From a virus: a stretch of DNA of 59,370 bases. The notes under the pieces are model-generated. The model was not told where the DNA came from. It searched no databases and worked only from the letters and a program-made list of their open reading frames with translations. The position numbers and the translations under genes were made by a program. The stretch is taken from IMG/VR virus record IMGVR_UViG_3300045474_000007, positions 1-59,370 of that record; one strand, given 5' to 3'. Shown here piece by piece: positions 1-59,370 of this stretch. Numbering within the stretch: position 1 is the stretch's first letter; each line of letters starts with the position of its first letter.

Positions 1-56
1 ACGCCGAGCGTGTAGCGTTGCTTCTCGTTTTTCTCAAGAAAGGGTTTCTGCTTCAT
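1..56 (-). CDS. Putative prohead protease, XkdF-like (N-terminus only)
   Basis: Eighteen complete codons are visible before the window ends, beginning MKQKPFLEKNEKQRYTLG. The pattern resembles the start of XkdF-like phage serine proteases, whose first strand reads YTLGVVYEPDVV. In the family these proteases cleave or shape the prohead. The position directly after portal and head morphogenesis genes is where such a protease or scaffold gene is expected. Start chosen at the only ATG; the SD is weak (GAGCG) and lies just after a terminator-like hairpin. The call rests on few residues plus synteny. Confidence 0.5.
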   Translation of the reverse strand, partial: MKQKPFLEKNEKQRYTLG

Positions 57-68
57 CTATTTTCGCTC

Positions 69-105
69 AAAAAAAAAGCTGGAGCGATCTTTTCGACCGT
101 CCAGC
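69..105 (-). terminator. Terminator-like hairpin before the protease gene
   Basis: Read on the minus strand, GCTGGA (105-100) pairs with TCCAGC (83-78) and is followed by nine U residues (77-69). This is the form of a rho-independent terminator. It sits between the stop of the 66-residue gene and the protease start, so it could end the upstream transcript or act as an attenuator for the protease and capsid genes. The upstream conserved hairpin (see leader copy 1) favours an attenuator or switch reading. Confidence 0.6.
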
Positions 106-165
106 CCTTGTCTCAACCTGGGATGGCACCCCAGCTGCTAATGAATAATGCCTTACGCCCTAAGC
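78..165 (-). promoter_or_regulatory. Structured leader, copy 1
   Basis: On the minus strand this leader carries GTAAGG, then TTCATT, then a hairpin CTGGG-GTGCCAT-CCCAG (134-118), then GTTGAGACAAGGGC, then the terminator-like hairpin. A second copy with the same order of conserved blocks but different, compensating stem bases lies at 45174-45275. Conserved loop GNGCCAN with changed stems indicates selection on RNA structure. It could be a riboswitch-like or protein-binding attenuator; no known class was recognised. Confidence 0.5.
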
Positions 166-174
166 CCTAAACTG

Positions 175-375
175 TCAACCCCTCTTGTTCAAGTCACGCC
201 GAACTTCCATCTGAAACACCGTGGAAATAGGGGAGCCGTTATCCCGGTGAAAGAATACCCGTAGACTGATCCAGTTCATGTTGTCCTCGCTGGCGTGCTC
301 TATCTCTAATTTCCTATGGGCCAATTCGTCGCAAAGCGCAAGACGGATGCGTTCTATGATGGTTAGTTCTGGCAT
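175..375 (-). CDS. Hypothetical protein, 66 aa
   Basis: Unrecognised small protein beginning MPELTIIERIRLALCDELAH. Its ATG overlaps the TAA stop of the head morphogenesis gene (TAATG), and an AAGGAAGGGA SD lies upstream within that gene's end, so it is probably translated by coupling. No signal peptide or membrane segment is seen. A heptad-like N-terminus and a beta-rich middle are the only visible traits. It is the last gene before the terminator-like leader. Confidence 0.6.
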   Translation of the reverse strand: MPELTIIERIRLALCDELAHRKLEIEHASEDNMNWISLRVFFHRDNGSPISTVFQMEVRRDLNKRG

Positions 376-1895
376 TAGTTAGTCCCTTCCTTAATTCCCA
401 CGCTGCAACGACAGTTGCTTGCAACTATACCATTCGCGATATAAATTGACCCTAAAGCTTGGAGGTCGAAGATATGTCCCGAATACCAGATCCGTCGAAC
501 CTTACCGATCTGCTTAGGCGCTACATCGAAGGCGAAAGCGAGAAGAAACTGGCGCAAGAGTGTCACATAAGTAGACCTGCCTTTAGAAAACGGCTGCTTC
601 GTAACGGCATTCAACCACGCTCGCAATCTGAAGCCGAAACTATTCGATGGTCTCGGATGTCTAAGGAGCAACGAATCCAACAAGTAGCGCAAGCTCATAT
701 AGCAGCTCGCGGATCTAAGCGATCTATGCAGCAGAAGATCGCCCATGCCAAATCCATTGAAACGCATGCTCATCTCTCTAGCCACGAAAAGATTATGATT
801 AGCATGCTCTCCAACTCGATCACGCCACAAAAGGCTGTCGGCGCATACAACCTCGATATCGCTTTTGACTCCTACCCCGTCGCCGTGGAGATATTCGGAG
901 GAGGATGGCACGCTTACGGAACTCACAGGAAGCGACATTCTGAGCGATTGGAATATATTCTCAATGCAGGATGGAATGTCATTTTCGTTTGGGCCGACCG
1001 TGTCCACTATCCCATTACGGATGCCACCGCAAAGCACGTAATCTCCCTCGTTAAGGAACTGCGCAGGTATAAATCCCCGTTGTGTCAATATCGGATGATT
1101 AGGGCCGACGGTAAGCCGCTTCCCCCATGCATGAATTTCGATTAACTCGCCGCGATACTGCGCTTTAATACCGACTTCCCTAGTTACGCTTTCAACTACA
1201 ACATCAGGGACTAAACAATGGGGATGTAGCGTCGGTCCGCTAATCCTGCGGCCGTCTGGAGATGTAAATAGCCCACCGACCTTTACGTGCTGGTTCTCCG
1301 GCATAGTGGGCAACTCCTCGCACAGATCGCACAACCCCGCGATTCGGGATGGCAACCATACCTGCTCGACTTGAGGAGATAACTCGTTCATCGCTTGAGC
1401 CGTTTTCCATCCAGCCTGCACGCCTGCCGTCCCAGCGTTGATAGACTCTGTACGGCCTATCATCATCGCTCTATCTCTCAGCAGTTTTTCCCCGTAGCGA
1501 AGAACTTTGCCCTCGACATTGCTTGCCCCTTCGTCCAATAGCCGCAGCTCGTAGTTATTAAGAGCCGTCACACGCCGGGGATCCAATCCGATGATGCCTT
1601 TAATCTTGCGAGCCGTGTCCTGCACCGTTACCTGATCGTTCCATGACGCCTCCAGCATCGTTCTAATCCCCGCCTTAACGCTATTGTCGATGCCGACGAT
1701 TAGGTTAGCCGATTCATTTCTCATGTAGTCGATGGCAAACGGGTTATTCATTGTGAAGCTACCGCTTAACCCAAGCTGAACGATGGCAATATTGCCCCCG
1801 GCTTCCACTATCTGAGCCAACGTTTCCCGCATAGCCGAAAACTCCAACCCCGCAGAAGCGTTGCGCAACGCGGAGGCTGGGTCGTGAGCCGTCAA
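375..1895 (-). CDS. Phage head morphogenesis protein (SPP1 gp7 / Mu gpF-like) containing an intein
   Basis: Family members sit beside the portal and help assemble the prohead or eject DNA. Residues 1-226 and 495-506 are the extein: a helical N-terminal region, the RTESINAGTAG stretch typical of the family (about 148-158), a CDLC pair, and the C-terminal HPHCRC motif. An intein (residues 227-494) interrupts HPH|CRC; precise splicing would restore the motif. The numbering uses the TTG at 1895. The frame is open for 40 more codons to position 2015, and that upstream stretch reads like a genuine family N-terminus (MALTAIDRAARAFEPALR). The only SD-matched start there would be an ACG at 2015-2013, so the true start is uncertain. 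Confidence 0.85.
   Translation of the reverse strand: MTAHDPASALRNASAGLEFSAMRETLAQIVEAGGNIAIVQLGLSGSFTMNNPFAIDYMRNESANLIVGIDNSVKAGIRTMLEASWNDQVTVQDTARKIKGIIGLDPRRVTALNNYELRLLDEGASNVEGKVLRYGEKLLRDRAMMIGRTESINAGTAGVQAGWKTAQAMNELSPQVEQVWLPSRIAGLCDLCEELPTMPENQHVKVGGLFTSPDGRRISGPTLHPHCLVPDVVVESVTREVGIKAQYRGELIEIHAWGKRLTVGPNHPILTQRGFIPAQFLNEGDYVLCGGIRNGIVDTVGPNENDIPSCIENIFQSLRMSLPVSSVSVPSSSEYLHGDGVGVKSDIEVVCADSLLWRDRVGEHANHNLFVAREMSMRFNGFGMGDLLLHRSLRSASCYMSLRYLLDSLLLRHPRPSNSFGFRLRAWLNAVTKQPFSKGRSTYVTLLRQFLLAFAFDVAPKQIGKVRRIWYSGHIFDLQALGSIYIANGIVASNCRCSVGIKEGTN
414..1217 (-). other. Intein (HINT domain) within the head morphogenesis gene
   Basis: About 268 residues from Cys227 to Asn494. Block A begins CLVPDVVVESV, block B contains LTVGPNHPILTQRGF with the conserved His267, and blocks F/G read HIFDLQ and YIANGIVASN followed by the Cys+1 of the extein. 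These are hallmarks of a Cys1/Asn-terminal protein-splicing domain; the penultimate residue is Ser rather than the usual His. The middle (about 289-465) has no LAGLIDADG or HNH nuclease. That space is instead the antisense of the plus-strand endonuclease gene at 474-1145. The intein is expected to excise itself and join HPH to CRC. Confidence 0.88.
474..1145 (+). CDS. Vsr-like (EDxHD-type) homing endonuclease, antisense inside the intein
   Basis: 223 residues from an ATG preceded by GGAGGTCGAAGAT, a strong SD at proper spacing. Residues 1-60 form a helix-turn-helix-like DNA-binding region (KKLAQECHISRPAFRKRLL). Residues 100-180 match the Vsr/EDxHD nuclease fold: E105, LDIAF with D128, VAVEIFGGGWH with E139 and H146, H151/H155, then GWNVIFVW. 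Free-standing enzymes of this group cleave intron-less or intein-less alleles so that the element is copied in. The gene is wholly contained in the intein coding region on the opposite strand, and its SD is the complement of the codons for intein block F (IFDLQ). It is one of only two credible plus-strand genes in the window. Confidence 0.85.
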   Translation: MSRIPDPSNLTDLLRRYIEGESEKKLAQECHISRPAFRKRLLRNGIQPRSQSEAETIRWSRMSKEQRIQQVAQAHIAARGSKRSMQQKIAHAKSIETHAHLSSHEKIMISMLSNSITPQKAVGAYNLDIAFDSYPVAVEIFGGGWHAYGTHRKRHSERLEYILNAGWNVIFVWADRVHYPITDATAKHVISLVKELRRYKSPLCQYRMIRADGKPLPPCMNFD

Positions 1896-2005
1896 TGCCG
1901 CCTCGATAACGTCTAACGTGACTTGGCTCTTGGCACTGCCGACCGCTGCCAGAAACGCGCTCCGCAGGGCTGGTTCGAACGCTCTAGCCGCCCGATCTAT
2001 TGCGG

Positions 2006-3427
2006 TTAGCGCCGTGGAAACCTCGACTTATTGGCAGGCTTATTAGGGTTGACCTTTGGGGGGATGGCAGGATCGGGCGGCAAAGCTTCCGGACTCGGTT
2101 GCGGTAAATTGGCAATACGACGCAGTTGCAACTCCAACGCCTCATCCGGGAATAGAGAAGCCCCGGCCGCAGACAGCTTACTCAGGTAGTCTGCCATCTC
2201 GGTAATGTTCGGCGAGGTGATATCCCCATGAGCCATCTTAGGCGGACGGGTTACGTCCATCGCGTTTAGCTCAAGCAGCCGGGGTATCTCGTGGCGGTTA
2301 ATCGGCTCGGTGATCTTGGACAAGAATGAGCCTAAAGCCACAATGAACAACTGAGTTTTATCAGTGGACAACGCCCAACTGCCAGCCGCCCCTTGCCCCA
2401 AAAATATGAAGTCGGCCAATACCGTCATAGCCATGCGCGTTTCATAGCGCGTGATGGTAGCGTCTAGGTCGAATTGTCGGCGCGATCCGGAGGACAGTAA
2501 CGTTAAATTCCACTGGTTAAATTCGGTATTGGCTAGCGATGCGTCTGCCGCCCCCGGCAACAACACCCCTTCTTGCTGGCCCCGGCGGATTGACTTAACT
2601 AACGCTTCCGCTTTGTGGCGAAGCACCGTCATGTCGGGGTCCTTATCGTTGTATAGGTCCAGCCCCGCTGGCGCACGCAGGACGGGCAATCCAGCCAAGT
2701 CGCGCTCTATCCCGATAGCTTCTATCTCCTGGAATCGCTTGGTGTAGTACCACGGCCGGTAGGCGCGACGCAGCAGACTGGCCCCCTCTGGGTTATTCCG
2801 CTCGGTGCGGGTGCGAAATAAGATCGCCTTGTCTATCGGGATTAGAACCTCTTTGGAAATAGGAAAGTTGCTGGCTTGCCACATCCCCTGGATGCCGCCT
2901 GTATTATCAATCTCCCATCGGCGCAGGGTTTCTTGCCCTCGCAGCGCCCACTTGCGCCAACCGATCTTACGGTCATCGTATAGGCTTTTAGGCAGCGGCA
3001 TTCCTAGCTCATCCATTCCCGGGTCCATGCCATTACGCATCTTGTAACATATCTCTGAATACGCCCAACCGAAGGTAAACATGGTAACGATCTCTGACAG
3101 CGTATCGCTCCAACTGGAGGACATATCCTGCCAGCACTGCTCGATGAACTCCTTGGAAACCTCGTCCTCCGGTAATGAGTCCCCGGCTGAATCCTTGAAC
3201 GGCTCAATGCGCCACTCTACCTGCGTTATCATCTGCTCTATGACGAAAAGAATTGTGGCAATGATCGGATCGTTAGCGGCCATCTCCTTGTATTTTTGGA
3301 TGGCCTTGGTGCCCTGGAGATCAACAAGAAACTCCTCGGTTAGCAGTCCGGCGTATTGCTTTAAGCCGGAGGAGCCTATTTCTAGGAATATTTTCTTAGG
3401 GTCGGAAGTCGGAGTTGGTTCGGCCAT
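2006..3427 (-). CDS. Portal protein
   Basis: 473 residues. The early part (DPIIATILFVIEQMITQVEW) and the later segment RRAYRPWYYTKRFQEIEAIGIERDLAGLP match the portal family found in many siphoviruses. The portal forms the dodecameric DNA channel at one capsid vertex and docks the terminase. The C-terminus is proline-rich (about 440-473). It lies between the terminase large subunit and the head morphogenesis gene, the canonical order. An SD-like GGGGGG run precedes the ATG, and the start overlaps the end of the preceding gene by 32 bases. Confidence 0.9.
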   Translation of the reverse strand: MAEPTPTSDPKKIFLEIGSSGLKQYAGLLTEEFLVDLQGTKAIQKYKEMAANDPIIATILFVIEQMITQVEWRIEPFKDSAGDSLPEDEVSKEFIEQCWQDMSSSWSDTLSEIVTMFTFGWAYSEICYKMRNGMDPGMDELGMPLPKSLYDDRKIGWRKWALRGQETLRRWEIDNTGGIQGMWQASNFPISKEVLIPIDKAILFRTRTERNNPEGASLLRRAYRPWYYTKRFQEIEAIGIERDLAGLPVLRAPAGLDLYNDKDPDMTVLRHKAEALVKSIRRGQQEGVLLPGAADASLANTEFNQWNLTLLSSGSRRQFDLDATITRYETRMAMTVLADFIFLGQGAAGSWALSTDKTQLFIVALGSFLSKITEPINRHEIPRLLELNAMDVTRPPKMAHGDITSPNITEMADYLSKLSAAGASLFPDEALELQLRRIANLPQPSPEALPPDPAIPPKVNPNKPANKSRFPRR

Positions 3428-3917
3428 TTAGAGAGCCCCCCTCTGCCTCACTTCTACACGGGGTTAGCCGTTTGCGCAATTCTATTACTTTCCCGATATT
3501 CCAAATACATCCACTTGAACAATCCCAAGCACTGTACCATAGCAAGTCTGGTTCGTATCGAAGAGCTCGATAATATTCAGGCAACTCAATGCCATCATAG
3601 CCAATTTTTGAGAGTCGGGCCCAGTCTAACGACACAGTGAAATGACTACCCCTATCTTTGATACCGTACTCATTTGTAAACTCGATCAGACTACGACCAT
3701 CTTCTAAGATTAGAAGCTTGCACTGACTATCCAAAACCACTTCGTAGTTAAACTCGCCAATCCAATGCGGCACTTCACTTTTGCACCACTGTAACCACGC
3801 ATTGCCCAAGGCATACCATAATCCAGATGGCTTGGAACCGATCTTGAGGTTATAGACTTGCGCTCGATTAAGAGTAATCGCACTCTTGGAATTTATTGTT
3901 CTTGTTTTCAAATCCAT
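3396..3917 (-). CDS. Conserved hypothetical phage protein, 173 aa
   Basis: Contains the pattern WARLSKIGYDGIELPEYY near residues 100-117 and WYSAWDCSSGCIWN near 127-140, a signature I have seen in uncharacterised phage and bacterial proteins; no function is known to me. The ATG overlaps the TGA of the terminase large subunit out of frame, so translation is probably coupled. Its 3' end overlaps the portal start by 32 bases. Insertion of an accessory gene between terminase and portal suggests a moron. Confidence 0.75.
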   Translation of the reverse strand: MDLKTRTINSKSAITLNRAQVYNLKIGSKPSGLWYALGNAWLQWCKSEVPHWIGEFNYEVVLDSQCKLLILEDGRSLIEFTNEYGIKDRGSHFTVSLDWARLSKIGYDGIELPEYYRALRYEPDLLWYSAWDCSSGCIWNIGKVIELRKRLTPCRSEAEGGSLNGRTNSDFRP

Positions 3918-5386
3918 GCTGCTACCTGCCCGATTCCCATCGGTGCGCCCATCACCTTGGGCTCCGTCCTCTCGAACCGCTGCAAGGCCTGAACCATAGC
4001 GTCCACGTCATCATCGTAATCTCCTTCGGGAAACTCCACCATCAAATCCACTACCTCATTAACCCACGGAACCATAGCCGGGTTAGGCAGCCATAGATTG
4101 CCGGACTCGTGCTGCGGCTGTTGAGCTAGCGCCCTGCCTACCTTGCTGTCCATCTTCATGCCCGGCGGAGGCCAAGGGATAATCCCGGCAATGTGATCGC
4201 GCAATGAATTGATAATAGCTGGCCCGTTGGCCTTATCCTCTACGATCTTAGCCTTTGCCATTGGCCACGCTTGGCACATTAGAGCCAACGCCTTAACACT
4301 GGCGTTGAAGTCCAAGTGCTCGGTGCGCCGCTCTAGCAGATATTTGTTGGACCCCTTCTTTCCCCATACGTGCAGGGCCACCATAGAGCCAGTCTTGAAA
4401 TCCTTGAACGCTGCGTCCATCGAAATGATAACCGTGTCCATCATCGCTGCTGCTTGCTGAGGGGTTTCGGAGTAGTAGCGCCAAAATCCGCGCTTGAATA
4501 TCGCCCCTTCGTCATTGCTTGGGTTCTGCTGATGCTGGGCCTGAAAGATGCGCGGCTTAGTCTTTAGGGCATCGACCTCCACTTGATTGAAGCGTTGGGG
4601 GCATAACAACTCGCCGGGCTTCTTGCGTGGGTCTTTCCATCCGATAGAAGTCATCTTGGATCGGTTCGGCTCGTACTGAGTCGGCAGCATTAGGTATTCC
4701 CAGCCGCCCTCTTTTAGTATCTCCCCGGCAAGGTCCTGTGCGCTTATGCGCTGCATGATGATTAGCCGTCGAGCGTCATTTGGATCGTTGACACGGTTCC
4801 GAACGGCGGAGTTATAGGTGTTGATGGCTGTCTTTAGTTTGGCTTCGGATACCCAATCTTCGGTTGCGTTTGGATCGTCGCAAATAACTGCCTTAGCGCC
4901 CATTCCCGTAACACCGCCCATGCCAAACGCAGCGCGTGTCCCCATCTTATCGTTGGTGAACTTCATCTTCTCGTTCTGATCCGATGTTAGCCGGAACCTG
5001 TCGCTCCAGTTGCGCTGGTACCAATCGGACTCGATAACCCGGCGGCACTTAACCGAGTGATCGCTGGCTAGATGAGAAGCGAACGAAACAAACATGAACG
5101 TGAAGGACGGATCGTGAAGCCAAACCCAAGCAGGCCAGCAGATAGAGCTCACCACAGACTTGGTAGAACGAGGGGCAACGGTTATGAGCAGGTTCTTTAT
5201 CTGGCCGATAAAGAGCGCTTCTAGGTGTTCGCAGATGGCTTGAATATGAAACCCATCTACAAACTTCTCTGTCGGATGCAGGATGGGCCACGACACCCGG
5301 ACGAATTGGTGAAGGCTTTTCTCCGCCAGATACGCGTCGATCTCCTCCAGGGATGGCAACTTAGGCCGGGGTTCAGGCTTGCTCAC
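3908..5386 (-). CDS. terL: Terminase large subunit
   Basis: 492 residues, full length for the family. N-terminal ATPase: Walker A-like APRSTKS (71-77) and Walker B VICDDP (167-172). C-terminal RNase H-like nuclease: SMD at 322-324, VED at 382-384 and YDDDVDA at 457-463 supply the acidic triad. The enzyme cuts concatemers and pumps DNA through the portal. The Walker A lacks the usual Gly before Lys (STKS), a variant I recall from some terminases (T/S-x-KS). Start is GTG, overlapping the previous stop as GTGA, indicating coupled translation. Confidence 0.95.
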   Translation of the reverse strand: MSKPEPRPKLPSLEEIDAYLAEKSLHQFVRVSWPILHPTEKFVDGFHIQAICEHLEALFIGQIKNLLITVAPRSTKSVVSSICWPAWVWLHDPSFTFMFVSFASHLASDHSVKCRRVIESDWYQRNWSDRFRLTSDQNEKMKFTNDKMGTRAAFGMGGVTGMGAKAVICDDPNATEDWVSEAKLKTAINTYNSAVRNRVNDPNDARRLIIMQRISAQDLAGEILKEGGWEYLMLPTQYEPNRSKMTSIGWKDPRKKPGELLCPQRFNQVEVDALKTKPRIFQAQHQQNPSNDEGAIFKRGFWRYYSETPQQAAAMMDTVIISMDAAFKDFKTGSMVALHVWGKKGSNKYLLERRTEHLDFNASVKALALMCQAWPMAKAKIVEDKANGPAIINSLRDHIAGIIPWPPPGMKMDSKVGRALAQQPQHESGNLWLPNPAMVPWVNEVVDLMVEFPEGDYDDDVDAMVQALQRFERTEPKVMGAPMGIGQVAAWI

Positions 5387-5568
5387 GGTTTCTCTACCGA
5401 TGCACGCACAGCTAAGGCCTCATCTTTTCTCTTTGCCAAATAGGCATCAAGATCAATCTCGTCTAATGACTTAGGACGTGGGGGTAGCGCCGCGCATAGC
5501 GGACACGCCTTGACCCCGAAGTAGATCGTAGGATGTGGGACTGACTCGCCCTTGCATCGTTTCATCAT
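5383..5568 (-). CDS. Small zinc-binding-like protein
   Basis: 61 residues from an ATG with an AGGGG SD six bases upstream; an in-frame GTG at 5577 has no room for an SD. The N-terminal half carries Cys5 and a CPLC pair near residue 23; the C-terminal half is a charged helix (LDEIDLDAYLAKRKDEAL). That helix resembles the start of the adjacent terminase (LEEIDAYLAEKS), a possible short duplicated docking helix. Overlaps the terminase start by four bases. Confidence 0.65.
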   Translation of the reverse strand: MMKRCKGESVPHPTIYFGVKACPLCAALPPRPKSLDEIDLDAYLAKRKDEALAVRASVEKP

Positions 5569-5574
5569 GGCTAA

Positions 5575-5656
5575 CACCCCTTTGAAATAGCCCCTATTTG
5601 GGCCGTATTTGCGATTCTAGCTAGGGTTCTCCCAGAATAAGGGTAACCCTAGGGGG
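5575..5656 (-). repeat. Dispersed dyad element, copy A
   Basis: Plus-strand core CACCCCTTTGAAATAGCC and CCTATTTGGGCCGTATTTG, then a block AATAAGGGTAACCCTAGGGG. One of six related intergenic copies (also near 11947, 25067, 33645, 47435 and 53836). GCCC/GGGC and AAATA/TATTT inverted repeats are present. It fills the gap between two small genes. Function unknown. Confidence 0.5.
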
Positions 5657-5669
5657 GATGGCAATAACA

Positions 5670-5855
5670 CTATGCCGCTCTATTCTTCCGCCTGGACGCT
5701 CGTGCCATCTTGCGCCGCACCTTCGCGTGAGCCCTCGCCGCCGCGTGTTTGGTGTTGTAACCCCTCCGCTTGCCGCGCTTTTGCGTCGCGTCGAAATTCA
5801 TTAGGTTTAGAAAATTAAACCACATCCCTTTTGGATCTAGTATGTTTTGGTTCAT
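5670..5855 (-). CDS. Small basic hypothetical protein, 61 aa
   Basis: Strong SD (GAGGGGAGACA) before the ATG. The C-terminal 35 residues are almost entirely Lys, Arg and Ala (KVRRKMARASRRKNRAA), as in nucleic-acid-binding tails. No enzyme motif is visible. It lies just upstream of the terminase block. A DNA- or RNA-binding role is a guess from composition. Confidence 0.65.
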   Translation of the reverse strand: MNQNILDPKGMWFNFLNLMNFDATQKRGKRRGYNTKHAAARAHAKVRRKMARASRRKNRAA

Positions 5856-5864
5856 TGTCTCCCC

Positions 5865-6032
5865 TCACTGATCTTTGTTATGCGGGCATTCGTGCAGCTC
5901 GCAATGAATATGCCTAACCGTGCTGTCGGAGGTGGTTTCTATCAGGATTAAGTCCGCCGTGGCCTTGCAGCTCCCCTCCATCGCTGCAACCACCCACATA
6001 AACTCTCTGCCGCAGATATCACAAGTAATCAT
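5865..6032 (-). CDS. Small zinc-finger-like protein, 55 aa
   Basis: Begins MITCDICGREFMWV. CDIC near the start and the C-terminal CELHECPH give a plausible Cys/His zinc site. I chose the ATG at 6032 because it overlaps the stop of the upstream conserved gene by 14 bases and places the CxxC pair at the N-terminus; the longer reading from 6149 is out-of-frame sequence of that upstream gene. Function unknown. Confidence 0.6.
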   Translation of the reverse strand: MITCDICGREFMWVVAAMEGSCKATADLILIETTSDSTVRHIHCELHECPHNKDQ

Positions 6033-6420
6033 ATGGCTCGTCCTCAAGATCGAGCGTGCCATCTTCGCGGATGCCCATAATTCTCTTGCCGCCAGAACTG
6101 CCGTAGGTCGCTTGCCAAACTGGGGTATTCCGCCCCATTTGGTACTCACCGCCCTTGTACCCTGTAAACACTTCTCCCATTGCGCTCCGGCAGAGAATAA
6201 GAGCGTCCGTTGCCGTGATTTTCACGGTAGCGCACTCAAACGCCAGGTCCATGTAATAACCCCGGTAGCTGTGAGGATGGGTTAGATCGACCATCGTTTC
6301 GGGCGGTAGGCTTGCCAGTCGGTCGATAAGCTTCCCGAGCGTCATTTGCGTTTTGCCACGCTCGCATTGCCATTCCATGCCCATTCCATCCATCATTGCC
6401 TGCAATTTGTTTATCATCAT
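6019..6420 (-). CDS. Conserved hypothetical phage protein, 133 aa
   Basis: Carries a recognisable conserved pattern: MTLGKLIDRLASLPPETMVDL, HPHSYRGYYMDLAFE, GYKGGEYQM, TPVWQATYGSSGGKRI. Proteins with this pattern occur in many phages and prophages without a known role. The first ATG of an ATGATG pair is taken; an internal start at MTLGK is possible because the conserved part begins there. Acidic C-terminus (DLEDEPYDYL) overlaps the next gene. Confidence 0.75.
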   Translation of the reverse strand: MMINKLQAMMDGMGMEWQCERGKTQMTLGKLIDRLASLPPETMVDLTHPHSYRGYYMDLAFECATVKITATDALILCRSAMGEVFTGYKGGEYQMGRNTPVWQATYGSSGGKRIMGIREDGTLDLEDEPYDYL

Positions 6421-6422
6421 TT

Positions 6423-6686
6423 TTAGACTCTGCCTTTCTTTTTTTGCCGATCTCGATAGGCTTTCTGTTTCCGCGCTGGTGTTTCGTATAACCGTCGCTC
6501 AGTACAAGTACAACTGGGACAATGCTTAGGAGTGATTCGCCCAATCTTCTTTGCTTGTTCCATTGCGAACTCATTAATATTAATCATTACTGGATGCTTC
6601 CTTGGGATTCTCCTCTCCTCAGGGAATACATGCGGATCTCTTAACGAATGGTTCGCACCACATAGCTTGCATTTTATATTATCCAT
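6423..6686 (-). CDS. Small zinc-binding basic protein, 87 aa
   Basis: Cys pairs CKLC (6-9) and CPSC (about 57-60) flank a linker, followed by a very basic tail (RKQKAYRDRQKKKGR). This suggests a zinc-stabilised nucleic-acid-binding protein. The start must be the ATG at 6686, because the first Cys pair follows immediately. There is no SD directly upstream; see the hairpin at 6686-6729, which may bring a distant AGGAGG into position. Confidence 0.7.
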   Translation of the reverse strand: MDNIKCKLCGANHSLRDPHVFPEERRIPRKHPVMININEFAMEQAKKIGRITPKHCPSCTCTERRLYETPARKQKAYRDRQKKKGRV

Positions 6687-6729
6687 GCGTAACGCAGTAA
6701 CATTGCGTTACGCAGTAGTCAATCCTCCT
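6686..6729 (-). promoter_or_regulatory. Hairpin that may bridge an SD to the start codon
   Basis: On the minus strand TGCGTAACGCA (6714-6704) and TGCGTTACGCA (6696-6686) form a perfect 11-bp stem with a 7-base loop. The stem ends on the A of the ATG. An AGGAGG lies at 6729-6724, 37 bases from the ATG, but only 9 bases away if the folded hairpin is skipped. Phage T4 is known to use such folded spacers before some starts. The same dyad could instead be an operator. Confidence 0.5.
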
Positions 6730-7315
6730 GCTCCTCGGTTATATCAATAGCCGTTTTCTCCACCAGCGCCCGCAGGGCTAGCGCTTCCTCTACCGTCAGC
6801 TTTTGCAGATCGAAGTTTCTAATTTGCACCGGCCCGCCCGTTGGCCCCGTCAGTCGTAACGGCTGGGGCACCTTGCCGTCTATCCTGTCGTACAGCTCCT
6901 TGAGTATCTGGGATCCGCGCACCTGGGCCGCATTGTGCCACGCCCGGGCTGCTGTGAACTGAGCCATTGTTATTTTGTCTTTATCCCAGCTTGTCGGGAA
7001 TACGACGCCCCGATCCAACAGGGCTTGCACCGCCGTCTTGGGAGCCGGAGCCGCGCCGTACTCCTTGGTTATGGTTGTCAGGCACAGCTCGGAAGGGGGC
7101 CTACCGTTCGGGTTAGGAGATGGCATCCCAGCCTTCCAGCGCCAAGGCGCAATCCTGTCTAGTCTCAGCTTTTTCTCATCGGCGCTTTTCGTGTCGTGTT
7201 TATCAGGGGCTAAGTCAGGCGGCTTGTTGCCGTTGCTTGTAGGGTCTACCGCGTGGCCGTTTAGCCTTACTTCGGGCTTCCTGGCTTTGCCGTTCGATTT
7301 GCCGTTTTTGCTCAT
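6719..7315 (-). CDS. Terminase small subunit-like protein (DUF5681 type)
   Basis: 198 residues. A basic, disordered N-terminus (1-45) precedes WRWKAGMPSPNPNGRP (about 58-74), the signature of DUF5681 proteins found next to terminases. The rest is helical and ends in an acidic tail (ITEEQED). Family knowledge and position, upstream of terL, suggest recognition of packaging DNA. An SD (GAGG) lies upstream of the ATG. Its first 101 bases overlap the end of the preceding gene in another frame. Confidence 0.75.
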   Translation of the reverse strand: MSKNGKSNGKARKPEVRLNGHAVDPTSNGNKPPDLAPDKHDTKSADEKKLRLDRIAPWRWKAGMPSPNPNGRPPSELCLTTITKEYGAAPAPKTAVQALLDRGVVFPTSWDKDKITMAQFTAARAWHNAAQVRGSQILKELYDRIDGKVPQPLRLTGPTGGPVQIRNFDLQKLTVEEALALRALVEKTAIDITEEQED

Positions 7316-7694
7316 CGCTTTGTGCCTCGACTTTTAATAATCCTCGACGCAGGTAAGTGGCCTCTATGCTCAGGGCCGCGCAGGTATTGTTGAAACTAAA
7401 TGTCCATTCATCGTCCTCGGCTTGAATCCAATGTAGGGCTTGGAGGTAGACCAATGCAAGCTTGAGGCGTTTAGATTTAGGGTGAGCAATGGTGTTTACG
7501 ACGTCGTGAAGGATGGCTAGATACAGCCGCAGCTCGGGCTCTACGGCAGAGCTTTGGTGAAGGGTGCTGGCAAATAGGTGGCCGCTGATAACATCGTTGA
7601 CCGTGACGGCTCTGGCTGTTGATAGAATATCCTCTGGCGAGGTGTAGTCTTTACTGGATCGGTAGGCTTCTGTCTGGAGTGGATTCATTCCCAT
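7215..7694 (-). CDS. Conserved hypothetical protein with AT-hook tail
   Basis: 159 residues from an ATG with the standard AGAGAGGGAGAG SD. The middle (LRLYLAILHDVVNTI ... EWTFSFNNTCAALSIEATYLRRGLL) matches an uncharacterised family common in phages. The tail AKRPRGRPYK is a classic AT-hook, which binds the minor groove of AT-rich DNA. The AT-hook is encoded in the 101-base overlap with the terminase small subunit gene. Likely DNA-binding; specific role unknown. Confidence 0.75.
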   Translation of the reverse strand: MGMNPLQTEAYRSSKDYTSPEDILSTARAVTVNDVISGHLFASTLHQSSAVEPELRLYLAILHDVVNTIAHPKSKRLKLALVYLQALHWIQAEDDEWTFSFNNTCAALSIEATYLRRGLLKVEAQSDEQKRQIERQSQEARSKAKRPRGRPYKQRQQAA

Positions 7695-7719
7695 TTTTTC
7701 TCTCCCTCTCTCGGGTTTT

Positions 7720-8385
7720 TTAATCCGCTCTTAGGGCCGTGTTCTGCGGCGTCAGGAATGCCGGTTGGATCGTCATCGTTCCGTAGTCCGATTGGTTAGG
7801 CAGGTTGCCAACCATCAGCTCTGCTGTGGCTCCGATAATGCCGTTCGTGGTATCCAGAAGGGCGGCTCCGCAGTTGGTGAATTTAGTTGCCGGGATAGAG
7901 TCGTATTTCGGAGTGATGCACTTGGCGTATTTCCCCATAGCCGCCAGGATCGCTGAGCCGCCCCTACTGAAGGCATTATCCCTCGCCACCGGCGATATAA
8001 TTCCAATGACGTGGCCGAAAAATGCTGCTCCCGCAGCCAGCCCCGTAGCTACTCCATTACCGATAGGAGCCGCACTGGCAACCGTAGCCCCGCCGATTAG
8101 AGCCGCCAGGATAATAGGCCCAGCCGTAGCGAATACTTCGGAGTTGAGTGAGCGAACCCCGTACCTCTTAGCCGTTTCTGTCGCATATTTTACCGTGGCA
8201 AGATCCGATAACCGGTTGCGGGCATCTGGGTTATCCTGCTCCGCTTTTGTCTCCAGCATATCCGTTAGCATCGGCGGTTGCAGGGATGCACATCCCCCGA
8301 GCAGGGCCATGACTACAAACACGCCAGCCGCAACGACTAGCCACGAGGAGATAATCAAAACAATTCTGTTTTCTAAAAGCTTCAT
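7720..8385 (-). CDS. Putative lipoprotein
   Basis: 221 residues with an ideal SD (AAGGAGGATTTGAA). A basic N-terminus and hydrophobic stretch (9-28) end in LLGGCASL, a lipobox with acylation expected at the Cys. A second Gly/Ala-rich hydrophobic region (about 88-135) may be membrane-associated. Phage lipoproteins can serve in superinfection exclusion or as outer spanins, but this one is long for a spanin. No closer family was recognised. Confidence 0.7.
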   Translation of the reverse strand: MKLLENRIVLIISSWLVVAAGVFVVMALLGGCASLQPPMLTDMLETKAEQDNPDARNRLSDLATVKYATETAKRYGVRSLNSEVFATAGPIILAALIGGATVASAAPIGNGVATGLAAGAAFFGHVIGIISPVARDNAFSRGGSAILAAMGKYAKCITPKYDSIPATKFTNCGAALLDTTNGIIGATAELMVGNLPNQSDYGTMTIQPAFLTPQNTALRAD

Positions 8386-8795
8386 TTCAAATCCTCCTTA
8401 GTGATTAAGACGCTATCACACACCCACTTCCCAAGTTTATTTTTCTTCCAGCCGTGAATCTGAATAGAATGGCCCCGGATGGACAACCACGCCCAAGCCG
8501 CCCGGACTCGCTTAGGGTCATCCTTTATTTTCTTGATACGTGCCGCCATGTTGGTTTTCGTTGTGGTTTGCACCAGGATAGCCTCAGGATCGACATGAAT
8601 GCTGTCGAGAGAATGAGACTCCATTATCGTGCGCATACCCGCGATAGCCAGCAAGTCACCGAAGCCGAATAAATCCTGACGAATCTTTGCCCACGGATTC
8701 CAGTGCTCAACGATTGCCACAATGAAGCCCTGTTTACGCAGCAGAGATAGGCTCCGCTGCGTGGGGGACGTGCTACTTTTTTTCTTTACGGGCAC
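8382..8795 (-). CDS. Putative PD-(D/E)XK-type nuclease
   Basis: 137 residues, GTG start with an AGGTGG SD, overlapping the ParB-like gene by 23 bases. The pattern SPTQRSLSLLRKQGFIVAIVEHWNPWAKIRQDLFGFGDLLAI followed by ILVQTTTKTNMAARIKKI matches a phage family with a restriction-endonuclease-like core. D in FGDLLAI and Q in VQTTT sit at catalytic-core positions; the family often has Q where classical enzymes have E. Likely acts in recombination or repair. Confidence 0.65.
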   Translation of the reverse strand: MPVKKKSSTSPTQRSLSLLRKQGFIVAIVEHWNPWAKIRQDLFGFGDLLAIAGMRTIMESHSLDSIHVDPEAILVQTTTKTNMAARIKKIKDDPKRVRAAWAWLSIRGHSIQIHGWKKNKLGKWVCDSVLITKEDLK

Positions 8796-10209
8796 GTTTC
8801 ACCACCTTTGTTTTGTCCCTCTTGGCCGGTACTGTAATGCGGTTCCGGATCACCTCCAGATTAACCACTCCAGGGTAGAGCCGCTCGACTTCTGCCGCAG
8901 CCCCTTTAGCCGTTCGCGGCAAGAGTAGGCCGGATAGCGCAAACCCGAAGATCAACTTTTGCAAGACTTTGACATCGTTGATTCGATCTATGTCCTCGGC
9001 CATATCGAAATTAGCCTTCAAGCCATAGTAGTCCAGGTGAACTTTCTTAAGATCGTTCCACATCCCATCCCACATAAAATTGGCGATAATGCGGTGCTCT
9101 ATCACACCGTCATGGTGAGAAACTTGGGTTAAGATATCGTTGTAAACTTCTTTAGCCACTTGCTTAGCCATCCGATCTTCGGCCAACTCTTTCTTGTGCT
9201 GTGGCGTGGCCTGAGCTCGTGCCGAATGAATCTTACACTTGGGGTCCGTGCATACGAGCGACTTCTTGTAGCCGCCGTCGATAATCAGCGCATGCATGGT
9301 GCTAGGGCACGTCAAGTCGGCCACCGTTATCGGCTTATACTTATCTGGCGCAATCTCGTCCATCCCATACGGGCGGGTGCCAGCGCGAATCAGAACCAGA
9401 TCGGGATTGTCTTTCTTTTTGCCATCGACAAACTTAGCCAACTTTTTCTTGAAACAAACCGGGTCCAGGCAAAGATTCTTTTCCTCCTTGCTCTCAAATA
9501 GCGCCGGTTGATTGTTGGACTGCTTAGGACACTCTACGCATGAGCCAACCCCTTGAATAAGATTGGCGTCCTTTAAGTCCCACGGTGCCTCTTTCAGGTT
9601 AGTAAACCGGCTGCGGCAGAACCAGTCCACGAGCGTTGCCGTAATGCCGCTGCGATTCTTCGCCTCCGCCAAACAAGCTTTCTGCGTTTCCGGCGTAGTT
9701 CGCGCCAGAGCAAAAGCCGTATCCAACCCTATCTTGTTCGCCTTAAACGATTCAGCGGCCGGAGCGATAAGGGAAACTAGTACTGCTCGCCGTTTGACAT
9801 AATTAACTTTCTTTCCGATTGCTAAACCTACAGCCTCGAACTCCCCGTTATGCTTCTCTAGGAGATCATTAATCAATACGGCTTCATCGTAGGGGTGAAG
9901 TTCCTCCCGCTGTAGAGCCGTAACCAATTGGGTTTGCTTGGCGTCCTCGTCCGTCATCTCCCGAACGATGCAAGGTACCACTGGCAGTTTCAGCTCCTCC
10001 GCTGCCGCTAGTCGGCGATGGCCGTTGACCATCTCGAAGCTAAACTTACTCCCGGCTTCTTGATTTATTGGACGGACAATTAGCGGCTCTATGATTCCGC
10101 CATTGGAAATGCTGTAGACCAGTTGCTCCATATTGGGCAAGGCCCGCCGTGGGTTAAACGGACTTGGCTCGATCTTGCTCGGCTCTATGTTTTCAATTTT
10201 CTCTGCCAT
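8773..10209 (-). CDS. ParB-like protein with cysteine-rich region
   Basis: 478 residues. Residues 1-110 are a ParB N-terminal domain: FNPRR (18-22), GIIEPLIVRP, NGHRRLAAAEE (62-72) and TALQREELHPYDEA. The middle carries HTH-like helices. The later part has Cys motifs (CVECPKQ, CLDPVCFKKK, CTDPKCKIH) typical of plasmid and phage ParB-like proteins. Partition ParB proteins spread on DNA using CTP; phage versions may act in replication, gene control or as nucleases. No parA is visible, so a partition role is not supported. The SD is GAGGGAGAAA. Confidence 0.85.
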   Translation of the reverse strand: MAEKIENIEPSKIEPSPFNPRRALPNMEQLVYSISNGGIIEPLIVRPINQEAGSKFSFEMVNGHRRLAAAEELKLPVVPCIVREMTDEDAKQTQLVTALQREELHPYDEAVLINDLLEKHNGEFEAVGLAIGKKVNYVKRRAVLVSLIAPAAESFKANKIGLDTAFALARTTPETQKACLAEAKNRSGITATLVDWFCRSRFTNLKEAPWDLKDANLIQGVGSCVECPKQSNNQPALFESKEEKNLCLDPVCFKKKLAKFVDGKKKDNPDLVLIRAGTRPYGMDEIAPDKYKPITVADLTCPSTMHALIIDGGYKKSLVCTDPKCKIHSARAQATPQHKKELAEDRMAKQVAKEVYNDILTQVSHHDGVIEHRIIANFMWDGMWNDLKKVHLDYYGLKANFDMAEDIDRINDVKVLQKLIFGFALSGLLLPRTAKGAAAEVERLYPGVVNLEVIRNRITVPAKRDKTKVVKRARKEKK

Positions 10210-10241
10210 TTGTATTTCTCCCTCTCAGTTAAAAGTTACTT

Positions 10242-10562
10242 CTATTTTTGCTTGCCGTGAACCACGAGCAGCCCGCTCCCCGCTGAGTTCAACAGCAGAA
10301 ACTCCGTGATAAGAAACGTCGCCTCCTTCCATAAGTTTAGTTTATACAACGATTCAAACCATTCATTCCCTATCTGGTGCCGTTGTGAATGGTGCGATCT
10401 GCAAAGAGGCAGAAGGGTGAAGTCGTTCCGTTTGGATTGGCGTTGACCCGTCGCAATCAAGTGATCGGGGTCTACCCCATCGCTATCGCACACGAGACAC
10501 CGCTGGCTTTTGATAAACGTCTTATAACTCTCGCACACGAGTTTAGTGTCCTTGCGCAGCAT
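10242..10562 (-). CDS. HNH-type nuclease
   Basis: 106 residues with SD GGAG. The core CLVCDSDGVDPDHLI ... LLPLCRSHHSQRHQIG supplies zinc cysteines (CxxC and C), the DPDH catalytic His and the final His pair of an HNH fold. Similar small HNH proteins occur in replication regions of lambdoid and related phages, where they help resolve or nick DNA. The C-terminal 35 residues are hydrophobic (ATFLITEFLLLNSAGSGLLVV). Confidence 0.75.
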   Translation of the reverse strand: MLRKDTKLVCESYKTFIKSQRCLVCDSDGVDPDHLIATGQRQSKRNDFTLLPLCRSHHSQRHQIGNEWFESLYKLNLWKEATFLITEFLLLNSAGSGLLVVHGKQK

Positions 10563-10565
10563 AGA

Positions 10566-10763
10566 TCACTCCAACGCCTTCAAGGCTTCGTCTAGCTCCC
10601 GCTCAAGCCGAACGCTTAAGCGGAGATCGACTTGATTGCGCAGCTTGAAGTATTTGCGCTGCGCCTCACGCATCTCTTTGGCGATACTCGCTATGCGGGT
10701 TAGTTTTTCTTCGCGCTCTTTCAATTCGTTGTACTCTTCATAATCAACGGGTATTTTAGCCAT
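10566..10763 (-). CDS. Coiled-coil hypothetical protein, 65 aa
   Basis: Begins MAKIPVDYEEYNELKEREEK with the operon-type SD AGAGAGGGAGAAAA. Almost the whole protein is a charged heptad-rich helix, so an oligomerising coiled coil is likely. The longer reading frame upstream merely reads through the SD. Function unknown. Confidence 0.65.
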   Translation of the reverse strand: MAKIPVDYEEYNELKEREEKLTRIASIAKEMREAQRKYFKLRNQVDLRLSVRLERELDEALKALE

Positions 10764-10778
10764 TTCTTTTCTCCCTCT

Positions 10779-10910
10779 CTCGGTTTCAAATCCGGCTGCG
10801 TTCCGGTTTAGGCCACTACTCGGCTTCACTGCATGTCACTGCACAGCGGCGCACAGCTCGACTTCACTTCATCCAGGCCACGCCAATACACCACTCGACT
10901 TCATTTCATG
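10779..10910 (+). repeat. Iteron-like array of 17-bp direct repeats
   Basis: CTCGACTTCATTTCATG at 10894-10910, CTCGACTTCACTTCATC at 10857-10873 and CTCGGCTTCACTGCATG at 10819-10835 recur every 37-38 bases, with a weaker copy near 10779. The stretch 10764-10905 has no credible gene. Regularly spaced repeats close to replication genes suggest an origin or a binding array for a phage DNA-binding protein. Confidence 0.5.
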
Positions 10911-11664
10911 CGGCCTTTTTCTGCTTGGCCGCCAGCTTTTTCAGCGCCCGATAGTGGTTGCCCCAGTCTAGCTTTTCCTCGTCATCGGCAAACTCTGCCG
11001 GTTCAACCACAAACTGGAATGCCCACACGGCTAAGTCCGCTTGCGGCCCGGATAGAGCAGAGTCGGTATCGCTTGCCACCTTCAAACACTTGGAGCAGAT
11101 TTTTAGCTTGCCCTTTGCCGATTCACATATTGCGCACAGCCCCTCGTCAGCATTCTCGGGTTCTCCCCCCTTCGGCTCTTTGGCGTTCTTGTGGCCCTTT
11201 TTGCGCATGGCCTCTTTGAGCTCGCGAAGTGACCACTCGTTCTTAAGCGATCTCTCAAGCCAGTCTGTCTGCTCTTTGTCGGTGCACTTAGCTACCTCCC
11301 GGTGATGGCTCCAGCTTACGATGGGGTTGTTTATGCGGCGCACCGGAGCTACCCGCAGGGATACGTATAGCGCCGCTTTTATCTTGTCCGGTGAAAGGCA
11401 TGTATCGCTCGCTCCTTGGGCGTACTGCTCTCCGTATCGCGTTTCCCCGTACACTAGGGCGTCCCCAAGCCACCAGTTACTAGCCCCATTCACCTGAGCG
11501 ATCTTAAATACGGTTTCCTCCCACTCCTGGCGCTCCAACCCATCCGGCAATGCCAGTTCTGTTGGGCTTATTTTGGCTGGCATATTTACGTGCAAGCCGT
11601 CAAAGCCCCTTGTGGTTAAATCCGTCCCTAATTCCTCTTTGCGCACCACTTTTTTCTTTGCCAT
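10906..11664 (-). CDS. Conserved phage protein with zinc ribbon
   Basis: 252 residues from the ATG at 11664 (SD GAGGG). Residues about 55-150 contain WWLGDALVYGETRYGEQYAQ, SWSHHREVAKC and WLERSLKNEWSLRELKEAM, a helical module I have seen in phage and plasmid proteins of unknown function. A CAIC ... CSKC zinc ribbon follows, and the last 60 residues are helical and basic. It may bind DNA. It directly follows the iteron-like array in transcription terms. Confidence 0.7.
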   Translation of the reverse strand: MAKKKVVRKEELGTDLTTRGFDGLHVNMPAKISPTELALPDGLERQEWEETVFKIAQVNGASNWWLGDALVYGETRYGEQYAQGASDTCLSPDKIKAALYVSLRVAPVRRINNPIVSWSHHREVAKCTDKEQTDWLERSLKNEWSLRELKEAMRKKGHKNAKEPKGGEPENADEGLCAICESAKGKLKICSKCLKVASDTDSALSGPQADLAVWAFQFVVEPAEFADDEEKLDWGNHYRALKKLAAKQKKAA

Positions 11665-11696
11665 CGTTCTGCCCTCATTCATCTCGACTATCCGGC

Positions 11697-11912
11697 TCAC
11701 CCCGGCTTGCCAACTAAATGACTATGAACCTCGCTTTTGCGCGGCCTCCTCCAGCGATTATTCCGCCACACGTACCAGCCGCCTTTACTCCTCTTCCACA
11801 GAGCACACCAGCAACAATGCGTCATGCCGGGGACGATTGTGGTATGAGCTGGCATGATTAAAACATTGCAAAAGCGGTGGCCCACAACCTGCCCTTTCTT
11901 CACTTTCTCCAT
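11697..11912 (-). CDS. Small Cys- and Trp-rich hypothetical protein
   Basis: 71 residues from the ATG at 11912 with SD CAGGGAGAAG. Contains CCWC at mid-length and a tryptophan/arginine cluster (GGWYVWRNNRWRRPRK). A compact zinc or nucleic-acid-binding fold is possible. It precedes the conserved zinc-ribbon gene. Family not recognised. Confidence 0.55.
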   Translation of the reverse strand: MEKVKKGQVVGHRFCNVLIMPAHTTIVPGMTHCCWCALWKRSKGGWYVWRNNRWRRPRKSEVHSHLVGKPG

Positions 11913-11946
11913 TTTTTCTTCTCCCTGGGTAAACAATACGGTTTCA

Positions 11947-12030
11947 ATACCCCTTCAAAACACCCTCTATTTCGCTCCAGGATCGTTTTTAAGCCACTTT
12001 CAGCCAAGGTTAAGGGGTTACTAGGGGTCC
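11947..12030 (-). repeat. Dispersed dyad element, copy B
   Basis: Core AACACCCTCTATTTCGCTCC, AGGATCGTTTTTAAG, then GGTTAAGGGGTTACTAGGGG. CTTCAAAA and TTTTTAAG form an imperfect inverted repeat around the core. Nearly identical core, in the opposite orientation, at 47435-47515. Occupies the gap between two small genes. Confidence 0.55.
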
Positions 12031-12251
12031 GGGTTAAACATAGCAAACGGATCGGCCTCCGGTTCGTCACGTTTTAGCCATCCGATCATCGCTCGATAAA
12101 GCACCTCCATATTCCGCTCGCATAATCCGCACTGGTGCTGCTCCGCATGACTTCGCATTGCAACCAATGCGGCCAATACGGACTCTGCCGAAGCCGTTAA
12201 GTTAATCTCCTCCTGTAAAATCTCGTCCACCGAAGATAGGTCCGATGCCAT
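12021..12251 (-). CDS. Hypothetical protein, 76 aa
   Basis: Strong AGGAGG SD lies within the end of the DnaB gene, with which it overlaps by 50 bases. Mostly helical and acidic, with a CGLC pair near the middle. No recognised family. Overlap with the helicase suggests co-translation and possibly an accessory replication role (inference). Confidence 0.6.
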   Translation of the reverse strand: MASDLSSVDEILQEEINLTASAESVLAALVAMRSHAEQHQCGLCERNMEVLYRAMIGWLKRDEPEADPFAMFNPDP

Positions 12252-13590
12252 CGCTGCTTTCCTCCTTCCAATCTTCGAACATTACCGAATCGCCTAGATA
12301 ACGCAGCGCCACGTTCCCATCCGGGCCGCCACGATTTTTCTTAATGAGCCAATCAACGCGCACACCGACCTCGCCTAATTGGCGTCCGGCTTGCATCTTA
12401 CCGGGATGGAGAAACGTCACGATGTCAGCGTCGGCTTCTAAATCTCCGCTCTCACGCAAGTCGGATAACTCCGGTGCTTTGTCGCCTTTATCCAACCCGC
12501 GATTAACTTGGGATAGAATCACCACTAGAACTTCTAGCCCACGTGCCATGTCTTTTGCCTCATTGGAAATTTTAGCCAAGTCCAGATAGCGCTTCTCTTG
12601 AGCTACATCGACTTTTATCCGCTGGGCGTAATCAATCATCACCACCTGCAACGTTTTATCCCTAAGCTTTGCCGCTCGTATCTGTGCCTTGATCCGCCCC
12701 CAGTGGTTATCGTCGTACAGCAGGATCGGCAGCGCACTCAGTCTCGTGGCTCCGGCTGTTACAATCGGAATGTCTCTCTCCTCCAATCTCCCTCGGCGTA
12801 AATCAAAATTGGCAATACCGCTTTCTCGCGCCAGCATCCGTACTGCCAACTGCCATACCGGCATTTCCGCATTAACCAACAACGATGAAATGTTTTGCCT
12901 TCCCCAATTTACTGCCAGCGTTAAGGCCATAGCCGTTTTTCCAATTCCTGGCCGAGCGGCAATAACCATCACCTCTCCCGGGAAGCCCCCGCCCGTAACG
13001 TTATCAAACCCCTCAATGCCAGTCCGTATTCCACCGATACCGCCGCCGGATGATGCTTGCTCGATCTTAGCTAATGCCTGAACTGTCGCTTTGCCTATCG
13101 TAACCGGCTCATTCGTTTTGTCCGTGGTTATGCCGATTAGTGCGGTTGTGAGCTCCCCGATGATGTCATCGACGTTTTCTACTCCAGTTAGTCGAGGCCG
13201 AACTTCCTCGATTAGCGAAATAACCTGCCTACGCTTAGAGAGTTGTTTAACAAGCAGAACATGGCGCTCGCTATTTCCCCGATACTCCTTGAGCAGCCCT
13301 GCCAGACTAAACCCCTTGGCAGCGTAGGATCGCGTTAGTCTGTCGCCAACCGAAACGACGTCTACGGGCTCCCGAATTTCTGTTAGTTCCGATATGGCCC
13401 GGAATACTTCTCGATGGGTAGTAATAAAAAAATCAGTCTCCGTCAAAACCGATAGCGCATAGTTGGTAACGATTGGATTTACAATCATTCCGCCCAGCAC
13501 CGACAACTCCGCTTCACTATCCGAAGGGTGAAAGTTTAGCGATGCTTCGGGCGGAAGTTTTTTAGCTGGCGGTTTTTTATTATCGGCCAC
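12202..13590 (-). CDS. dnaB: Replicative DNA helicase, DnaB-like
   Basis: 462 residues from a GTG with SD GGAGGCGCGACC. The N-terminal domain (about 20-110) has the DnaB helical pattern (SEAELSVLGGMI). The RecA-like motor has Walker A ARPGIGKTA (212-220), Walker B VVMIDYAQ, and the family motifs SQVNRGLDKG and LSDLRESGDLEADAD. It unwinds DNA ahead of the replisome. It overlaps the O-like protein gene by 11 bases; O-type initiators recruit DnaB, so the pair forms an initiation module. Confidence 0.93.
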   Translation of the reverse strand: MADNKKPPAKKLPPEASLNFHPSDSEAELSVLGGMIVNPIVTNYALSVLTETDFFITTHREVFRAISELTEIREPVDVVSVGDRLTRSYAAKGFSLAGLLKEYRGNSERHVLLVKQLSKRRQVISLIEEVRPRLTGVENVDDIIGELTTALIGITTDKTNEPVTIGKATVQALAKIEQASSGGGIGGIRTGIEGFDNVTGGGFPGEVMVIAARPGIGKTAMALTLAVNWGRQNISSLLVNAEMPVWQLAVRMLARESGIANFDLRRGRLEERDIPIVTAGATRLSALPILLYDDNHWGRIKAQIRAAKLRDKTLQVVMIDYAQRIKVDVAQEKRYLDLAKISNEAKDMARGLEVLVVILSQVNRGLDKGDKAPELSDLRESGDLEADADIVTFLHPGKMQAGRQLGEVGVRVDWLIKKNRGGPDGNVALRYLGDSVMFEDWKEESSDGIGPIFGGRDFTGGD

Positions 13591-14455
13591 GGTCGCGCCT
13601 CCTTGGCTGTTCCGTCCCGTCCCATATGCGCAGCCCGCTGAACGTATCATAACGAATACCGTTGACGATCTTCTCTCTCGGCTCCGGCGCGGTGCTTACC
13701 AGCTTATTCCACTGGTTCGACAATGTGCCGATGGTTAACCCAAGTTTTTTTAGATACGGATCTGTCGTGTCAAACAATATCTGAGCTATGCGCCTAAATT
13801 CTGCATCCCCGTATTGCTTAAATAACGTGGTAGCCAGCGCAATGTCTTTGCCCGTCCAGTGATATTTTATCCCTGTTCTCTCCAGATAAACTCCAGACCA
13901 CCAGGCTAGACATTCCTCTCGCCCTGGTATAGGGATACGCATCCCCTTATCCTTAGCCTTCCCCTTCCCCTTACTATTGGCATTACCTAGGCTATTGTCC
14001 TCTCTCTTACTATCAACTATCCCTATAAGATCATCTCTAGGTATAAGACTAGGGGATTGACTAAGAGGTATATCTGGTGAGCGTAGCGAACCAGAAAGAG
14101 TTTCTTTTGTATGTTCCCTCAGGATACAACCCGTTGTTCCCTCAGGATACAACTCAAGTTTCCCGTCAGGAGCAGCATTCACGTTAATTTGATAAACATT
14201 GCCTAATGGTGAATGTTCGCATTTTATCAAATCACCAAGGCTGCGAACCATTCCAGGAATCTTTGATTGCGTAACGCCAGTTTGTTCTGCTAACTGGCTA
14301 AGACTTATCCGATCTTGCTTCTTATTCCATCCATAGGTTTTTCTAGCTATAGCCATGACAATTTTGAATTGGGCGTGGCTTACGCTGCGCATGACTTCAT
14401 CTAGAAGAAAGTGTGGTATTAGAGTAAAGTTTGCTTCAAGCTCAAGAGGTTTCAT
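13580..14455 (-). CDS. Replication initiation protein, phage O-like
   Basis: 291 residues. The N-terminal winged-helix domain (about 8-70) matches phage replication protein O: FTLIPHFLLDEVMRSVSHAQFKIVMAIARKTYGWNKKQDRISLSQLAEQ is the type pattern, given here only in outline (FxxIPxxLLD, RKTYGWxKxxDxIS). The low-complexity linker (140-170) leads to a C-terminal helical domain that in relatives contacts the helicase. ATGA overlap with the upstream HNH-like gene. Probably binds the phage origin and loads DnaB. Confidence 0.8.
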   Translation of the reverse strand: MKPLELEANFTLIPHFLLDEVMRSVSHAQFKIVMAIARKTYGWNKKQDRISLSQLAEQTGVTQSKIPGMVRSLGDLIKCEHSPLGNVYQINVNAAPDGKLELYPEGTTGCILREHTKETLSGSLRSPDIPLSQSPSLIPRDDLIGIVDSKREDNSLGNANSKGKGKAKDKGMRIPIPGREECLAWWSGVYLERTGIKYHWTGKDIALATTLFKQYGDAEFRRIAQILFDTTDPYLKKLGLTIGTLSNQWNKLVSTAPEPREKIVNGIRYDTFSGLRIWDGTEQPRRRDRGR

Positions 14456-14817
14456 CGGTCTCTTTCCCCAATAAATCGGAATGCAGCAGCTTCCCTATTA
14501 AGCCGAGCAATTATTTTTAATATCTGGAATCTTTCAGATTGCCGTAGAGGATCGACTACACTGCCATCACTAACAGCAAGAGCTTTTCTGAGGAATGAGG
14601 CCTCCTCTGCCTCAAAAAGCTTTTCTCTAAGTTTTTCTATATCGTGGCCACTTCTTCTCTTGATGGCCCCGCAACGTAAACAGCATAGACGTAGATTGTT
14701 CTCAGTATCCGGCTGGTTTCTATCGACACGATCTACATACAATCTCTCTGTTGCATAGCAGTAGTAACAGTGTCCTTCTGCTTTATTAATTATGATATCT
14801 TTAAGTTTTTTCTTCAT
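14452..14817 (-). CDS. HNH-like zinc protein, possibly catalytically altered
   Basis: 121 residues from the ATG at 14817 with SD AGAGGGAGAG. CYYC and CLRC pairs flank VDRVDRNQPDTENNLRL, the HNH layout. However, the usual catalytic DH is replaced by DR in VDRVDR. It may be a degenerate HNH or one that uses another residue. First gene of the replication operon, right after the structured leader. Confidence 0.6.
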   Translation of the reverse strand: MKKKLKDIIINKAEGHCYYCYATERLYVDRVDRNQPDTENNLRLCCLRCGAIKRRSGHDIEKLREKLFEAEEASFLRKALAVSDGSVVDPLRQSERFQILKIIARLNREAAAFRFIGERDR

Positions 14818-14832
14818 TTTCTCTCCCTCTTG

Positions 14833-14925
14833 AAATAAAAACCGGCCACACCGGGGGATCAACAGGCTGTAACCCTGTTAACCTTTCACGATAGGTATTG
14901 CGCCCCTCGTGCCGCTGTGGCCGGT
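14833..14925 (-). ncRNA. Structured leader RNA ending in a terminator-like stem
   Basis: On the minus strand ACCGGCCACA (14925-14916) pairs with TGTGGCCGGT (14850-14841), followed by UUUUUAUUU. Inside are CACGA/UCGUG and AACAGG/CCUGUU hairpins, and a GGGG in the first loop can pair with CCCC before the closing stem. This makes a compact three-way fold with a possible pseudoknot. It lies between the operon promoter and the first gene, so it is a candidate attenuator or riboswitch. No known class recognised. Confidence 0.5.
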
Positions 14926-14979
14926 AAACTGTCTATTTTGGATTTGGCAGTTACAGTGCCACTTACTACGATCAAGAAA

Positions 14980-15082
14980 GCCCTGGATAAGACTAGCTGG
15001 AACACTGCGACACGACTCACAGGCCTTTCGACGCCACGAAGCTTTGCGCTCGCGTGACCGTCCAGCTAATCTAATTCAGGGC
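14980..15082 (-). ncRNA. Structured leader RNA, upstream element
   Basis: Outer stem GCCCTG/CAGGGC (15082-15077 with 14985-14980), then after an internal loop TAGCTGGA/TCCAGCTA (15068-15061 with 15001-14994). Inside are two hairpins: CACG-CG-AGC closing on GCU-U-CGUG, and CUGUGA-GUCGUG-UCGCAG, joined by GCGUCGAAAGG. There is no ORF. Such nested long-range pairing is unlikely by chance. It could be an antitermination site, a riboswitch or a small RNA. Confidence 0.55.
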
Positions 15083-15103
15083 TCTCTTGCCGTGTTAACC
15101 GTG

Positions 15104-15132
15104 AATCTAATTTACTTCTTTACGAAAGTAAA
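15104..15132 (-). promoter_or_regulatory. Promoter with overlapping dyad operator
   Basis: Minus-strand TTTACT (15132-15127) and TAGATT (15109-15104) are separated by 17 bases, a sigma70-like layout with four of six matches in each box. A perfect inverted repeat TTTACTT-N8-AAGTAAA (15111-15132) covers the spacer, a typical repressor site. It would drive the replication operon, starting with the structured leader. No repressor gene is identified in the window. Confidence 0.45.
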
Positions 15133-15135
15133 CAG

Positions 15136-15333
15136 CTATTCGCGAAAGAACGTTATCAGGGCATTGCTGTGCAGCCCGTACCTTTCGATTACAGCGTAAA
15201 AACTCATATCGTTATAAGCCAAGGCGTGCCCTTGACGATTTAGTTCGCTGTTAATGGCAATCATACCAGCAACCTCGGCAAACGCCGCAACGCTTTGCGC
15301 TATCACATAAGCCGCTTTTTGTTCTGGGGTCAT
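15136..15333 (-). CDS. Hypothetical protein, 65 aa
   Basis: SD GGAGGAGTT ahead of the ATG; ATGA overlap with the gene upstream. Helical, alanine-rich N-terminus (YVIAQSVAAFAEVAGMIAINSELNRQG) and a C-terminal YGLHSNAL segment. Not obviously a membrane protein. Last gene before the replication promoter. Function unknown. Confidence 0.6.
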   Translation of the reverse strand: MTPEQKAAYVIAQSVAAFAEVAGMIAINSELNRQGHALAYNDMSFYAVIERYGLHSNALITFFRE

Positions 15334-15533
15334 AACTCCTCCGTTTTATCTGGTGTTACCGGCCACCTAGCGATAGCGTGACGGTAAACTCCGCACGCTA
15401 CATGTTGGCCATAGTGCCCGGTTATCCGAGTGCACCACAGCCGAGTCGGCTCAGGGCCTTGCTCTGCGCATCTCTCAGAACTCTCCTTGGTCTCCGAGCA
15501 GTGGGGGCAGTAGTAGTGATTGCATCCGCTCAT
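15330..15533 (-). CDS. Small zinc-binding protein, 67 aa
   Basis: CNHYYCPHC at the N-terminus and a CTRITGHYGQHVACG motif (about 34-48) give six or more potential zinc ligands. The C-x-R-x-x-GH-x-G-x-H pattern is common in small phage proteins of unknown role. Overlaps both neighbours by four bases, so translated as part of the operon. Confidence 0.65.
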   Translation of the reverse strand: MSGCNHYYCPHCSETKESSERCAEQGPEPTRLWCTRITGHYGQHVACGVYRHAIARWPVTPDKTEEL

Positions 15534-16225
15534 TTCGCTCCTGGCTTTCTGCGCAGGTTCATGCCGCGCTCGATAATCACTCCCGGGTATACGTATCGCT
15601 TGCCGTCTATCACCTCGGCGCTATTCCAAGCGATCTCATTAGCCTCTACGTCCAACGCATCCTGGTTAAACGTCAGGGTAGACGGAGGCGCTTTCTTGGC
15701 ATTAACCGCCTTTAGCAGAGCAGGGAAGTCCACGCATGTCACCTCGTAGCCCATGATCGGGGTAAACCCCGCCACAGTCGGCTTATCTACGAGGATAGTC
15801 GGAGCTGAGAAAGATGATCCAAGGGATGAAAACTCCTCTTGGGCCCTTTGGTTTATCTTCTCCTGCTTGACTTCCGCCTTGGCCGTTTCGCGTAAAAGCC
15901 ATAACTTGATTCCCCCGCGTAGCATTTGGGCTTTGCTGGTAGACGGCGAGGCGTATTTAGATATTTTACCGGTTAGGGATTTATGAAGCAGGTTAGCCAT
16001 CTTGGCTTCCTCTCGCCACAACCCGTCGATAAACGCGGCGGCGGCTTCGTAGTCGGTAGCGAGTTCCCCGGCCGTGTCCGCCGCCTCCTTGGACTTGATC
16101 TCCACCATGCCGTTTCTATTTACTAGCTGGGCGTATCGCTCATTTAATCCGCTCAACTTTTGCAATGCCTGAACCTCTTTGGCATCTGCTTGAGGTTGAA
16201 CTGCGATCTCTTTTTTAGCAGCCAT
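15530..16225 (-). CDS. Conserved phage coiled-coil protein
   Basis: 231 residues from the ATG at 16225 with SD AAGGGAGAGAAA. The first 130 residues are long charged helices (coiled coil). The C-terminal part (about 150-225) has VTCVDFPALLKAVNAKKAP and VDGKRYVYPGVIIERG-like strands shared with phage proteins encoded near recombination genes. No catalytic motif is visible. An accessory role in recombination or replication is inferred from position only. Confidence 0.65.
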   Translation of the reverse strand: MAAKKEIAVQPQADAKEVQALQKLSGLNERYAQLVNRNGMVEIKSKEAADTAGELATDYEAAAAFIDGLWREEAKMANLLHKSLTGKISKYASPSTSKAQMLRGGIKLWLLRETAKAEVKQEKINQRAQEEFSSLGSSFSAPTILVDKPTVAGFTPIMGYEVTCVDFPALLKAVNAKKAPPSTLTFNQDALDVEANEIAWNSAEVIDGKRYVYPGVIIERGMNLRRKPGAK

Positions 16226-16257
16226 TTTCTCTCCCTTTCTCTCTCTGTTGCGCACGC

Positions 16258-16467
16258 CTATAGATCGAATATGCCACTTTTCATTCTTTCAACATTCTCT
16301 GTGGCGCAAGCCTGACAGAAATTTCCAATTCCAACGTTCATACCAATGGAGCGTAGATCAACCATTACTACGTGAGTAGCTATGTTGTCCCCGCAGTCCT
16401 CGCACACTCTTGGTTCAAGTTCGACTATTGTTATGTCATCTGGTTCTATCGGATATCTTCCAGCCAT
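16258..16467 (-). CDS. Small zinc-ribbon protein, 69 aa
   Basis: Two Cys pairs, CEDC near residue 22 and CQAC near 52, with a beta-rich middle, form a typical four-Cys zinc ribbon. SD GGAGAATTATAGG before the ATG. The downstream leader carries the recurring GGCGTGCGCAACAGAG block. Function unknown. Confidence 0.65.
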   Translation of the reverse strand: MAGRYPIEPDDITIVELEPRVCEDCGDNIATHVVMVDLRSIGMNVGIGNFCQACATENVERMKSGIFDL

Positions 16468-16487
16468 CCTATAATTCTCCTCCTCGG

Positions 16488-16679
16488 TTACGCACGCCGC
16501 TGTTCTTCGCAGTACGCTCGCACTTGACTGACAAACCTTTCAAACGCCTCAGTTACTTCGGGTTCAAAGTGGACTGTATTAGTTCGACTTATGCCATCGC
16601 TGGTATAAATCGTGATGTTGTAGCCATTAAACTCTGCGTAGGCTCCGTCTCCGAGGTATGTTTCAATTAGCGCGGACAT
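16488..16679 (-). CDS. Conserved small phage protein, 63 aa
   Basis: ETYLGDGAYAEFNGYNITIYTSDG ... VHFEPEVTEAFERFVSQV: YLGDG-x-YA followed by I-x-x-x-T-x-DG and LEPEV-type strands is a pattern I have seen in small phage and prophage proteins lacking an assigned function. Overlaps the secreted HNH gene by 17 bases. Its stop codon lies in a GTGCGTAAC variant of the recurrent leader. Confidence 0.7.
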   Translation of the reverse strand: MSALIETYLGDGAYAEFNGYNITIYTSDGISRTNTVHFEPEVTEAFERFVSQVRAYCEEQRRA

Positions 16680-16959
16680 TATTCACCCCCTTGCGTTTCA
16701 AAGCGCAGTCTTGCCTTTCTGTCTTGTCTTTAATCTTCGAAGCTTCTAACTCCTGCCATTGCATGTTGGCCGGACTATCCTCTCCGCCAAGGCACAATGG
16801 CACTCGGTGATCGACTACATAGCCGTGGCAGGGGCCTTTAGTTTGGCCTGTAGCCGGACAAGGATTGCGGGAGCGAAAGAGAGTTACCTGCTTTCTGTCC
16901 CGCGCCTCTACACTGCCGGATAACAGCACCACTGCTGCGATGATAATTAGTTTTCTCAT
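16663..16959 (-). CDS. Exported HNH-type nuclease-like protein
   Basis: 98 residues with a Sec signal peptide (MRKLIIIAAVVLLSGSVEA, cleavage near residue 19). The mature part has CPATGQ, VVDHRVPLCLGGEDSPANMQW and KDKTERQDC: the DH-x-PL-x-GG-x-N pattern of an HNH fold with stabilising cysteines. Such exported HNH proteins may act in the periplasm, for example on incoming DNA. Unusual among phage HNH enzymes for its signal peptide. SD GAGGGAGAA. Confidence 0.75.
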   Translation of the reverse strand: MRKLIIIAAVVLLSGSVEARDRKQVTLFRSRNPCPATGQTKGPCHGYVVDHRVPLCLGGEDSPANMQWQELEASKIKDKTERQDCALKRKGVNNVRAN

Positions 16960-16989
16960 ATTTCATTCTCCCTCTGTGTTGAGCCTGAT

Positions 16990-17202
16990 TTAGATATCGT
17001 GATGGATTAGTTTTGGCTGGTCCTTCTCCTCAGTGCAGGCCCATATAAGAGCGGCCAGCCACCCTGCAATAGTCCAGCCGAGCAGCAAGTTTATTGTCAG
17101 GATCGCGCCCTGGTGTTCTACATCTCTCGTGTTGGCGATGATGTAGGGGATGAAGTAAAACAGAAAAAACAAAATTGCCAGTATGATCGTTAGGACTTCC
17201 AT
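16990..17202 (-). CDS. Superinfection immunity-type membrane protein (T4 Imm family)
   Basis: 70 residues with two membrane segments: LTIILAILFFLFYFIPYIIA (4-23) and AILTINLLLGWTIAGWLAALIWA (33-55). The HxxAxxxxNLLLGWT-x-GW-x-x-ALIWA pattern is the superinfection immunity family. In T4, Imm blocks entry of DNA from related phages at the inner membrane. Here it would protect the infected cell or lysogen. SD GAGAGGGAGAACG; leader contains the recurrent GGCGTGCGCAACAGAG. Confidence 0.85.
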   Translation of the reverse strand: MEVLTIILAILFFLFYFIPYIIANTRDVEHQGAILTINLLLGWTIAGWLAALIWACTEEKDQPKLIHHDI

Positions 17203-17235
17203 GTTCGTTCTCCCTCTCTGTTGCGCACGCCGTTA

Positions 17236-17307
17236 TTAGAACCGCTTGCTTGCGAAGATGATAAGAATCACTCCTGCTACAATCACCCAAACAGCCGCGT
17301 CATTCAT
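17236..17307 (-). CDS. 23-residue membrane miniprotein
   Basis: Translates as MNDAAVWVIVAGVILIIFAS plus KRF, one hydrophobic helix with a basic end, inside-positive. SD GGGAG lies in the end of the HNH gene and the ATG overlaps its TGA. Directly precedes the Imm-like gene. A tiny inner-membrane partner for Imm is possible but inferred only from adjacency. Confidence 0.5.
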   Translation of the reverse strand: MNDAAVWVIVAGVILIIFASKRF

Positions 17308-17843
17308 CCCTCTCCCTTCAGTTTCCATCCCTTACGTCGGGTTTGTGCAGCGCAGGGGCGACAATACGATGCGACTGTTGGGCGACCCCTATTCGTAGTG
17401 GGCGAAAAGTCGGAGCGCAATTTGACTAGGCTGCACATCGGACATTTTTTAAAACGGTTTGGGTCGTCTACACCTCTTTCCTTTGCCCTCTCTACCGCAT
17501 GCATACGAGCATGTTCTGCTCGTGTCATTATCTCCAAGTTATCGGGCTTATTATTTTTAGGGTCTCCGTCAATATGATGAACGATTTCTTCCTTGCGCAA
17601 TCGCCTCCTTAGCTTCTTCTCGGCTACTATGTGGTGTTGATAGACGAAACCAAAGAAATTCGCTCGATGATGGTTTGGCTTTTTTAATAAAATATACCCA
17701 CAATCATGGACTGTCTCAGACTTGCGAGATGCTTCGTTTTTGCAAGGTATAGAACAAAAGCTTCCGCCTCCTTTGTTATAAATAATTTGCGATGGGAAAC
17801 AAAGAAATGATTTTCCGCAGTTAAGGCAGCTTCTTGTAACCAT
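17304..17843 (-). CDS. HNH homing-type endonuclease with zinc fingers
   Basis: 179 residues. N-terminal CLNC ... C-x-x-x-C zinc finger (1-35), central HNH_3-type core (YILLKKPNHHRANFFG, HHIVAEKKLRRRLRKEEIVHHIDGD, NNKPDNLEIMTRAEH; about 50-115), and a C-terminal CPMC ... CRPC zinc ribbon. HNH enzymes of this kind are usually free-standing mobile genes. It overlaps the upstream nuclease gene by 23 bases and the miniprotein by four. Probably a selfish gene in the recombination block. Confidence 0.85.
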   Translation of the reverse strand: MVTRSCLNCGKSFLCFPSQIIYNKGGGSFCSIPCKNEASRKSETVHDCGYILLKKPNHHRANFFGFVYQHHIVAEKKLRRRLRKEEIVHHIDGDPKNNKPDNLEIMTRAEHARMHAVERAKERGVDDPNRFKKCPMCSLVKLRSDFSPTTNRGRPTVASYCRPCAAQTRRKGWKLKGEG

Positions 17844-18444
17844 GATTTACCTTCCACTTCTCGCACGTTAACGCAGCAAAAAATACTCTGATATCGTTTG
17901 CTTCTACGAACTGGCGCTCCTTGAATTTACCGTCTGGCTTTATCTCAACCGCAAACCTATTCCTTGTTGATTCAAATAGGTTTCGGTCGCGTCCGAGATG
18001 CTTTCTAATCATGTACTCCTCGCTGGCTACCTGTAAGCCTACCCAATCTTTTACCGGGCAAGTTTTGATTTGCACAACGATGTTAGCATCCATCAATTTC
18101 GAGTAGCCGTACCGATCCGGTGTTGTGGCGTACATCAAGCTAGAGCAGTACAGCGGTTTCTCTATCAGCTTAGGCTTGAACCCCCATGCCTTTTTGAACG
18201 CGATCCACGCCCGCACGTAGCCGGACAGAGCTGCATACTTAGTCCAGCTCTTGCCCTTGTCTAGCAGCGCCGTGGCTTCTGACACCCCGGTGCCGATAGC
18301 CGCCGCCTCCTCTAGGACATGAGGATTAACCCCGCTGAAGTCCACGAACCCCATGCGGCCAAGCACGTCCGTGGTAGAGATAACCCGGCAACCGTCTACC
18401 GTGTACTCGTGCTTGGCCGAGTTGAACTTGAATTTCTCCTTCAC
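17821..18444 (-). CDS. PD-(D/E)XK nuclease, phage exonuclease type
   Basis: 207 residues. FNSAKHEYTVDGCRVISTTDVLGRMGFVDFSG resembles the start of RecB/Cas4-like phage nucleases. The core has YATTPDRYGYSKLMDANIVVQIKT: the D in PDRYG and I-K-T (Q-I-K instead of D-x-K) mark the active-site region. Encoded beside the putative recombination protein at 18634, consistent with an exonuclease/annealing pair. ATGA overlap with the next gene. Confidence 0.7.
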   Translation of the reverse strand: MKEKFKFNSAKHEYTVDGCRVISTTDVLGRMGFVDFSGVNPHVLEEAAAIGTGVSEATALLDKGKSWTKYAALSGYVRAWIAFKKAWGFKPKLIEKPLYCSSLMYATTPDRYGYSKLMDANIVVQIKTCPVKDWVGLQVASEEYMIRKHLGRDRNLFESTRNRFAVEIKPDGKFKERQFVEANDIRVFFAALTCEKWKVNHGYKKLP

Positions 18445-18629
18445 TTCGCAGCTCCTTTCTCCTGAATATTCGCAGATTTTAGAACCATGGACAGTATAGC
18501 AAACATAGGTGACATTTTAGGCCTAGAACATAGACCCCATTCCTGAGCGCATTTAGCGATATCCTCAAAAGTAAGACCTCCGCCATCATCACTAGACTCC
18601 CATAGTGTTTTGAACTCGGATTTTGTCAT
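18441..18629 (-). CDS. Conserved small phage protein, 62 aa
   Basis: Begins MTKSEFKTLWESSDDGGGLT; TFEDIAKCAQEWGLCSRPKMSPMFAILSMVLKSA follows. The MTKxEF-x-x-LWE-x-x-DDG and AxEWGLxSRP pattern is shared with small prophage proteins of unknown function. Start at 18629 chosen over 18659 because the conserved pattern begins there. Lies between the nuclease and the putative recombination gene. Confidence 0.65.
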   Translation of the reverse strand: MTKSEFKTLWESSDDGGGLTFEDIAKCAQEWGLCSRPKMSPMFAILSMVLKSANIQEKGAAK

Positions 18630-18633
18630 AAAA

Positions 18634-19815
18634 TTATACCCGCCCCTTCTTTTTGGCATTCTCTGCCTCGCGTTTTTTGAAGTCGCCTATGGCATTCTCT
18701 GCCATCTTGGCGCTGAACCTATCTAGGGAGCGAACCCCGGGATGCCCCGGCCATGTGGATAACCGGCTCAGTATCTCAGCAAACGCATCCTCGTAAGTTA
18801 CCTTAGTTGGATCGCAGTGGGCCTCCACGTAGTCATGGACAAGCTTCTTTAACTCCTTGTGCTTGTCCGTCAGCTCGTACAGCTTAGGACTGCCATCTTT
18901 GAACTGTCCTTTGGGTTCTGTCTTGGGTTCGCTCTTGGCCGCATCCGGTTTCTTTGTCTCTTTTTTCTCCTCCTGCTCATCCTGTGGCCTCTGATCGAAT
19001 TGCGACGGCCTCCCTGACGCCTTTTCGTTAGCTGCCATTTCCTCGACGTCTTGTGTAAATAACTCGCTGCACGCCGTTGCAGTGATACAGCCGTCAACAT
19101 GGGCTCGCTTCTTAGAAATCTTAAGGCAGGTATTAAAATAGTCCGCAGGGTTGTCATGCTCTATCCGGCGGAAGATAATCCACTCCCCGTCTATCTTGCG
19201 CGGTGCGAATGACGATCCGCCTAGCAGCTCTGAGTCTCTATGAGTCCAGTACTCTCTCGGCACTGGGTTGCGCGTATTATCCCAGCGGTAGCGATACCGT
19301 CCTTCCATCGTCGTGCAAGCCCCTACTCCAGTTGCTACCTCTTGTCCGTTATGATCCATGATGTGAGCCAGCACGCGATACTCCCGGTGGCCTCCTTCAT
19401 AGTCGGTAATGGTAATATCTCCCTCGTTGATGATAACCCGCAACCGAAACATGAGGCAGACTTTTTCAGCCCCAGGCTTAAGCAGCGTCGGCTTGTGGGT
19501 TCCCGGGATAACTCCATAGTGGACGCCGCCGGGGTTCTCCGCCGATGGGCCAACCATCACATCGGCCATGAGCTGTTTGATCTTCGCTACTTGGTGCTTG
19601 ATTGACTCCACCGATAGTTCCCCCGGCTGAGTATCGACTACCACCAGCTCGGTCTCTTGATGGACTACGGGATTCTTGTCCGCCTTTACCACGATTGTCT
19701 TTTTCGCCATTGCTTTGTTCTCCCTCTCTTGTTTTCGATCTCGCCAATATTCCGCCATGAACGCATCTACTTCTCTGTCCTCCGCTTTCATAGAGTCGTC
19801 AGCCATGTCTCCCAT
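18634..19815 (-). CDS. Conserved phage protein of the recombination block
   Basis: Up to 393 residues. The conserved core (residues about 95-250) has HYGVIPGTHKPTLLKPGAEK, HREYRVLAHIMDHNGQEVATGVGACTTMEGRYRYR and KKRAHVDGCITATACSELFTQD, a pattern found in phage proteins located where single-strand annealing proteins usually are. A charged linker (270-310) and a small helical C-terminus follow. Two in-frame starts both have strong SDs: ATG 19815 (GGGAGGCGTAGAAA) and ATG 19710 (AGAGAGGGAGAAC), 35 codons apart. An annealing function is inferred from context, not shown. Confidence 0.65.
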   Translation of the reverse strand: MGDMADDSMKAEDREVDAFMAEYWRDRKQERENKAMAKKTIVVKADKNPVVHQETELVVVDTQPGELSVESIKHQVAKIKQLMADVMVGPSAENPGGVHYGVIPGTHKPTLLKPGAEKVCLMFRLRVIINEGDITITDYEGGHREYRVLAHIMDHNGQEVATGVGACTTMEGRYRYRWDNTRNPVPREYWTHRDSELLGGSSFAPRKIDGEWIIFRRIEHDNPADYFNTCLKISKKRAHVDGCITATACSELFTQDVEEMAANEKASGRPSQFDQRPQDEQEEKKETKKPDAAKSEPKTEPKGQFKDGSPKLYELTDKHKELKKLVHDYVEAHCDPTKVTYEDAFAEILSRLSTWPGHPGVRSLDRFSAKMAENAIGDFKKREAENAKKKGRV

Positions 19816-20171
19816 TTTCTACGCCTCCCGTAACGCTTTTTAGACCCTATCTTTCTGGCCAATTATCGGTAATGGCCTTGACCTAGCTCTGATCCACTCC
19901 CAATAGTTGTCATACGGAATATTAATCCGTAGAGGTTCCCCTGTTGCCAAGATCCAACCGTTTTGTACGGCGATCTTGGTTTTGCTGTCTGGGATAAGGG
20001 CCAATTGGCCCCATAATCCGGCCGCAGAAGCAGGCTTATAGTGCAAAAACATTTGCTCTGACGTGCCTTCGCAAACTTTTCTACGCATCTCATTTTTAGC
20101 CCTATCAGCAGTTTCTGTTACCATCTCAAAATATTGCTCTTCCCATTTCATTTTATGCCTCCCGTAACGCC
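19813..20171 (-). repeat. Direct repeat pair flanking the 103-aa gene
   Basis: GCGTTACGGGAGGC followed by TA and an AAAATG start occurs at 20149-20171 and again at 19813-19837 (minus strand). The first copy encodes the KALREA C-terminus of the 56-residue gene plus the next start. The second lies after the 103-aa gene and supplies the SD for the following gene. The pair looks like a duplication scar around an inserted gene. Confidence 0.5.
19840..20151 (-). CDS. Hypothetical protein, 103 aa
   Basis: Begins MKWEEQYFEMVTETADRAKN; SD GGGAGGCATAAA is provided by the end of the preceding gene. Predicted helical first half, beta-rich second half (NGWILATGEPLRINIPYDNYWEWIRARSR). No known family. The direct repeats at both ends suggest it was inserted into the operon. 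Confidence 0.6.
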   Translation of the reverse strand: MKWEEQYFEMVTETADRAKNEMRRKVCEGTSEQMFLHYKPASAAGLWGQLALIPDSKTKIAVQNGWILATGEPLRINIPYDNYWEWIRARSRPLPIIGQKDRV

Positions 20172-20323
20172 TTCTCTACTACCGTCTTTACTTGTTCCAG
20201 CGTCTTGTCTTGCACCGTAATGCACGCCGTTTCCGTCTTGCGCTTGTCGTCCTGCCGCTTGGACTGGCGCATCTGGATATACACCGACTTACTTGGCTTG
20301 GGTTTCTTTCTGCCGATTATCAT
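20153..20323 (-). CDS. Small basic hypothetical protein, 56 aa
   Basis: From the ATG at 20323 with SD AAGGAGGGAAGC. Very basic (MIIGRKKPKPSKSVYIQMRQ, then KRQDDKRK) with a C-terminal strand-helix (CITVQDKTLEQVKTVVEKAL). Size and pattern resemble small DNA-binding or regulatory proteins; no family assigned. ATGA overlap with the upstream 53-residue gene. Confidence 0.6.
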   Translation of the reverse strand: MIIGRKKPKPSKSVYIQMRQSKRQDDKRKTETACITVQDKTLEQVKTVVEKALREA

Positions 20324-20481
20324 AGCTTCCCTCCTTTCTTGGGCCACTCCCATTTGTACTCGGGCATGTCATCGAAGTTGGTTCGCGCTCCATTGGCCGG
20401 AGAGTTCTCAAAGATTCGCACCCAGGTAGAGTCCTGCTTACGGCCAAACAATTTACGACGTAGCCACCGGATGATACTCAT
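20320..20481 (-). CDS. Hypothetical protein, 53 aa
   Basis: Begins MSIIRWLRRKLFGRKQDSTW and ends YKWEWPKKGGKL. SD AGGGGGCAAG stands before the ATG. The N-terminal stretch is an amphipathic basic helix. It overlaps the methyltransferase end and the next start by four bases each, exactly like its neighbours, which supports it as a real gene despite its size. Confidence 0.6.
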   Translation of the reverse strand: MSIIRWLRRKLFGRKQDSTWVRIFENSPANGARTNFDDMPEYKWEWPKKGGKL

Positions 20482-21476
20482 CTTGCCCCCTTTGTTTTAA
20501 CTTCTATTACCGGACCAAAACTAAGTTCATTTTCCTCGTGACTTCGTTGTCCCTTTAGTGCTGATTCAACATTTTTTACGGCTTGGCGGTAGTAGCTTTC
20601 TTTCAGCTCTATCCCGACTCCGCGCCGTCCGGCCAGTACAGCACCGTATACTTCTGACCCTACACCCATATAGGGAGTTAACACCGTCTCTCCTGGGTTG
20701 CTCCACATTACGACGGCGCGATCAATAACGTCTAATTGAAGCGGGTGAACGTGCCTCTCGTCATCCGCATCTCTTGCTGGTTTATGCGGCAGTACGCGGT
20801 CGAGCCGTACATCATCCCAGAACGCAGATGCGTATCGCTGCCATATCCAATGAGAGTAACGATTCTCTAGCTGGCTCCCTTTCCAGTTTCGATACGGAAG
20901 TAACTCGTTCGGTATCTTCCTTTCGCCAGCATACTCGGAAAGCCCAGTGGGATGAGCAACCGGAATTGAGTTCTGTCCAGACCTTCGAAAGATAAGCAGG
21001 TAATCCGCATTCGCGATACTACACCGCGTTGAATCTATCGTGAGCCCCTTGTGAGACAACGATTTAGTCATTGTTCTGTTGCGCACTGTTAGAGGCTCTT
21101 TCCAAACATGATAACGCGCCACGTACTGGAACCCGCACTTCTGGTGCAATCTAATCACGTCGCCAGGAAAGTCCCTGAGGTGATCTAGCCCGGTGTTGCC
21201 GGTGGGGATATCCATGCAGTGAACTGCGGACATTCTCCCAGGCATAGTAATGCGATGAATCTCATTTACGCAAAACTCGTAGTGAGTAAAAAACTCGGGA
21301 TAATCGATGCAATTCGACAAGTCGCGTTCGTCTGAACTGTAAACGTACAGCCCTCCAAACGGAGGTGAGTACATAGAGAGATGAACCGACTCATCAGGAA
21401 TATTTTTCATGACCTCCATGCAATCTGCTTTGTAAAGAGCACAGCGATCAGTTACGAATTGAGTCTTTGAAGCCAC
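20478..21476 (-). CDS. DNA methyltransferase (N4/N6, beta-type order)
   Basis: 332 residues. Catalytic motif IV is SPPFGG (37-42), near the N-terminus, and the AdoMet-binding motif I (TPYMGVGSEVYGA) is C-terminal, the beta arrangement. DCMEVMKNIPDESV precedes the catalytic motif as in phage and prophage orphan methylases. Likely protects phage DNA from host restriction; the target sequence cannot be read. Its ATG lies inside the last codons of the SNF2-type helicase gene (25-base overlap). In related phages, as I recall, these two are fused. Confidence 0.9.
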   Translation of the reverse strand: MASKTQFVTDRCALYKADCMEVMKNIPDESVHLSMYSPPFGGLYVYSSDERDLSNCIDYPEFFTHYEFCVNEIHRITMPGRMSAVHCMDIPTGNTGLDHLRDFPGDVIRLHQKCGFQYVARYHVWKEPLTVRNRTMTKSLSHKGLTIDSTRCSIANADYLLIFRRSGQNSIPVAHPTGLSEYAGERKIPNELLPYRNWKGSQLENRYSHWIWQRYASAFWDDVRLDRVLPHKPARDADDERHVHPLQLDVIDRAVVMWSNPGETVLTPYMGVGSEVYGAVLAGRRGVGIELKESYYRQAVKNVESALKGQRSHEENELSFGPVIEVKTKGAR

Positions 21477-22900
21477 GGTGGAACCTCCATATTTTCGTTC
21501 GGGTCGGTTTGTATTCTCGCGATTGATTGAGCATCGTGCATGTGCCGTACTAGCTCGGTGAACATCCTATCAGCCGCATCAGCTTTCCGTTTCATGTTTT
21601 CGCGCACGTATCGCTCACCCGTCGTAGCAACGATATCAACGACGACTTCTCGCTTTTGGCCGAATCGCCAGAACCGTCTTACTGATTGGTAAAACTGTTC
21701 GTAGGAATGAGTTGCGAACGTAACGGTGTGAGCACAGTGCTGCCAGTTCATTCCCCAGGCTCCGATCTTTGGTTTCGTCACTATGACTCGGAGCTTTCCG
21801 GATGCAAAATCTTTGTATATCTCCTCTCTTTCTTCCTCCTCTGTAGATCCCTTGACCTGCCTACTGCCTTTGACTATCTTTTCGATCAGATCCGCTTCGT
21901 CGTTTAGATGACACCAGACGACTGCGGGGTTTTTATGATTGATCAGATTAGCAACGTACTCACATCGTTCCTGCAATGTGCGCCGCCGCTCGTCGCGCTC
22001 CTGACGTAAACCAAATGCCGGCAAGGTAAACAGCATTCCGTCGGCCGGGCGTGTAGGCTCAATAATATGCTCGCGCTCCGTCAATGGCGGCAAGATAAAA
22101 TCGCCGTCATTAAACCCTAGGTCACTAGGCTTGCGACACGCTCTTGCCCATGAGCATACCCACTTCCAGAACGGCACTTCTGCGTGACCCTTCAATCTCC
22201 ATTGCTCAATTTGCTGAGCCACGCGAAACGATAGTTTACCAAAGTGGTTAGCCTGATCTTTTTGATTCTTTTGCCATTGCTTTATATCTTCGCGTCGATG
22301 CGGCTTATTATCGCTCTGTTTGAAAAAACGCGAGAGCATATCGGAGTATCCGAGTTCAGCCAATGCCTCACTACTCGTTCCCAATTCGATGTAGTCATTA
22401 GGCGCAGCCGTTGCCGTACAGAGTAGCCGATAAGGGATCTTAAGCATGAATCGAGTAACTGCTTTTTGAGTTGCACCGGAAAAGTGTTTGAGTATAGACG
22501 ATTCATCGCACACCACGCCGCCAAAATCTTTTGATTCGAACAAGTGAAGCTTCTCATAATTTGTAATGACAATAGACTTTTTGGACATTCTGCCATCCCG
22601 CGAACGGATGCTTTCAATCCCAAATTTCTCAGACTCGATTAAAGTCTGCCCCCCCACGGCGAGAGGAGTTAAAATCAATACGGGCTTATTGGTGTGCCTC
22701 AATACATTCTCCGCCCACACAAGTTGCATTGGAGTTTTCCCCAGTCCGCAGTCGGCGAATATTGCACAACGCCCCCTATTGATAGCCCAATCAACTAGAC
22801 TGGATTGGAAGTCGAATAGAAAACTCGGCATCCATATCGGCGAGAATCCGTGATTCTCTCCCATCTGAGTTTTTTTGTTTAGAAACTCCTGATAGTTCAT
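21452..22900 (-). CDS. SNF2/DEAD-type DNA helicase
   Basis: 482 residues. Helicase motif I DCGLGKT (50-56), motif II VCDESS (about 129-134), TATAAPNDYIELG as motif III, and a C-terminal RecA-like half with motif V/VI features (TKPKIGAWGMNWQHC, SYEQFYQSVRRFWRFGQ). This is the SNF2-like group encoded next to phage methylases. Probably translocates on duplex DNA to aid modification, recombination or protection. ATGA-type overlap with the small gene upstream. Confidence 0.9.
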   Translation of the reverse strand: MNYQEFLNKKTQMGENHGFSPIWMPSFLFDFQSSLVDWAINRGRCAIFADCGLGKTPMQLVWAENVLRHTNKPVLILTPLAVGGQTLIESEKFGIESIRSRDGRMSKKSIVITNYEKLHLFESKDFGGVVCDESSILKHFSGATQKAVTRFMLKIPYRLLCTATAAPNDYIELGTSSEALAELGYSDMLSRFFKQSDNKPHRREDIKQWQKNQKDQANHFGKLSFRVAQQIEQWRLKGHAEVPFWKWVCSWARACRKPSDLGFNDGDFILPPLTEREHIIEPTRPADGMLFTLPAFGLRQERDERRRTLQERCEYVANLINHKNPAVVWCHLNDEADLIEKIVKGSRQVKGSTEEEEREEIYKDFASGKLRVIVTKPKIGAWGMNWQHCAHTVTFATHSYEQFYQSVRRFWRFGQKREVVVDIVATTGERYVRENMKRKADAADRMFTELVRHMHDAQSIARIQTDPNENMEVPPWLQRLNS

Positions 22901-23070
22901 ACGTTCTCCAGTTGCGCTAGCGTAGCGACGATCTTAGCCGCATCCTCTTGGAGTCTCAGCCCGAGCAGCCATAGCGCGTCATTTTTACCATTGGCTTCTT
23001 GCATTAAATCCTTCAGTCCTGACATCAACGTCTCGGCGCATTGCATCGCCTTAGTGACTTTCTCATTCAT
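22897..23070 (-). CDS. Hypothetical helical protein, 57 aa
   Basis: Begins MNEKVTKAMQCAETLMSGLK and ends AAKIVATLAQLENV; almost entirely helical with heptad spacing. Its ATG overlaps the upstream TGA and its own TGA overlaps the helicase ATG, the operon pattern. Too short for confident family assignment. Confidence 0.55.
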   Translation of the reverse strand: MNEKVTKAMQCAETLMSGLKDLMQEANGKNDALWLLGLRLQEDAAKIVATLAQLENV

Positions 23071-23237
23071 TTTTCACACTCGTACTCCCTTTCTATTTTG
23101 CGTTGTTCTCTCATCCACATCCGTTTGTAATACCTCAGACAATCGCGGCAGTGGTTCTGATTTTTATAGTCATGCGGTAACAATACTCTCGCCACCACTC
23201 TCGCATATCGCCTCTGTGAATCCTCCGTGCGGTTCAT
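23067..23237 (-). CDS. Small basic CxxC protein, 56 aa
   Basis: Begins MNRTEDSQRRYARVVARVLL; HCRDCLRYYKRMWMREQRK follows and the C-terminus has another Cys. High Arg content and a His-Cys-x-x-Cys cluster suggest a small nucleic-acid-binding protein. ATGA overlaps at both ends. SD GGAGC is about 11 bases from the ATG. Confidence 0.55.
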   Translation of the reverse strand: MNRTEDSQRRYARVVARVLLPHDYKNQNHCRDCLRYYKRMWMREQRKIEREYECEK

Positions 23238-23488
23238 TTCTGGCTACGCTCCTGTAGCGCCTTGGACGTCCAGCATTGTAGAGCCAGTCGCACCATAACC
23301 GCAGCCACGTCGATTGCCTCCTCAGCTACAGCCTTTAGATCGTTCGCGTGGACAGCGGACTGGAGTTCGTTGAACTCCTCCAGTGCCACGCCTAACGCCT
23401 CATGCGAACTCGCAAAGTCGCCGTATCGTTCCTGAGCTCGTTCGCAGTGCCCCTTAATCATGTCTATGATTAGATCGTTTGTAATCAT
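23234..23488 (-). CDS. MazG-like nucleotide pyrophosphohydrolase family protein
   Basis: 84 residues. ERYGDFASSHEALGVALEEFNEL (21-43) and EEAIDVAAVMVRLAL (about 56-70) show the E-x-x-E/E-x-x-D pattern of the all-alpha NTP pyrophosphatase fold: EEFNE and EEAID. These enzymes hydrolyse nucleoside triphosphates or bind nucleotides; phage versions tune nucleotide pools. SD GGAGGCTGC. Overlaps the UvrD-like gene by four bases. Confidence 0.7.
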   Translation of the reverse strand: MITNDLIIDMIKGHCERAQERYGDFASSHEALGVALEEFNELQSAVHANDLKAVAEEAIDVAAVMVRLALQCWTSKALQERSQK

Positions 23489-25038
23489 GCAGCCTCCATA
23501 TCTGCTGGTTTCTCCAACTCATTATTGTCTTTCCATCCCTCACTCTTGAAATAGTACAGCTCTGACTTGGCTCGTGTGATAGCCACGTATTGGATGTTCT
23601 TCTCTTGCTCTTGCTGCCATCCTTGGCGAGCCCACTTACAGGGCATCAGTTGCGGGTCAAGGATAAATACCCGCTCCCACTCTAAGCCCTTGCTCTTGTG
23701 TACCGAGCACAGCGTGAGCCGCCCCGTGGGGTCATCGCTGAATAGGGCATTGATGCTATCCACTAGAGCCGTCACTGTGCGGTTATCCTCCTTGAGCTGT
23801 CCGATAAATATCTTGATCGTAATCACGCGATCTTCTACAGCCGCCGCACTTTGCTCCCGCCCTTTAGCCAGTAGTTTGGACACCTCGCGTGACTGGTATG
23901 CGTCTAACCTATCTCCTAGTTCTGCTATGCTGCCAGCATTCATTTTCTTAATTACCGTGATAAGCCCCTGCCCGATCTCCCTTCCGAGCACCTTGCACGC
24001 TTTGCCGTTGCGAATAAGCTTATAGGCCAGCTCAATCAACGGAGCATTTAGTCTGCATAGAATCGCGTCAGTCGATAGAAACGTTTCTGCCTTCACCGTC
24101 GCTAGCATTTCCACCTTGCCATCCGGCGCGGTATCGCAGTGCTCGATAATAGGAACAAGCTTCTTGGCCTCGGCCACGACAGCTCTAGAGCAACGGTAAG
24201 AAACAGAAAGCGGGAGTTGAGCAGCATTGAACTCTTCTGTTATCCGGTTGATAGATTCTGTGTCTGCTCCTCTGAAAGAATAGATTGACTGGGCTTTGTC
24301 TCCCACGGCAATCAATCTGCCGCCCGGCACGAGAGAAATCTTCAGCATTGCCCTCTGTATGGCACTGATATCCTGGCATTCATCCGCAAAGATGACATCG
24401 TACTGATTGAATTTAGCTTGCCAGATAACCGGCAGGTAGAGTTGATCGTCAAAGTCGATTACTTGCTTGCCTAACTTAATGCCCTCAGCCAGCACCAGCC
24501 GCGCAAGCTCCATACCTCGAGCAGGGTCGGCATCTTTACCGTCAAAGTCCACCCCAAATTTCTCTATCAGGTCCGCCCAGTTCTGCTCTGTATCCTGCAT
24601 CAGTGCACAGCCCACCCCTTCGCTCCCGCTTGGCACCAGTCCGTGGGCCTTGGCGAGCCCCACTAGCTTGGCAACTCCTTGGCCGTAGTCCTTGCTGTCC
24701 TTGGGATTCAAATTATCGTCGATGATCCAGCGTGTTTTCTTGGACTCCAGCTTTGGCTTTTTCTTGCCGATGCAGCTATTCAGATAGGCCCGGTAGCCCA
24801 TGCCGTTTAGAGTCATAGCCGCGACGTGAGGCGGCACCCGGGCTTGCAACTCCTGAGCGATGTTTCGGTTAAACGCCACAAAGGCCACCCGCTTGTCGGT
24901 TGGCACACGTCGTGCGGCTTCCACGATCACCGTGGTTTTGCTCCCGCCAGCTACGGCTAAGATCACCGCAGAGCCGGATTGATTCTCAACAAAATTGAAA
25001 ACGTCCAGTTGGTACTGGCTCCATATTCTGTCCATCAC
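23485..25038 (-). CDS. UvrD/Rep-family DNA helicase
   Basis: 517 residues. Q-like start (WSQYQLDVFNFVE), Walker A-like AVAGGSKTT (28-36), Walker B FADECQDIS, motif III GDKAQSIYSFRGA, motif IV SYRCS, motif V TLCSVHKSKGLEWERVF and motif VI QYVAITRAKSELYY. This is a complete SF1A helicase, which moves 3'-5' in relatives. Walker A reads GGSK rather than GSGK, so the invariant Gly before Lys is shifted. Probably acts in replication or recombination. Confidence 0.92.
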   Translation of the reverse strand: MMDRIWSQYQLDVFNFVENQSGSAVILAVAGGSKTTVIVEAARRVPTDKRVAFVAFNRNIAQELQARVPPHVAAMTLNGMGYRAYLNSCIGKKKPKLESKKTRWIIDDNLNPKDSKDYGQGVAKLVGLAKAHGLVPSGSEGVGCALMQDTEQNWADLIEKFGVDFDGKDADPARGMELARLVLAEGIKLGKQVIDFDDQLYLPVIWQAKFNQYDVIFADECQDISAIQRAMLKISLVPGGRLIAVGDKAQSIYSFRGADTESINRITEEFNAAQLPLSVSYRCSRAVVAEAKKLVPIIEHCDTAPDGKVEMLATVKAETFLSTDAILCRLNAPLIELAYKLIRNGKACKVLGREIGQGLITVIKKMNAGSIAELGDRLDAYQSREVSKLLAKGREQSAAAVEDRVITIKIFIGQLKEDNRTVTALVDSINALFSDDPTGRLTLCSVHKSKGLEWERVFILDPQLMPCKWARQGWQQEQEKNIQYVAITRAKSELYYFKSEGWKDNNELEKPADMEAA

Positions 25039-25066
25039 ACTTTTCTCCGTTCAGTTTTATAGGTTA

Positions 25067-25150
25067 GAACCCCTCTCAAACACCCCGTATTTGGCTCCAG
25101 GATTCGATTTGAGAGGGGGTTAGGGGTTGGTTAAGGGGTAGATAGGGGTG
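25067..25150 (-). repeat. Dispersed dyad element, copy C (best inverted repeat)
   Basis: CCCCTCTCAAA and TTTGAGAGGGG form a perfect 11-bp inverted repeat around the core CACCCCGTATTTGGCTCC-AGGATTCGA, followed by GGTTAAGGGGTAGATAGGGG. Occupies the gap between the UvrD-like gene and a small gene. The dyad could form a cruciform or a stable RNA hairpin. Confidence 0.6.
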
Positions 25151-25325
25151 CGCGGGTATCGCTCAGCAGCCAGACGTCCGTGATGTAGTCCGAGCTGCCG
25201 TCCTCCCACTCCACGTAGGCCACCAGGGTTTTGCCGGTGCAGACGATCAGGACGGGCTGTCCGGTGGCCGACATGCGCCATAGGACGTGGCGAAAAAACT
25301 TCTTGGCTAACGCTTCAAGTCGCAT
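25131..25325 (-). CDS. Hypothetical protein, 64 aa
   Basis: From the ATG at 25325, eight bases after SD GAGGGG; an ATG two codons earlier is too close to the SD. Helical basic N-terminus (MRLEALAKKFFRHVLWRM) then strands (PVLIVCTGKTLVAYVEWEDGS). No family recognised. Its 3' end overlaps the dyad element. Confidence 0.55.
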   Translation of the reverse strand: MRLEALAKKFFRHVLWRMSATGQPVLIVCTGKTLVAYVEWEDGSSDYITDVWLLSDTRAPLSTP

Positions 25326-25347
25326 TTGCATTTCCCCTCTCGTTTGG

Positions 25348-25404
25348 TTAGGCCTCCTCAATTTCGAACCCTGCCGCTATCATTTCGTCGGGGTCTAATT
25401 TCAT
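25348..25404 (-). CDS. Possible 18-residue peptide gene
   Basis: ATG with a good AGGAG SD eight bases upstream encodes MKLDPDEMIAAGFEIEEA and a TAA. Acidic amphipathic helix. It may be a real micropeptide or a translational leader feeding ribosomes to the next gene, whose SD follows directly. Confidence 0.35.
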   Translation of the reverse strand: MKLDPDEMIAAGFEIEEA

Positions 25405-25478
25405 GTTATTGACTCCTATGGGTTGGTTAGGTTAAGTTGCCTATGCGGTTTCTCTCGGGCCGCATTTCTCTCTCTCTT

Positions 25479-25536
25479 GGCCCCAGGAGTTTTCCATTCT
25501 CCTGGGGCCTCTTTCTCCCCTTCTCCCCTTCTCCCC
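25479..25536. promoter_or_regulatory. Perfect 11-bp hairpin next to three tandem octamers
   Basis: GGCCCCAGGAG (25479-25489) and CTCCTGGGGCC (25499-25509) are perfect complements around a 9-base loop. Right beside it TTCTCCCC repeats three times (25513-25536), reading GGGGAGAA on the minus strand. There is no U-run, so this is not a classical terminator. It lies just after the H1-like gene. It may stabilise the 3' end of that mRNA or stall polymerase. The rest of 25405-25535 shows no convincing gene. Confidence 0.45.
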
Positions 25537-26285
25537 TACTTAAAGTCGATATACCGTCGCGCTTTATCCCAGCGGATATCCGCTACGGTCACCCCACGAT
25601 ACAATTGTTCCGCGATAGACTTTCCACTCACATAGAGCCCGAACCGTCGAGCCGATGACGTCCCCTCTTTCTTTGGGTTCTTATCGACTAGCAGAACAAC
25701 TTTCGTCTTTTTGTCCTGTGCCTCGCCTATCACGACTGTCTCCTTCACTCGTTTAGCTTTTACAGGCTCGGCTTCGGCTTTTGCGGCGGCTTTTTTTACT
25801 GTGGGTTTCTTCGCAGCGACGGGTTTCTTCGCGGCAGCGAGCGTCTTGGTCAAATCCGCTTCTAACTCCTTGGTTGTCTTGCGCTGCTTGACTACCTTGC
25901 CCCCAGCGCCGACGACGATTGCCTTTGCCTCACGAGTCGCCTTAAGCGACTCCAGTGTCCCTTTACTCACGTTCTTGCTTCCTTTCGCGCCTTTGCCCTC
26001 GGCTTTGGGTGCATCGCTAGACGCAGTTGGTGTTGATTGCAGTTGCATACAGTAGGCTATGTCGCTCGGGTGCCACTTGGTAGCCCTTCTGGCATGATCC
26101 GAATCCCTCGCCGTTACGTGGGCATACTCCCGGGTGCTCTTGTTTTTGACGCCGAATAGAAGTCCTTTAGCATCGGCGATGATCTCACGCGGTGGCGTCG
26201 TTTTGGTTTGGAATGAGTCCTCTACGATATGATCTAGAGGCACTACGTCCAGCGGTTGTGCTGGCTTGATTCTCTTGCGTTTCAT
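25536..26285 (-). CDS. DNA-binding-like protein with histone H1-type Lys/Ala-rich linker
   Basis: 249 residues from the ATG at 26285, overlapping the upstream TGA. Residues about 145-195 are KKPVAAKKPTVKKAAAKAEAEP-like, typical of histone H1 tails and bacterial nucleoid proteins. The N-terminus (1-85) and the C-terminus (RRFGLYVSGKSIAEQLYRGVTVADIRWDKARRY) look folded. Likely binds DNA non-specifically. Reading the longer upstream frame is not supported, since it runs through the previous gene. Confidence 0.65.
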   Translation of the reverse strand: MKRKRIKPAQPLDVVPLDHIVEDSFQTKTTPPREIIADAKGLLFGVKNKSTREYAHVTARDSDHARRATKWHPSDIAYCMQLQSTPTASSDAPKAEGKGAKGSKNVSKGTLESLKATREAKAIVVGAGGKVVKQRKTTKELEADLTKTLAAAKKPVAAKKPTVKKAAAKAEAEPVKAKRVKETVVIGEAQDKKTKVVLLVDKNPKKEGTSSARRFGLYVSGKSIAEQLYRGVTVADIRWDKARRYIDFK

Positions 26286-26497
26286 TTCTTTGCCAGCTCC
26301 TTTCGGAGCAGTGCGTTCTGCTCCTCGTAGAGTGCAATCAACTTTAGAGTTGTCAGGCTGGGCTTCTTGATGCGCTTGCGCTCTGGCATGTCTACCAGTT
26401 CGATGGGCACTCGCTCTCCCATATCTACATCGAATGCCGTTTTTGATTTGCGACTTCGGACTATCGCCGCGTTGCCATATATAGTCGTGGTTTTCAT
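26282..26497 (-). CDS. Small hypothetical protein, 71 aa
   Basis: From the ATG at 26497 with SD AAAGGA; the leader contains the recurring GTGCGCAACAGA. Sequence begins MKTTTIYGNAAIVRSRKSKT, then PERKRIKKPSL and a C-terminal helix (LKLIALYEEQNALLRKELAKK). Beta start plus leucine-zipper-like end. Coupled to the H1-like gene. First gene after the long untranslated stretch. Confidence 0.6.
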   Translation of the reverse strand: MKTTTIYGNAAIVRSRKSKTAFDVDMGERVPIELVDMPERKRIKKPSLTTLKLIALYEEQNALLRKELAKK

Positions 26498-27047
26498 TGT
26501 CGTGTTCCTTTCTGTTGCGCACGTTGTGGTAGCTGCCATCATCAGTGCTCAGGAACAACCCCGAGCAGACGAGCCGGATCGCTCCGGCCCGTTTCGGCTT
26601 TTATTATTGCCATCCCCCAACGCTCTCGCCTTGCTCAATCAAGGATTCGTCTCCGTGTGCCTACACCGCCATTGATTTGCGCGTGGATCGGATTGTGGTT
26701 GCGTCTCACGACGGAGTGCAATGCGACGTGCGCCCGCTTTAGGTTGCTCAAGTTCATGCTTGGAAATGCGGCAGCATCGTTGGTACGAAGCCATACGTGC
26801 AGCCGGGGATCGCAATTAACGGGACAATGGTTTTCGGCGGATAGAATTTCTTGGCTTTGGGGTCGTCCGATAATCAACCGACCGTTAGATCGGGACCGTT
26901 ACCGGATTTGGTTACCACTCGGATGTCGTTTCACGGTGGTGGACTGTTTGTCGGGGGTCTACAGGGCGTCGTGTTTCCCTGGCGGCATTCGATCTTCTAC
27001 TCGGTGGCCGCGTATTCAGTTTTCAAAGATCAAATTGATGAAATCAG
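26498..27047. other. Gene-free segment of about 550 bases with hairpins
   Basis: No reading frame on either strand has family motifs and a good SD. On the minus strand several local helices are visible: CAGGG/CCCTG, a GGTC-CCGAT/ATCGG-AC-GACC helix, CCTTG/CAAGG, GCCGGA-TCGC-TCCGGC (26573-26588) and TGCTCAGG/CCCGAGCA (26546-26567). A promoter-like sequence stands at its upstream end. It may be a long leader, a non-coding RNA or decayed coding sequence. On the plus strand GCCG..CGGC followed by TTTTATTATT (to about 26606) could be a terminator. Confidence 0.4.
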
Positions 27048-27074
27048 ATTATAAAAAAACATGATAAAATACAA
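27048..27074 (-). promoter_or_regulatory. Promoter-like sequence
   Basis: Minus-strand TTGTAT (27074-27069) and a perfect TATAAT (27053-27048) with a 15-base spacer, in an AT-rich island. The spacer is shorter than the usual 16-18. It would transcribe into the gene-free segment and then the 26282 gene. Confidence 0.35.
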
Positions 27075-27140
27075 GTCGCCTCCCATCATTTTTGATGAAA
27101 TCGGAAAACTCCTTGCAAATCAATATGTTAAAATGCTTTT

Positions 27141-27857
27141 TTAGAAATCTAATGAGATGGAAAAATCGGAGCCGCCTCGAACGACGCGGTGAATCATTCC
27201 AGGGTATTTTGCGATTAAACGCGAGGTGCAATCGCGCTCTACGTCCTGCGTCCTATACGTTTTGCACCCTGCCGGGGTCGTCCAATGTTCATTTTCCCAA
27301 AACAGATATCGGCAACCCAATACGCCGCCGTTTTTTTTGATTGAGCGGAGGCACAATTCGTAATCCTCTTTTACCGTAAAAGACTCATCGAACCGTAAAG
27401 CTGGATCATTAAAGATGCCCATACACGAGCCTGTCACATAAGTGTAAAATAAAAAGGGGTGGCTAGGATACCATGTCCTAGACGCGGATATGTTCGCCAT
27501 CCCCCAAATATCAAAGTGCAACTCCTCCGCAACGTCAAACAGCACCGAAAACTCGCGAAGCCATTCCGGTTCCGTTAGCGTCCGTCTATTCATGTTAGTT
27601 TCTGCTATCTCAAGCCATCCGCAATTCTTGACATCATCATCAACGAATACAACGCGACGATCCTTGACGTGATTCAATATCCAATTCCGCGTCGCTGTGA
27701 TCCCCTTCACTTGGATCGGCACACCGACCACATTCTTGCACCCATGGGTTTTGTAGTCCGCCACTTCTACGAGGGGAACGAATACCGTCGCGCTAGGTAG
27801 TATCTTAAGCGTTCTGACTCTGTTCGCACGCCCCATGCTCGGCACTGCGATTATCAC
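27141..27857 (-). CDS. GT-A-type glycosyltransferase, TAGT-like
   Basis: 238 residues, GTG start overlapping the ParB-like stop (GTGA). Begins MIIAVPSMGRANRVRTLKIL; GITATRNWILNHV (52-64) and FVDDDV (71-76) give the nucleotide-sugar-binding pattern with a DDD metal motif. The C-terminal half (CMGIFNDPALRFDESFTVKEDYELCLR) fits the acceptor side. This pattern resembles phage glycosyltransferases proposed to decorate modified DNA bases. Sugar and acceptor are unknown. The adjacent ParB-like gene fits reported base-modification neighbourhoods. Confidence 0.7.
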   Translation of the reverse strand: MIIAVPSMGRANRVRTLKILPSATVFVPLVEVADYKTHGCKNVVGVPIQVKGITATRNWILNHVKDRRVVFVDDDVKNCGWLEIAETNMNRRTLTEPEWLREFSVLFDVAEELHFDIWGMANISASRTWYPSHPFLFYTYVTGSCMGIFNDPALRFDESFTVKEDYELCLRSIKKNGGVLGCRYLFWENEHWTTPAGCKTYRTQDVERDCTSRLIAKYPGMIHRVVRGGSDFSISLDF

Positions 27858-28609
27858 TTTAGCCTCTGAATGAGATCGCTCGCCAACACCACCCTTTGGC
27901 GACGTGTTATATCGAAAGGCGAACCATGCTTGTAGCCGCCACGGCGAACCATCTTAAGATTCAACTTGTCCACTAAGGCATCGTACTGGTCTGGACTCTC
28001 CGGGTCGCACATCACTATGATATATTCTCGCTGCGGCTTCAGTTGCACCGCTTGTTCCAGTACCACGCTGTTCTCGTTGTCATCATTATCAAACTTCCCC
28101 TTTTCCGTGTCTGAGAACATTCCATCTAGCAGAGATTCGGCATCCAACTCCGCCATCATCTCTTTGTCCCACGTTGACAGCTCACTGCCTCTGTTGTCAT
28201 ACAAGGCGAGGCGTTTTTTTTGCTTCCCGCTAAGCCCAGTTCTTCGCACCACTACCCACTCTGACCCTGAAGCATTAACTACCTTAACGCGCCGGATGCC
28301 CGCCTTCCCTAGCGCCGCCATTGTCGCGTTGCCTGCCAATACGTTGTTGTTCTCGTCGATAACTCCCGATCTGCCTGTGCCAACTTCGTGTAACGCATCG
28401 ACAATCATGCCGACGTTTCGCGCATTGTGCTTGCGGGCGTTTTTGGTATCAGGATTGAGCGCGGAAAGTTCTACGATCTCGACATCGTTCACACCATTAC
28501 TGTTGCCGCTTGCTCCGTTGTTGGCATGTACAGGTTCCAGTTTTCCATGAACTGATCTCGCCTTGCCGCTCCGATCTCTGAGTTCCAGTTTCTTTTGTAA
28601 TACTGCCAC
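27854..28609 (-). CDS. ParB-like domain protein
   Basis: 251 residues, GTG start with SD AGGAGG. The ParB fold runs from about 43 to 130: VEIVELSALNPDTKNARKHN, IVDALHEVG, GVIDENNNVLAGNATMAALGKAGI. The NPxxxNARxH and GNAT patterns resemble ParB/sulfiredoxin-type domains in phage modification systems rather than partition ParB. The first 40 residues are low-complexity and lie in a 121-base overlap with the endolysin-like gene. Likely works with the glycosyltransferase encoded next (inference). Confidence 0.75.
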   Translation of the reverse strand: MAVLQKKLELRDRSGKARSVHGKLEPVHANNGASGNSNGVNDVEIVELSALNPDTKNARKHNARNVGMIVDALHEVGTGRSGVIDENNNVLAGNATMAALGKAGIRRVKVVNASGSEWVVVRRTGLSGKQKKRLALYDNRGSELSTWDKEMMAELDAESLLDGMFSDTEKGKFDNDDNENSVVLEQAVQLKPQREYIIVMCDPESPDQYDALVDKLNLKMVRRGGYKHGSPFDITRRQRVVLASDLIQRLK

Positions 28610-28995
28610 ATTCCCTCCTTATCATCCCAAGCAGGTAGAGCGCCAGGCCTTACCCAATAAGCTAGCCGAGCGTAAGCCGTGGCTAGATAAGCATTGCCGT
28701 GAAGCTGGAGTATCCCGTTAGGGCCGTTTATCATTCGCAAATCGCGCACCTGCATTTCGAATTTCAAATTGTCATGGCCCGTTAGCCAGTTATCCACCTC
28801 GTCATAGCGCATCTGCTCAAACTGGAAAATGGAGACAGCAGGCCCGCCTTGCTGGTGAACCATGCGGCCGCCGAAGGACTCCTGAGCCACCGTGGCCGCT
28901 AGCAGGATAACGGCGCTCGGGGTGTAGATATTAGGCTCTACGGTAGCCAGCTTGCGGCAGACAGGGATGAAAACATAGCGAATGTAATCTAACAT
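28489..28995 (-). CDS. Putative endolysin or lysozyme-like phage protein
   Basis: 168 residues. The pattern ATVAQESFGGRMVHQQGGPAVSIFQFE followed by NAYLATAYARLAYW and MWQYYKRNWNSEIGA matches a family found in phages with a lysozyme-like fold; the Glu in AQESFGG would be catalytic. No signal peptide, so a holin would be needed. A small membrane protein is encoded immediately upstream. Catalytic class cannot be settled by eye. Confidence 0.6.
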   Translation of the reverse strand: MLDYIRYVFIPVCRKLATVEPNIYTPSAVILLAATVAQESFGGRMVHQQGGPAVSIFQFEQMRYDEVDNWLTGHDNLKFEMQVRDLRMINGPNGILQLHGNAYLATAYARLAYWVRPGALPAWDDKEGMWQYYKRNWNSEIGAARRDQFMENWNLYMPTTEQAATVMV

Positions 28996-29001
28996 TTTAG
29001 G

Positions 29002-29190
29002 TCACCTGAACGTAATGCCGCCCATGTTGCCGCCCATCAAAATATTAACCAGCCACAGCACGCACAGAACCACGATAACGACGCGAGCAACCTTGAGAAT
29101 CATCGCGTCCACGGTTAACTGCCCAATGACCCACCAGAGCAGAGCCACCAAAATTAGAACCACCATAATAGAGATGATCGGAATATTCAT
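29002..29190 (-). CDS. Small two-helix membrane protein, holin candidate
   Basis: 62 residues with two hydrophobic helices (3-24 and 31-52) joined by a short polar turn, ending GGNMGGITFR. The layout resembles a widespread family of small bacterial membrane proteins as well as phage holins. Position directly before the endolysin-like gene favours a holin. Only a weak SD (GAG) is seen. Confidence 0.6.
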   Translation of the reverse strand: MNIPIISIMVVLILVALLWWVIGQLTVDAMILKVARVVIVVLCVLWLVNILMGGNMGGITFR

Positions 29191-29208
29191 AACTAAGACT
29201 CATTCTTG

Positions 29209-32200
29209 TTATTGGTAGCGGTAGATGAAAAAGTCCGTGAGACTCGGGTCATGGTTTCCTGCTCCAGCGCACTCCGAAGTAGTATCTGCCCGACAAAGCC
29301 CCCCAAACGTCATAAGAACATTATTGATTGAATCGAACTTAAAATGGTTGCCGCGAACCGTCTTTCCTTCCGGCTGAAACATGGGGTCAATAGCCCATGT
29401 GTTTACGAGCGGATTGTAAATAAATAAAGTTGGACGAGAGTGGCCCAATGAGCAGATCCAGGGATAGAATAAAATCCTGTTAACTGAATCGAATGCAAGT
29501 TGAGTAAAGTCTTGGAGCCCGCCTCCTTGCCAAGCTGACGCATCTGCCGGTAAATCTGGAGCGCAACTAGACCCCGCTTTATTAGTCATTGCTGGATAAA
29601 GAAAATATGACCCGCCAGTCAAATTGGGTAGGGCCGCGCCGCTAAATGTGACCGTAGTATTGCCTCCGCTGAAAACAGCAGATGTAGGCACATTGGTTTG
29701 AATGTAATTCCCAGAAGTATCTCGAATAGAAACGTCCCTTGCAAAAATCGGCTTGCCAGTAATTGCTACAGATGTTTGATCCCCGGAAAGTGTAACCGTA
29801 TTTGCAGTTGATGAAACCACATCAACATACTGACTAAACGGGCCGTTAGGTGGCTTAGGAGGCTTTGCTTTCTTGGTTAACACCGTGGGGCAATTTGGAC
29901 CATGAGCACAAGACTGCGCAGCAGTAATGTCTAGCTCGTAAAGATCGTAGTTGAGCGGGTCCATCCCGTATATCTTGCGCCCCTCTATATCAATCGTTAT
30001 CCACTCAAATTGCATATCTCCGCTGTTAGGCACGAAGGTGCCAAACGAGTAACTTGTAATCGTTGGCCATGCGGAAAGATCATAAACGTACCAGGCAACG
30101 CCACGGCCATCAGTACCGACGCGAAAAATCTTTTTGGTTACTGGATCGTAAACGGCATTCTTTGGAGCTTGAGAATGATCGCCGCCTGTACCCGCGCATG
30201 TCCCGTTAAAAAGAGTTCGGCATGGCCACGATGGCGAAGCACTCCACTTGTTCGTTGTTTCAGAGTCAAATACCAGATCCTGAATCACTTGATATGCACC
30301 ACCTGGGGGTTGATACCAGACTGTAAGAGGCGCTCCCGTTGATGCAACAGACACCCCCTCGCTATTAACACCGGAAGCCGTAAGCGTTTGTTGCCCCGTA
30401 GATGGAGTATCCCGTTGAATCGTTATGCCAAGGGATTCGTAAAATCTATTAGCATTGCCACCCGTAACGTTAAACGCTTGGTATAGTTGTCCGGTGATAA
30501 CCATAGGTACAGCTGTGCTTGGCCACGTAACCGCCCCACCGCATTGATTCGAAGGCCCGCTCTGCGTTAAGAACCAGAACCCCGGTTGCAGGACAAACTT
30601 CTTTTGCTCTGGCACATAGACCCAGCCTGATTCATTCGCGCCGCCGGGCATAATATCCCCATCTATGCCGCAGTGCGGATAATCATTACGCCAGGAGTTC
30701 GTTGGAATGTGATAGGACCAGACGCCTTGATTGTCACCGTAAGAGACAAGCTCTGAATCTCCACCCGTAATATACATGCGCCCGTTATCAGTGTTTATCT
30801 GTAGATTCATGTGCTTGCCGCCGTAGGCACCGCCAACTCCACCATTTCCCGGTGCTCCAGCTGGCACTGTTGAGTAGGGCACTGCCACCCAAGTCTGAGG
30901 CGGAGGACTGAACATCCGTATAGCTCTATGATTGTCGCTAGCTCCTGGATCGCCAGCCTGAGAGCAATCGTTTCCACCCATATACAGGTGCAACTTGACG
31001 TTTGGCGCGTAGACCGCAGTCGCATTAAATACGCACGCGAGCCCAGGCGGAGTGATGTCCCGCCAAGTGTTTGCCGCAATCGAATAATATTGCAGCTTGT
31101 TATAAGTCCAGACAACCAGCGCGTTTTGCACGATATCGTAGGTCATCGCTACTTGCAGATTCGGCGCACCAAACGGATTAAGCGGATGAACGACGCGAGG
31201 GGGATTAGCGAGTTGATGCCATGCGCGGTCGCTAACGGTCCACTTCCAAAGGTCTCCGGTCGTATCCTCGATCAAGGGAGAACCGGATTGCACACGGCCG
31301 GAGTACAGGTAAAAATCTGGGCCAACGGCTACCAGCGCGTTCATCATCTGGTCCCGCGCTGGCGGATTACCGCTGAGCGTTGTCACCTTGTATCGCTTAG
31401 CCCCGCCAATATCACGTTCGATAAGAAACGTAGCGTTGGTCGGATTGCCGCCGCCCGAGCCGCAGCAAATCATGCCCATGTCCCCAACTTCACTCCAAGC
31501 CGTACCTGGATCAGTGCCGGTGTACGGCATTCCGCCTGTTAGAACTCCGGTGAATCCCTCAACGTATCCCGTCCCTCCGCGCTTGGTCCCGCCGGTTTCC
31601 ACCCAGGTGTTTGTCGTAAAGCTGAATCGCCCACCAGATTTTACCCCCACAAGATTAACATCGCTCAAGTCGGAGACCGCTGGGACCGCATCATAGACAA
31701 ACGTGCTGAGCCCGGTCTGCACTGTCGCCACGCTCCCTACAACCACTACAGATGTTGCGCCGCCTTCATTCGTCGTCGGAATCCAGCCCGATGGCCCAGT
31801 AGGAAACGTCACGTTGTACCATGTCTTAGATACCGATGAGGTTGGCCCAGCTATCACGGTGCCGACCGCGCCAGCGAACTGCACAGCTAGCGCGTCGAGA
31901 TGACTGCCAGCCCAAATCCAATACTCATTCAAGGCTGGAACATAAAAGGATCCGTGATTGTCGCGCTTCTGCGGTGCATTGACGGCATCAGCAGTAAAGA
32001 GCGTTGTCCATGCCTTAGTCACCGGGTCATAGCCGTACAGCGAGTTGTTACCCGACGAAGGGCCGGAGCCAAACGGATGAAGCATTTTATTTATGCTTGA
32101 AATCCAGTGATCGCGAGCAAAGCCACTATTTCCTAAACCGGCAGGATCAACGGGAATAGATGAAACGCTTTCATGCACGCCATCGTCCCCTATTCCCGCG

Positions 32201-33642
32201 CCATTACCATTGTCGATAATCGTAACAGTTGCAGATGACGGGAAGCCGACAGAGTATCCGGTCCCGGCAGTAATCGTCATTACTGCGGTTTCGCTCCCTT
32301 CAGCCAAGCTATCATTGACTGGCGAGAGCGTAACTGTCGTTGTAGTAGAGCCCCCGGCTATCGTGGCCGTGCCTGGGAGCGTAACGTAATCGGTCCCATT
32401 CGTGGCCGTACCGCCCATCGTATAGTTAACCGTCAATGACGATGCAGTTGATCCTGTGCGAGTCAGCGTAAAAATTCCAGGGTCGCCCAGCTCATCAGCG
32501 CTGGCGTCCGTAGCTACAACGCTAACGGTAGGCCCGGATGAACCCATGATAAACTGGTTGCTGGTGGCGATCTTATTGTACGAGCCAGAAGTAAAGAGCC
32601 TTAGGTTAAACGTATTAGTTGGACGCGGCGAGATTGGCATCGCAATCGTGCATGTGTTTGAAGCTACGGCGCCGCTCCCCGCAGTTTGAGTGCAGCTGTT
32701 GGCATAAACCCAATTCACATAGAAAGATGTGTCAACAACCTGACTTGCCTCATACAGTCCTATCCAGTCAGTAATCGTAGGGGAAGGAACACCGGCGAAT
32801 GTAGCTGTTTCAGTGCCGCCAATAGCTACCGGATCGGGAGTTGCCGCAATGGCTGGGCCTCCTGCCGCATCGTTATCTATCAGTGTAATCGTAGCCGAAG
32901 CGGGACTTCCGACGCTGTAAGCCGCATCCGCGCTAAGAGTCAGGACTACAGTTTCAGTTCCCTCGACTAAAATATCGTCTATCGGTATAACCGTCAGAGT
33001 AGCAGATGTCTGGCCCCCTCCGATTGTTATCGTGCCGTTTAGGGTTTGGTAATCCACTCCGTTGGTAGCGGTGCCGCTCATCGCGTAATGAACCGTCAAC
33101 GATGATGTTGTGGCCCCGGTGCGGCTTATCAGATAAGTCCCGGTATCCGAATTAGTGGGACTCTCTGTAGCCACGGAGTCGGTAGCCACCACGTTAACCA
33201 CCGGGAGCGTTACGCCTCCCATCGTAAACTGGTTGCTAGTGGCTAGTCGCGTGTAGGAGCCTTGAGCGAATAGGCGCAGCTCGAACACCGGGCTCGATAA
33301 TTGGGACTGCGGCATGTTGATAGAGCAAACCCCTGAGGCAACGGCGCTACTAGGAATAGACTGAGTGCAATTACCAGCGTAAACCCAATTTGCGTAGCCG
33401 TTGACGTCCGGTGAGTTGTAAACGTACAGCCCAATCCAATCGGTTGTTGTCGGGATTTGTATCCCTGAAAACGTCCCGGTAGTGATGCCTCCGAGAATAA
33501 CTGGATCGGGTGATGCCGCAATCGTAACTCCCGGGCTAACCACGAGCGTTCCCGCGCCGCCCGGCCCCGGTATCCGAACCTGAGCCAGAGCCGCTGCCGC
33601 CAGACAAGCCCAAGCAACCACAGTAAACAGCAAATGTTTCAA
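29209..33642 (-). CDS. Giant exported fibre-like protein with Calx-beta and kelch-like domains
   Basis: 1477 residues. A Sec signal peptide (MKHLLFTVVAWACLAAAALA, cleavage after AQ) starts the protein. Two Calx-beta domains (about 147-255 and 370-480) show SLTVHYAMSGTATNGVDYQTL and AEGSETAVMTITAGTGYS patterns. From about 500 there are kelch or galactose-oxidase-like propeller repeats (LYGYDPVTKAWTTL; MFSPPPQTWVAVPYS; TGGDSELVSYGDNQGVWSY). Such proteins usually bind surfaces or glycans. A phage fibre normally lacks a signal peptide, so this may be a secreted host-acting protein or a captured bacterial gene. Dyad element D lies in its leader. Confidence 0.75.
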   Translation of the reverse strand: MKHLLFTVVAWACLAAAALAQVRIPGPGGAGTLVVSPGVTIAASPDPVILGGITTGTFSGIQIPTTTDWIGLYVYNSPDVNGYANWVYAGNCTQSIPSSAVASGVCSINMPQSQLSSPVFELRLFAQGSYTRLATSNQFTMGGVTLPVVNVVATDSVATESPTNSDTGTYLISRTGATTSSLTVHYAMSGTATNGVDYQTLNGTITIGGGQTSATLTVIPIDDILVEGTETVVLTLSADAAYSVGSPASATITLIDNDAAGGPAIAATPDPVAIGGTETATFAGVPSPTITDWIGLYEASQVVDTSFYVNWVYANSCTQTAGSGAVASNTCTIAMPISPRPTNTFNLRLFTSGSYNKIATSNQFIMGSSGPTVSVVATDASADELGDPGIFTLTRTGSTASSLTVNYTMGGTATNGTDYVTLPGTATIAGGSTTTTVTLSPVNDSLAEGSETAVMTITAGTGYSVGFPSSATVTIIDNGNGAGIGDDGVHESVSSIPVDPAGLGNSGFARDHWISSINKMLHPFGSGPSSGNNSLYGYDPVTKAWTTLFTADAVNAPQKRDNHGSFYVPALNEYWIWAGSHLDALAVQFAGAVGTVIAGPTSSVSKTWYNVTFPTGPSGWIPTTNEGGATSVVVVGSVATVQTGLSTFVYDAVPAVSDLSDVNLVGVKSGGRFSFTTNTWVETGGTKRGGTGYVEGFTGVLTGGMPYTGTDPGTAWSEVGDMGMICCGSGGGNPTNATFLIERDIGGAKRYKVTTLSGNPPARDQMMNALVAVGPDFYLYSGRVQSGSPLIEDTTGDLWKWTVSDRAWHQLANPPRVVHPLNPFGAPNLQVAMTYDIVQNALVVWTYNKLQYYSIAANTWRDITPPGLACVFNATAVYAPNVKLHLYMGGNDCSQAGDPGASDNHRAIRMFSPPPQTWVAVPYSTVPAGAPGNGGVGGAYGGKHMNLQINTDNGRMYITGGDSELVSYGDNQGVWSYHIPTNSWRNDYPHCGIDGDIMPGGANESGWVYVPEQKKFVLQPGFWFLTQSGPSNQCGGAVTWPSTAVPMVITGQLYQAFNVTGGNANRFYESLGITIQRDTPSTGQQTLTASGVNSEGVSVASTGAPLTVWYQPPGGAYQVIQDLVFDSETTNKWSASPSWPCRTLFNGTCAGTGGDHSQAPKNAVYDPVTKKIFRVGTDGRGVAWYVYDLSAWPTITSYSFGTFVPNSGDMQFEWITIDIEGRKIYGMDPLNYDLYELDITAAQSCAHGPNCPTVLTKKAKPPKPPNGPFSQYVDVVSSTANTVTLSGDQTSVAITGKPIFARDVSIRDTSGNYIQTNVPTSAVFSGGNTTVTFSGAALPNLTGGSYFLYPAMTNKAGSSCAPDLPADASAWQGGGLQDFTQLAFDSVNRILFYPWICSLGHSRPTLFIYNPLVNTWAIDPMFQPEGKTVRGNHFKFDSINNVLMTFGGLCRADTTSECAGAGNHDPSLTDFFIYRYQ

Positions 33643-33644
33643 CG

Positions 33645-33730
33645 ATGCCCCTTCAGAATAGCCTTTATTTGGACCGTAAAGGCCCCTAGAACGAACGCAA
33701 AGCCTAAACTAAGGGGTAACCTACCCCTCC
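33645..33730 (-). repeat. Dispersed dyad element, copy D
   Basis: Plus strand CCCCTTCAGAATAGCCTTTA, then TTTGGACCGTAAAGGCC, then CTAAACTAAGGGGTAACC. GCCTTTA/TAAAGGC forms a 7-bp hairpin. It lies in the leader of the 1477-residue protein gene and fills the 78-base gap. Confidence 0.5.
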
Positions 33731-34059
33731 AGCCTAATGGAGTCGATATTTTTAGCCGCATCGAATAATCCCCAAGCCGAGCGCGTTTTGAAATAGCCGG
33801 GCTTTTCCACGTAGGCTTGAACCTGCCACGTCCCGTAGGGAGTTAGGAAAGTCGCGTCAAGCGTGGTGTAGCTCAGCAGTCCGTCGCTGCCGTCCGTTTC
33901 GAAGATCGCATCAACAGTTTGAAAACTCCCATTCGGCTTTTTAAAGATGAGCCGCTTTACGGTAGCCGAAGCGATATTGACGGCATTCACAGGAGCCGCC
34001 CCATCAGTGCAGCGGAAAACAATCTTGACGCCGATAGCGCCCTCTTGCGGTGTTGGCAT
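33721..34059 (-). CDS. Baseplate/fibre Ig-like protein (BppU N-terminal type)
   Basis: 112 residues. GVKIVFRCTDGAAPVN, ATVKRLIFKKPNGSFQTVDAIFETDG, LLSYTTLDATFLTPYGTWQVQAYV: alternating strands typical of the Ig-like domain found at the start of BppU-type proteins and in stand-alone phage proteins. Likely a small structural or adaptor protein in the tail fibre complex. Confidence 0.75.
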   Translation of the reverse strand: MPTPQEGAIGVKIVFRCTDGAAPVNAVNIASATVKRLIFKKPNGSFQTVDAIFETDGSDGLLSYTTLDATFLTPYGTWQVQAYVEKPGYFKTRSAWGLFDAAKNIDSIRLEG

Positions 34060-34063
34060 ATTT

Positions 34064-35392
34064 TTATACCGGGAATGTTAAGTCCACGGCCTCTACGTTA
34101 ACTGACAAAGTTGTCGCTCCACTTATCTCCAGACTATCCACCAGGACCCCCGTCACGTTGACAACAATCTTCGCTAGCCGCCCCTTTGGTAAATCTACAG
34201 CAAGATCGGACTCCAACGCAATTCCGACAGCCCGGCGCTTTTTTCTAGCCAGAGATAGTGCGGCGTCTCTCTCTAGCGAGAAAACATTAAGCCTTCTCCT
34301 GGCTCCGCGCACAATCTGCGCCAGTTCGGTTTCCAGCGCCTGATTGAGAGCCAAGTGAATGGCCTCTCCAGGGGCTTGCACCAGTATGGCGTCATCGGAC
34401 TCTGCGGCTACCCCGATGGCTTTATGTTTGGCCTTGCCGACGCCGAGAGCGGTTTGCGTTTCCGCCGCCAGAGTAATGACATGCCCGACCCGCACCACGA
34501 TAGTCTGAGACGTTTCAGTTTCCGTCACTACTGCGACAGTGCGCCGCTTCTGAGCCCTGATAACTTGCGCGGTGCTGGCTTCTGTAGCTACATGGACAAC
34601 TCCAGGCTCCACATCCGTCAGGGATGCAAAATATAAAGTCCCGTCATCGAGCAAGCCGGGAGTGGACGCCGTTGCTGACCGGATAACTACCCGTCCCCGA
34701 TCATCAACCTTGTTGGCTAGTACGAGCGCACCGTCTACAGCAAACCCGATAGAGCCGATGCTTAAGGTAACGAATACCGCAACGTCCTGGGCTATATTGG
34801 TTTCAGCCGTTACACCGATGGTTATTTGCTTGCGCTTGGCAAAAGCCTGAGCTGTTTCTGTTTGAGTGGTAAGGGTAACTGCTTTCTGTTTGCGCCGGGT
34901 AATAGTTTGGGCCTCGTCGGCTTGGCTAGCTATCCCCATGACGCCGTGGACGCCGAGGCCAATAGAAATAGACGAGTCTGATTCGCTGGCGAGCGTTACG
35001 GCTTTCTGCTTACGGGCGGCAAGAGACTGTGCTGCGTTAGTTTCAGTATTTAAGGCAAGTGACTTTTGCTTGTGGGAGGTAACCGACTGTGACGTGCTAC
35101 TCTCGGATGCTAACCCAAGTGACTTTTGTTTGCGTGCCGCGAGTGGTTGAGCGGCGTCAGCTTCAGTGTCGAGAACGACTGACTTCTGCTTGCTTCGCGT
35201 GACAGTCTGAGATGCGTCAGTCTCGGTATTAAGTGCGAGTGCGCGGAGCTTCTGCTTACTAAGGGCCTGAGCGACGTCTGTTTCTGTGGGTAGTCCTACG
35301 CTAGCTGATAATTGAGCACGAGTAATCGAGCGAGCATTCGTTACAAGCTGCCCCGAAATACCCCATGCACTGCGCTGCCAAAAAATCTTCAT
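34064..35392 (-). CDS. Fibre protein with 20-residue tandem repeats
   Basis: 442 residues. From residue 34, nine units of 20 residues follow the pattern L-x-TETD-x-AQ-x-x-x-x-x-KQK-x-x-x-L (for example LNTETDASQTVTRSKQKSVV). After a 50-residue spacer (about 214-265) about seven more degenerate units follow to about 410. A short C-terminal domain ends the protein. Regular 20-mers suggest a beta-solenoid or fibrous shaft. Repeats are also visible in DNA, so copy number could vary by recombination. Confidence 0.8.
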   Translation of the reverse strand: MKIFWQRSAWGISGQLVTNARSITRAQLSASVGLPTETDVAQALSKQKLRALALNTETDASQTVTRSKQKSVVLDTEADAAQPLAARKQKSLGLASESSTSQSVTSHKQKSLALNTETNAAQSLAARKQKAVTLASESDSSISIGLGVHGVMGIASQADEAQTITRRKQKAVTLTTQTETAQAFAKRKQITIGVTAETNIAQDVAVFVTLSIGSIGFAVDGALVLANKVDDRGRVVIRSATASTPGLLDDGTLYFASLTDVEPGVVHVATEASTAQVIRAQKRRTVAVVTETETSQTIVVRVGHVITLAAETQTALGVGKAKHKAIGVAAESDDAILVQAPGEAIHLALNQALETELAQIVRGARRRLNVFSLERDAALSLARKKRRAVGIALESDLAVDLPKGRLAKIVVNVTGVLVDSLEISGATTLSVNVEAVDLTFPV

Positions 35393-35395
35393 AGA

Positions 35396-36034
35396 TCATA
35401 CGGTGCTAAAAGTGAAATAAACCGGGTCAGCGCCTGTTGCCGTGAACTTCCAAGTAATCAAATCTCCATTGGTATCTGCTGCCAATGCGTCAAACTGGTA
35501 GATTCCACTAGCCACCTCGGCAATAGTTCCGCCGACACTAGCGAATGCCGCGCCGTCTATACTGCGTTGGCCCGCAACAGTAAGGCCCGTCTTTGGAGTG
35601 ACGTGATCGGCGGAGTCCACCATCAAAAATTCGAAGTTGCTAAATACTGCATTCTTATTGATGCCATCGGAAGGAAACTCCTCGTTGAGATCGTAGATAA
35701 TATCTGGCGTAGTGGTGTCTCCCGCCAGTCCGATCACATAGACTTTCATTACGTCGGTAGAATTAAGAGTGACAGGTATTGAGTTGAAAGTAATTGCAGT
35801 CACCCCGCTCGCTGCGTCTTTGATGGCTCTAATCGTCTCGTAGGCGCTTCCGCTCCCTGCTCGCTGAATTGTAACATAGCAAACATAGGCACCGTTCCCT
35901 GCAATCTGATCCAGGAACACGTTGATAAACAGCTTTCTAATCCGCGTCGTGTTCGTGAACGTGCCTACAAGCAGAGCCGCTGAAATGTTTTGGTTGCTCA
36001 GCGTTTCCGTGTCAACCTGGGTGATAAAACTCAT
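35396..36034 (-). CDS. Phage tail or fibre structural protein
   Basis: 212 residues. N-terminal half is beta-sandwich-like (ISAALLVGTFTNTTRIRKLF ... YVCYVTIQRAGSGSAYETI). C-terminal half has VDSADHVTPKTGLTVAGQRSIDGAAF and SGIYQFDALAADTNGDLITWKFTA, a pattern common in phage structural proteins after an N-terminal adapter. Overlaps the tailspike-like gene by four bases. Likely part of the fibre network. Confidence 0.65.
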   Translation of the reverse strand: MSFITQVDTETLSNQNISAALLVGTFTNTTRIRKLFINVFLDQIAGNGAYVCYVTIQRAGSGSAYETIRAIKDAASGVTAITFNSIPVTLNSTDVMKVYVIGLAGDTTTPDIIYDLNEEFPSDGINKNAVFSNFEFLMVDSADHVTPKTGLTVAGQRSIDGAAFASVGGTIAEVASGIYQFDALAADTNGDLITWKFTATGADPVYFTFSTV

Positions 36035-38295
36035 CCGAAAACTCCTCTCATAGGCGAAGGAAAAGGCTCCTTAATCAAACTGCCTCTAGCGGGTAATTCG
36101 TAAGATCCGATGTCTGGTGTGCCTTCCTGTGGAACCGAATGACCTTGGTAGTCCGCTGTGAGTGCAACTGACACTCCCTTGTTGATGCAAGGCGATCCTA
36201 TTTGCAAGTGAAAATCGGAAACGGAGCGAACTAGCGGATTCTGCCAAAGACCATGAGCATCCCATCCAGTTGCCGACTTATAAGCCGCGAACCCGCTAGA
36301 TGTATAATCTGTCGCATTGACATTCGCGTAATTAGTCGCCGTTGTGTACCACAAATTATAATCCGCTGCGGCGACTGTAGTTTTATCCACAACCTTCAAA
36401 GCTGCAATCGCTGCGTTTACTACGAGATTGTTTTTGATGACAATGCCCGACACCCCTGTCACCCCGGAAATGGATATCCCTATACCTTCAGCGCTGAGAA
36501 TCGAGTTGTTATAAATAAGAGCATCCGCCGTGTATTGACTGATGGTAATGCCTGCTTTTTTAACATTGATCAGGTTGTTATGTATAAGAGGGCTAGTGAT
36601 TGAAGCCGAAGAATAACCATCCAGGTAGATTCCAGCCATAGCTGAACCGGTCGGCTCAAACGAAATCGTATGGTAGAGATTATTGTATCTAATGATCGCG
36701 GCATCAACAGCCCCGGTTGACGGGGTGTTTGTTCGCAGTTCGATAAGAATATTAAAGCAATCATAGACTTCATTATGTTCGACAATAGCATTTTGAACGA
36801 GATAGGGAGTGTAAGTCCCCGAAACGGCGAGAATCCCATTGTTGTAAATGTCATGAATGAGGTTACCAGAGATGATTCCGTTTGATCCTCCGTTAAGCTC
36901 GGCTCCAACAGAATTATTGCTGTCGTTTACTCCCACATGATGAATGTAGTTATTTTTTATTTGAGAATCGGCGTTTAGCGTAACGGAGGTTCCAGAATTA
37001 AATGCCGTCTCGAAGCCATCTATTACAATATATGATTGAGAAGAACTTCGATTCCAAGTTAGCGCATGCGCTCTGGTTGCAACTTCCACCGAGGCATAAC
37101 GAGTCGATGGGTCCGTCGCTGCGAAAACATAAAGCCTGGAGTTCCCGGCATCCCACCAAAAGTTATACTCTGCCGTCAAGTCGTCCTTTGATGAGTTTTT
37201 GACCCCCCACGTTATAGCCCCTGTTGAATTAGCAACAAACCAAACGTTGTTTATCCCCGCCGAACCGCTCGGCGCCGATAGGCCCGTTGCATAGTAAAGA
37301 GACCTAGCCGCTGGCGGAATTCCTTTGAAAGTTGCCACAATGCCGCCAGCAACTCGCGAGGTAGTCCACGATTCAGTCGTTTCTACTGCCCCTGTAGAAG
37401 TAACTACTTTAGTTGCACCAAATAAAAAGCTTGCTTGATTAAAATCTTCGGTAAAAGAATTGCTATAGCTTTCCGCTGATACCGTGTTCCCCATGCCAAA
37501 GGCCGCATACGCTAGTTCTGTAGCGACCGTGGTGGTTGCGGTAGTGCCAGACGACCGCGATGTCACGCCGGCCCCCGTGGTTGCAGTACCTGCGGTTTTA
37601 TCTAACGGCGCAGGATCAATGTTATTCCATTCCGATATAGCTATATGGGTCGATGTAGAAGATGTCCAAGTTAGCGTGATCGTAGTTGGCTCGCCCGCCC
37701 CTGCGATTTTATACCACATGGCAAGAGTTGATGTTGTCCCTTGCAAAACAGAGTTTGCAAGCGACCAACCGGAGCCGGACAGAGAAGCATTCCCTATGGC
37801 ATTAGTCCCTTGGCCCACAACGATTAAAAGATTGCCTTGAGTTGGAGTAGCCCCAAAAGTTCTATCTACTGCCGGTCCCGACGCATTGCCCGTATGATAT
37901 GTGCCCTGCACTTTAGTTGGCGTAGGAGTTGATGGAGTGTAACTTTCAGATGTCCAGCTTGAAGGATCTGTTGATCCAAATACCTGCGGCTTGGCTCCGC
38001 TACCATACGAGCTGATAGTGATGGGGTTCCCCGCTGATCCAGAAGATGCAAAATCAAGTTCCTCGCGCCACGTCTCGCCCTTCTTAAATAGAATCGAATC
38101 TCCGGGAGAGAAACTTGCAGCATTGACCTTGGCAATAGTTTTCCACGGACCTCCAGCGCCGGGAGTTGAACTCAGCCCGGTGTTGGTGTCGCTGCCATCG
38201 GCCACGGAAACATAGTAAGTTCGCGGCTGGAATAGGCCAGAGGCTAGCTTAGAGCCGCTTCGAACTGATGGATACGATCTGCCACGACGCGCCAT
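36031..38295 (-). CDS. Tailspike-like protein with parallel beta-helix
   Basis: 754 residues. DGSDTNTGLSSTPGAGGPWKTI followed by NAASFSPGDSILFKKGETWREEL is the typical start of a pectate-lyase-like right-handed beta-helix. An insert with an exported-protein-like jelly roll (about 125-330) interrupts it. Helix coils (IISGNLIHDIYNNGILAV, VEHNEVYDCFNILIEL, IHNNLINVKKAGITI) cover about 400-700. No signal peptide. Probably binds or degrades a surface polysaccharide. Confidence 0.8.
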   Translation of the reverse strand: MARRGRSYPSVRSGSKLASGLFQPRTYYVSVADGSDTNTGLSSTPGAGGPWKTIAKVNAASFSPGDSILFKKGETWREELDFASSGSAGNPITISSYGSGAKPQVFGSTDPSSWTSESYTPSTPTPTKVQGTYHTGNASGPAVDRTFGATPTQGNLLIVVGQGTNAIGNASLSGSGWSLANSVLQGTTSTLAMWYKIAGAGEPTTITLTWTSSTSTHIAISEWNNIDPAPLDKTAGTATTGAGVTSRSSGTTATTTVATELAYAAFGMGNTVSAESYSNSFTEDFNQASFLFGATKVVTSTGAVETTESWTTSRVAGGIVATFKGIPPAARSLYYATGLSAPSGSAGINNVWFVANSTGAITWGVKNSSKDDLTAEYNFWWDAGNSRLYVFAATDPSTRYASVEVATRAHALTWNRSSSQSYIVIDGFETAFNSGTSVTLNADSQIKNNYIHHVGVNDSNNSVGAELNGGSNGIISGNLIHDIYNNGILAVSGTYTPYLVQNAIVEHNEVYDCFNILIELRTNTPSTGAVDAAIIRYNNLYHTISFEPTGSAMAGIYLDGYSSASITSPLIHNNLINVKKAGITISQYTADALIYNNSILSAEGIGISISGVTGVSGIVIKNNLVVNAAIAALKVVDKTTVAAADYNLWYTTATNYANVNATDYTSSGFAAYKSATGWDAHGLWQNPLVRSVSDFHLQIGSPCINKGVSVALTADYQGHSVPQEGTPDIGSYELPARGSLIKEPFPSPMRGVFG

Positions 38296-38304
38296 TTAGA
38301 AACC

Positions 38305-38817
38305 TTAAATCTTAAGCACCACTCCGCAAAGGCAGTTAACCGCCGCTGGGGCCGTAACTCTAACCCGTAAAAACTTGCTAACTTGAATAATCGGCTCGTC
38401 CCCTAGCGCCCATTCGTACATATACGGGCTCAGCGCCGGGTCTATCTGCTGAACGTCCAGCACACGCGAAGCTCCTATGCTTCCTTCCGCAGTTGCCGTG
38501 TACCCGGTATTGGCAGTGCCTACCTGGATCAAGTTCGTCACGGGATCTCCGCCCGCAAGCGCGTCGCCGTCTAATTTTACAATGCCCGCCGTGACGTGAG
38601 CCGTAACCGTTGCCGCCACATCCGTCTCTATCAGCTCGCAAAGTATCGGCGCTGCTGCGGCAAACCCTGAAAAGTTGATCCACCAGCGTTTTACCTTGGC
38701 TACGATAGTCGCGCTGGGTTGTACTTGGAGCATTGTTTTTATTGCTGTACCAGTGGTGACCACTGCCGCTCCTGCTGTAGTTGGCGCAGGGAAGTTGCCG
38801 ATTGAGTAGAGTCCCAT
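38305..38817 (-). CDS. Phage structural protein, 170 aa
   Basis: Begins MGLYSIGNFPAPTTAGAAVV; alternating strands with conserved-looking RWWINFSGFAAAAPILCELIETDVAA and VTAPAAVNCLCGVVLKI. This size and pattern occur in small beta proteins encoded among tail-fibre genes. No enzymatic motif. Probable virion or fibre-associated subunit. Confidence 0.6.
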   Translation of the reverse strand: MGLYSIGNFPAPTTAGAAVVTTGTAIKTMLQVQPSATIVAKVKRWWINFSGFAAAAPILCELIETDVAATVTAHVTAGIVKLDGDALAGGDPVTNLIQVGTANTGYTATAEGSIGASRVLDVQQIDPALSPYMYEWALGDEPIIQVSKFLRVRVTAPAAVNCLCGVVLKI

Positions 38818-38826
38818 TTTATCTCC

Positions 38827-39594
38827 TTACCAGTTTGCCGCCCGTCTTAGTGATTGCCTTTTTGGGAATTGGTAAATATTGGGACTCAAGAGTCCCGCCG
38901 CCGGCTGCATCGCCGCATAGGAAAGGCCGTTGCCGGAGTTGTAAAGCTGGGAAACCTCGCCACTGCTTAAAGCTCTTTTCCACAGCCCTACTTGGTCCAT
39001 ACGACCGTCGAAATTAGAAGTCCCGTTGCTCCACGCCCGAGTCCCAATGGCAAACGTACCGCTCCCAGCCAACGGAGTGATACTTGCACTCGTAGATGTC
39101 GTTGGCGTACCATTATCAATATATAACGAGTTGGTGTTTGAAGATGCAACATAAGTTCCAACGATATGATGCCAAGTAGTTGCGGAAGGTTCGCTTGCCG
39201 TCGTTTCGTTGAAACCTGTCGTCGTGCCATCGAAAACTGCAAAAAAAAGATTGCCGCCATTTATCCCAATCTGATATTCTCTGCCGGGATTGCTACTCGT
39301 GCGTTTGTTGATCATCCAATACTGATTCCCTGTTGCTGGGGAATAGTACCAAAACGATATACTGAAATCTCCGCCACAAAGTTCTAGTGCGGAACTATCA
39401 GCGTGTGTGAAATAGCCCGTACCGCCGCTAAAGCTCGCATAGTTGCCAACTTTGGTAGGCCCTGTACCGGATGAAGTTAGCGAATTTACATTCGTCAAGG
39501 TTTGAGCATTGGCCGTCGCATCCGTGGTCAATGCGCCGGACTCCATTTCCCAGAAAGCCGAGATTTGATCTAATAATGCCACTATGCTAAGCAC
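38827..39594 (-). CDS. LamG (concanavalin-like) domain protein
   Basis: 255 residues. AFWEMESGALTTDATANAQTL, NYASFSGGTGYFTHADSSALEL, FSISFWYYSPATG, WHHIVGTYVASSNTNSLYIDNG and MDQVGLWKRALSSGEVSQLYNSGNGL form a complete LamG jelly roll (about 10-225). Such domains bind glycans on cell surfaces. GTG start; a second GTG at 39582 has the better-spaced SD. No signal peptide. Divergent from the LamG fragment on the other strand. Confidence 0.8.
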   Translation of the reverse strand: MLSIVALLDQISAFWEMESGALTTDATANAQTLTNVNSLTSSGTGPTKVGNYASFSGGTGYFTHADSSALELCGGDFSISFWYYSPATGNQYWMINKRTSSNPGREYQIGINGGNLFFAVFDGTTTGFNETTASEPSATTWHHIVGTYVASSNTNSLYIDNGTPTTSTSASITPLAGSGTFAIGTRAWSNGTSNFDGRMDQVGLWKRALSSGEVSQLYNSGNGLSYAAMQPAAGLLSPNIYQFPKRQSLRRAANW

Positions 39595-39600
39595 TCCATC

Positions 39601-39882
39601 ATGAGCTTAAAAGACAATCTCGGGAGCATGTTCGAAATGGAAAACAATGAAACAGTCTGGTCCCTCTGGGACGGCAAAGAATTAACGGTCTCCGCCATTG
39701 AACCCGCCGGCATAGAACGCTTTAAATACCTCATGATCTGGAACCGGCGACTTACGGACGAAGAGGTCAAAACTCTGTTCGATAGTCGGCCTTGGACATA
39801 CAGCAGAGTATTGACGCCCGAAGAAATCGCCGCCTTATATAACGATGGTAAGGGTCTCAATTATCCGATCCTTCCTATCTGA
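39601..39882 (+). pseudogene. Inverted LamG fragment or small plus-strand gene
   Basis: 93 residues. Two LamG C-terminal signatures are present: LMIWNRRLTDEEVKTLFDSRPW and SRVLTPEEIAALYNDGKGL. The N-terminal strands of a full LamG domain are missing. The first ATG has no SD; an internal ATG (MENNETVW) has GGGAG ten bases upstream. The minus-strand frame here looks like a shadow. It is likely the remnant of an inverted fibre gene piece, or a reoriented cassette. Confidence 0.5.
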
Positions 39883-40189
39883 ACTTGTTGATCGCCTGAG
39901 CGATAGCCGCATTGACGAACGTAACGCTCGCATCGCTGTTAAGCTTTCCCTTGACCGCCTGTATCTCATCGAACGCTGCCCGCGCCGTGGCATCGTCAGG
40001 GAAACCAAACTCAGTTTTGATGACACTGTAATCGGTGTCGTGGGTCCCGTCGGGAATAACCATTGCCTGTATGGTTCCGACTATACCGACATTTCCGACT
40101 AAGCTGTTAAACGATGCCTCCAGATTCCCGAACATGTTCCGAAGTGCGATTGCCTTCGGTAACGACTGACTGAAAGTAAAAGTTGGCAT
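39875..40189 (-). CDS. Hypothetical phage protein, 104 aa
   Basis: SD AGGAGG upstream of the ATG. Sequence begins MPTFTFSQSLPKAIALRNMF; DDATARAAFDEIQAVKGKL and a helical end follow. A short acidic protein with no known family; it may be a trimerising fibre component or chaperone given its place among fibre genes. Converges with the plus-strand LamG fragment, overlapping by eight bases. Confidence 0.6.
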   Translation of the reverse strand: MPTFTFSQSLPKAIALRNMFGNLEASFNSLVGNVGIVGTIQAMVIPDGTHDTDYSVIKTEFGFPDDATARAAFDEIQAVKGKLNSDASVTFVNAAIAQAINKFR

Positions 40190-40207
40190 AAATCCTCCTA
40201 GTGATAT

Positions 40208-43200
40208 TTACTGGACTGTAATCGCACCGCCGCTTTGTAACCGTCTTTGTATCCCAGAGCCGAGAAGCACACTCGGCGCTCGCACCTCGACAGGCAAAAC
40301 CGCATTGTAATTGGCGCTTACCGTTCGTCCGGATGAAACCGTCACGGTGCATACCGTCGCCTTAACGCTATCGCACCCGTTCCACGCCAGTAGGTCCCCG
40401 TTTTGAGTCGCAGGAGCCGTAAGCGTTACCGGGACTGTAGTCCCGTATAGGCGAGAGAAATTAACCAACCCGCTACTGGCTCCGTTATTATCCGGCGGGC
40501 TTACGGTTATAGAAACCCCGACTCGGTTGGACTGAACGAGTAAGGTTGCCGTCGGTGGCGGAGGTTGGCCGCTGCTCAACATGATATTTATGTCGGTTAG
40601 CCAGCCGTCCGGAGCCGTGGCGAAGTCCACATAGTACCAGTCGGCATTGTTATTGTCGGCGCTAGCCGGTCCCTGCAAGATAGTTCCAACATCGCCACCA
40701 ACATGGCTGCCGAGTTTAACTCCAGAACTGTTCTGGTTGTCCCATATAAAGATGCTCTGGTTCGGGCATATCTCCACCACTTGCTGCACCGTGAAGGACT
40801 TGGCTACTCCGCATCCGTTGCCGCTGTAGTCGGCTGAGATTGTTCTATCGGTTGCCATCGCAACGTGGCACGCAGTATTAAGTGCTCCATCCGTAGAGTC
40901 ACAACCCGTCCAAGCACTAAAGAATCTCCCGCCGGATGATGGCGGAGCAGTAATCGTCGCCAGGGTGCTGCCTTGGTAGGCCAGAGTGAATCCGGTTGAG
41001 CCGCTCGAACGGTTAGCTGCATCGGCTGGGCTTGCTGTCATAGGCACTGATGACGCTACGGTTGAGTTAATCGTAAGTGTTTGAGTAGCTCCGTAAGCGG
41101 CAGTGATAACCCTACCGAACGATAGTCCCGTAATGGTGCAGGTAAATCCGGTCGTGCTATCGCACCCGCTCCAGGTTGTGAAGTTTAGGGAGCTCGCTGT
41201 GCTAGGCGCGGTGAAGGTCAGCGTCGATGCTAGGTTACAAGATAGAACGGCCAGTGTCACATGGCCGCTAGCGTCCCCGGTGCATGTGCCGCCCCCCCAT
41301 GTGATAGGCACTGATGTTGCGCCGCCACTGTAAACTGAAATGGACGCTGTAGTAGGAGCAGTCGAGCAGCTCCCTTTGTTTGTGTCGCAATACTCAATCG
41401 CTCCGATATCCGGTAGTAGCCCGGTGCTTCCGTTAACTCCATTGGCTCTGGTATTGCCCAAGAAATCCGTGGTGATGCCATTAGGAATTGCTCCCTCTAC
41501 GGCAGGGCTGTTAGAAGCAAGCGTGTAGTTGGGAGGCGTAAGGCTCGCGAGGCGCACTCCACCAGTAGGGCTAAGAATATTGCAGCTTGCCATATTCCCA
41601 ACGCCGCCGCCCTTCGTGCATGTCGGTAGGACTACCGGGTTAATGGCTGGATGGGCTGGATCGGAGTCCGTGCCCGCAATGGAAATCTCGGAGCCTGGGG
41701 AAACGGTTTCGATCAGGTTGTTTCGAATGATCACTCTATCGGTGTAAATGCACCACGGAAGTCCGATAGGGTTGCCGCCAGCATCCTTAGGCTGGTAAAT
41801 GCCGCAAGGGGTTCCCTCTATCCCTCGCGGGTATCCGTATATCAGATTGTTTTCGATCAGCATTCCATGCTGCCCGTTGCCAAGCTGGATAGCCGTTCCG
41901 TAAACGCCACGCGGCCCCCAAACAAAAGTATTATTGCGAACGTAATCCCTGGTCGCGTCGGTAAGAATGCCATCGCCAACGCCGCCAGCTTTAAGATCCG
42001 CATTGCCGTTGTTGTGGAATACGTTGTTCTCGGCCATCTGGTGGAACCCGCCGAAGTCCATGCCCCCGTTATTGTCGTGGATGTAGCTATTGGTCATTAT
42101 ATTGTCGGCAGCATCGGCGGTAAAGGCGAACCCTGCATTATCAGAAATTTCAGAGTTGTTAAGCCTGTTGCGGCCAGCATGGAGATAGAAAGCGTGCAGA
42201 AATTTTGCATACTCTGTGTCCCTTAGCTTTGGCAGCGGTCCGGTATAAGAAACGCCGTCCACTCTCAACAGATCGAAAGGCACTCCACAGTGCGATATTT
42301 TAAAGTTCTCAAGCAGGAAGTCATTTCCAATAGTGCCGCCGCTTCTCCATGTGCCGTCTGGATTCTGGATAGCGTCGTACTCAAAACTAAGCCCCTTCAT
42401 GCGAGGGTCTAGCCGCCCATCATTGACTCCGCTAGCTACGCTCGGTTGAGACATGCAACTGCCGAGAGCGTTTTTCCATTCACCGTTTTTCCAGGTGTGG
42501 TGAGTGGCGCTTAGCTTGTGATCGTAATACTGCTCACTGCGAAAAGCCGAGCCGTTAATGCCTCTCGCGTCAATGGAAATGCCATCCCAGACAACGTACT
42601 TCGTTTCGTTATTTGGATTAGAGTCCTGCATTCCTACGAGATCCACTATGCCCATGAGGTTAACAGAGCTGCCTCTATCGCCCATAGCGCTTCTATCCTG
42701 AAAGAACCAAAGCCCCTCCGGGCCGCCGTCTGCCAATGAAACGTGAGGCGGTGATCCCTGAACGCAGGAGCCGGGATAATTAGCCATTAGGTTATAAGTG
42801 CCAACGTTGTAGTAGGTGCAATCTAAGACGTCAGGCGCTCCCACACACGACCGACCTGAGCAACCCGGGCCATTAACGCTTTGCATCTCATCTAACGTTC
42901 TTGGGCCAATAAGGGCTTGAATTAAGATAACCTGCTCGCAGACGCTTTGCCCTGGAGCTGGCGGGCTGGTGGTGCAAGGTGCTCCTGGAGTAGTCGGATT
43001 ATAAGCCCTAATCGTGAACGGGTGAGCATCGCTACTGCCGGACAGGATCATGGTAAAACGGCTATCCCCGACAACCTTTAAGCCGTTTTCAGTATCGTAG
43101 GTGCCCCCACGTACCGTAAGGAAATGATCCGCGCCGTTGTGATCAAATGCAGCGTTCATCTTTGCCAGTCCGCCAGACATGGTTAAGCAAGCGGTTTCTT

Positions 43201-43333
43201 TGGTTGTGCAATTATTGGAATTGTTACCAGGGGTTCCCGAGATTGCGCCGCCGTCTACGAAATACTCCGATGCCATCGCGCTGGAGCACACCAGAAGAAC
43301 TGCAATGACAATGGTGAGGGTTATTCGTTTCAT
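40208..43333 (-). CDS. Exported parallel beta-helix protein
   Basis: 1041 residues. Sec signal MKRITLTIVIAVLLVCSSAMA (1-21). Beta-helix from about 25 to 640, with FLTVRGGTYD, ISHCGVPFDLLRVDG, NSEISDNAGFAF, MTNSYIHDNNGGMDFG and ENNVFHNNG coils. After that come divergent InlB-like bacterial repeats (SLNFTTWSGCDSTTGFTCTI; RFFSAWTGCDSTDGA; DLLAWNGCDSVKAT) and an SH3-like segment (about 850-930). Such proteins are usually bacterial surface or secreted glycan-acting proteins. The signal peptide is atypical for a virion tailspike. Confidence 0.75.
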   Translation of the reverse strand: MKRITLTIVIAVLLVCSSAMASEYFVDGGAISGTPGNNSNNCTTKETACLTMSGGLAKMNAAFDHNGADHFLTVRGGTYDTENGLKVVGDSRFTMILSGSSDAHPFTIRAYNPTTPGAPCTTSPPAPGQSVCEQVILIQALIGPRTLDEMQSVNGPGCSGRSCVGAPDVLDCTYYNVGTYNLMANYPGSCVQGSPPHVSLADGGPEGLWFFQDRSAMGDRGSSVNLMGIVDLVGMQDSNPNNETKYVVWDGISIDARGINGSAFRSEQYYDHKLSATHHTWKNGEWKNALGSCMSQPSVASGVNDGRLDPRMKGLSFEYDAIQNPDGTWRSGGTIGNDFLLENFKISHCGVPFDLLRVDGVSYTGPLPKLRDTEYAKFLHAFYLHAGRNRLNNSEISDNAGFAFTADAADNIMTNSYIHDNNGGMDFGGFHQMAENNVFHNNGNADLKAGGVGDGILTDATRDYVRNNTFVWGPRGVYGTAIQLGNGQHGMLIENNLIYGYPRGIEGTPCGIYQPKDAGGNPIGLPWCIYTDRVIIRNNLIETVSPGSEISIAGTDSDPAHPAINPVVLPTCTKGGGVGNMASCNILSPTGGVRLASLTPPNYTLASNSPAVEGAIPNGITTDFLGNTRANGVNGSTGLLPDIGAIEYCDTNKGSCSTAPTTASISVYSGGATSVPITWGGGTCTGDASGHVTLAVLSCNLASTLTFTAPSTASSLNFTTWSGCDSTTGFTCTITGLSFGRVITAAYGATQTLTINSTVASSVPMTASPADAANRSSGSTGFTLAYQGSTLATITAPPSSGGRFFSAWTGCDSTDGALNTACHVAMATDRTISADYSGNGCGVAKSFTVQQVVEICPNQSIFIWDNQNSSGVKLGSHVGGDVGTILQGPASADNNNADWYYVDFATAPDGWLTDINIMLSSGQPPPPTATLLVQSNRVGVSITVSPPDNNGASSGLVNFSRLYGTTVPVTLTAPATQNGDLLAWNGCDSVKATVCTVTVSSGRTVSANYNAVLPVEVRAPSVLLGSGIQRRLQSGGAITVQ

Positions 43334-44400
43334 CAGTTCAAAACGTACAATACATGCACTGTGTAGAGCTTCGTTCCGCCCACTGCCGTTCCGCTTACGA
43401 GCCCAATAGTATCACCGGCGGCAAGAGCCGTATTCTGCACCGTATTGGTGCAGGTGGTTACTCCGTCTAGCCCCACGGCAGTCGTTGTCTTTGAGCAGTA
43501 ACGCGCACCGGCCGCAGCCGTTGCTAATGCCCCATTGAGCAAGTTGATAAACGCGCCTGCGCCCGCCGTCATCCTGCCGACGATAACGCTTGACGTTCCC
43601 GTGTCGCCCTCAACGATAATCTCTACAACGGTGGCAGGGCCTTCTATGTAGCAGAGATTGGCCTGTGGCCCGAGTTGCCCGCTAACGATAGCCGATGCGT
43701 TCTTGTCACCTATGACGATATTGCAAATCTTACGGGCGTGAACCGCCGTCATCTTGGAGCTGTCCACTGAAAGGGCTGGAATATCTCCGGCGGCTAATGC
43801 CCGTTGAGCAATGACGCCATCCGTTCCAACCCCGCTTACGAATTGGTTGGCAGTCGGAGCCTTAGGAACCACCGTGATACTGTCGGCGTCAGGGATGGAC
43901 ACTTGGCGAGAGTCAGTGAACGTCCCGCTGAGAACTGCTTGGGCAATGGCTAATGCACCACCGCTACTAACTTGAAGCGTCCCAACGAACCGGCAAAGCC
44001 TGGCGGCGCATAACCCCGTAAGGGCGTTGGCGTTAACCCATACTCCGTTCTGGCGAACGATCTCCGTTGATCCTACGCCAGTGCCGCGAGATACAGAGCT
44101 AGCCCAAGCCGGGCCGCGTTGCATTAAAACTTGAGTGCCTACCCGGTAAAAGAAAATGTCATAACGAGTCGATGCTATCACTGTCGGGGTTACGGTTATT
44201 GCCGCAGATCGGAAACCTTGCCACTCGTTGCTGATGCCGCTGTAAAGCTCAATCGCATCGCATCCGGCGTCCGGCGTCCAAACAACCGAAGTGGTAACGA
44301 TTGAAAGAGCCCCGCAGCTGATCTTCGGCCCTTCCGCTGCGTAGAGCGGAGAGGCGAGAATCACCAACAGGGCGAGAATCCTACTTAGTTTGAATCCCAT
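43333..44400 (-). CDS. Exported fibre-like protein, 355 aa
   Basis: Sec signal MGFKLSRILALLVILASPLYA (1-21). N-terminal beta domain (about 22-100), a short collagen-free stalk with VNANALTGLCAARLCRFVG, then a C-terminal beta sandwich (about 210-355) with GPATVVEIIVEGDTGTSSVIVGR resembling fibre tips seen in phage proteins. Probably surface-binding. Shares one base with the beta-helix gene start. Confidence 0.6.
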   Translation of the reverse strand: MGFKLSRILALLVILASPLYAAEGPKISCGALSIVTTSVVWTPDAGCDAIELYSGISNEWQGFRSAAITVTPTVIASTRYDIFFYRVGTQVLMQRGPAWASSVSRGTGVGSTEIVRQNGVWVNANALTGLCAARLCRFVGTLQVSSGGALAIAQAVLSGTFTDSRQVSIPDADSITVVPKAPTANQFVSGVGTDGVIAQRALAAGDIPALSVDSSKMTAVHARKICNIVIGDKNASAIVSGQLGPQANLCYIEGPATVVEIIVEGDTGTSSVIVGRMTAGAGAFINLLNGALATAAAGARYCSKTTTAVGLDGVTTCTNTVQNTALAAGDTIGLVSGTAVGGTKLYTVHVLYVLN

Positions 44401-44668
44401 CGTAGCCTATTCGCTTTGCAGATCCGGCGTTTAGATTTTTCACCCGAGGACGATTGGAGTTGGTGGCGTGAATAGAAACCGGCTCCCGGCCGGAGCCGAG
44501 AAATCGCTGCGTGATGATATCGTTGGTCCCGTTGTACCAGCTCAGCTCGATATCATCCTCGTGGTGAATATTAGTTATTATCCACTCAACCCCAGAGCTC
44601 GGCTGAATGTCCAGATAGGACTCCGCAGCCACGCTGGAGTTGGAAGCAACCGCATCCCCGACGCTCAT
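44381..44668 (-). CDS. Conserved phage structural protein, 95 aa
   Basis: QPSSGVEWIITNIHHEDDIELSWYNGTNDI and HATNSNRPRVKNLNAGSAKRIGYDGIQTK match small phage beta proteins ending in GYDG-x-QTK. In relatives it is encoded among tail or fibre genes. SD TTAGGAGGCGCT is very strong. Overlaps the exported fibre gene by 20 bases. Confidence 0.7.
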   Translation of the reverse strand: MSVGDAVASNSSVAAESYLDIQPSSGVEWIITNIHHEDDIELSWYNGTNDIITQRFLGSGREPVSIHATNSNRPRVKNLNAGSAKRIGYDGIQTK

Positions 44669-44676
44669 AGCGCCTC

Positions 44677-45144
44677 CTAACTGGCTCGGTAGAAGTTGGC
44701 CACGAGCGCGACGATATCCGACCCGTCCGGCGTCATGACGAAGTCATGGGCCGTAAGCGGAATGATGTTGGCGTCGGTCCCAGCCGTGGTATCGTTGTCG
44801 TAGCAAACTATCAGCTTGCTCCACCCGTCACCGGCGGCCACGGCGGACCAGGTTTGATCGCCGAAGTCTAAGTCTGTTCTATCGTTGCCGGTGTCCGTCG
44901 CAAACGCGACAAGATCGGCATCCGTTAAGACCTTGCGAGCATAACCGCTGTTGGTAACCTCGTTGGTCGCTCCCGATACAACGTCCGCCAATGTGGCCTT
45001 GTCTTTAAGCGTGGCATCGGACTCTAAGCCAGACGTAGCCAGTGCCACAACAACCAGCGCCGAATTGGCCGGATCGTTTGACTTGACCCGATTATACAAC
45101 TCAGCCACCCTGCCGAGCGCGATGTTGAATACAAAATTTGCCAT
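44677..45144 (-). CDS. Phage structural protein, 155 aa
   Basis: Begins MANFVFNIALGRVAELYNRV; continues with ALVVVALATSGLESDATLKD, then TWSAVAAGDGWSKLIVCYDNDTT. This arrangement is common in phage proteins annotated as structural near fibres. SD GGGAGG. The gene follows structured leader copy 2, so its expression may be controlled by that element. Confidence 0.65.
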   Translation of the reverse strand: MANFVFNIALGRVAELYNRVKSNDPANSALVVVALATSGLESDATLKDKATLADVVSGATNEVTNSGYARKVLTDADLVAFATDTGNDRTDLDFGDQTWSAVAAGDGWSKLIVCYDNDTTAGTDANIIPLTAHDFVMTPDGSDIVALVANFYRAS

Positions 45145-45173
45145 GAAAGAATCCTCCCTCTAAGATTTAGAAC

Positions 45174-45275
45174 AAAAAAAAGCGATGCTGAAAAATTCAA
45201 CACCGCCCTTGTCTCAACTTGAGTTGGCCCCTCAACTGCCGTTGTATGAACCCTTACACCCTTACGCCCCGACTG
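45174..45275 (-). promoter_or_regulatory. Structured leader, copy 2, with terminator-like hairpin
   Basis: Minus strand order: GTAAGG, TTCAT, hairpin TTGAG-GGGCCAA-CTCAA (45235-45219), GTTGAGACAAGGGC, hairpin GTTGAA-TTT-TTCAGC (about 45201-45187), then eight U residues (45181-45174). The block order matches copy 1 at 69-165 while stem bases differ and still pair. Fills the gap between the 45284 and 44677 genes; the only other content is the SD. Confidence 0.55.
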
Positions 45276-45283
45276 GCAAACTT

Positions 45284-45898
45284 TTACGGACTGGCTCTTA
45301 TTGCAAAAGCCGCGCTCGTGGCTCCGCTCGTCGCTTTTACGACCTCGAATATTGTCTCTCGCGCTATGGTGATCTCCTCAGAATTGCCATCAGATCGCAC
45401 CACCGTCACTTTATCAAAGATCGTTCCCGGTTCTCGGTCTACGCTCACCGTCGTTCCGTCTAACGCGGGAAGCGTGAGAACAAACGGCCCAATGGTAAAA
45501 GCGTTTGAAAATAGCTGCTGATCTTTTACCGCCAGCCCGTCCACCCATCTGTAGAGCCGCACCTGATAGCTCCCCGCTCTTAAGCCGGGAAACGTAACAC
45601 TACCCTGAACTACTCCAGCCGCAGGACGAACCTTCCATGAATCGTTTAAGTATCGCCAATCAAGCCGTACCGTCCCCGCAGCGTTCCAAAGTCCCATATA
45701 GTCTCGCGGTCCTGCGTTGGGGTTGGTAAATGAAAACGTTTCACTGGCGGAAATATCCGTTACGGCATAGCGCAAGAATTGCGACGTCTTAACCGGTTGC
45801 AAGGTGGCCGTCTGCGGCACCGGCTCGGCCCCATAAGCCGAACCGGCCAGCAGCACGAGGATAAGAACCGGGAATTGCAACCATCGCTTAGCCTTCAT
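45284..45898 (-). CDS. Exported beta protein, 204 aa
   Basis: Sec signal MKAKRWLQFPVLILVLLAGS then AYGA (cleavage near 24). Mature part is two Ig-like beta domains: YMGLWNAAGTVRLDWRYLND ... LRAGSYQVRLYR resembles polycystin/fibronectin-like carbohydrate-associated modules. No catalytic motif. Related in layout to WIGLYVYNSPD segments of the 1477-residue protein, so the two may share a domain type. Confidence 0.6.
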   Translation of the reverse strand: MKAKRWLQFPVLILVLLAGSAYGAEPVPQTATLQPVKTSQFLRYAVTDISASETFSFTNPNAGPRDYMGLWNAAGTVRLDWRYLNDSWKVRPAAGVVQGSVTFPGLRAGSYQVRLYRWVDGLAVKDQQLFSNAFTIGPFVLTLPALDGTTVSVDREPGTIFDKVTVVRSDGNSEEITIARETIFEVVKATSGATSAAFAIRASP

Positions 45899-45903
45899 AT
45901 TTT

Positions 45904-46137
45904 TTACGGGTTGTTACTACCAGTGGATGCTACCGCTGCATCTATCCCTTCTGCCGTAGCCTGGATGGCCAGCGCGTTATCGCGAAGCTCCTGCAATTTC
46001 TCCGGGGTGATGGCATCGGCCCCTGCTGCGATCAGTGCGTCTATTTTTGCCACGAGCCCTGCCTGATCCGTCGCAATGTTTGCAAGGGCCACCTTGGTTG
46101 CTTCCTGAGCTGCCTTGATATCGTCGAATTCTGACAT
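45904..46137 (-). CDS. Small coiled-coil protein
   Basis: 77 residues from the ATG at 46137 (MSEFDDIKAAQEATKVALAN) with strong SD GGGAGGGTACGATC. Long Ala-rich helix with heptads, then a low-complexity C-terminus. The frame is open to an earlier ATG at 46233 (MAMSYFEAVSIQASLSKLES), which would add a second coiled-coil stretch but has no SD. Possible trimerisation or spanin-like helper. Confidence 0.6.
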   Translation of the reverse strand: MSEFDDIKAAQEATKVALANIATDQAGLVAKIDALIAAGADAITPEKLQELRDNALAIQATAEGIDAAVASTGSNNP

Positions 46138-46238
46138 GATCGTACCCTCCCATTCTTCCAACTGGTTTATTTTTGACTCTAACTTAGAAAGCGATGCTTG
46201 AATACTCACCGCCTCAAAATAGGACATTGCCATAGCGT

Positions 46239-46424
46239 TTACGCTTTAGGGGCGTTACTGACAACTGCCGTCCCGAACCCGGCAAGCAGCATCCCGATAG
46301 CCGTCCGGATCTCCATCGGCACCGTTACCTTGCCGAACGTTTCGATCAGCCAGACAACCAGCACCGTGATAGGCACCGAAGCAGTTGCGGTGTAAGCTTT
46401 GGCATGGGTTAGAAAGTGATCCAT
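46239..46424 (-). CDS. Small membrane protein, holin candidate
   Basis: 61 residues. Hydrophobic helices about 15-30 (ASVPITVLVVWLIETFG) and 40-58 (TAIGMLLAGFGTAVVSN), separated by VPMEIR. The VVWL and VP-x-E-x-R-x-A pattern resembles small phage holins. Starts a run of tiny membrane protein genes. SD AGGAGG before the ATG. Confidence 0.6.
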   Translation of the reverse strand: MDHFLTHAKAYTATASVPITVLVVWLIETFGKVTVPMEIRTAIGMLLAGFGTAVVSNAPKA

Positions 46425-46440
46425 GAATCCTCCTGTTTCT

Positions 46441-46617
46441 TCATCTGGGGCTTATAGCGCATGGGCAGACGGTAGTAGTCGGCGCGCAACCAGCGCCGCA
46501 CTTGGGGCATATCCAGCCCCTCGGGCCGACGTAAAAACTCTTACAAGGTCCAATATGGAACTCTCCGCAAGTTGGGCATAGGACGCCTGTTACAGTTTGT
46601 GTTTCGAAAAGTTCCAT
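46441..46617 (-). CDS. Zinc-ribbon protein, 58 aa
   Basis: From the ATG at 46617 with SD GGAGGGATC. Cys pairs CPTC, CK, CPKC, C and CPC give two zinc-ribbon sites in a double module. Such small ribbons are often structural or nucleic-acid-binding; role unknown. Sits within the small membrane-protein cluster. Confidence 0.6.
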   Translation of the reverse strand: MELFETQTVTGVLCPTCGEFHIGPCKSFYVGPRGWICPKCGAGCAPTTTVCPCAISPR

Positions 46618-46630
46618 TAGCTGATCCCTC

Positions 46631-46732
46631 CTACCGAAACACAATGAGGCACCAAAACGCTACGGTAAAAACACCGATCAGAAAAAAGAGCCAAACCGCG
46701 CCGCGAATAGCTATCTCAAAAGCCCGTTTCAT
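46631..46732 (-). CDS. 33-residue membrane miniprotein
   Basis: MKRAFEIAIRGAVWLFFLIG followed by VFTVAFWCLIVFR: one hydrophobic helix with basic flank. The ATG overlaps the upstream TGA (ATGA), and the SD of the next gene follows its stop. Similar in style to the other mini membrane genes here. Possible pinholin or regulator of lysis. Confidence 0.5.
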   Translation of the reverse strand: MKRAFEIAIRGAVWLFFLIGVFTVAFWCLIVFR

Positions 46733-46866
46733 TTTTTAACCACCCCAAACACAATTGCCGCCACTGCCACTGTTATTATCACAGGAGTAACCAGGCTGTC
46801 CCGCAGTATTTGCAAGGCGGCAAACGTGGCCATAGCTACGGTGGTTATCCCAAGGATGTTATTCAC
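46729..46866 (-). CDS. Small membrane protein, 45 aa
   Basis: GTG start overlapping the upstream stop (GTGA) with SD AAAGGGA. Sequence has two hydrophobic stretches (MNNILGITTVAMATFAALQI and VTPVIITVAVAAIVFGVV). The longer frame starting at 46971 lies inside the neighbouring gene and is not supported. Holin-like in layout. Confidence 0.55.
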   Translation of the reverse strand: MNNILGITTVAMATFAALQILRDSLVTPVIITVAVAAIVFGVVKK

Positions 46867-47216
46867 GGCTTCCCTTTGTAGTAGTGCATCACCAGCAAAC
46901 AGCCTATTAGCGATAGAGCAATAGGCGGCTTGACTAGAAACTGCCTGGCCTGAGCACTGAACATCGGCCATTCGTCTCCCGTAACCGTAAGAGTCCGGTT
47001 GACGTCAGCCGCAATTAAATAGCAGTAGTCGATCATTAGGCCAATGACTAACGTCTGCGCTACGATTGTTCCTACACTCCCAGTGCTTTTATCGAAATGA
47101 TTAACCCTAATTTCCCGCAGCACCTCACAGGCCAAAACGGCGATTAGGATATCCCATAACGCCACGATCAGCTCCGATGGCAGGATGGTATTGGGTAGCA
47201 TTAACGTTTCCAACAC
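46863..47216 (-). CDS. Membrane protein, about three helices, 117 aa
   Basis: Hydrophobic segments near 15-32, 48-70 and 96-112 (ELIVALWDILIAVLACEVL; GTIVAQTLVIGLMIDYCYLIA; PIALSLIGCLLVMHYY). Three-helix membrane proteins of this length fit class I holins, but the loops are longer than usual. No signal or catalytic site. Confidence 0.55.
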   Translation of the reverse strand: MLETLMLPNTILPSELIVALWDILIAVLACEVLREIRVNHFDKSTGSVGTIVAQTLVIGLMIDYCYLIAADVNRTLTVTGDEWPMFSAQARQFLVKPPIALSLIGCLLVMHYYKGKP

Positions 47217-47410
47217 ATCTCCAGTAGTTTTAAGATCAGTTCCTGATTTTTAAGAATCGCCGTCTGATTAGCAGCCCCGCCAGAAAAAAAAGTATGGATC
47301 TCATAAAACAACGCGCCACATAGAACCCCCGGGATACCGATACGTCCAACGGCATCCATAAGGGTTATCACTTTGCTGATTTTTTCTTCCACCGCCGATT
47401 CTTCCGCCAT
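47201..47410 (-). CDS. Small membrane protein with C-terminal coil, 69 aa
   Basis: Charged N-terminus (MAEESAVEEKISKVITLMDA), a short hydrophobic helix (GIPGVLCGALFYEIHTFF) and a C-terminal heptad segment (AILKNQELILKLLEM). SD GAGGGATGC. The layout is close to phage membrane-anchored coils such as inner spanins or class II holin partners; not proven. Confidence 0.5.
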   Translation of the reverse strand: MAEESAVEEKISKVITLMDAVGRIGIPGVLCGALFYEIHTFFSGGAANQTAILKNQELILKLLEMCWKR

Positions 47411-47434
47411 TGGCCTGCATCCCTCTTTGCCTCG

Positions 47435-47515
47435 CTACCCCTAGTCACCCCTTAACCATCCCGTAGGGTGCGTTAAAAACGATCCTGGAGCGAAATACGG
47501 GGTGTTTCACAGGGC
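47435..47515 (-). repeat. Dispersed dyad element, copy E (inverted orientation)
   Basis: Plus strand ACCCCTAGTCACCCCTTAAC, GTGCGTTAAAAACGATCC, TGGAGCGAAATACGGGGTG. It is the reverse complement of the copy at 11947 with near identity in the core. Its end overlaps the stop of the minor tail protein gene. It fills the gap between two genes. Confidence 0.55.
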
Positions 47516-48127
47516 TTCTATGGCCTCCAAAGTCAGCCCGTAGAGCCGGGTAGTGGCTACGCTCCAGTCCATGATGTTATCCTTGAGCCGAAATACCCCT
47601 TTAGTCGCTGATAGTGTTAACGCCGCATTGTCCGAGGGGCTCTCGCGCAATCGTGGCCAGATGTCGAAAGCTATCTCTCCGCTGCTGTTGGAGCTGCCGT
47701 TAGTCAGAACCTTGTAAAGCCGCTGGGTAGTCCCGCTGCCGATTTGGATCCAATCCCCCGCCAGCAGCACACCGCTCGTGCTTACCGGCCACCCGTCCGT
47801 CACTAAGGTTTGCCCCGTCTGGCTTGCCCCTTTGACTAACGGAGTGCCGCCAGCCGAGCCCATCGGAGCCTTTAGGATAGAGTCCCCAAAAAGAAAGGTG
47901 CCCTGCATCCCGTTAAGACTCAGGAGCGCCGCAATCCACTGCTGGGCCTTTAGGTTCTCCATCGGCGGCAATTCGAACTTGACCGCCCAGGATTGCCCTT
48001 GTAGTGCCTGGACCTGCGAAGCAAACGTGAACGGGGAGCGCACCGAGGCCACTGCGGATACCGGCATCCACTCGGTATTGCGAGGGCCGGGCGATGAAGG
48101 GAGCGTGATCGGATAGCTTATAGCCAT
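47507..48127 (-). CDS. Minor tail protein
   Basis: 206 residues. Pattern: SPFTFASQVQALQGQSWAVKFELPPM (31-56), GTFLFGDSILKAPMGSAGGTPLVKGASQTGQTLVTDGWP, then GDWIQIGSGTTQRLYKVL and YGLTLEAIEAL. These are family hallmarks of a minor tail protein found in many phages near the tail tip. Likely a beta-rich distal tail subunit. Confidence 0.8.
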   Translation of the reverse strand: MAISYPITLPSSPGPRNTEWMPVSAVASVRSPFTFASQVQALQGQSWAVKFELPPMENLKAQQWIAALLSLNGMQGTFLFGDSILKAPMGSAGGTPLVKGASQTGQTLVTDGWPVSTSGVLLAGDWIQIGSGTTQRLYKVLTNGSSNSSGEIAFDIWPRLRESPSDNAALTLSATKGVFRLKDNIMDWSVATTRLYGLTLEAIEAL

Positions 48128-48132
48128 AAGTT

Positions 48133-48531
48133 TTACAGCTGCGCCGTTAGAAAGAAGCTGATCGCCGAGCGTCCCATAATAACATGCTCCATGCCATTAG
48201 GGATAAGCAGGCTCTTTCCTGCCGCTACATCTATATCGCTTACGGGGTTAAACACGACAACGGAGCCGTGAAAAACAAAGATCAACTGATCGTTCTCGTG
48301 CGCGTGCATGGCTCCGAACTTCTCACTGCTTTTCAGAGTAACGTACTCTACCGATAACGGATGCTGGCGGGCCGCGCTTATCTCTCCGCCTTTGTAGACA
48401 AGCCGACCGGCCCCTATTTCTATTCGCGAGAGATCCTGATCTCCCACTTCCACGTTATCGTGGGTCCTCGTGTCGTATTCCTGCCCTACATCTACAATCC
48501 TGCCGGTATTTTTTTCAACGTTTATAATCAC
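48133..48531 (-). CDS. Cupin-domain protein
   Basis: 132 residues. KFGAMHAHENDQLIFVFHGSVVVFN (about 71-95) and AGKSLLIPNGMEHVI (about 103-117) are the two cupin motifs: HxH with E then H. A metal-binding small-molecule or sugar enzyme, or a non-catalytic fibre component. ATGA-type overlap with the appendage gene upstream. Cupins among tail genes are unusual; a second one lies at 57194. Confidence 0.7.
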   Translation of the reverse strand: MIINVEKNTGRIVDVGQEYDTRTHDNVEVGDQDLSRIEIGAGRLVYKGGEISAARQHPLSVEYVTLKSSEKFGAMHAHENDQLIFVFHGSVVVFNPVSDIDVAAGKSLLIPNGMEHVIMGRSAISFFLTAQL

Positions 48532-49478
48532 GAGTATTTCACAATCCTTTGGGATGATACAGTAACGGAGTCAGACCCGTCCGCAAGCTCAATAGTGAAC
48601 GTAAAATCTTTGGCGCTGGTAGCATCCTTGGACGCCGACCCCGTTGCCATTCCGGGAGCTCCAACCGATGCGCTGTACGATCCGACCTTAAATTGGATAG
48701 TCGGATACACCACGATAAACCCTGTCTGAGCCCCCGCCGAGCCTTCGGACCGCAATCTGATCCAAATCTCCGCCAACCCTGTGCCACTGGAGCAAGCATT
48801 TGCTGGTAAAATAGCTATCTGAGCGAAGGTTACCCCGTCGTACTTGGCTCGCAGCGTGGCGCTCTTACCTATCCCTAAGCTTATGGCGGATAGACTAATA
48901 AAAAAGTCCATCCAGTTCTCAGTCCCCAGCATCCCCCCGGGAATTGTTTTCGTAGCCGCTGTAACAGTGGTTTCACTAGCGGTGCCGGTAACAGTCTGAT
49001 CTGTGGACAATTTAAGCTTTACGGCCACTCCAGAACTAGCGCCGCCTACGCGCTCATCGGTTATCATGGCGTTGGTAATGGCCGCACTGGACGTCTGTAA
49101 CAGGACTTGGCAAACCGGCGCCTTGTCATCGGTAATAGCCGGAGCGGCTGGGGTGGTAGCTTGAGTGCCGGTAATGATACTGGCAACCCCGGTTAGTTTA
49201 TCGATCACAATGCGATCAATGCGCGGGTGAGTGCTCGGAGCCGTAAACGGGCCAACCATCTGCTGGGCTATCTCCGTCAAGGTAATATCATTTAGAACGT
49301 TTCCAGCATCTAATAGAACATTCATGTCCGGCGTGGCCTTGGCGTGAGGCCCAAAACAGTCAGCGATCCGCTTGCCGACATGAATAGAATTGTCCAGAGC
49401 CGTCTTGTAAGAACTCCCATCCGCTGCCGTCTCAAAATCAGGATCAATCCAAGTTCCAACAGGTGTTACGCCAGCCAT
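48528..49478 (-). CDS. Tail appendage protein
   Basis: 316 residues. The first 160 residues are repetitive and helical-to-beta (HVGKRIADCFGPHAKATPDMNVLLDAG; PSTHPRIDRIVIDKLTGVASIITG), a pattern common in phage tail fibre adaptors. The C-terminal half is a beta sandwich (about 175-316). No signal peptide. Likely links fibres to the tail tip. Confidence 0.7.
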   Translation of the reverse strand: MAGVTPVGTWIDPDFETAADGSSYKTALDNSIHVGKRIADCFGPHAKATPDMNVLLDAGNVLNDITLTEIAQQMVGPFTAPSTHPRIDRIVIDKLTGVASIITGTQATTPAAPAITDDKAPVCQVLLQTSSAAITNAMITDERVGGASSGVAVKLKLSTDQTVTGTASETTVTAATKTIPGGMLGTENWMDFFISLSAISLGIGKSATLRAKYDGVTFAQIAILPANACSSGTGLAEIWIRLRSEGSAGAQTGFIVVYPTIQFKVGSYSASVGAPGMATGSASKDATSAKDFTFTIELADGSDSVTVSSQRIVKYS

Positions 49479-49706
49479 TTATTTTTTCTCCGGTTTCTTT
49501 TGATCCTCAATCTTCTTTTGCAACTGATCGCGCTGGGCTTTCATATCCCGCTCGATGTAGAACGACAGTTGCCGTTCCAGCTCAACCACGCGCAGCATAA
49601 GATCCAGCTTGTCGCGTTGCAGTTCCTCTATGCTCTGAGTCGCCTGTTGACCATACGCCGACGAGGCGAAAACAAATAGCGCGAGGATTACAACCCATGC
49701 TCTCAA
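49479..49706 (-). CDS. Exported or anchored coiled-coil protein, 75 aa
   Basis: TTG start (TTGA overlap with the upstream gene) with SD GGGGGAAGG. N-terminus MRAWVVILALFVFASSAYGQ is a signal peptide or anchor, followed by a charged coiled coil (EELQRDKLDLMLRVVELERQ) and a Lys-rich tail. This is the form of an inner spanin or a periplasmic coil. No outer spanin partner is obvious next to it. Confidence 0.6.
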   Translation of the reverse strand: MRAWVVILALFVFASSAYGQQATQSIEELQRDKLDLMLRVVELERQLSFYIERDMKAQRDQLQKKIEDQKKPEKK

Positions 49707-51424
49707 TTTGCCTTCCCCCACCGAATAGCCCCTTGGCCCATTCGCGCCCCTTGAGTGCCCATGCGCACTATGGTTTGAGCGGCGGGAGCCCCCGGCCCTA
49801 TAAGCTGGAATGCCAAGTCTCGCGCCGTTTGCGGTATCCAAGAGATTCCGCCGTTAGTCGTATAATAAGTGTTGCCGTTAGAGTAGGAGTTGGCCCCATC
49901 GCTATAAACCCAGCCGTAGCAACTGTTGGCCGTCATGTTGGCCACCGGCTTCATAACGTAGCCGTAAATTTTTCCGGGCGATAATGGGATATTTGGCAGG
50001 TCGATATGCCCGAAAGCATAGCCAATCGTTGAACGTGGTATATCTACTTGTGAGACCGTGTTGCCTGGAGCACCGCCATTGTCCTCTGCAACGATAATCC
50101 TTAAGTCCTGATTCGGTATGGGGCATGTCAGAGCTCCATCTGTCAGGCAAGGGGTTCCGTCCGCCGGCCCCTTACTGGTGATTATCCGTAGCGTGTGAAG
50201 GCCCATCTGTGCCGTGGTAAAAGTCTGATATTCCCAGTTGCCGCCGTTAACGTCGCAATATCCACCGAACTTGTCGTTAAGAGTAGACGCCATAAGATTG
50301 GCTGGGGTCGTAACCGTGGGGTCCGGTAATAGATCTAGCGTGTAGGTATCGTCGCAATTAAACGGCTGCGGGGTATCGCCGCTGAACGTTAGGGGAATCT
50401 CAAAGAAGTTAGCCCGCCCTTGGGTTGCCCAGCCGAACACCCCCGGGCTTACAGGGGGAACCAGACTCATATCTTGCCCACGCCAGCGATCAGACCAGTA
50501 CAGATAAACGTCACTGCCATTCACGTTTAGCCGAGCCACTCCGCGAACCTGCCCGCCGCAGGAGTTGCTATTAAGCGTAGCCCCTTGAGTCCAGGTGCCG
50601 AGCGGATTGGAAACGTCCACCGACATCAGCGTAGAGTCCGACCCTTGGCAGAATCCGCAGATACGTCCATACAGCATGTGAAGCTTAGAGCCTTTCTCAA
50701 ACAGGGAAGGCGACTCGTAGACGGTCGTTGAGGTTGGAAAGTCTCCGGTGCCGTCCTTTATCATATGAGCACTGCCGGTGACATTCTGATAATCGGAGGT
50801 AAGCTTCTGGATGTAGATATCCCAATGGCCAGAGCAACTGGTATAGGCGATATACGCATCCCCGTTACTGAGCCGAATTAAATTAAAGTCGCAATCGGCT
50901 TCGCTGCCTACCGAGGCAGCTGTCTGAACAACGAAACCCCGGTCTGGATAATCTGACGTAAATACTTGGAAGTGAGGGATCGAGTTAGAGAGAATCCATA
51001 GTACATATTTTTTGCTAGCTGCATTGTAGAGCACGTTCGGCTCATAACATCCAGCTCCGTAAGCCCCAATGCAGATGCTTTGCCACGTATTTTTAGAAGC
51101 GTCCACTCCAGCAGGGTCAAACAGTAATCCGTTGGGATACCACTTCTGGAAGTCTTTAGTTTTCCAACTCTTAAAACCGCAAAACGGAGTATCGTTGTGG
51201 CCCCACATACGCCCGCAGTTCTGGCTCGTTCCGTAGCGGTAGAACCACTGCGGATCGTTGGGGTCCTGAAACACCATGCCATCGTGGGCGTCCAAGGCAT
51301 CTCCGTAGATATCGAACCTGATAACGTGATTGCCCGCCGCATTAGGCCAGTTATTGCGGATGGTAACCGTTGCCTCTGCCGTAGATGCCAATAAAAATAG
51401 AGCAATTATAAGTTGCACAATCAT
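49703..51424 (-). CDS. Exported GH43-like beta-propeller protein
   Basis: 573 residues. Sec signal (MIVQLIIALFLLASTAEA, about 1-18). RFDIYGDALDAHDGMVFQ, WYRYGTSQNCGR-like and FCGFKSWKTKDFQKWYPNG, then GCYEPNVLYNAASKKYVLWIL, are motifs of five-bladed propeller glycosidases of the GH43 type. The first propeller spans about 40-340; a beta-sandwich domain follows (about 375-540). Likely cleaves or binds glycans outside the cytoplasm. A phage enzyme with a signal peptide would act in the envelope. Confidence 0.7.
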   Translation of the reverse strand: MIVQLIIALFLLASTAEATVTIRNNWPNAAGNHVIRFDIYGDALDAHDGMVFQDPNDPQWFYRYGTSQNCGRMWGHNDTPFCGFKSWKTKDFQKWYPNGLLFDPAGVDASKNTWQSICIGAYGAGCYEPNVLYNAASKKYVLWILSNSIPHFQVFTSDYPDRGFVVQTAASVGSEADCDFNLIRLSNGDAYIAYTSCSGHWDIYIQKLTSDYQNVTGSAHMIKDGTGDFPTSTTVYESPSLFEKGSKLHMLYGRICGFCQGSDSTLMSVDVSNPLGTWTQGATLNSNSCGGQVRGVARLNVNGSDVYLYWSDRWRGQDMSLVPPVSPGVFGWATQGRANFFEIPLTFSGDTPQPFNCDDTYTLDLLPDPTVTTPANLMASTLNDKFGGYCDVNGGNWEYQTFTTAQMGLHTLRIITSKGPADGTPCLTDGALTCPIPNQDLRIIVAEDNGGAPGNTVSQVDIPRSTIGYAFGHIDLPNIPLSPGKIYGYVMKPVANMTANSCYGWVYSDGANSYSNGNTYYTTNGGISWIPQTARDLAFQLIGPGAPAAQTIVRMGTQGARMGQGAIRWGKAN

Positions 51425-52563
51425 GGCGTTCCTCCGGTAACCGTATAAAACGCGCCTGGGTTCTTCTGGTTGTTGTACTCAGCTAATATCCAATCTGCGC
51501 TACGGGCTGAGTTGGAGATTTGCAGCTCGTCGAATTCCGCAGCCCACCATCCACTACCAGCGCAGTTAGTAGCGTCGCAGTGGGCCACATAGAGCCCATT
51601 GCCGAGAGTGTTGGAGTTAGTATTAGTCGAGGTTTGCACCTGAGTGCCGTTAAGGAATATTTTATGCTCTCCATTTGCATTGTTGTAGGTTAAGACGACA
51701 TAGGTCCACGCGCTCTCGTAGCTGGTATAATTCGTAGAAACCCGCCCGCCGTTACCGCTCCAACCGAAATCCCAGTACAGGACATGATCGATGTAAGGGG
51801 CATGAGTTAAAACCCGGTTTGGCGTATCAGCGCGATCTCCGACAATAAGGCTATAAACCCCCTTATCGCTCTGAGCTGGCGCGTTCTGCCACCACGCTAA
51901 AGTGATGCTCGTTGGTGGCGGAAAGGAAGTATTCTTGATGAATTTATTGGAGGCATTGAATGAGGCGGCGCCGCCTATCTGTCCGGTGGAAGCCGTTGTG
52001 TTGGAGTTGGTGAACGTGTACCCGCCCGCCGTAGAGTCTGCCAGGGACAACGACGCTCCGTTACCGAAGTGATAAACGGCAAGATAGTTGCTGTCCCAGA
52101 CAGCGGACTTATTTTCCTGGCTCGTGGTAATGATCGACTTGCCGTAGCACAGATAAAAAGTGGTGTCGGCCGTATGGGAAATGGTAGCTACTCGCGCCCA
52201 AAAATTAACTGCTCCGGTTGTGGCTGAATAAGAATCAATCTCGTGGTCTAGCTTTGTACCGGTACAGTCCGGATTGGGATAGAAAACTATGTCATAGCCG
52301 TTGGCGTTCGTAACATCCCCGCCGTTGCCAGTCGTTTTCAAATACGCATAGGTGCCGGAAAACAAGAAAGGGAAATTAGTAAGATCGGAGCTGCCGACTT
52401 GATTATGATCTATCGTGATAGTCTTAACCGCCGTAAACCCGTTATTGCCGCCACCGCTGCCGCCAGTTCCCGCATGGCCACCCATAATGCCGGGAAAGGC
52501 ATGGACGGAAGTAGCCCACAGGAGAATAACGAGAAGGAAAACTTTTCTTATAGAATTTGCCAT
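51421..52563 (-). CDS. Exported DUF2341 plus LamG protein
   Basis: 380 residues. Sec signal (MANSIRKVFLLVILLWATSV then HA, about 1-22). TITIDHNQVGSSDLTNFPFLF, GYDIVFYPNPDCTGTKLDHEID and NFWARVATISHTADTTFYLCYG match DUF2341. LamG follows (about 170-365; YESAWTYVVLTYNNANGEHKIFLNGT; FDELQISNSARSADWILAEY). These modules occur in bacterial surface proteins. GC-neutral; ATGA overlap with the propeller gene. Confidence 0.8.
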   Translation of the reverse strand: MANSIRKVFLLVILLWATSVHAFPGIMGGHAGTGGSGGGNNGFTAVKTITIDHNQVGSSDLTNFPFLFSGTYAYLKTTGNGGDVTNANGYDIVFYPNPDCTGTKLDHEIDSYSATTGAVNFWARVATISHTADTTFYLCYGKSIITTSQENKSAVWDSNYLAVYHFGNGASLSLADSTAGGYTFTNSNTTASTGQIGGAASFNASNKFIKNTSFPPPTSITLAWWQNAPAQSDKGVYSLIVGDRADTPNRVLTHAPYIDHVLYWDFGWSGNGGRVSTNYTSYESAWTYVVLTYNNANGEHKIFLNGTQVQTSTNTNSNTLGNGLYVAHCDATNCAGSGWWAAEFDELQISNSARSADWILAEYNNQKNPGAFYTVTGGTP

Positions 52564-53915
52564 GCTGAACCATCGTAGACTAAAGTTTTGATAACGCCGG
52601 TGGTGGCCGTGGTTACGGTACTCCCGCCCGAAGCTTTGATCGTTATCGTATTGGCTCCGCCGATGTGCTTAATCAAGAAAGCCTGTCCTAGAACTCCGCT
52701 TGGCAGTGTAACGTCCCGATCCGATCCGTTGGGATCAAAGAACTGATAACTGTTAGAGGACGTCGTTAATGTGGCGTTACTGGACATAGTTGTCTTGCTG
52801 GTAGGCACCGTTAATAGTCCGGTAAAAGCTGGCGTAGCAATAGTCTTGTTGCTTAACGTGTCCGAGGTGTCGCGCAAGACGGGAACCCCGCTAGCGTTCT
52901 GCCAAGTGATCATCTTAACTCCCGTAACGGATGACGTGTTGTGCTCCAGGTAATCAGTAGAACAGTCCCCATAGCAAAAAGTACCATCATCGCTCACGCT
53001 TAATTTATTCACCCACCCCGCGCCCGCCAAGTTTTGCTGGAGAAGGAATTGGGACGCTCCGGCGTTGGAAGTTACGTCAACGAATTGCCTCCACCATACA
53101 GTGCGCTCAGTTCCATTATTGGCCTTGCCTTCCCACAACACGGCATGCGAATCGCGGAACCCCGACGATCCTATGTTTGCCATGCCTAGAAAAACTTGAT
53201 TTGTCGGGCTTGTCGCGGAGGCTCCGAATACGTTGACGCCCTCAAAGATTGCATCGGTAGCCTGAAAATTACCACTGGAAAAAGTCGTCTTAGTGCCGTT
53301 AGTCGTGCATCCAGTAATACCGGCAAAGACACCAGCGTTGTTGTACTGGCACTGCGTCGTGCTGCCGCCGGGAATCCCAGGTGCGCCACTGCTGCCGCCG
53401 CTCGGGATAAACCCGTTATACGTGGTCCCGTTATAATCCAAATACGCAACGCTGATCGCGTTAGCGGCAAGATCCACTTGATTAGACCCGCCCGCCATGA
53501 ACTTAACCTCGCTTGGAAGGGTCACCGTGGCTTTGCCCGATCCGCTCTGGGTAAAAATGAGATGGTAGCGCATGCCGACTACGGGGTTGGCAAACGTAAA
53601 TGTCGTGCTCCCCGTAAGCGTCATCGTTTGAGTGATGCCGTTATTCCAATCCAGCGCCTTAGTGCCGTTAACGTTCCCCACGTCGTAGGTTAGATTGGAA
53701 AAAACGTGGCACTCATTCCAGTTGCTGGGATTGATAAGCGTAGGATCGGAGGAGTCAGAGCGCGAACTGGTAAAGGCGTGTTTTATACAAGGAGCCGTTG
53801 TCGCCCCGTAACCGTCCACAGATAACAGAATAGCTAGTACCCCACCAACCAGCCAGGAAAGTGCGTTAAAAGCCATTCTTGGCCCAAATACGGGGCATCT
53901 TGAAGGGTGTTTCAT
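52548..53915 (-). CDS. Exported tail-fibre-like protein
   Basis: 455 residues as read from the ATG at 53915 (SD AGGAG). A signal-like hydrophobic segment (SWLVGGVLAILLSVDGYGAT) lies at about 18-40, so the mature protein starts near 40. Beta-rich body with YHLIFTQSGSGKATVTLPS and a C-terminal fibre-tip pattern (SNSYQFFDPNGSDRDVTLPS; AFLIKHIGGANTITIKASGG). The first 13 codons coincide with dyad element F; an internal ATG at 53876 is another possible start. Confidence 0.65.
   Translation of the reverse strand: MKHPSRCPVFGPRMAFNALSWLVGGVLAILLSVDGYGATTAPCIKHAFTSSRSDSSDPTLINPSNWNECHVFSNLTYDVGNVNGTKALDWNNGITQTMTLTGSTTFTFANPVVGMRYHLIFTQSGSGKATVTLPSEVKFMAGGSNQVDLAANAISVAYLDYNGTTYNGFIPSGGSSGAPGIPGGSTTQCQYNNAGVFAGITGCTTNGTKTTFSSGNFQATDAIFEGVNVFGASATSPTNQVFLGMANIGSSGFRDSHAVLWEGKANNGTERTVWWRQFVDVTSNAGASQFLLQQNLAGAGWVNKLSVSDDGTFCYGDCSTDYLEHNTSSVTGVKMITWQNASGVPVLRDTSDTLSNKTIATPAFTGLLTVPTSKTTMSSNATLTTSSNSYQFFDPNGSDRDVTLPSGVLGQAFLIKHIGGANTITIKASGGSTVTTATTGVIKTLVYDGSAWQIL
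53836..53915 (-). repeat. Dispersed dyad element, copy F (inverted orientation)
   Basis: Plus strand GTGCGTTAAAAGCCATTCTT, GGCCCAAATACGGGGCATC, TTGAAGGGTG. Shares GTGCGTTAAAA and AAATACGGGG with copy E. GCC/GGC and GCCC/GGGC short inverted repeats occur. It lies within the first codons of the exported fibre gene. Confidence 0.45.
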
Positions 53916-53923
53916 GCTTGCTC

Positions 53924-56782
53924 CTATACGCCTACTGCCTGCCAGTCGAATATTCCATCGACCGTATCGGCATTTCGATCAAACGCAATCCACGTAAACT
54001 GAGTCGTGCGCACCTCGCTAAACGAAACCGTCTTAACTCCTCCTCCTCGATATCCCCAACTCATAGACGGCGATAGATGATACCGCTGATCAAACACCAC
54101 ATCCTGGCCGCCTGCCGGAAGCACAACAGCCGTTCCTTTCTGTTCTACCCGTTTTTTGTCGATAACAACATCGAAGCTCTTTAGGGTGCCGCAGGAAGTC
54201 GGTGTGAAAGTGAACTGAATGCGGTGTTTAAAGAACCGCCCCTCAGCTGATACATCGCGCACTATTTTTTTCCATCCGGTGTACTCTTCCGCCGTGTTGA
54301 ACCGCGCTGTAGAAAACGCCCCGGGATAGAATGCGCCAGGATCGAACCCGCCAGAGAACCCGCCAGCATTAAGCCCGGTGCGAAAGTCGTATAGCTTAAT
54401 GACTCCAACCGCATTTATGATTCCCGGGCCTACGGAAAAGCTGGTTAGGATATACGTGCGCACGAGGTCTACAAAGTCTATATCTACTTCGTTGCTCTCA
54501 AAGTAAGCGTCCGGCACCGGGTCTACTACGAACGTGTTGAACAAATCGAAATTGTTTTCGTTAGCTGGCGTCCTGTCCTGCGGGTTCATGTGGCCCGTCC
54601 ATGGGTTAAAGACTAATCCATGAGCCGTCCCCTTGCTCCAATCCCACTCTCCCTTTATTTCGGATATCGCCTCGTATCCGATCCGGTCAACTAGGTCGCT
54701 TACTACTGCTGAAACGAACGGGTTGAAAAGGTGTGTATCCGGCGAGGGATCCATCGGCACTTCGTCAGTTGCCGGGTTAAAGTCATAGATGGCCGCATTC
54801 GTTTCCCGCAGGTCCATAGCGATGCCAAGCCCAGGAGTATCCCCTTGTCCCACCTGGGTAAACTGCCAACTAATAACCTCAAACGCTTTATCTATCCACC
54901 CTAGCCCATCATCGTTTAGATAAACCACATCCCCTGCCCTTACCCGTAGGCCCGCTAGAGTAACCACAATGGAGCACGATACCTGCTCCCGATTGCGTAG
55001 CAGATGCATAAACGCGGTGCGCTGAGCCATGCTGGAGGAAGTTGTAAACGGTAGTTCTATATCCTGCCAAATCTTATCGCCTCCGTCCTCGCTAACGAAC
55101 GTGGCATTAGTAATCGGCGGGAAGTCTGCCGACTGCCAAAGATTCTTAGGAGAGATGAATGTGCCGCGAACCGAGTTAAATAAATCCCGGCGGCTTCGCC
55201 TCGCTTGAACTTTTAAACTATCAACGTAGTCATTAGGGCCGAACGATACCGTTGGGGTTTCGTAGCCAGCCGCACGAATTAACCACTTACCGCCCGAATA
55301 GGCGCAGGTGCCGACAAGCGAAGTAAGCAAATCCTCAAATACTTCTCGCGGCGGTTGATCGCTAAAGATTAAACCGTTGGCCTCGTATTTCTTTTCGCTG
55401 CCGAGAACCGAATCATCGTCTACCCATACAGCTCCTGTAATAGTGCCGTCGTGAATCTGAACGGAGTCCTCCGCTCGTAGCCCCACTTTTTCGTCAAGCT
55501 TCCAATATCCTTCTAGGTTGTCCTCCCGGCCGACTAAACTCTTATAAGCGTAAGCTGAAATGCTAACCGCTGCTCGCGGCTCCGACCATAAGCGAACATC
55601 CTGAATGCGCCCTTCGAACGCTCTGCCGATCTTAAGGTTAGCTGCCGAGCTCGCCAGGGTTCCCGTAACCCCGCTAGCCGTGTTGGATAGAACTCCGTCA
55701 ACGTAAATCTTTTTAGTGCCAGCTACTGAGTCCCACACCGCCGCGATATGAGTCCATGTGTCAACTGCTAACTCGCTACCTGTATCCAACGTGACGTTAG
55801 ATAGCCCGCGAGTAATAAACCGCACCTTATCCTGCTCTACCTGGAGTGCCCACCCAGCCGCGCCCGTATCTTTCTCCAAAACTCCCATACCGGCTACGGT
55901 AACAACCCCAGGGCTAACCCTGGCTTCAATCGTTACGTCGCCAACAAGATCCAGCACCGTCCCCATGTCGATTACGTTGGAAACCCCGTCAAACTCCAGC
56001 GTCTGACCGGCCATGATAGCCACATCCTCATCGCAAGCGTTAGCCGCGTCAATCAGCAAGTCTGTGTCGATCTCTGTTGTGTAAGGGGCGTCCAGCCCGT
56101 AAATGGGATGGTTTAGCCAATGAGCCACGGCTAGAGCCGCATTGGGGCTATACTCTGTAGAGCTGTCGCGAGGATCGAAAAGCTTTGCCCCTCGAATAAC
56201 AAACGTAGGAGAAGGAATCTTGTCAAACACATCCCCATTGAAAAAAAACTTAAACACCACGTGAGCGATCCCCTGCAATCTATCGCTCGCCATATATCCG
56301 GGAAAGTTGCCTATTAACAGGGACGATGCTGTTTGATCCTCTGTTCCTAGATGTTTCTCGAATTCCACCCAACCTTTGAACTTAGGTTGGACAACCCCGA
56401 ACTGGTCAATCATCAACTCGTCATAGTTGTAAATTTCATCTATCGCTTCCACCTCGTGACCCGCTACGATAACTCCCATCATAAGTTCCATGTCGCTGTT
56501 AACGCTATCGTAGAAATGAAGCACCCCACCGCGCTTAACTCGGCCAAATATCATATCGCGGGGGTGGGCGGGTTCTTTAACTGTAGATTGTAAATCTTGT
56601 CGCCTGTTACTAATAGCTCTCTTATCCGGCTTGGACTTCAGTAGGGCGCTTACTCCCATGGAAATAGCCATTGAGAGAACCATCGCAATGACATTGGCAA
56701 TTATCGTTGCTACGGTTTCTGCAACTCCTGCGGCAACCAGAGCGGCTGTTATGGCCGGAATAATCGCAGGCATATCACCCAA
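53924..56782 (-). CDS. Tail tip (J-like) protein with inserted LamG domain
   Basis: 952 residues. N-terminal hydrophobic/glycine-poor segment (10-50), then KEPAHPRDMIFGRVKRGGVLHF and HPIYGL, a layout typical of J-type host-contact proteins. At about 257-455 a LamG domain (QTLEFDGVSNVIDMG, WTHIAAVWDSVAGTKKIYVDG, GRIQDVRLWSEPR) is inserted between ANACDEDVA and KKYEANGLIFSDQPPRE, which are contiguous in ordinary J proteins. The second half continues the J fold with fibronectin-like regions. It is the likely main receptor contact. Confidence 0.85.
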   Translation of the reverse strand: MGDMPAIIPAITAALVAAGVAETVATIIANVIAMVLSMAISMGVSALLKSKPDKRAISNRRQDLQSTVKEPAHPRDMIFGRVKRGGVLHFYDSVNSDMELMMGVIVAGHEVEAIDEIYNYDELMIDQFGVVQPKFKGWVEFEKHLGTEDQTASSLLIGNFPGYMASDRLQGIAHVVFKFFFNGDVFDKIPSPTFVIRGAKLFDPRDSSTEYSPNAALAVAHWLNHPIYGLDAPYTTEIDTDLLIDAANACDEDVAIMAGQTLEFDGVSNVIDMGTVLDLVGDVTIEARVSPGVVTVAGMGVLEKDTGAAGWALQVEQDKVRFITRGLSNVTLDTGSELAVDTWTHIAAVWDSVAGTKKIYVDGVLSNTASGVTGTLASSAANLKIGRAFEGRIQDVRLWSEPRAAVSISAYAYKSLVGREDNLEGYWKLDEKVGLRAEDSVQIHDGTITGAVWVDDDSVLGSEKKYEANGLIFSDQPPREVFEDLLTSLVGTCAYSGGKWLIRAAGYETPTVSFGPNDYVDSLKVQARRSRRDLFNSVRGTFISPKNLWQSADFPPITNATFVSEDGGDKIWQDIELPFTTSSSMAQRTAFMHLLRNREQVSCSIVVTLAGLRVRAGDVVYLNDDGLGWIDKAFEVISWQFTQVGQGDTPGLGIAMDLRETNAAIYDFNPATDEVPMDPSPDTHLFNPFVSAVVSDLVDRIGYEAISEIKGEWDWSKGTAHGLVFNPWTGHMNPQDRTPANENNFDLFNTFVVDPVPDAYFESNEVDIDFVDLVRTYILTSFSVGPGIINAVGVIKLYDFRTGLNAGGFSGGFDPGAFYPGAFSTARFNTAEEYTGWKKIVRDVSAEGRFFKHRIQFTFTPTSCGTLKSFDVVIDKKRVEQKGTAVVLPAGGQDVVFDQRYHLSPSMSWGYRGGGVKTVSFSEVRTTQFTWIAFDRNADTVDGIFDWQAVGV

Positions 56783-57197
56783 TGCTCCAGCATCGAGCCA
56801 TCATTGAGTTAGGCACATAGACCAGCCCTTGCTCTGTTAGGAAGGTGAAGTTGCGACCGATATTGATGCCAAGAGTCGGCCCCTCAACGGGATCAAGGTA
56901 TAATCCCAAATCCCCGCGGTGAATGAACGCGGACTCTACTTCCGGATAGGAAAACTTCAGCGCCATCGCCTCTGCCAGTTCTGGGATGGCTCCGCCGCAA
57001 TACTCTTTGACGAGTCGCGCACCTTCTAACGGCGTCTTATACGCAGAGCGAAACGGTAGTCCGGGGTCCACTCCCGTTACGGCAAGAATAGCGTCGCAAA
57101 CAAACAGACAGCAATCATTAACACCCCATTCAAACGCGCCGCGCTGCTTCTGCTTTATCACCTCGGCTAGACGGCTCTGCCAATTATAAAGCCTCAA
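56775..57197 (-). CDS. NlpC/P60-like tail protein
   Basis: 140 residues, TTG start (TTGA overlap) with SD GGGAGGCGGC. Begins MRLYNWQSRLAEV. GAFEWGVNDCCLFVCDAILAV carries the WG-x-x-DC motif with the nucleophile Cys of NlpC/P60-like proteases; the later His (FIHRGDLGLYLD) may complete the site. Family members sit between minor tail proteins and J, and help penetrate the cell wall. Confidence 0.75.
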   Translation of the reverse strand: MRLYNWQSRLAEVIKQKQRGAFEWGVNDCCLFVCDAILAVTGVDPGLPFRSAYKTPLEGARLVKEYCGGAIPELAEAMALKFSYPEVESAFIHRGDLGLYLDPVEGPTLGINIGRNFTFLTEQGLVYVPNSMMARCWSIG

Positions 57198-57610
57198 GCC
57201 GCCTCCCAATCCAGAAAAATAGACTCCTGCGGCGGCCACTGGTGCCAGTATTGCAAGCTGACAATCACAGCTCCGTTTATCCCAACCACGCCGCCGTGAG
57301 GAACGTTGCGCGGGACGTAGAGTGGGAGTTTGGCCCGGTTCGATTCCTCATTCTTGAAAACGTGACAGCCTACGGAGAACACTCCGCTGCCGCTTATACC
57401 AAAGTCCAGTACGCTAACGTTAGGGTGACGATGGCGTGGCAGTCTCATGTTAGGCGGGAAGATAATCTGCTCAATCAAAAAATGCTCCGCTTCGTTGCGT
57501 ACTAATGTTGCCGTCTGGCATCCGCGATACTGGTGAGTTGATGCGACCGGCCAGTTCAAGAAAAAAACCACCCCGGAACGTTCTTTGAAGTATTTTAGGA
57601 TAGGTTCCAT
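57194..57610 (-). CDS. Cupin-domain protein in the tail module
   Basis: 138 residues from the ATG at 57610. PRHRHPNVSVLDFGISGSGVF (about 62-82) and PLYVPRNVPHGGVV (about 98-111) are cupin motifs 1 and 2 with HxH and H. Resembles the cupin at 48133 in fold but not closely in sequence. Position between the NlpC/P60-like protein and a minor tail protein is unexpected. Possible glycan or metal-dependent role. Confidence 0.65.
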   Translation of the reverse strand: MEPILKYFKERSGVVFFLNWPVASTHQYRGCQTATLVRNEAEHFLIEQIIFPPNMRLPRHRHPNVSVLDFGISGSGVFSVGCHVFKNEESNRAKLPLYVPRNVPHGGVVGINGAVIVSLQYWHQWPPQESIFLDWEAA

Positions 57611-57612
57611 TT

Positions 57613-58194
57613 TTAATCCGTTGGCAGTTTGCCGCTGACCCATCTGACAGTTTTCTCTTGTAGCCCCGCGATAAATCGAAGTCCTGTATCCCCTGGGTGT
57701 AGCTGCTGTTGATCCTCCGCCGTGTAGCGCCGCACTCGTGGCCGTTCTAAATCGATCAACCGCGACTCCACATAAACTGTTATGCTGGCAGTCTCCCCGC
57801 CTTTCTCAATAATCGGGTAGTCCATGCGCCCCTTGAATATCTGGACTGCATCCGGGATGATAACCCAATCGCTATTAAAGAACGCAAGCCAGACTGTTGC
57901 AGGTCTGCCCTGAAAGTGCTCCGTTAAGCAAAGAGCAATCGTTGGGACATCTATTCCGGAAAGAGTAAATGCCACTCCGTTGGCTCTAACGTCTCCCACA
58001 GTTTCTTCCACTGCGCTAATTTTACCCAAGTGCCCCGCGCCAGTAAAAACATGGCTATTGAGCGTGAAGTTGCCGTAACCCGTCCACAATCGCACTGTAC
58101 CGCCGTCAAATATCATCTCAACAAACAAGGCAAACTGAATGTTCCCCTTAGCAACCTCCGCTCTGATCGCTGTTGTTAGACTCCGCTCTCCCAT
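57613..58194 (-). CDS. Minor tail protein (DUF2163-like)
   Basis: 193 residues. FALFVEMIFDGGTVRLWTGYGNFTLN, FTGAGHLGKISAVEET, ALCLTEHFQGRPATVWLAFF, IFKGRMDYPIIEKGGETASI and ESRLIDLERPRVRRYTAEDQQQLHPGD follow the order of a DUF2163-type tail protein. Probably assembles at the tail tip between tape measure and J. Start overlaps the tape measure gene's end by one base. Confidence 0.8.
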   Translation of the reverse strand: MGERSLTTAIRAEVAKGNIQFALFVEMIFDGGTVRLWTGYGNFTLNSHVFTGAGHLGKISAVEETVGDVRANGVAFTLSGIDVPTIALCLTEHFQGRPATVWLAFFNSDWVIIPDAVQIFKGRMDYPIIEKGGETASITVYVESRLIDLERPRVRRYTAEDQQQLHPGDTGLRFIAGLQEKTVRWVSGKLPTD

Positions 58195-59370
58195 TATCGA
58201 CCTCCAAATACATGGGCAAAGTTATTAGAACGTTGGCGTCTCTCGGATACAGCCCCTACGCTGCGCGTTACAGCTCGGTTCTCAGACTTGTTTATGGCCT
58301 GCTGGATCTCCTGGCTAACCCCGCGCTGGGCTCCCCTGGCGTCAATGTTGTAGGTGACGTTCCCGCCCTTGCCGCCCCCTACTGGAATAACTTCCTCGCC
58401 GCCGTGAACTACAGCCATCTGCGGTGAGCCGACAGGTCCGCCAACAATTCCGCCCTCGGCAAAGCCAAACATGCCGCTTCCAGTGCCAGCGCCGATACTC
58501 CACGCACTACCACCCCAAGAAGTCCCGCCCGCCGCTAACGCTGATCCTCCTGCCGCCGTTCCGGTACTACCTAGCGCACTCGCGCCCATGCCGAATAAAC
58601 TGCCGAGCATTCCCCAGATGCCACCACCGCCCCCACCGCTAGCATTGGCATTGATCGAGTCCTTTATGCTCTTTATCAGCGGGTCCAGAATAAGCAGCTT
58701 AAAGATAACATCGTTGATTGCGTTGACGGCATTCAAAGCCATGTTTTTGAAACCCTGGCTCACTGTCTGAGTGCCCTGAGCAATGCCCCTGATCGTATCC
58801 GTAATGCCAGTGCCAGCCCCACGGATAAGCCCCTCTATGGTAGTGCCAAGTTTAGCCGCTTCTTCCATGTCTTTAAGCTGGGCAATGCGAGCGGCCATAA
58901 TAGGGTCTAGCGTATTAAGGTCTATTCCTAAGCTCGTAACCATCCCTCGAAATGCCTGTAGCCGAGCTCCGGCCGCATCGAATGAATCCCCGAAGATACC
59001 TGCCTGAATGTCGATTACTCTTAGCTCATCGTCCAGTTTCTTAAGAGCTACGCCTTGCAATGTTCCAGCCGAATCCTCTAATGATCGGAACTGATTGCTA
59101 CGCCACGTATCCGCTGCCGCCTTATCTCCAGGACTAGCGACACCACCGCTTACCTTCTCCATTGCCAATATCATTGCTTTATATTGGTCGTTGATAGCCA
59201 TGAGCTTCTTTTCGTATTCGCTCATGCTGCCCTCTTTTAACGTTCTCATCGCATCGCCGTAATTTTTTAGCGCGGTATCTGTCTCGCTCTGAGTCTTGGC
59301 TAGGCTTTCGTTTACCTGCTTGGTGCCTTCCACGCTTAGGTTGTAATTGTCCAGAGCCTCTTTCGCGGCA
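58194..59370 (-). CDS. Tape measure protein, C-terminal part (cut at window edge)
   Basis: The frame is open to the right edge (codons AKEALDNYNLSVEGTKQVNE lead into the visible GTG at 59333). Long amphipathic helices, then a hydrophobic helix (LNAVNAINDVIFKLLILDPL), a Gly/Ser/Ala-rich segment with many GG (about 228-290 of the visible part), FAEGGIVGGPVG and VVHGGEEVIPVGGG, typical C-terminal repeats of tape measure proteins. It sets tail length. The N-terminus lies outside the window. Confidence 0.9.
   Translation of the reverse strand, partial: AAKEALDNYNLSVEGTKQVNESLAKTQSETDTALKNYGDAMRTLKEGSMSEYEKKLMAINDQYKAMILAMEKVSGGVASPGDKAAADTWRSNQFRSLEDSAGTLQGVALKKLDDELRVIDIQAGIFGDSFDAAGARLQAFRGMVTSLGIDLNTLDPIMAARIAQLKDMEEAAKLGTTIEGLIRGAGTGITDTIRGIAQGTQTVSQGFKNMALNAVNAINDVIFKLLILDPLIKSIKDSINANASGGGGGGIWGMLGSLFGMGASALGSTGTAAGGSALAAGGTSWGGSAWSIGAGTGSGMFGFAEGGIVGGPVGSPQMAVVHGGEEVIPVGGGKGGNVTYNIDARGAQRGVSQEIQQAINKSENRAVTRSVGAVSERRQRSNNFAHVFGGR

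Follow-up and report, generated by a model that had tools for sequence, protein, structure and literature searches.

What is the role of two similar intergenic elements, each running into an intrinsic terminator ahead of genes of the virion region, in a phage of which nearly all genes lie on the same strand? We found these elements on the minus strand, the gene strand, of an IMG/VR virus record of 59,370 bases (the whole stretch analysed, hereafter the window), at 104-178 and 45205-45279, in the two regions that an earlier note on this DNA had described. With 72% identity over 75 nt, they constitute the longest direct repeat of the window (blastn E ~1.6e-8 between the copies), and each is followed by a terminator (Table 1). 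The homology ends exactly at GGGC and the terminator stems beyond it consist of unrelated sequence.

From 5' to 3' the leader is made up of TTG[A/C]CA, a spacer, GTAAGG, AG, a 5-bp hairpin (P1) with the loop GNGCCAN, the linker GTTGAGACAAGGGC, the terminator hairpin and nine or eight U residues. The parts that had been claimed, from GTAAGG via hairpin, loop and linker to the second hairpin and the U-run, were all present in both copies; the claimed common TTCAT had to be dropped, as it is out of register between the copies and is not retained in sister phages. TTGnCA and GTAA occur in all copies of the family described below, with a distance between TTGnCA and TAA of 17, 17, 18 and 18 nt. A leader peptide was rejected as a candidate, since none is conserved and the reading frames differ between the copies.

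Table 1. Positions of the leaders, their parts and the genes that follow them (window coordinates unless another phage is named)
Feature	Position	Strand	Evidence or remark
XkdF-type head maturation protease, start of the gene after leader 1	1..56	-	Pfam PF14550, E 1e-21; ATG at 56
Intrinsic terminator 1: hairpin 109-78 and nine U (77-69)	69..109	-	-20.2 kcal/mol for 112-66
Leader copy 1, conserved 75-nt block	104..178	-	72% identical to copy 2; model R2 93.4 bits
Linker GTTGAGACAAGGGC, copy 1	104..117	-	14/14 identical to copy 2; last GGC at 106-104
P1, copy 1: CTGGG - GTGCCAT - CCCAG	118..134	-	Family-wide 3/5 pairs changed on both sides, 0 broken
TTGACA (178-173), 17-nt spacer, TAAGGC (155-150), copy 1	150..178	-	Promoter-like spacing, or 5' strand of a closing stem
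155-aa PHROG 26662 protein (function unknown), first gene after leader 2	44677..45144	-	E 1e-35
Intrinsic terminator 2: hairpin 45210-45182 and eight U (45181-45174)	45174..45210	-	-17.1 kcal/mol for 45210-45171
Leader copy 2, conserved 75-nt block	45205..45279	-	Homology to copy 1; model R2 82.9 bits
Linker GTTGAGACAAGGGC, copy 2	45205..45218	-	14/14 identical to copy 1
P1, copy 2: TTGAG - GGGCCAA - CTCAA	45219..45235	-	Sequence reading
Sister-phage leader	L393 1414-1481	+	Terminator scan of loci, then reading
Sister-phage leader	L394 1380-1447	+	Terminator scan of loci, then reading

A scan for strong terminators (stem energy of -14 kcal/mol or lower beside at least six U residues) returned two on the minus strand of the 59-kb window and none on the plus strand. 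These are the ends of the two leaders, and therefore each strong terminator of the record carries a leader. The U-run is separated from the next start codon by 12 nt (copy 1) or 29 nt (copy 2), which makes a separate promoter between them unlikely. At both sites the arrangement is that of an attenuator, with an intrinsic terminator located between a structured leader and the downstream start codon, and the GGC of the linker also forms the base of the terminator stem, adjoining the U-run. In truncated transcripts of both copies the 5' end of the leader pairs with the 5' arm of the terminator, but as an antiterminator this pairing is only suggestive and not significant, as 6% of column permutations equal it; the general complementarity between leader and terminator arm was no better than in shuffles.

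Three more copies of the leader were found, one in a near-identical phage (L054) and one in each of two sister phages (L393 and L394). The loci of the sister phages, whose protease and major head protein share 48-50% and 54% identity, respectively, with those of the window's kind of phage, were reached by a profile search for the protease, followed by a terminator scan and reading. In both, the leader sits at the syntenic site, downstream of the homologue of a 66-aa gene and ahead of the head genes (two genes before the scaffold region, and also ahead of the head protein), and the T-run directly precedes the next start codon (at 1534 and 1499, respectively). A covariance model (R1) for which only copies of the window's phage and of L054 had been used gave these two sites the top rank in their respective loci (E 0.012 and 0.00035 with filters off; the E-values are rough). 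The earlier note had made its case depend on further covarying copies in related genomes; with L393 and L394 such copies exist, and the case was not refuted. Two weaker matches of R1 in the window (55829-55896 and 54841-54898) are inside a tail-fibre gene and look like chance. The family as known consists of four distinct leaders in one phage group; the L393 and L394 records are fragments, and these phages may have a second copy.

The stem P1 exists as CTGGG/CCCAG (copy 1 and L054), TTGAG/CTCAA (copy 2) and TTCAG/CTGAA (L393 and L394), and since the two sister phages have the same stem these are three independent versions, not five. Between the two window copies alone, two of the five pairs have both partners replaced and no pair is lost, as had been claimed; when substitution was simulated at the observed divergence, all five pairs were kept with at least two double changes in 0.25% of trials, or 0.8% when the simulation was restricted to four stem changes. 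Over the family, three of the five pairs are altered on both sides and none is broken. These counts come from an alignment (A6) that was fitted by a model to the P1 structure and they consequently lean towards P1, yet P1 is plain by eye in every copy. With three helices counted together, none of 500 shuffles matched the observed percentage paired or the covariation score, and slid registers did worse. In copy 2, P1 by itself reaches -3.6 kcal/mol, which is weak, and the predicted minimum-energy fold of that copy does not contain it. In the sister phages a closing stem (TTGAC/GTCAA) encloses the two hairpins in a multi-branch fold; this stem has one mismatch in the window's copies. Judging from their spacing, TTGnCA and TAA may alternatively be promoter elements, 17-18 nt apart. 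A promoter scan of both sites called no sigma-70-like promoter in the leader or between terminator and gene.

Constant throughout the family are the loop GCCA, the linker ..CAA(G)GGC and the upstream TTGnCA...GTAA. Because neither the loop GCC nor the final GGC of the linker ever varies, covariation speaks neither for nor against the pairing between them that had been suggested; it is possible in every copy, where it overlaps the base of the terminator, and comprises 3 bp only.

Searches of wider scope added no members. Rfam 15 had no family near its gathering threshold and no similarity even at E up to 10, which settles the Rfam check that had been called for. An exact-core scan of 2.9 million viral contigs returned no copy beyond the near-identical phage, degenerate scans of viral contigs had only that phage among the matches listed, and a pattern scan of GTDB genomes gave seven chance matches, none of them with hairpin or terminator. 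A strict descriptor (AG, 5-bp stem, NNGCCA loop, CAA+GG+C) matched, on both strands of 8.07 Mb, the family members and one site without upstream motif and T-run. A search with model R2 of ~1.16 Mb from kin loci, and of 31 records, brought up nothing else that convincingly belongs to the family. Reading around relatives of the 155-aa gene did not reveal the leader, nor did tracking it via terminase relatives, and DNA searches of annotated phages gave nothing relevant. A fast record search overlooked the L393 and L394 copies, and its empty answers are weak. Literature searches found no full-text paper describing the leader. As judged from sequence, then, the leaders are a small, previously uncatalogued RNA family, present in the window's phage and its sister phages, and the earlier claim, that of an RNA family that stands before virion-region genes and shows compensatory change, has stronger support than two copies could give.

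The genes around copy 1 are head genes. Upstream are the portal gene (2006-3427), a MuF-like head gene (375-1895) and the 66-aa gene (175-375), and downstream the XkdF-type protease gene runs off the window; it is complete in L054 (6924-7403), where it is followed by a 392-aa protein (with a partial match to head-protease and unknown profiles) and the major head protein. Other XkdF-type phages (L395, L396 and L400, with L402 and L403 as duplicates) have plain intrinsic terminators directly before the head protease match, and L059 likewise has a plain terminator at that site, with no repeated leader found. The plain terminators at the same spot in L395, L396 and L400 suggest a recurrent transcription boundary, to which the leader is an addition in the window's phage group. 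Copy 2 lies downstream of tail genes (including those for the distal tail protein, 47507-48127, and the central fibre protein J, 53924-56782), and its 155-aa gene is followed by large beta-helix proteins. The earlier note had placed both leaders before late virion genes. For copy 1 this is sound on account of the protease and the major head protein; for copy 2 the "structural protein" was a guess, and late expression at this second site is only likely.

The MuF-like head protein (minus strand) has an intein-like insertion in its HPxCRC motif (HPHC|LVPD...NHPIL...FLNEGDYV...IVASN|CRC), and the opposite strand over the insertion (459-1145, plus) contains a conserved frame with a helix-turn-helix (HTH) and a Vsr/DUF559-like nuclease. 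The counterpart in phage L472 (2880-4619, plus) has an antisense frame as well (3780-4490, minus), and the frames of the two phages are 39% identical. The antisense frame looks like a homing endonuclease inside an intein, with both strands coding. Antisense homing genes are known within group I introns (PMC9548176); we found no paper on one inside an intein.

Several other intergenic elements were observed in the window. A second family of ~75 nt occurs at 11937-12020 and 25039-25130 (both minus) and at 47411-47506 (plus sense), with weaker copies at 33643-33720 and 5578-5669 (both minus); it has an ACCCCTT/AAGGGGT closing and the core ATCCTGGAGCnAAATACGGGGTGTT (3 matches vs 0 expected), and is possibly another structured RNA, with no match in an Rfam search of the copy at 25039. 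A type II hammerhead ribozyme (26527-26599, minus; 52.5 bits with a gathering threshold of 37) adjoins a copy of the repeat GCGCAACAGAnAGGnA. The repeat GCGCAACAGAGAGGGAG / GAGAGGGAGA occurs on the minus strand (16237-16253, 16968-16984, 17210-17226 and 26504-26520, and also 7695-7719 and 10210-10241), in several cases just before a start codon (4 matches vs 0.19 expected), which is reminiscent of actinophage start-associated sequences. Intergenic hairpins are present at 25362-25535 (minus; CCCCAGGAG...CTCCTGGGG, with GGGAGAAGG repeats on the flanks) and at 6687-6718 (minus; GCGTAACGCAATGTTACTGCGTTACGC).

With regard to function, we lean, cautiously, towards a single cis-acting RNA leader, present in two copies, that works as a conditional terminator (attenuator) before virion-region genes; it probably controls the expression of late genes as a stop-or-go switch. 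By default, polymerase would stop at the U-run, whether it comes from upstream or from a promoter inside the leader (TTGnCA-N17/18-TAA). Intrinsic termination is driven by closing of the stem base, and since the GGC is part of that base, a loop-linker pseudoknot or a bound protein would favour read-through. The GCC of the P1 loop could capture the GGC, so that the bottom of the terminator beside the U-run cannot close; alternatively, a trans-acting factor, most likely a phage protein, could hold hairpin and linker and thereby keep the terminator base open. At copy 1, read-through would then reach the head genes, and at copy 2 the post-tail module. The identical loop and linker in two copies of one genome argue for one shared reader, and the leader probably answers to one shared trans-acting factor; if one factor reads both copies, the two transcription units would be coupled in time. 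Possible, if somewhat doubtful, is the more specific proposal that we deal with a new class of phage RNA switch, in which the hairpin-loop/linker pseudoknot of a ~75-nt leader competes with the terminator and binding of a factor made by the phage switches on both the head and the tail-fibre modules at once; no late antiterminator has been recognised in this phage group.

The family had also been proposed to be a riboswitch. An attenuator is plausible from the anatomy of the sequence, but a metabolite riboswitch, with P1 and the GCC:GGC pseudoknot as a small aptamer and the terminator as expression platform, is highly improbable: the leader does resemble preQ1-I-type small pseudoknot riboswitches in its size and in the possible overlap of pseudoknot and terminator, but it has no ligand, no relatives in Rfam and, for the pattern tested, no members in host genomes, and where an aptamer before related metabolic or transport genes in many genomes would be expected, only phage virion-region genes follow. 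It is very unlikely, too, that these are plain, unregulated terminators with a fixed partial read-through between modules, preceded by a duplicated intergenic stretch of little function. The terminators without a leader in the other XkdF phages, and the absence of a leader beside every relative of the 155-aa gene that was read, would fit that explanation, but the leader, with its loop, linker and pairing, has survived in phages whose proteins differ by ~50% and whose terminator arms are not alike.

Two alternatives modelled on known phage systems deserve more weight. We consider it unlikely that the block is mainly a late promoter (TTGnCA, a fixed spacer and TAA) in a promoter-terminator module like PR'-tR' of lambda, where a short RNA would constantly be made until a Q-like phage protein, loaded at promoter-proximal DNA, lets polymerase pass the terminator, with loop and linker as DNA or pause signals. 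The spacing is kept although the spacer sequence varies, the gap between U-run and gene hardly leaves space for a promoter, and lambda Q controls its late genes by such logic (PMC7171158). A good -10 hexamer is nevertheless absent, in line with the promoter scan, and the compensatory change in P1 points to recognition of RNA rather than DNA. A search of the window, which lacks the head genes after copy 1, turned up no known lambdoid Q antiterminator (no match to PF03589, and for PF06530 only a sub-cutoff one of 11.4 bits inside the unrelated HTH-nuclease frame). Quite unlikely is a put- or nut-like processive antitermination, in which the folded leader would bind polymerase, with or without a phage protein, and make it resist this and later terminators. 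The HK022 genome has exactly two similar put RNAs (putL and putR) of ~70 nt with two stem-loops each (PMC9378689), which compares well with two similar ~75-nt elements before terminators, and the sister-phage leader folds as a closing stem around two hairpins. That stem is mismatched in the window's own copies, however, the leaders abut the terminator and use its base, which put elements need not do, the window has no other strong terminators to overcome, and Rfam gave no match.

Little is known of how late genes are timed in phages that follow neither the lambda nor the T4/T7 models. The compact leader described here sits on the two terminators that are the only strong ones in a phage record, and sister phages retain it with compensatory changes, which makes it a concrete, testable candidate for a late switch. 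If it is a switch, the few RNA switches that overlap a terminator would be joined by one from a phage. Among known systems, preQ1-I is a small pseudoknot riboswitch with a terminator platform. The leader is like it in that a hairpin loop could pair with a downstream strand that is also used by the terminator, and differs in having another sequence, no ligand or metabolic context, and a distribution that is so far restricted to phages. The likeness to HK022 put concerns size and copy number, that is two similar hairpin-based elements per genome, upstream of terminators; put, however, belongs to early operons and acts at a distance, whereas the leader abuts and overlaps a single terminator before virion-region genes. 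With the lambdoid PR'/tR'/Q system, in which late genes are governed by terminator read-through (PMC7171158), the leader shares a terminator before late genes, read-through that would license them and a possible promoter; it differs in the conserved, covarying RNA hairpin, in the two modules in one genome and in that no Q protein was recognised in the window. In logic, HK022 put and lambda Q are nearest to the leader, a likeness that need not mean membership.

Follow-up and report, generated by a model that had tools for sequence, protein, structure and literature searches.

A probable mobile intein in phage head genes with a homing endonuclease gene on its opposite strand

Can a phage gene carry, in one and the same insertion, a self-splicing element on one strand and the enzyme that would mobilize it on the other? 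The question is raised by IMG/VR virus record IMGVR_UViG_3300045474_000007, whose positions 1 to 59,370 (the window) we analyzed and in which a head gene on the minus strand and a nuclease-like ORF on the plus strand occupy the same DNA. We consider it very probable that this locus is a mobile intein and that its homing endonuclease (HEN) is read from the other strand, in register with the intein at every codon. The closest relative of the window HEN in the collections searched is only 46% identical; for this reason selection was measured on relatives, and what is said below about the activity of the window HEN likewise rests on relatives.

The head gene is the more easily recognized of the two. 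A single ORF (375-2024, minus strand) encodes the intein-containing precursor of a MuF-like head morphogenesis (minor head) protein, identified by its match to PHROG 3517 head morphogenesis (E=6e-27) and by gene order; its start codon is uncertain, the frame being open from 2024 and overlapping the portal stop. The neighboring portal (2006-3427) and terminase (3908-5386) genes are also on the minus strand and give the order terL-portal-MuF. The N-extein (1218-2024, minus strand) has HPH at its C-terminal end. A Pfam scan of this extein gave no match of its own; in relatives the same site lies in Phage_Mu_F or Phage_min_cap2 proteins, and among the N-exteins of ten loci scanned seven matched Phage_Mu_F (one below the cut-off) and two Phage_min_cap2. 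On reading the ORF, the C-extein is CRCSVGIKEGTN followed by a stop codon (375-413, minus strand), its +1 residue being Cys (codon 411-413).

Between the exteins lies an intein of 268 amino acids (414-1217, minus strand) that runs in a single continuous frame from Cys1 (codon 1215-1217) to Asn268 (414-416). Its Intein_splicing match is below the cut-off (E=1.4e-4) and its intein_Cterm match is at the cut-off, and AlphaFold2 predicts a Hint fold with pLDDT >90 at both ends, for which the top Foldseek matches are inteins (best E 7e-4). A search of the window's own record with PF14890 returned nothing above threshold, as expected because the intein is divergent. A Pfam scan for an in-frame nuclease in the intein gives Intein_splicing only, and its middle is predicted to be disordered. 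The head ORF is unbroken from 375 to 2024, and hence this is no fractured gene or split intein. From these features of its sequence, 414-1217 can be assigned to the class-1-type inteins, inserted here in a MuF-like head protein and predicted to splice.

The splicing blocks were located by alignment. Block B (GPNHPILT, residues 38-45, 1083-1106, minus strand; A4 alignment) lies within the DNA that encodes the C-terminal tail of HEN, block F is GHIFDLQ (459-479, minus strand), and block G is GIVASN (414-431, minus strand). An additional conserved motif, (E)DFHGDG in relatives and YLHGDG in the window (876-893, minus strand), lies opposite the catalytic PVAVEI of HEN. Cys1 is invariant in 35 aligned inteins. 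In the TxxH of block B the window intein keeps the His and has Gly for Thr (GPNH; most relatives have TPNH), and at block G it keeps Asn268 and Cys+1 and has Ser for the penultimate His (SN; most relatives have HN before the Cys). Because the block B Thr and the penultimate His are absent, splicing of the window intein itself could be slow or lost.

The plus-strand HEN gene (474-1145; ATG 474-476, stop 1143-1145) encodes 223 amino acids and has exactly the limits originally predicted for it. Each of its codons is the exact complement of an intein codon, the first lying opposite the block F His codon, and the gene ends 39 bases past block B, opposite intein residue 25. The Shine-Dalgarno sequence, GGAGGT (461-466, plus strand), is complementary to the codons for Asp-Leu-Gln in block F, so that, as had been proposed, both it and the ATG fall within the HIFDLQ codons. 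The protein consists of an N-terminal HTH and helical linker followed by a C-terminal Vsr/EDxHD-like nuclease. The HTH-like DNA-binding region (492-602, plus strand; helices 7-18, 23-29, and 34-43) is modeled with a pLDDT of about 97 and has weak HTH/sigma70_r4 Pfam matches. The catalytic core (846-947, plus strand) contains YNxD (Y125, N126, D128), VEIFGGGWH (E139-H146), and R158, all invariant or nearly so; the invariant residues are Y125, N126, D128, E139, F141-H146 (including W145 and H146), and R158, which are candidates for the residues of the EDxHD motif.

A PDB search with the single HEN sequence gave no match, whereas the family profile matched I-Bth0305I (3r3p, E=0.002), a DUF559-type nuclease (3hrl, E=0.004), and, weakly, Vsr (1cw0, E=0.45); the TIGR00632 vsr model scored HEN far below its cut-off. 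The AlphaFold2 model of HEN (63 sequences in the alignment) has a mean pLDDT of 91.4, whereas in the other reading of the same DNA intein residues 128-214 fall below 50. The top three Foldseek matches to the HEN model are Vsr (1vsr, 1cw0) and I-Bth0305I (3r3p), with prob 0.99-1.0 and E 0.002-0.01. HEN as modeled thus has a Vsr-like fold, and cleavage activity is predicted. The original observation of a complete Vsr/EDxHD-like nuclease with its own Shine-Dalgarno sequence and an N-terminal DNA-binding region, opposite a head-protein intein that includes blocks B and F, is confirmed.

Could the plus-strand ORF nevertheless be a chance shadow of the intein and no gene at all? Among ordinary long ORFs in these loci, 41 of 202 (20%) are antisense-open in register over 210 codons, so one such ORF of this length is unremarkable alone, and it is conservation over relatives that decides, from their sequences, that HEN is a gene. 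TTA, CTA, and TCA, which would be stops in the head frame, do not occur in the 19,000 codons of 90 non-redundant intein-embedded HENs, where 374 are expected from the codon usage of neighboring genes; all 90 keep the head frame open, an outcome in favor of the original proposal. Among the IMG/VR loci recovered with HEN only L076 has a head-frame stop inside HEN; it and L117 are free-standing relatives, with three and two such codons, respectively. A further test was whether homologs found through the intein also carry the antisense nuclease. In a search of the intein frame with splice-block patterns 79 of the best 80 loci have a full-length open antisense HEN; the 80th is a partial match, and HEN scores strongly there in that same frame. 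Plus-strand frames broken by stops are rare: in L072 (at 884) and L073 (at 3358) one TGA interrupts the HEN frame and the intein frame is open, while their sister L068 is intact. Such rarity of interrupted HEN frames is what a homing cycle would predict.

The overlap with block F gives direct evidence, at the level of codon usage, that intein codon choice serves the antisense gene. In 136 non-redundant block F sites the opposite strand at the His position reads ATG in 91 and GTG in 23, and an SD-like tetramer is present at 110 of the 136. The HEN Shine-Dalgarno sequence complements the block F Asp/Asn-Leu-Gln/Glu codons, and the Leu codon is CTC, the one that makes its GAGG, in 93 of 119 cases, where 31.4 are expected from the same proteins (z 13). 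A scan for antisense promoters was uninformative, finding two promoter-like sites against 1.1 expected, none of them upstream of HEN.

Which strand is under selection changes along the element. In five Jerseyvirus-type head genes aligned without gaps, differences in the exteins fall on head codon position 3, and those in the HEN-overlapped middle fall mainly on head position 1, which is HEN position 3. Thus BPS11Q3 and LP31 differ in the overlapped middle by 21, 2, and 8 changes at head positions 1, 2, and 3, and among their single-change codons 21 are silent only in HEN and 5 only in the head frame. The excess at head position 1 is wide in most Jerseyvirus pairs and weaker in comparisons with the distant STP-1. 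The few changes near block B are either balanced or more frequent at head position 3, the position to which differences return in blocks F-G. Across 13 disjoint pairs from IMG/VR and annotated phages, 514 single changes are HEN-silent and 174 head-silent, a count made on HEN-based alignments and hence biased towards HEN, a bias that the ungapped Jerseyvirus test does not have.

A per-codon test on 62 HENs found extra constraint on HEN-synonymous choice mainly in three regions: the HEN start, which overlaps block F; the catalytic PVAVEI codons that face DFHGDG (z 3 to 12); and the final 25 to 30 HEN codons, which overlap block B (z up to 11). Smaller patches lie near HEN residues 154-164, and the N-terminal half shows little. 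By this pattern the two proteins are entangled at three main places, namely block F, the DFHGDG/catalytic motif, and block B, where both frames are constrained, and the remaining intein middle is mostly a shadow of HEN. The clearest such stretch is the predicted disordered linker of intein residues 128-214 (576-836, minus strand), antisense to HEN residues 35-121, with pLDDT <50 and little HEN-synonymous constraint. DFHGDG looks like a real intein element, conserved beyond the needs of the nuclease. The original claim that both frames are under constraint therefore stands for these three places and fails for most of the N-terminal half of HEN, where only the HEN frame is constrained.

The HMM, AlphaFold/Foldseek, codon-position, codon-avoidance, and SD-codon tests agree that the antisense frame is more than chance. 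The frequency of in-register antisense ORFs in ordinary genes speaks for a chance shadow, but the reversed codon-position signature, the excess of HEN-silent changes, the gap in predicted confidence between the two readings, the similarity to Vsr/EDxHD proteins, the free-standing HEN relatives, and the codon skew at the Shine-Dalgarno sequence leave it almost no probability. The codon-position test, the HEN-silent changes, and the avoidance of head-frame stops rule it out.

Evidence for mobility comes from Jerseyvirus; the window's own phage contributes none. The intein-less head alleles of PBSE191, wksl3, and Jersey join exactly at HPN^CRS, and BPS11Q3 and LSPA1 differ at 32% of bases in the N-extein, 5% in the HEN-overlapped intein, and 10% in the C-extein, a pattern as expected for recent transfer of the element with some co-conversion of flanking DNA. 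Clean intein-less alleles together with an intein far less diverged than the N-extein are our grounds for calling the element mobile. The earlier proposal of one compact element, with splicing putatively on the sense strand and mobility on the antisense strand, is supported by the relatives. Escherichia phage fEg-Eco06 and a Chloroflexi contig have a related intein and HEN at a second site of this head protein, about 20 residues farther upstream. Loci with such a pair at the second site include L106 (fEg-Eco06, 1369-3306) and L126; in the fEg-Eco06 HEN the GGGWH motif is no longer present (EICCRGT).

Two other readings accept HEN as a gene and deny part of the proposed cycle. In one of them the nuclease alone matters and the intein is a decayed, non-splicing relic whose frame is kept open for read-through of the head protein, much as in the ShiLan insertion discussed below. 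The unconstrained, predicted disordered middle and the two atypical splice residues in the window fit this, but the 35 aligned inteins retain blocks A, B, F, and G in the head frame, blocks B and F-G show head-frame selection, the predicted Hint fold has pLDDT >90, and the insertion interrupts a virion protein within its conserved HPxC motif, and we regard such decay as improbable. It is quite improbable, too, that HEN is a Vsr-like protein of repair or regulation that happens to be lodged in an intein, for although Vsr is its best structural match, the element is present or absent at one site, the intein is much less diverged than the N-extein, and the gene lies inside an intein; moreover, an N-terminal HTH with an EDxHD-like core is found in phage homing endonucleases (PMC3943268).

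Two routes may have led to this arrangement. The intein may have been invaded in antisense by a homing endonuclease gene that stood free next to the head gene (collaborative homing), or the gene may have evolved on the antisense strand of the intein. Invasion is a serious possibility that falls somewhat short of an even chance. In its favor, the free-standing HEN relatives (L076, 2480-3124; L117, 3001-3597) are antisense genes situated directly after MuF-like head genes that lack an intein and have intact HSLCRC and HPQCRC motifs, and these natural controls are possible HEN ancestors; there are, however, only two cases, and both could equally be escapees from an intein.

The cycle that we infer for the mobile intein with its antisense nuclease comprises splicing, plus-strand transcription, cleavage of empty sites, and homing. 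The head-protein precursor would be a minus-strand product from which the intein excises itself, and HEN would be translated from a plus-strand transcript, starting at the ATG or GTG that complements the block F His codon. The presumed target of HEN would be the conserved HPx^C codons of head genes that lack the intein, and repair of the cut would copy the whole element into the gene. The Hint splicing ends and the DFHGDG segment are constrained in the intein frame, and most of the intein middle is a tolerated antisense shadow of the nuclease, kept free of stop codons.

Canonical inteins carry an in-frame LAGLIDADG or HNH endonuclease domain. The present element shares with them a Hint splicing domain, insertion in a conserved motif, and a probable nuclease-driven homing, but its nuclease is a separate protein on the opposite strand with its own start and Shine-Dalgarno sequence and a Vsr/EDxHD fold. 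Its catalytic-domain profile and fold, and its combination of a DNA-binding region with a nuclease, resemble I-Bth0305I and other EDxHD homing endonucleases (3r3p). As far as is known, these are intron-encoded, free-standing, or located in fractured-gene gaps and not antisense within a continuous intein, which is where HEN lies, with its N-terminal HTH. Fractured genes, which Dassa et al. in 2009 reportedly described with split inteins and an EDxHD-type nuclease gene, likewise combine an intein with a separate nuclease gene, but here a single continuous ORF holds both intein and host gene, with no split in either. Some nuclear rDNA group I introns have antisense homing endonuclease genes and so resemble our element in having an antisense nuclease gene within a self-splicing element; in those introns, by contrast, it is RNA that splices, and so no protein-coding frame has to be kept open on the sense strand.

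Among published elements the closest analogue is the ShiLan insertion in a methylase, which carries an HNH nuclease out of frame on the same strand and lacks a splicing domain (PMC11855218). Here too a nuclease is hidden in another frame and the host frame is kept open; the ShiLan nuclease differs in its strand and HNH type and in the lack of a splicing domain and of a detectable RBS, and the window element, with its opposite-strand gene and Hint domain, falls outside the ShiLan-type definition (PMC11855218). The Jerseyvirus intein itself has already been noticed (PMC8425127), as has that of Kagunavirus. We found no description of an antisense or opposite-strand endonuclease inside an intein in the literature searched, which excluded bioRxiv. 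A 2025 preprint on non-canonical actinobacteriophage inteins (cited in PMC11855218) may overlap with our findings, since Gordonia phages carry this element. Because of that preprint and the published same-strand analogue ShiLan, the status of the element as an undescribed class is uncertain.

The element was found across IMG/VR, bacterial contigs, and 116 phage records, and by its sequence the antisense HEN within an intein is a widespread class in many unrelated phages. In the annotated records that we opened HEN is unannotated, save for a hypothetical fragment in vB_StyS-sam, and at the other matches the listed features are proteins named as head, structural, capsid, or hypothetical. The head proteins of phrog_15127 and of records KX405002, AJ560763, and NC_055775 include the intein, and the nuclease gene is missing from the annotation of these records. 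Annotation can be corrected accordingly: PHROG 15127 and, in the rows inspected, Jerseyvirus, Gordonia, and Pseudomonas phage head proteins contain an intein, and their annotation omits the nuclease.

On balance we lean towards a distinct mobile-element architecture, widespread in phage head genes and largely unannotated, in which a splicing element and a homing endonuclease are sense and antisense of the same codons, with essential motifs entangled (block F overlapping the start and Shine-Dalgarno sequence, DFHGDG the nuclease motif, and block B the nuclease C-terminus), so that neither part would be easily lost without touching the other. Inteins are thought to decay, their endonuclease being selected only while homing. 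With codons shared on two strands, it becomes testable whether a selfish gene gains protection from loss through genetic entanglement. The element is also a natural, many-times-diverged case of fully nested sense-antisense protein coding in which the selected strand switches measurably along the gene.

The HENs of L005, L009, L041, and L127 have extra N-terminal residues (about 60 to over 100) that resemble repeated HTH units, and in these loci the intein shadow is longer because of them. Elsewhere in the window, 8773-10209 (minus strand) encodes a ParB-like/methyltransferase-like phage protein.
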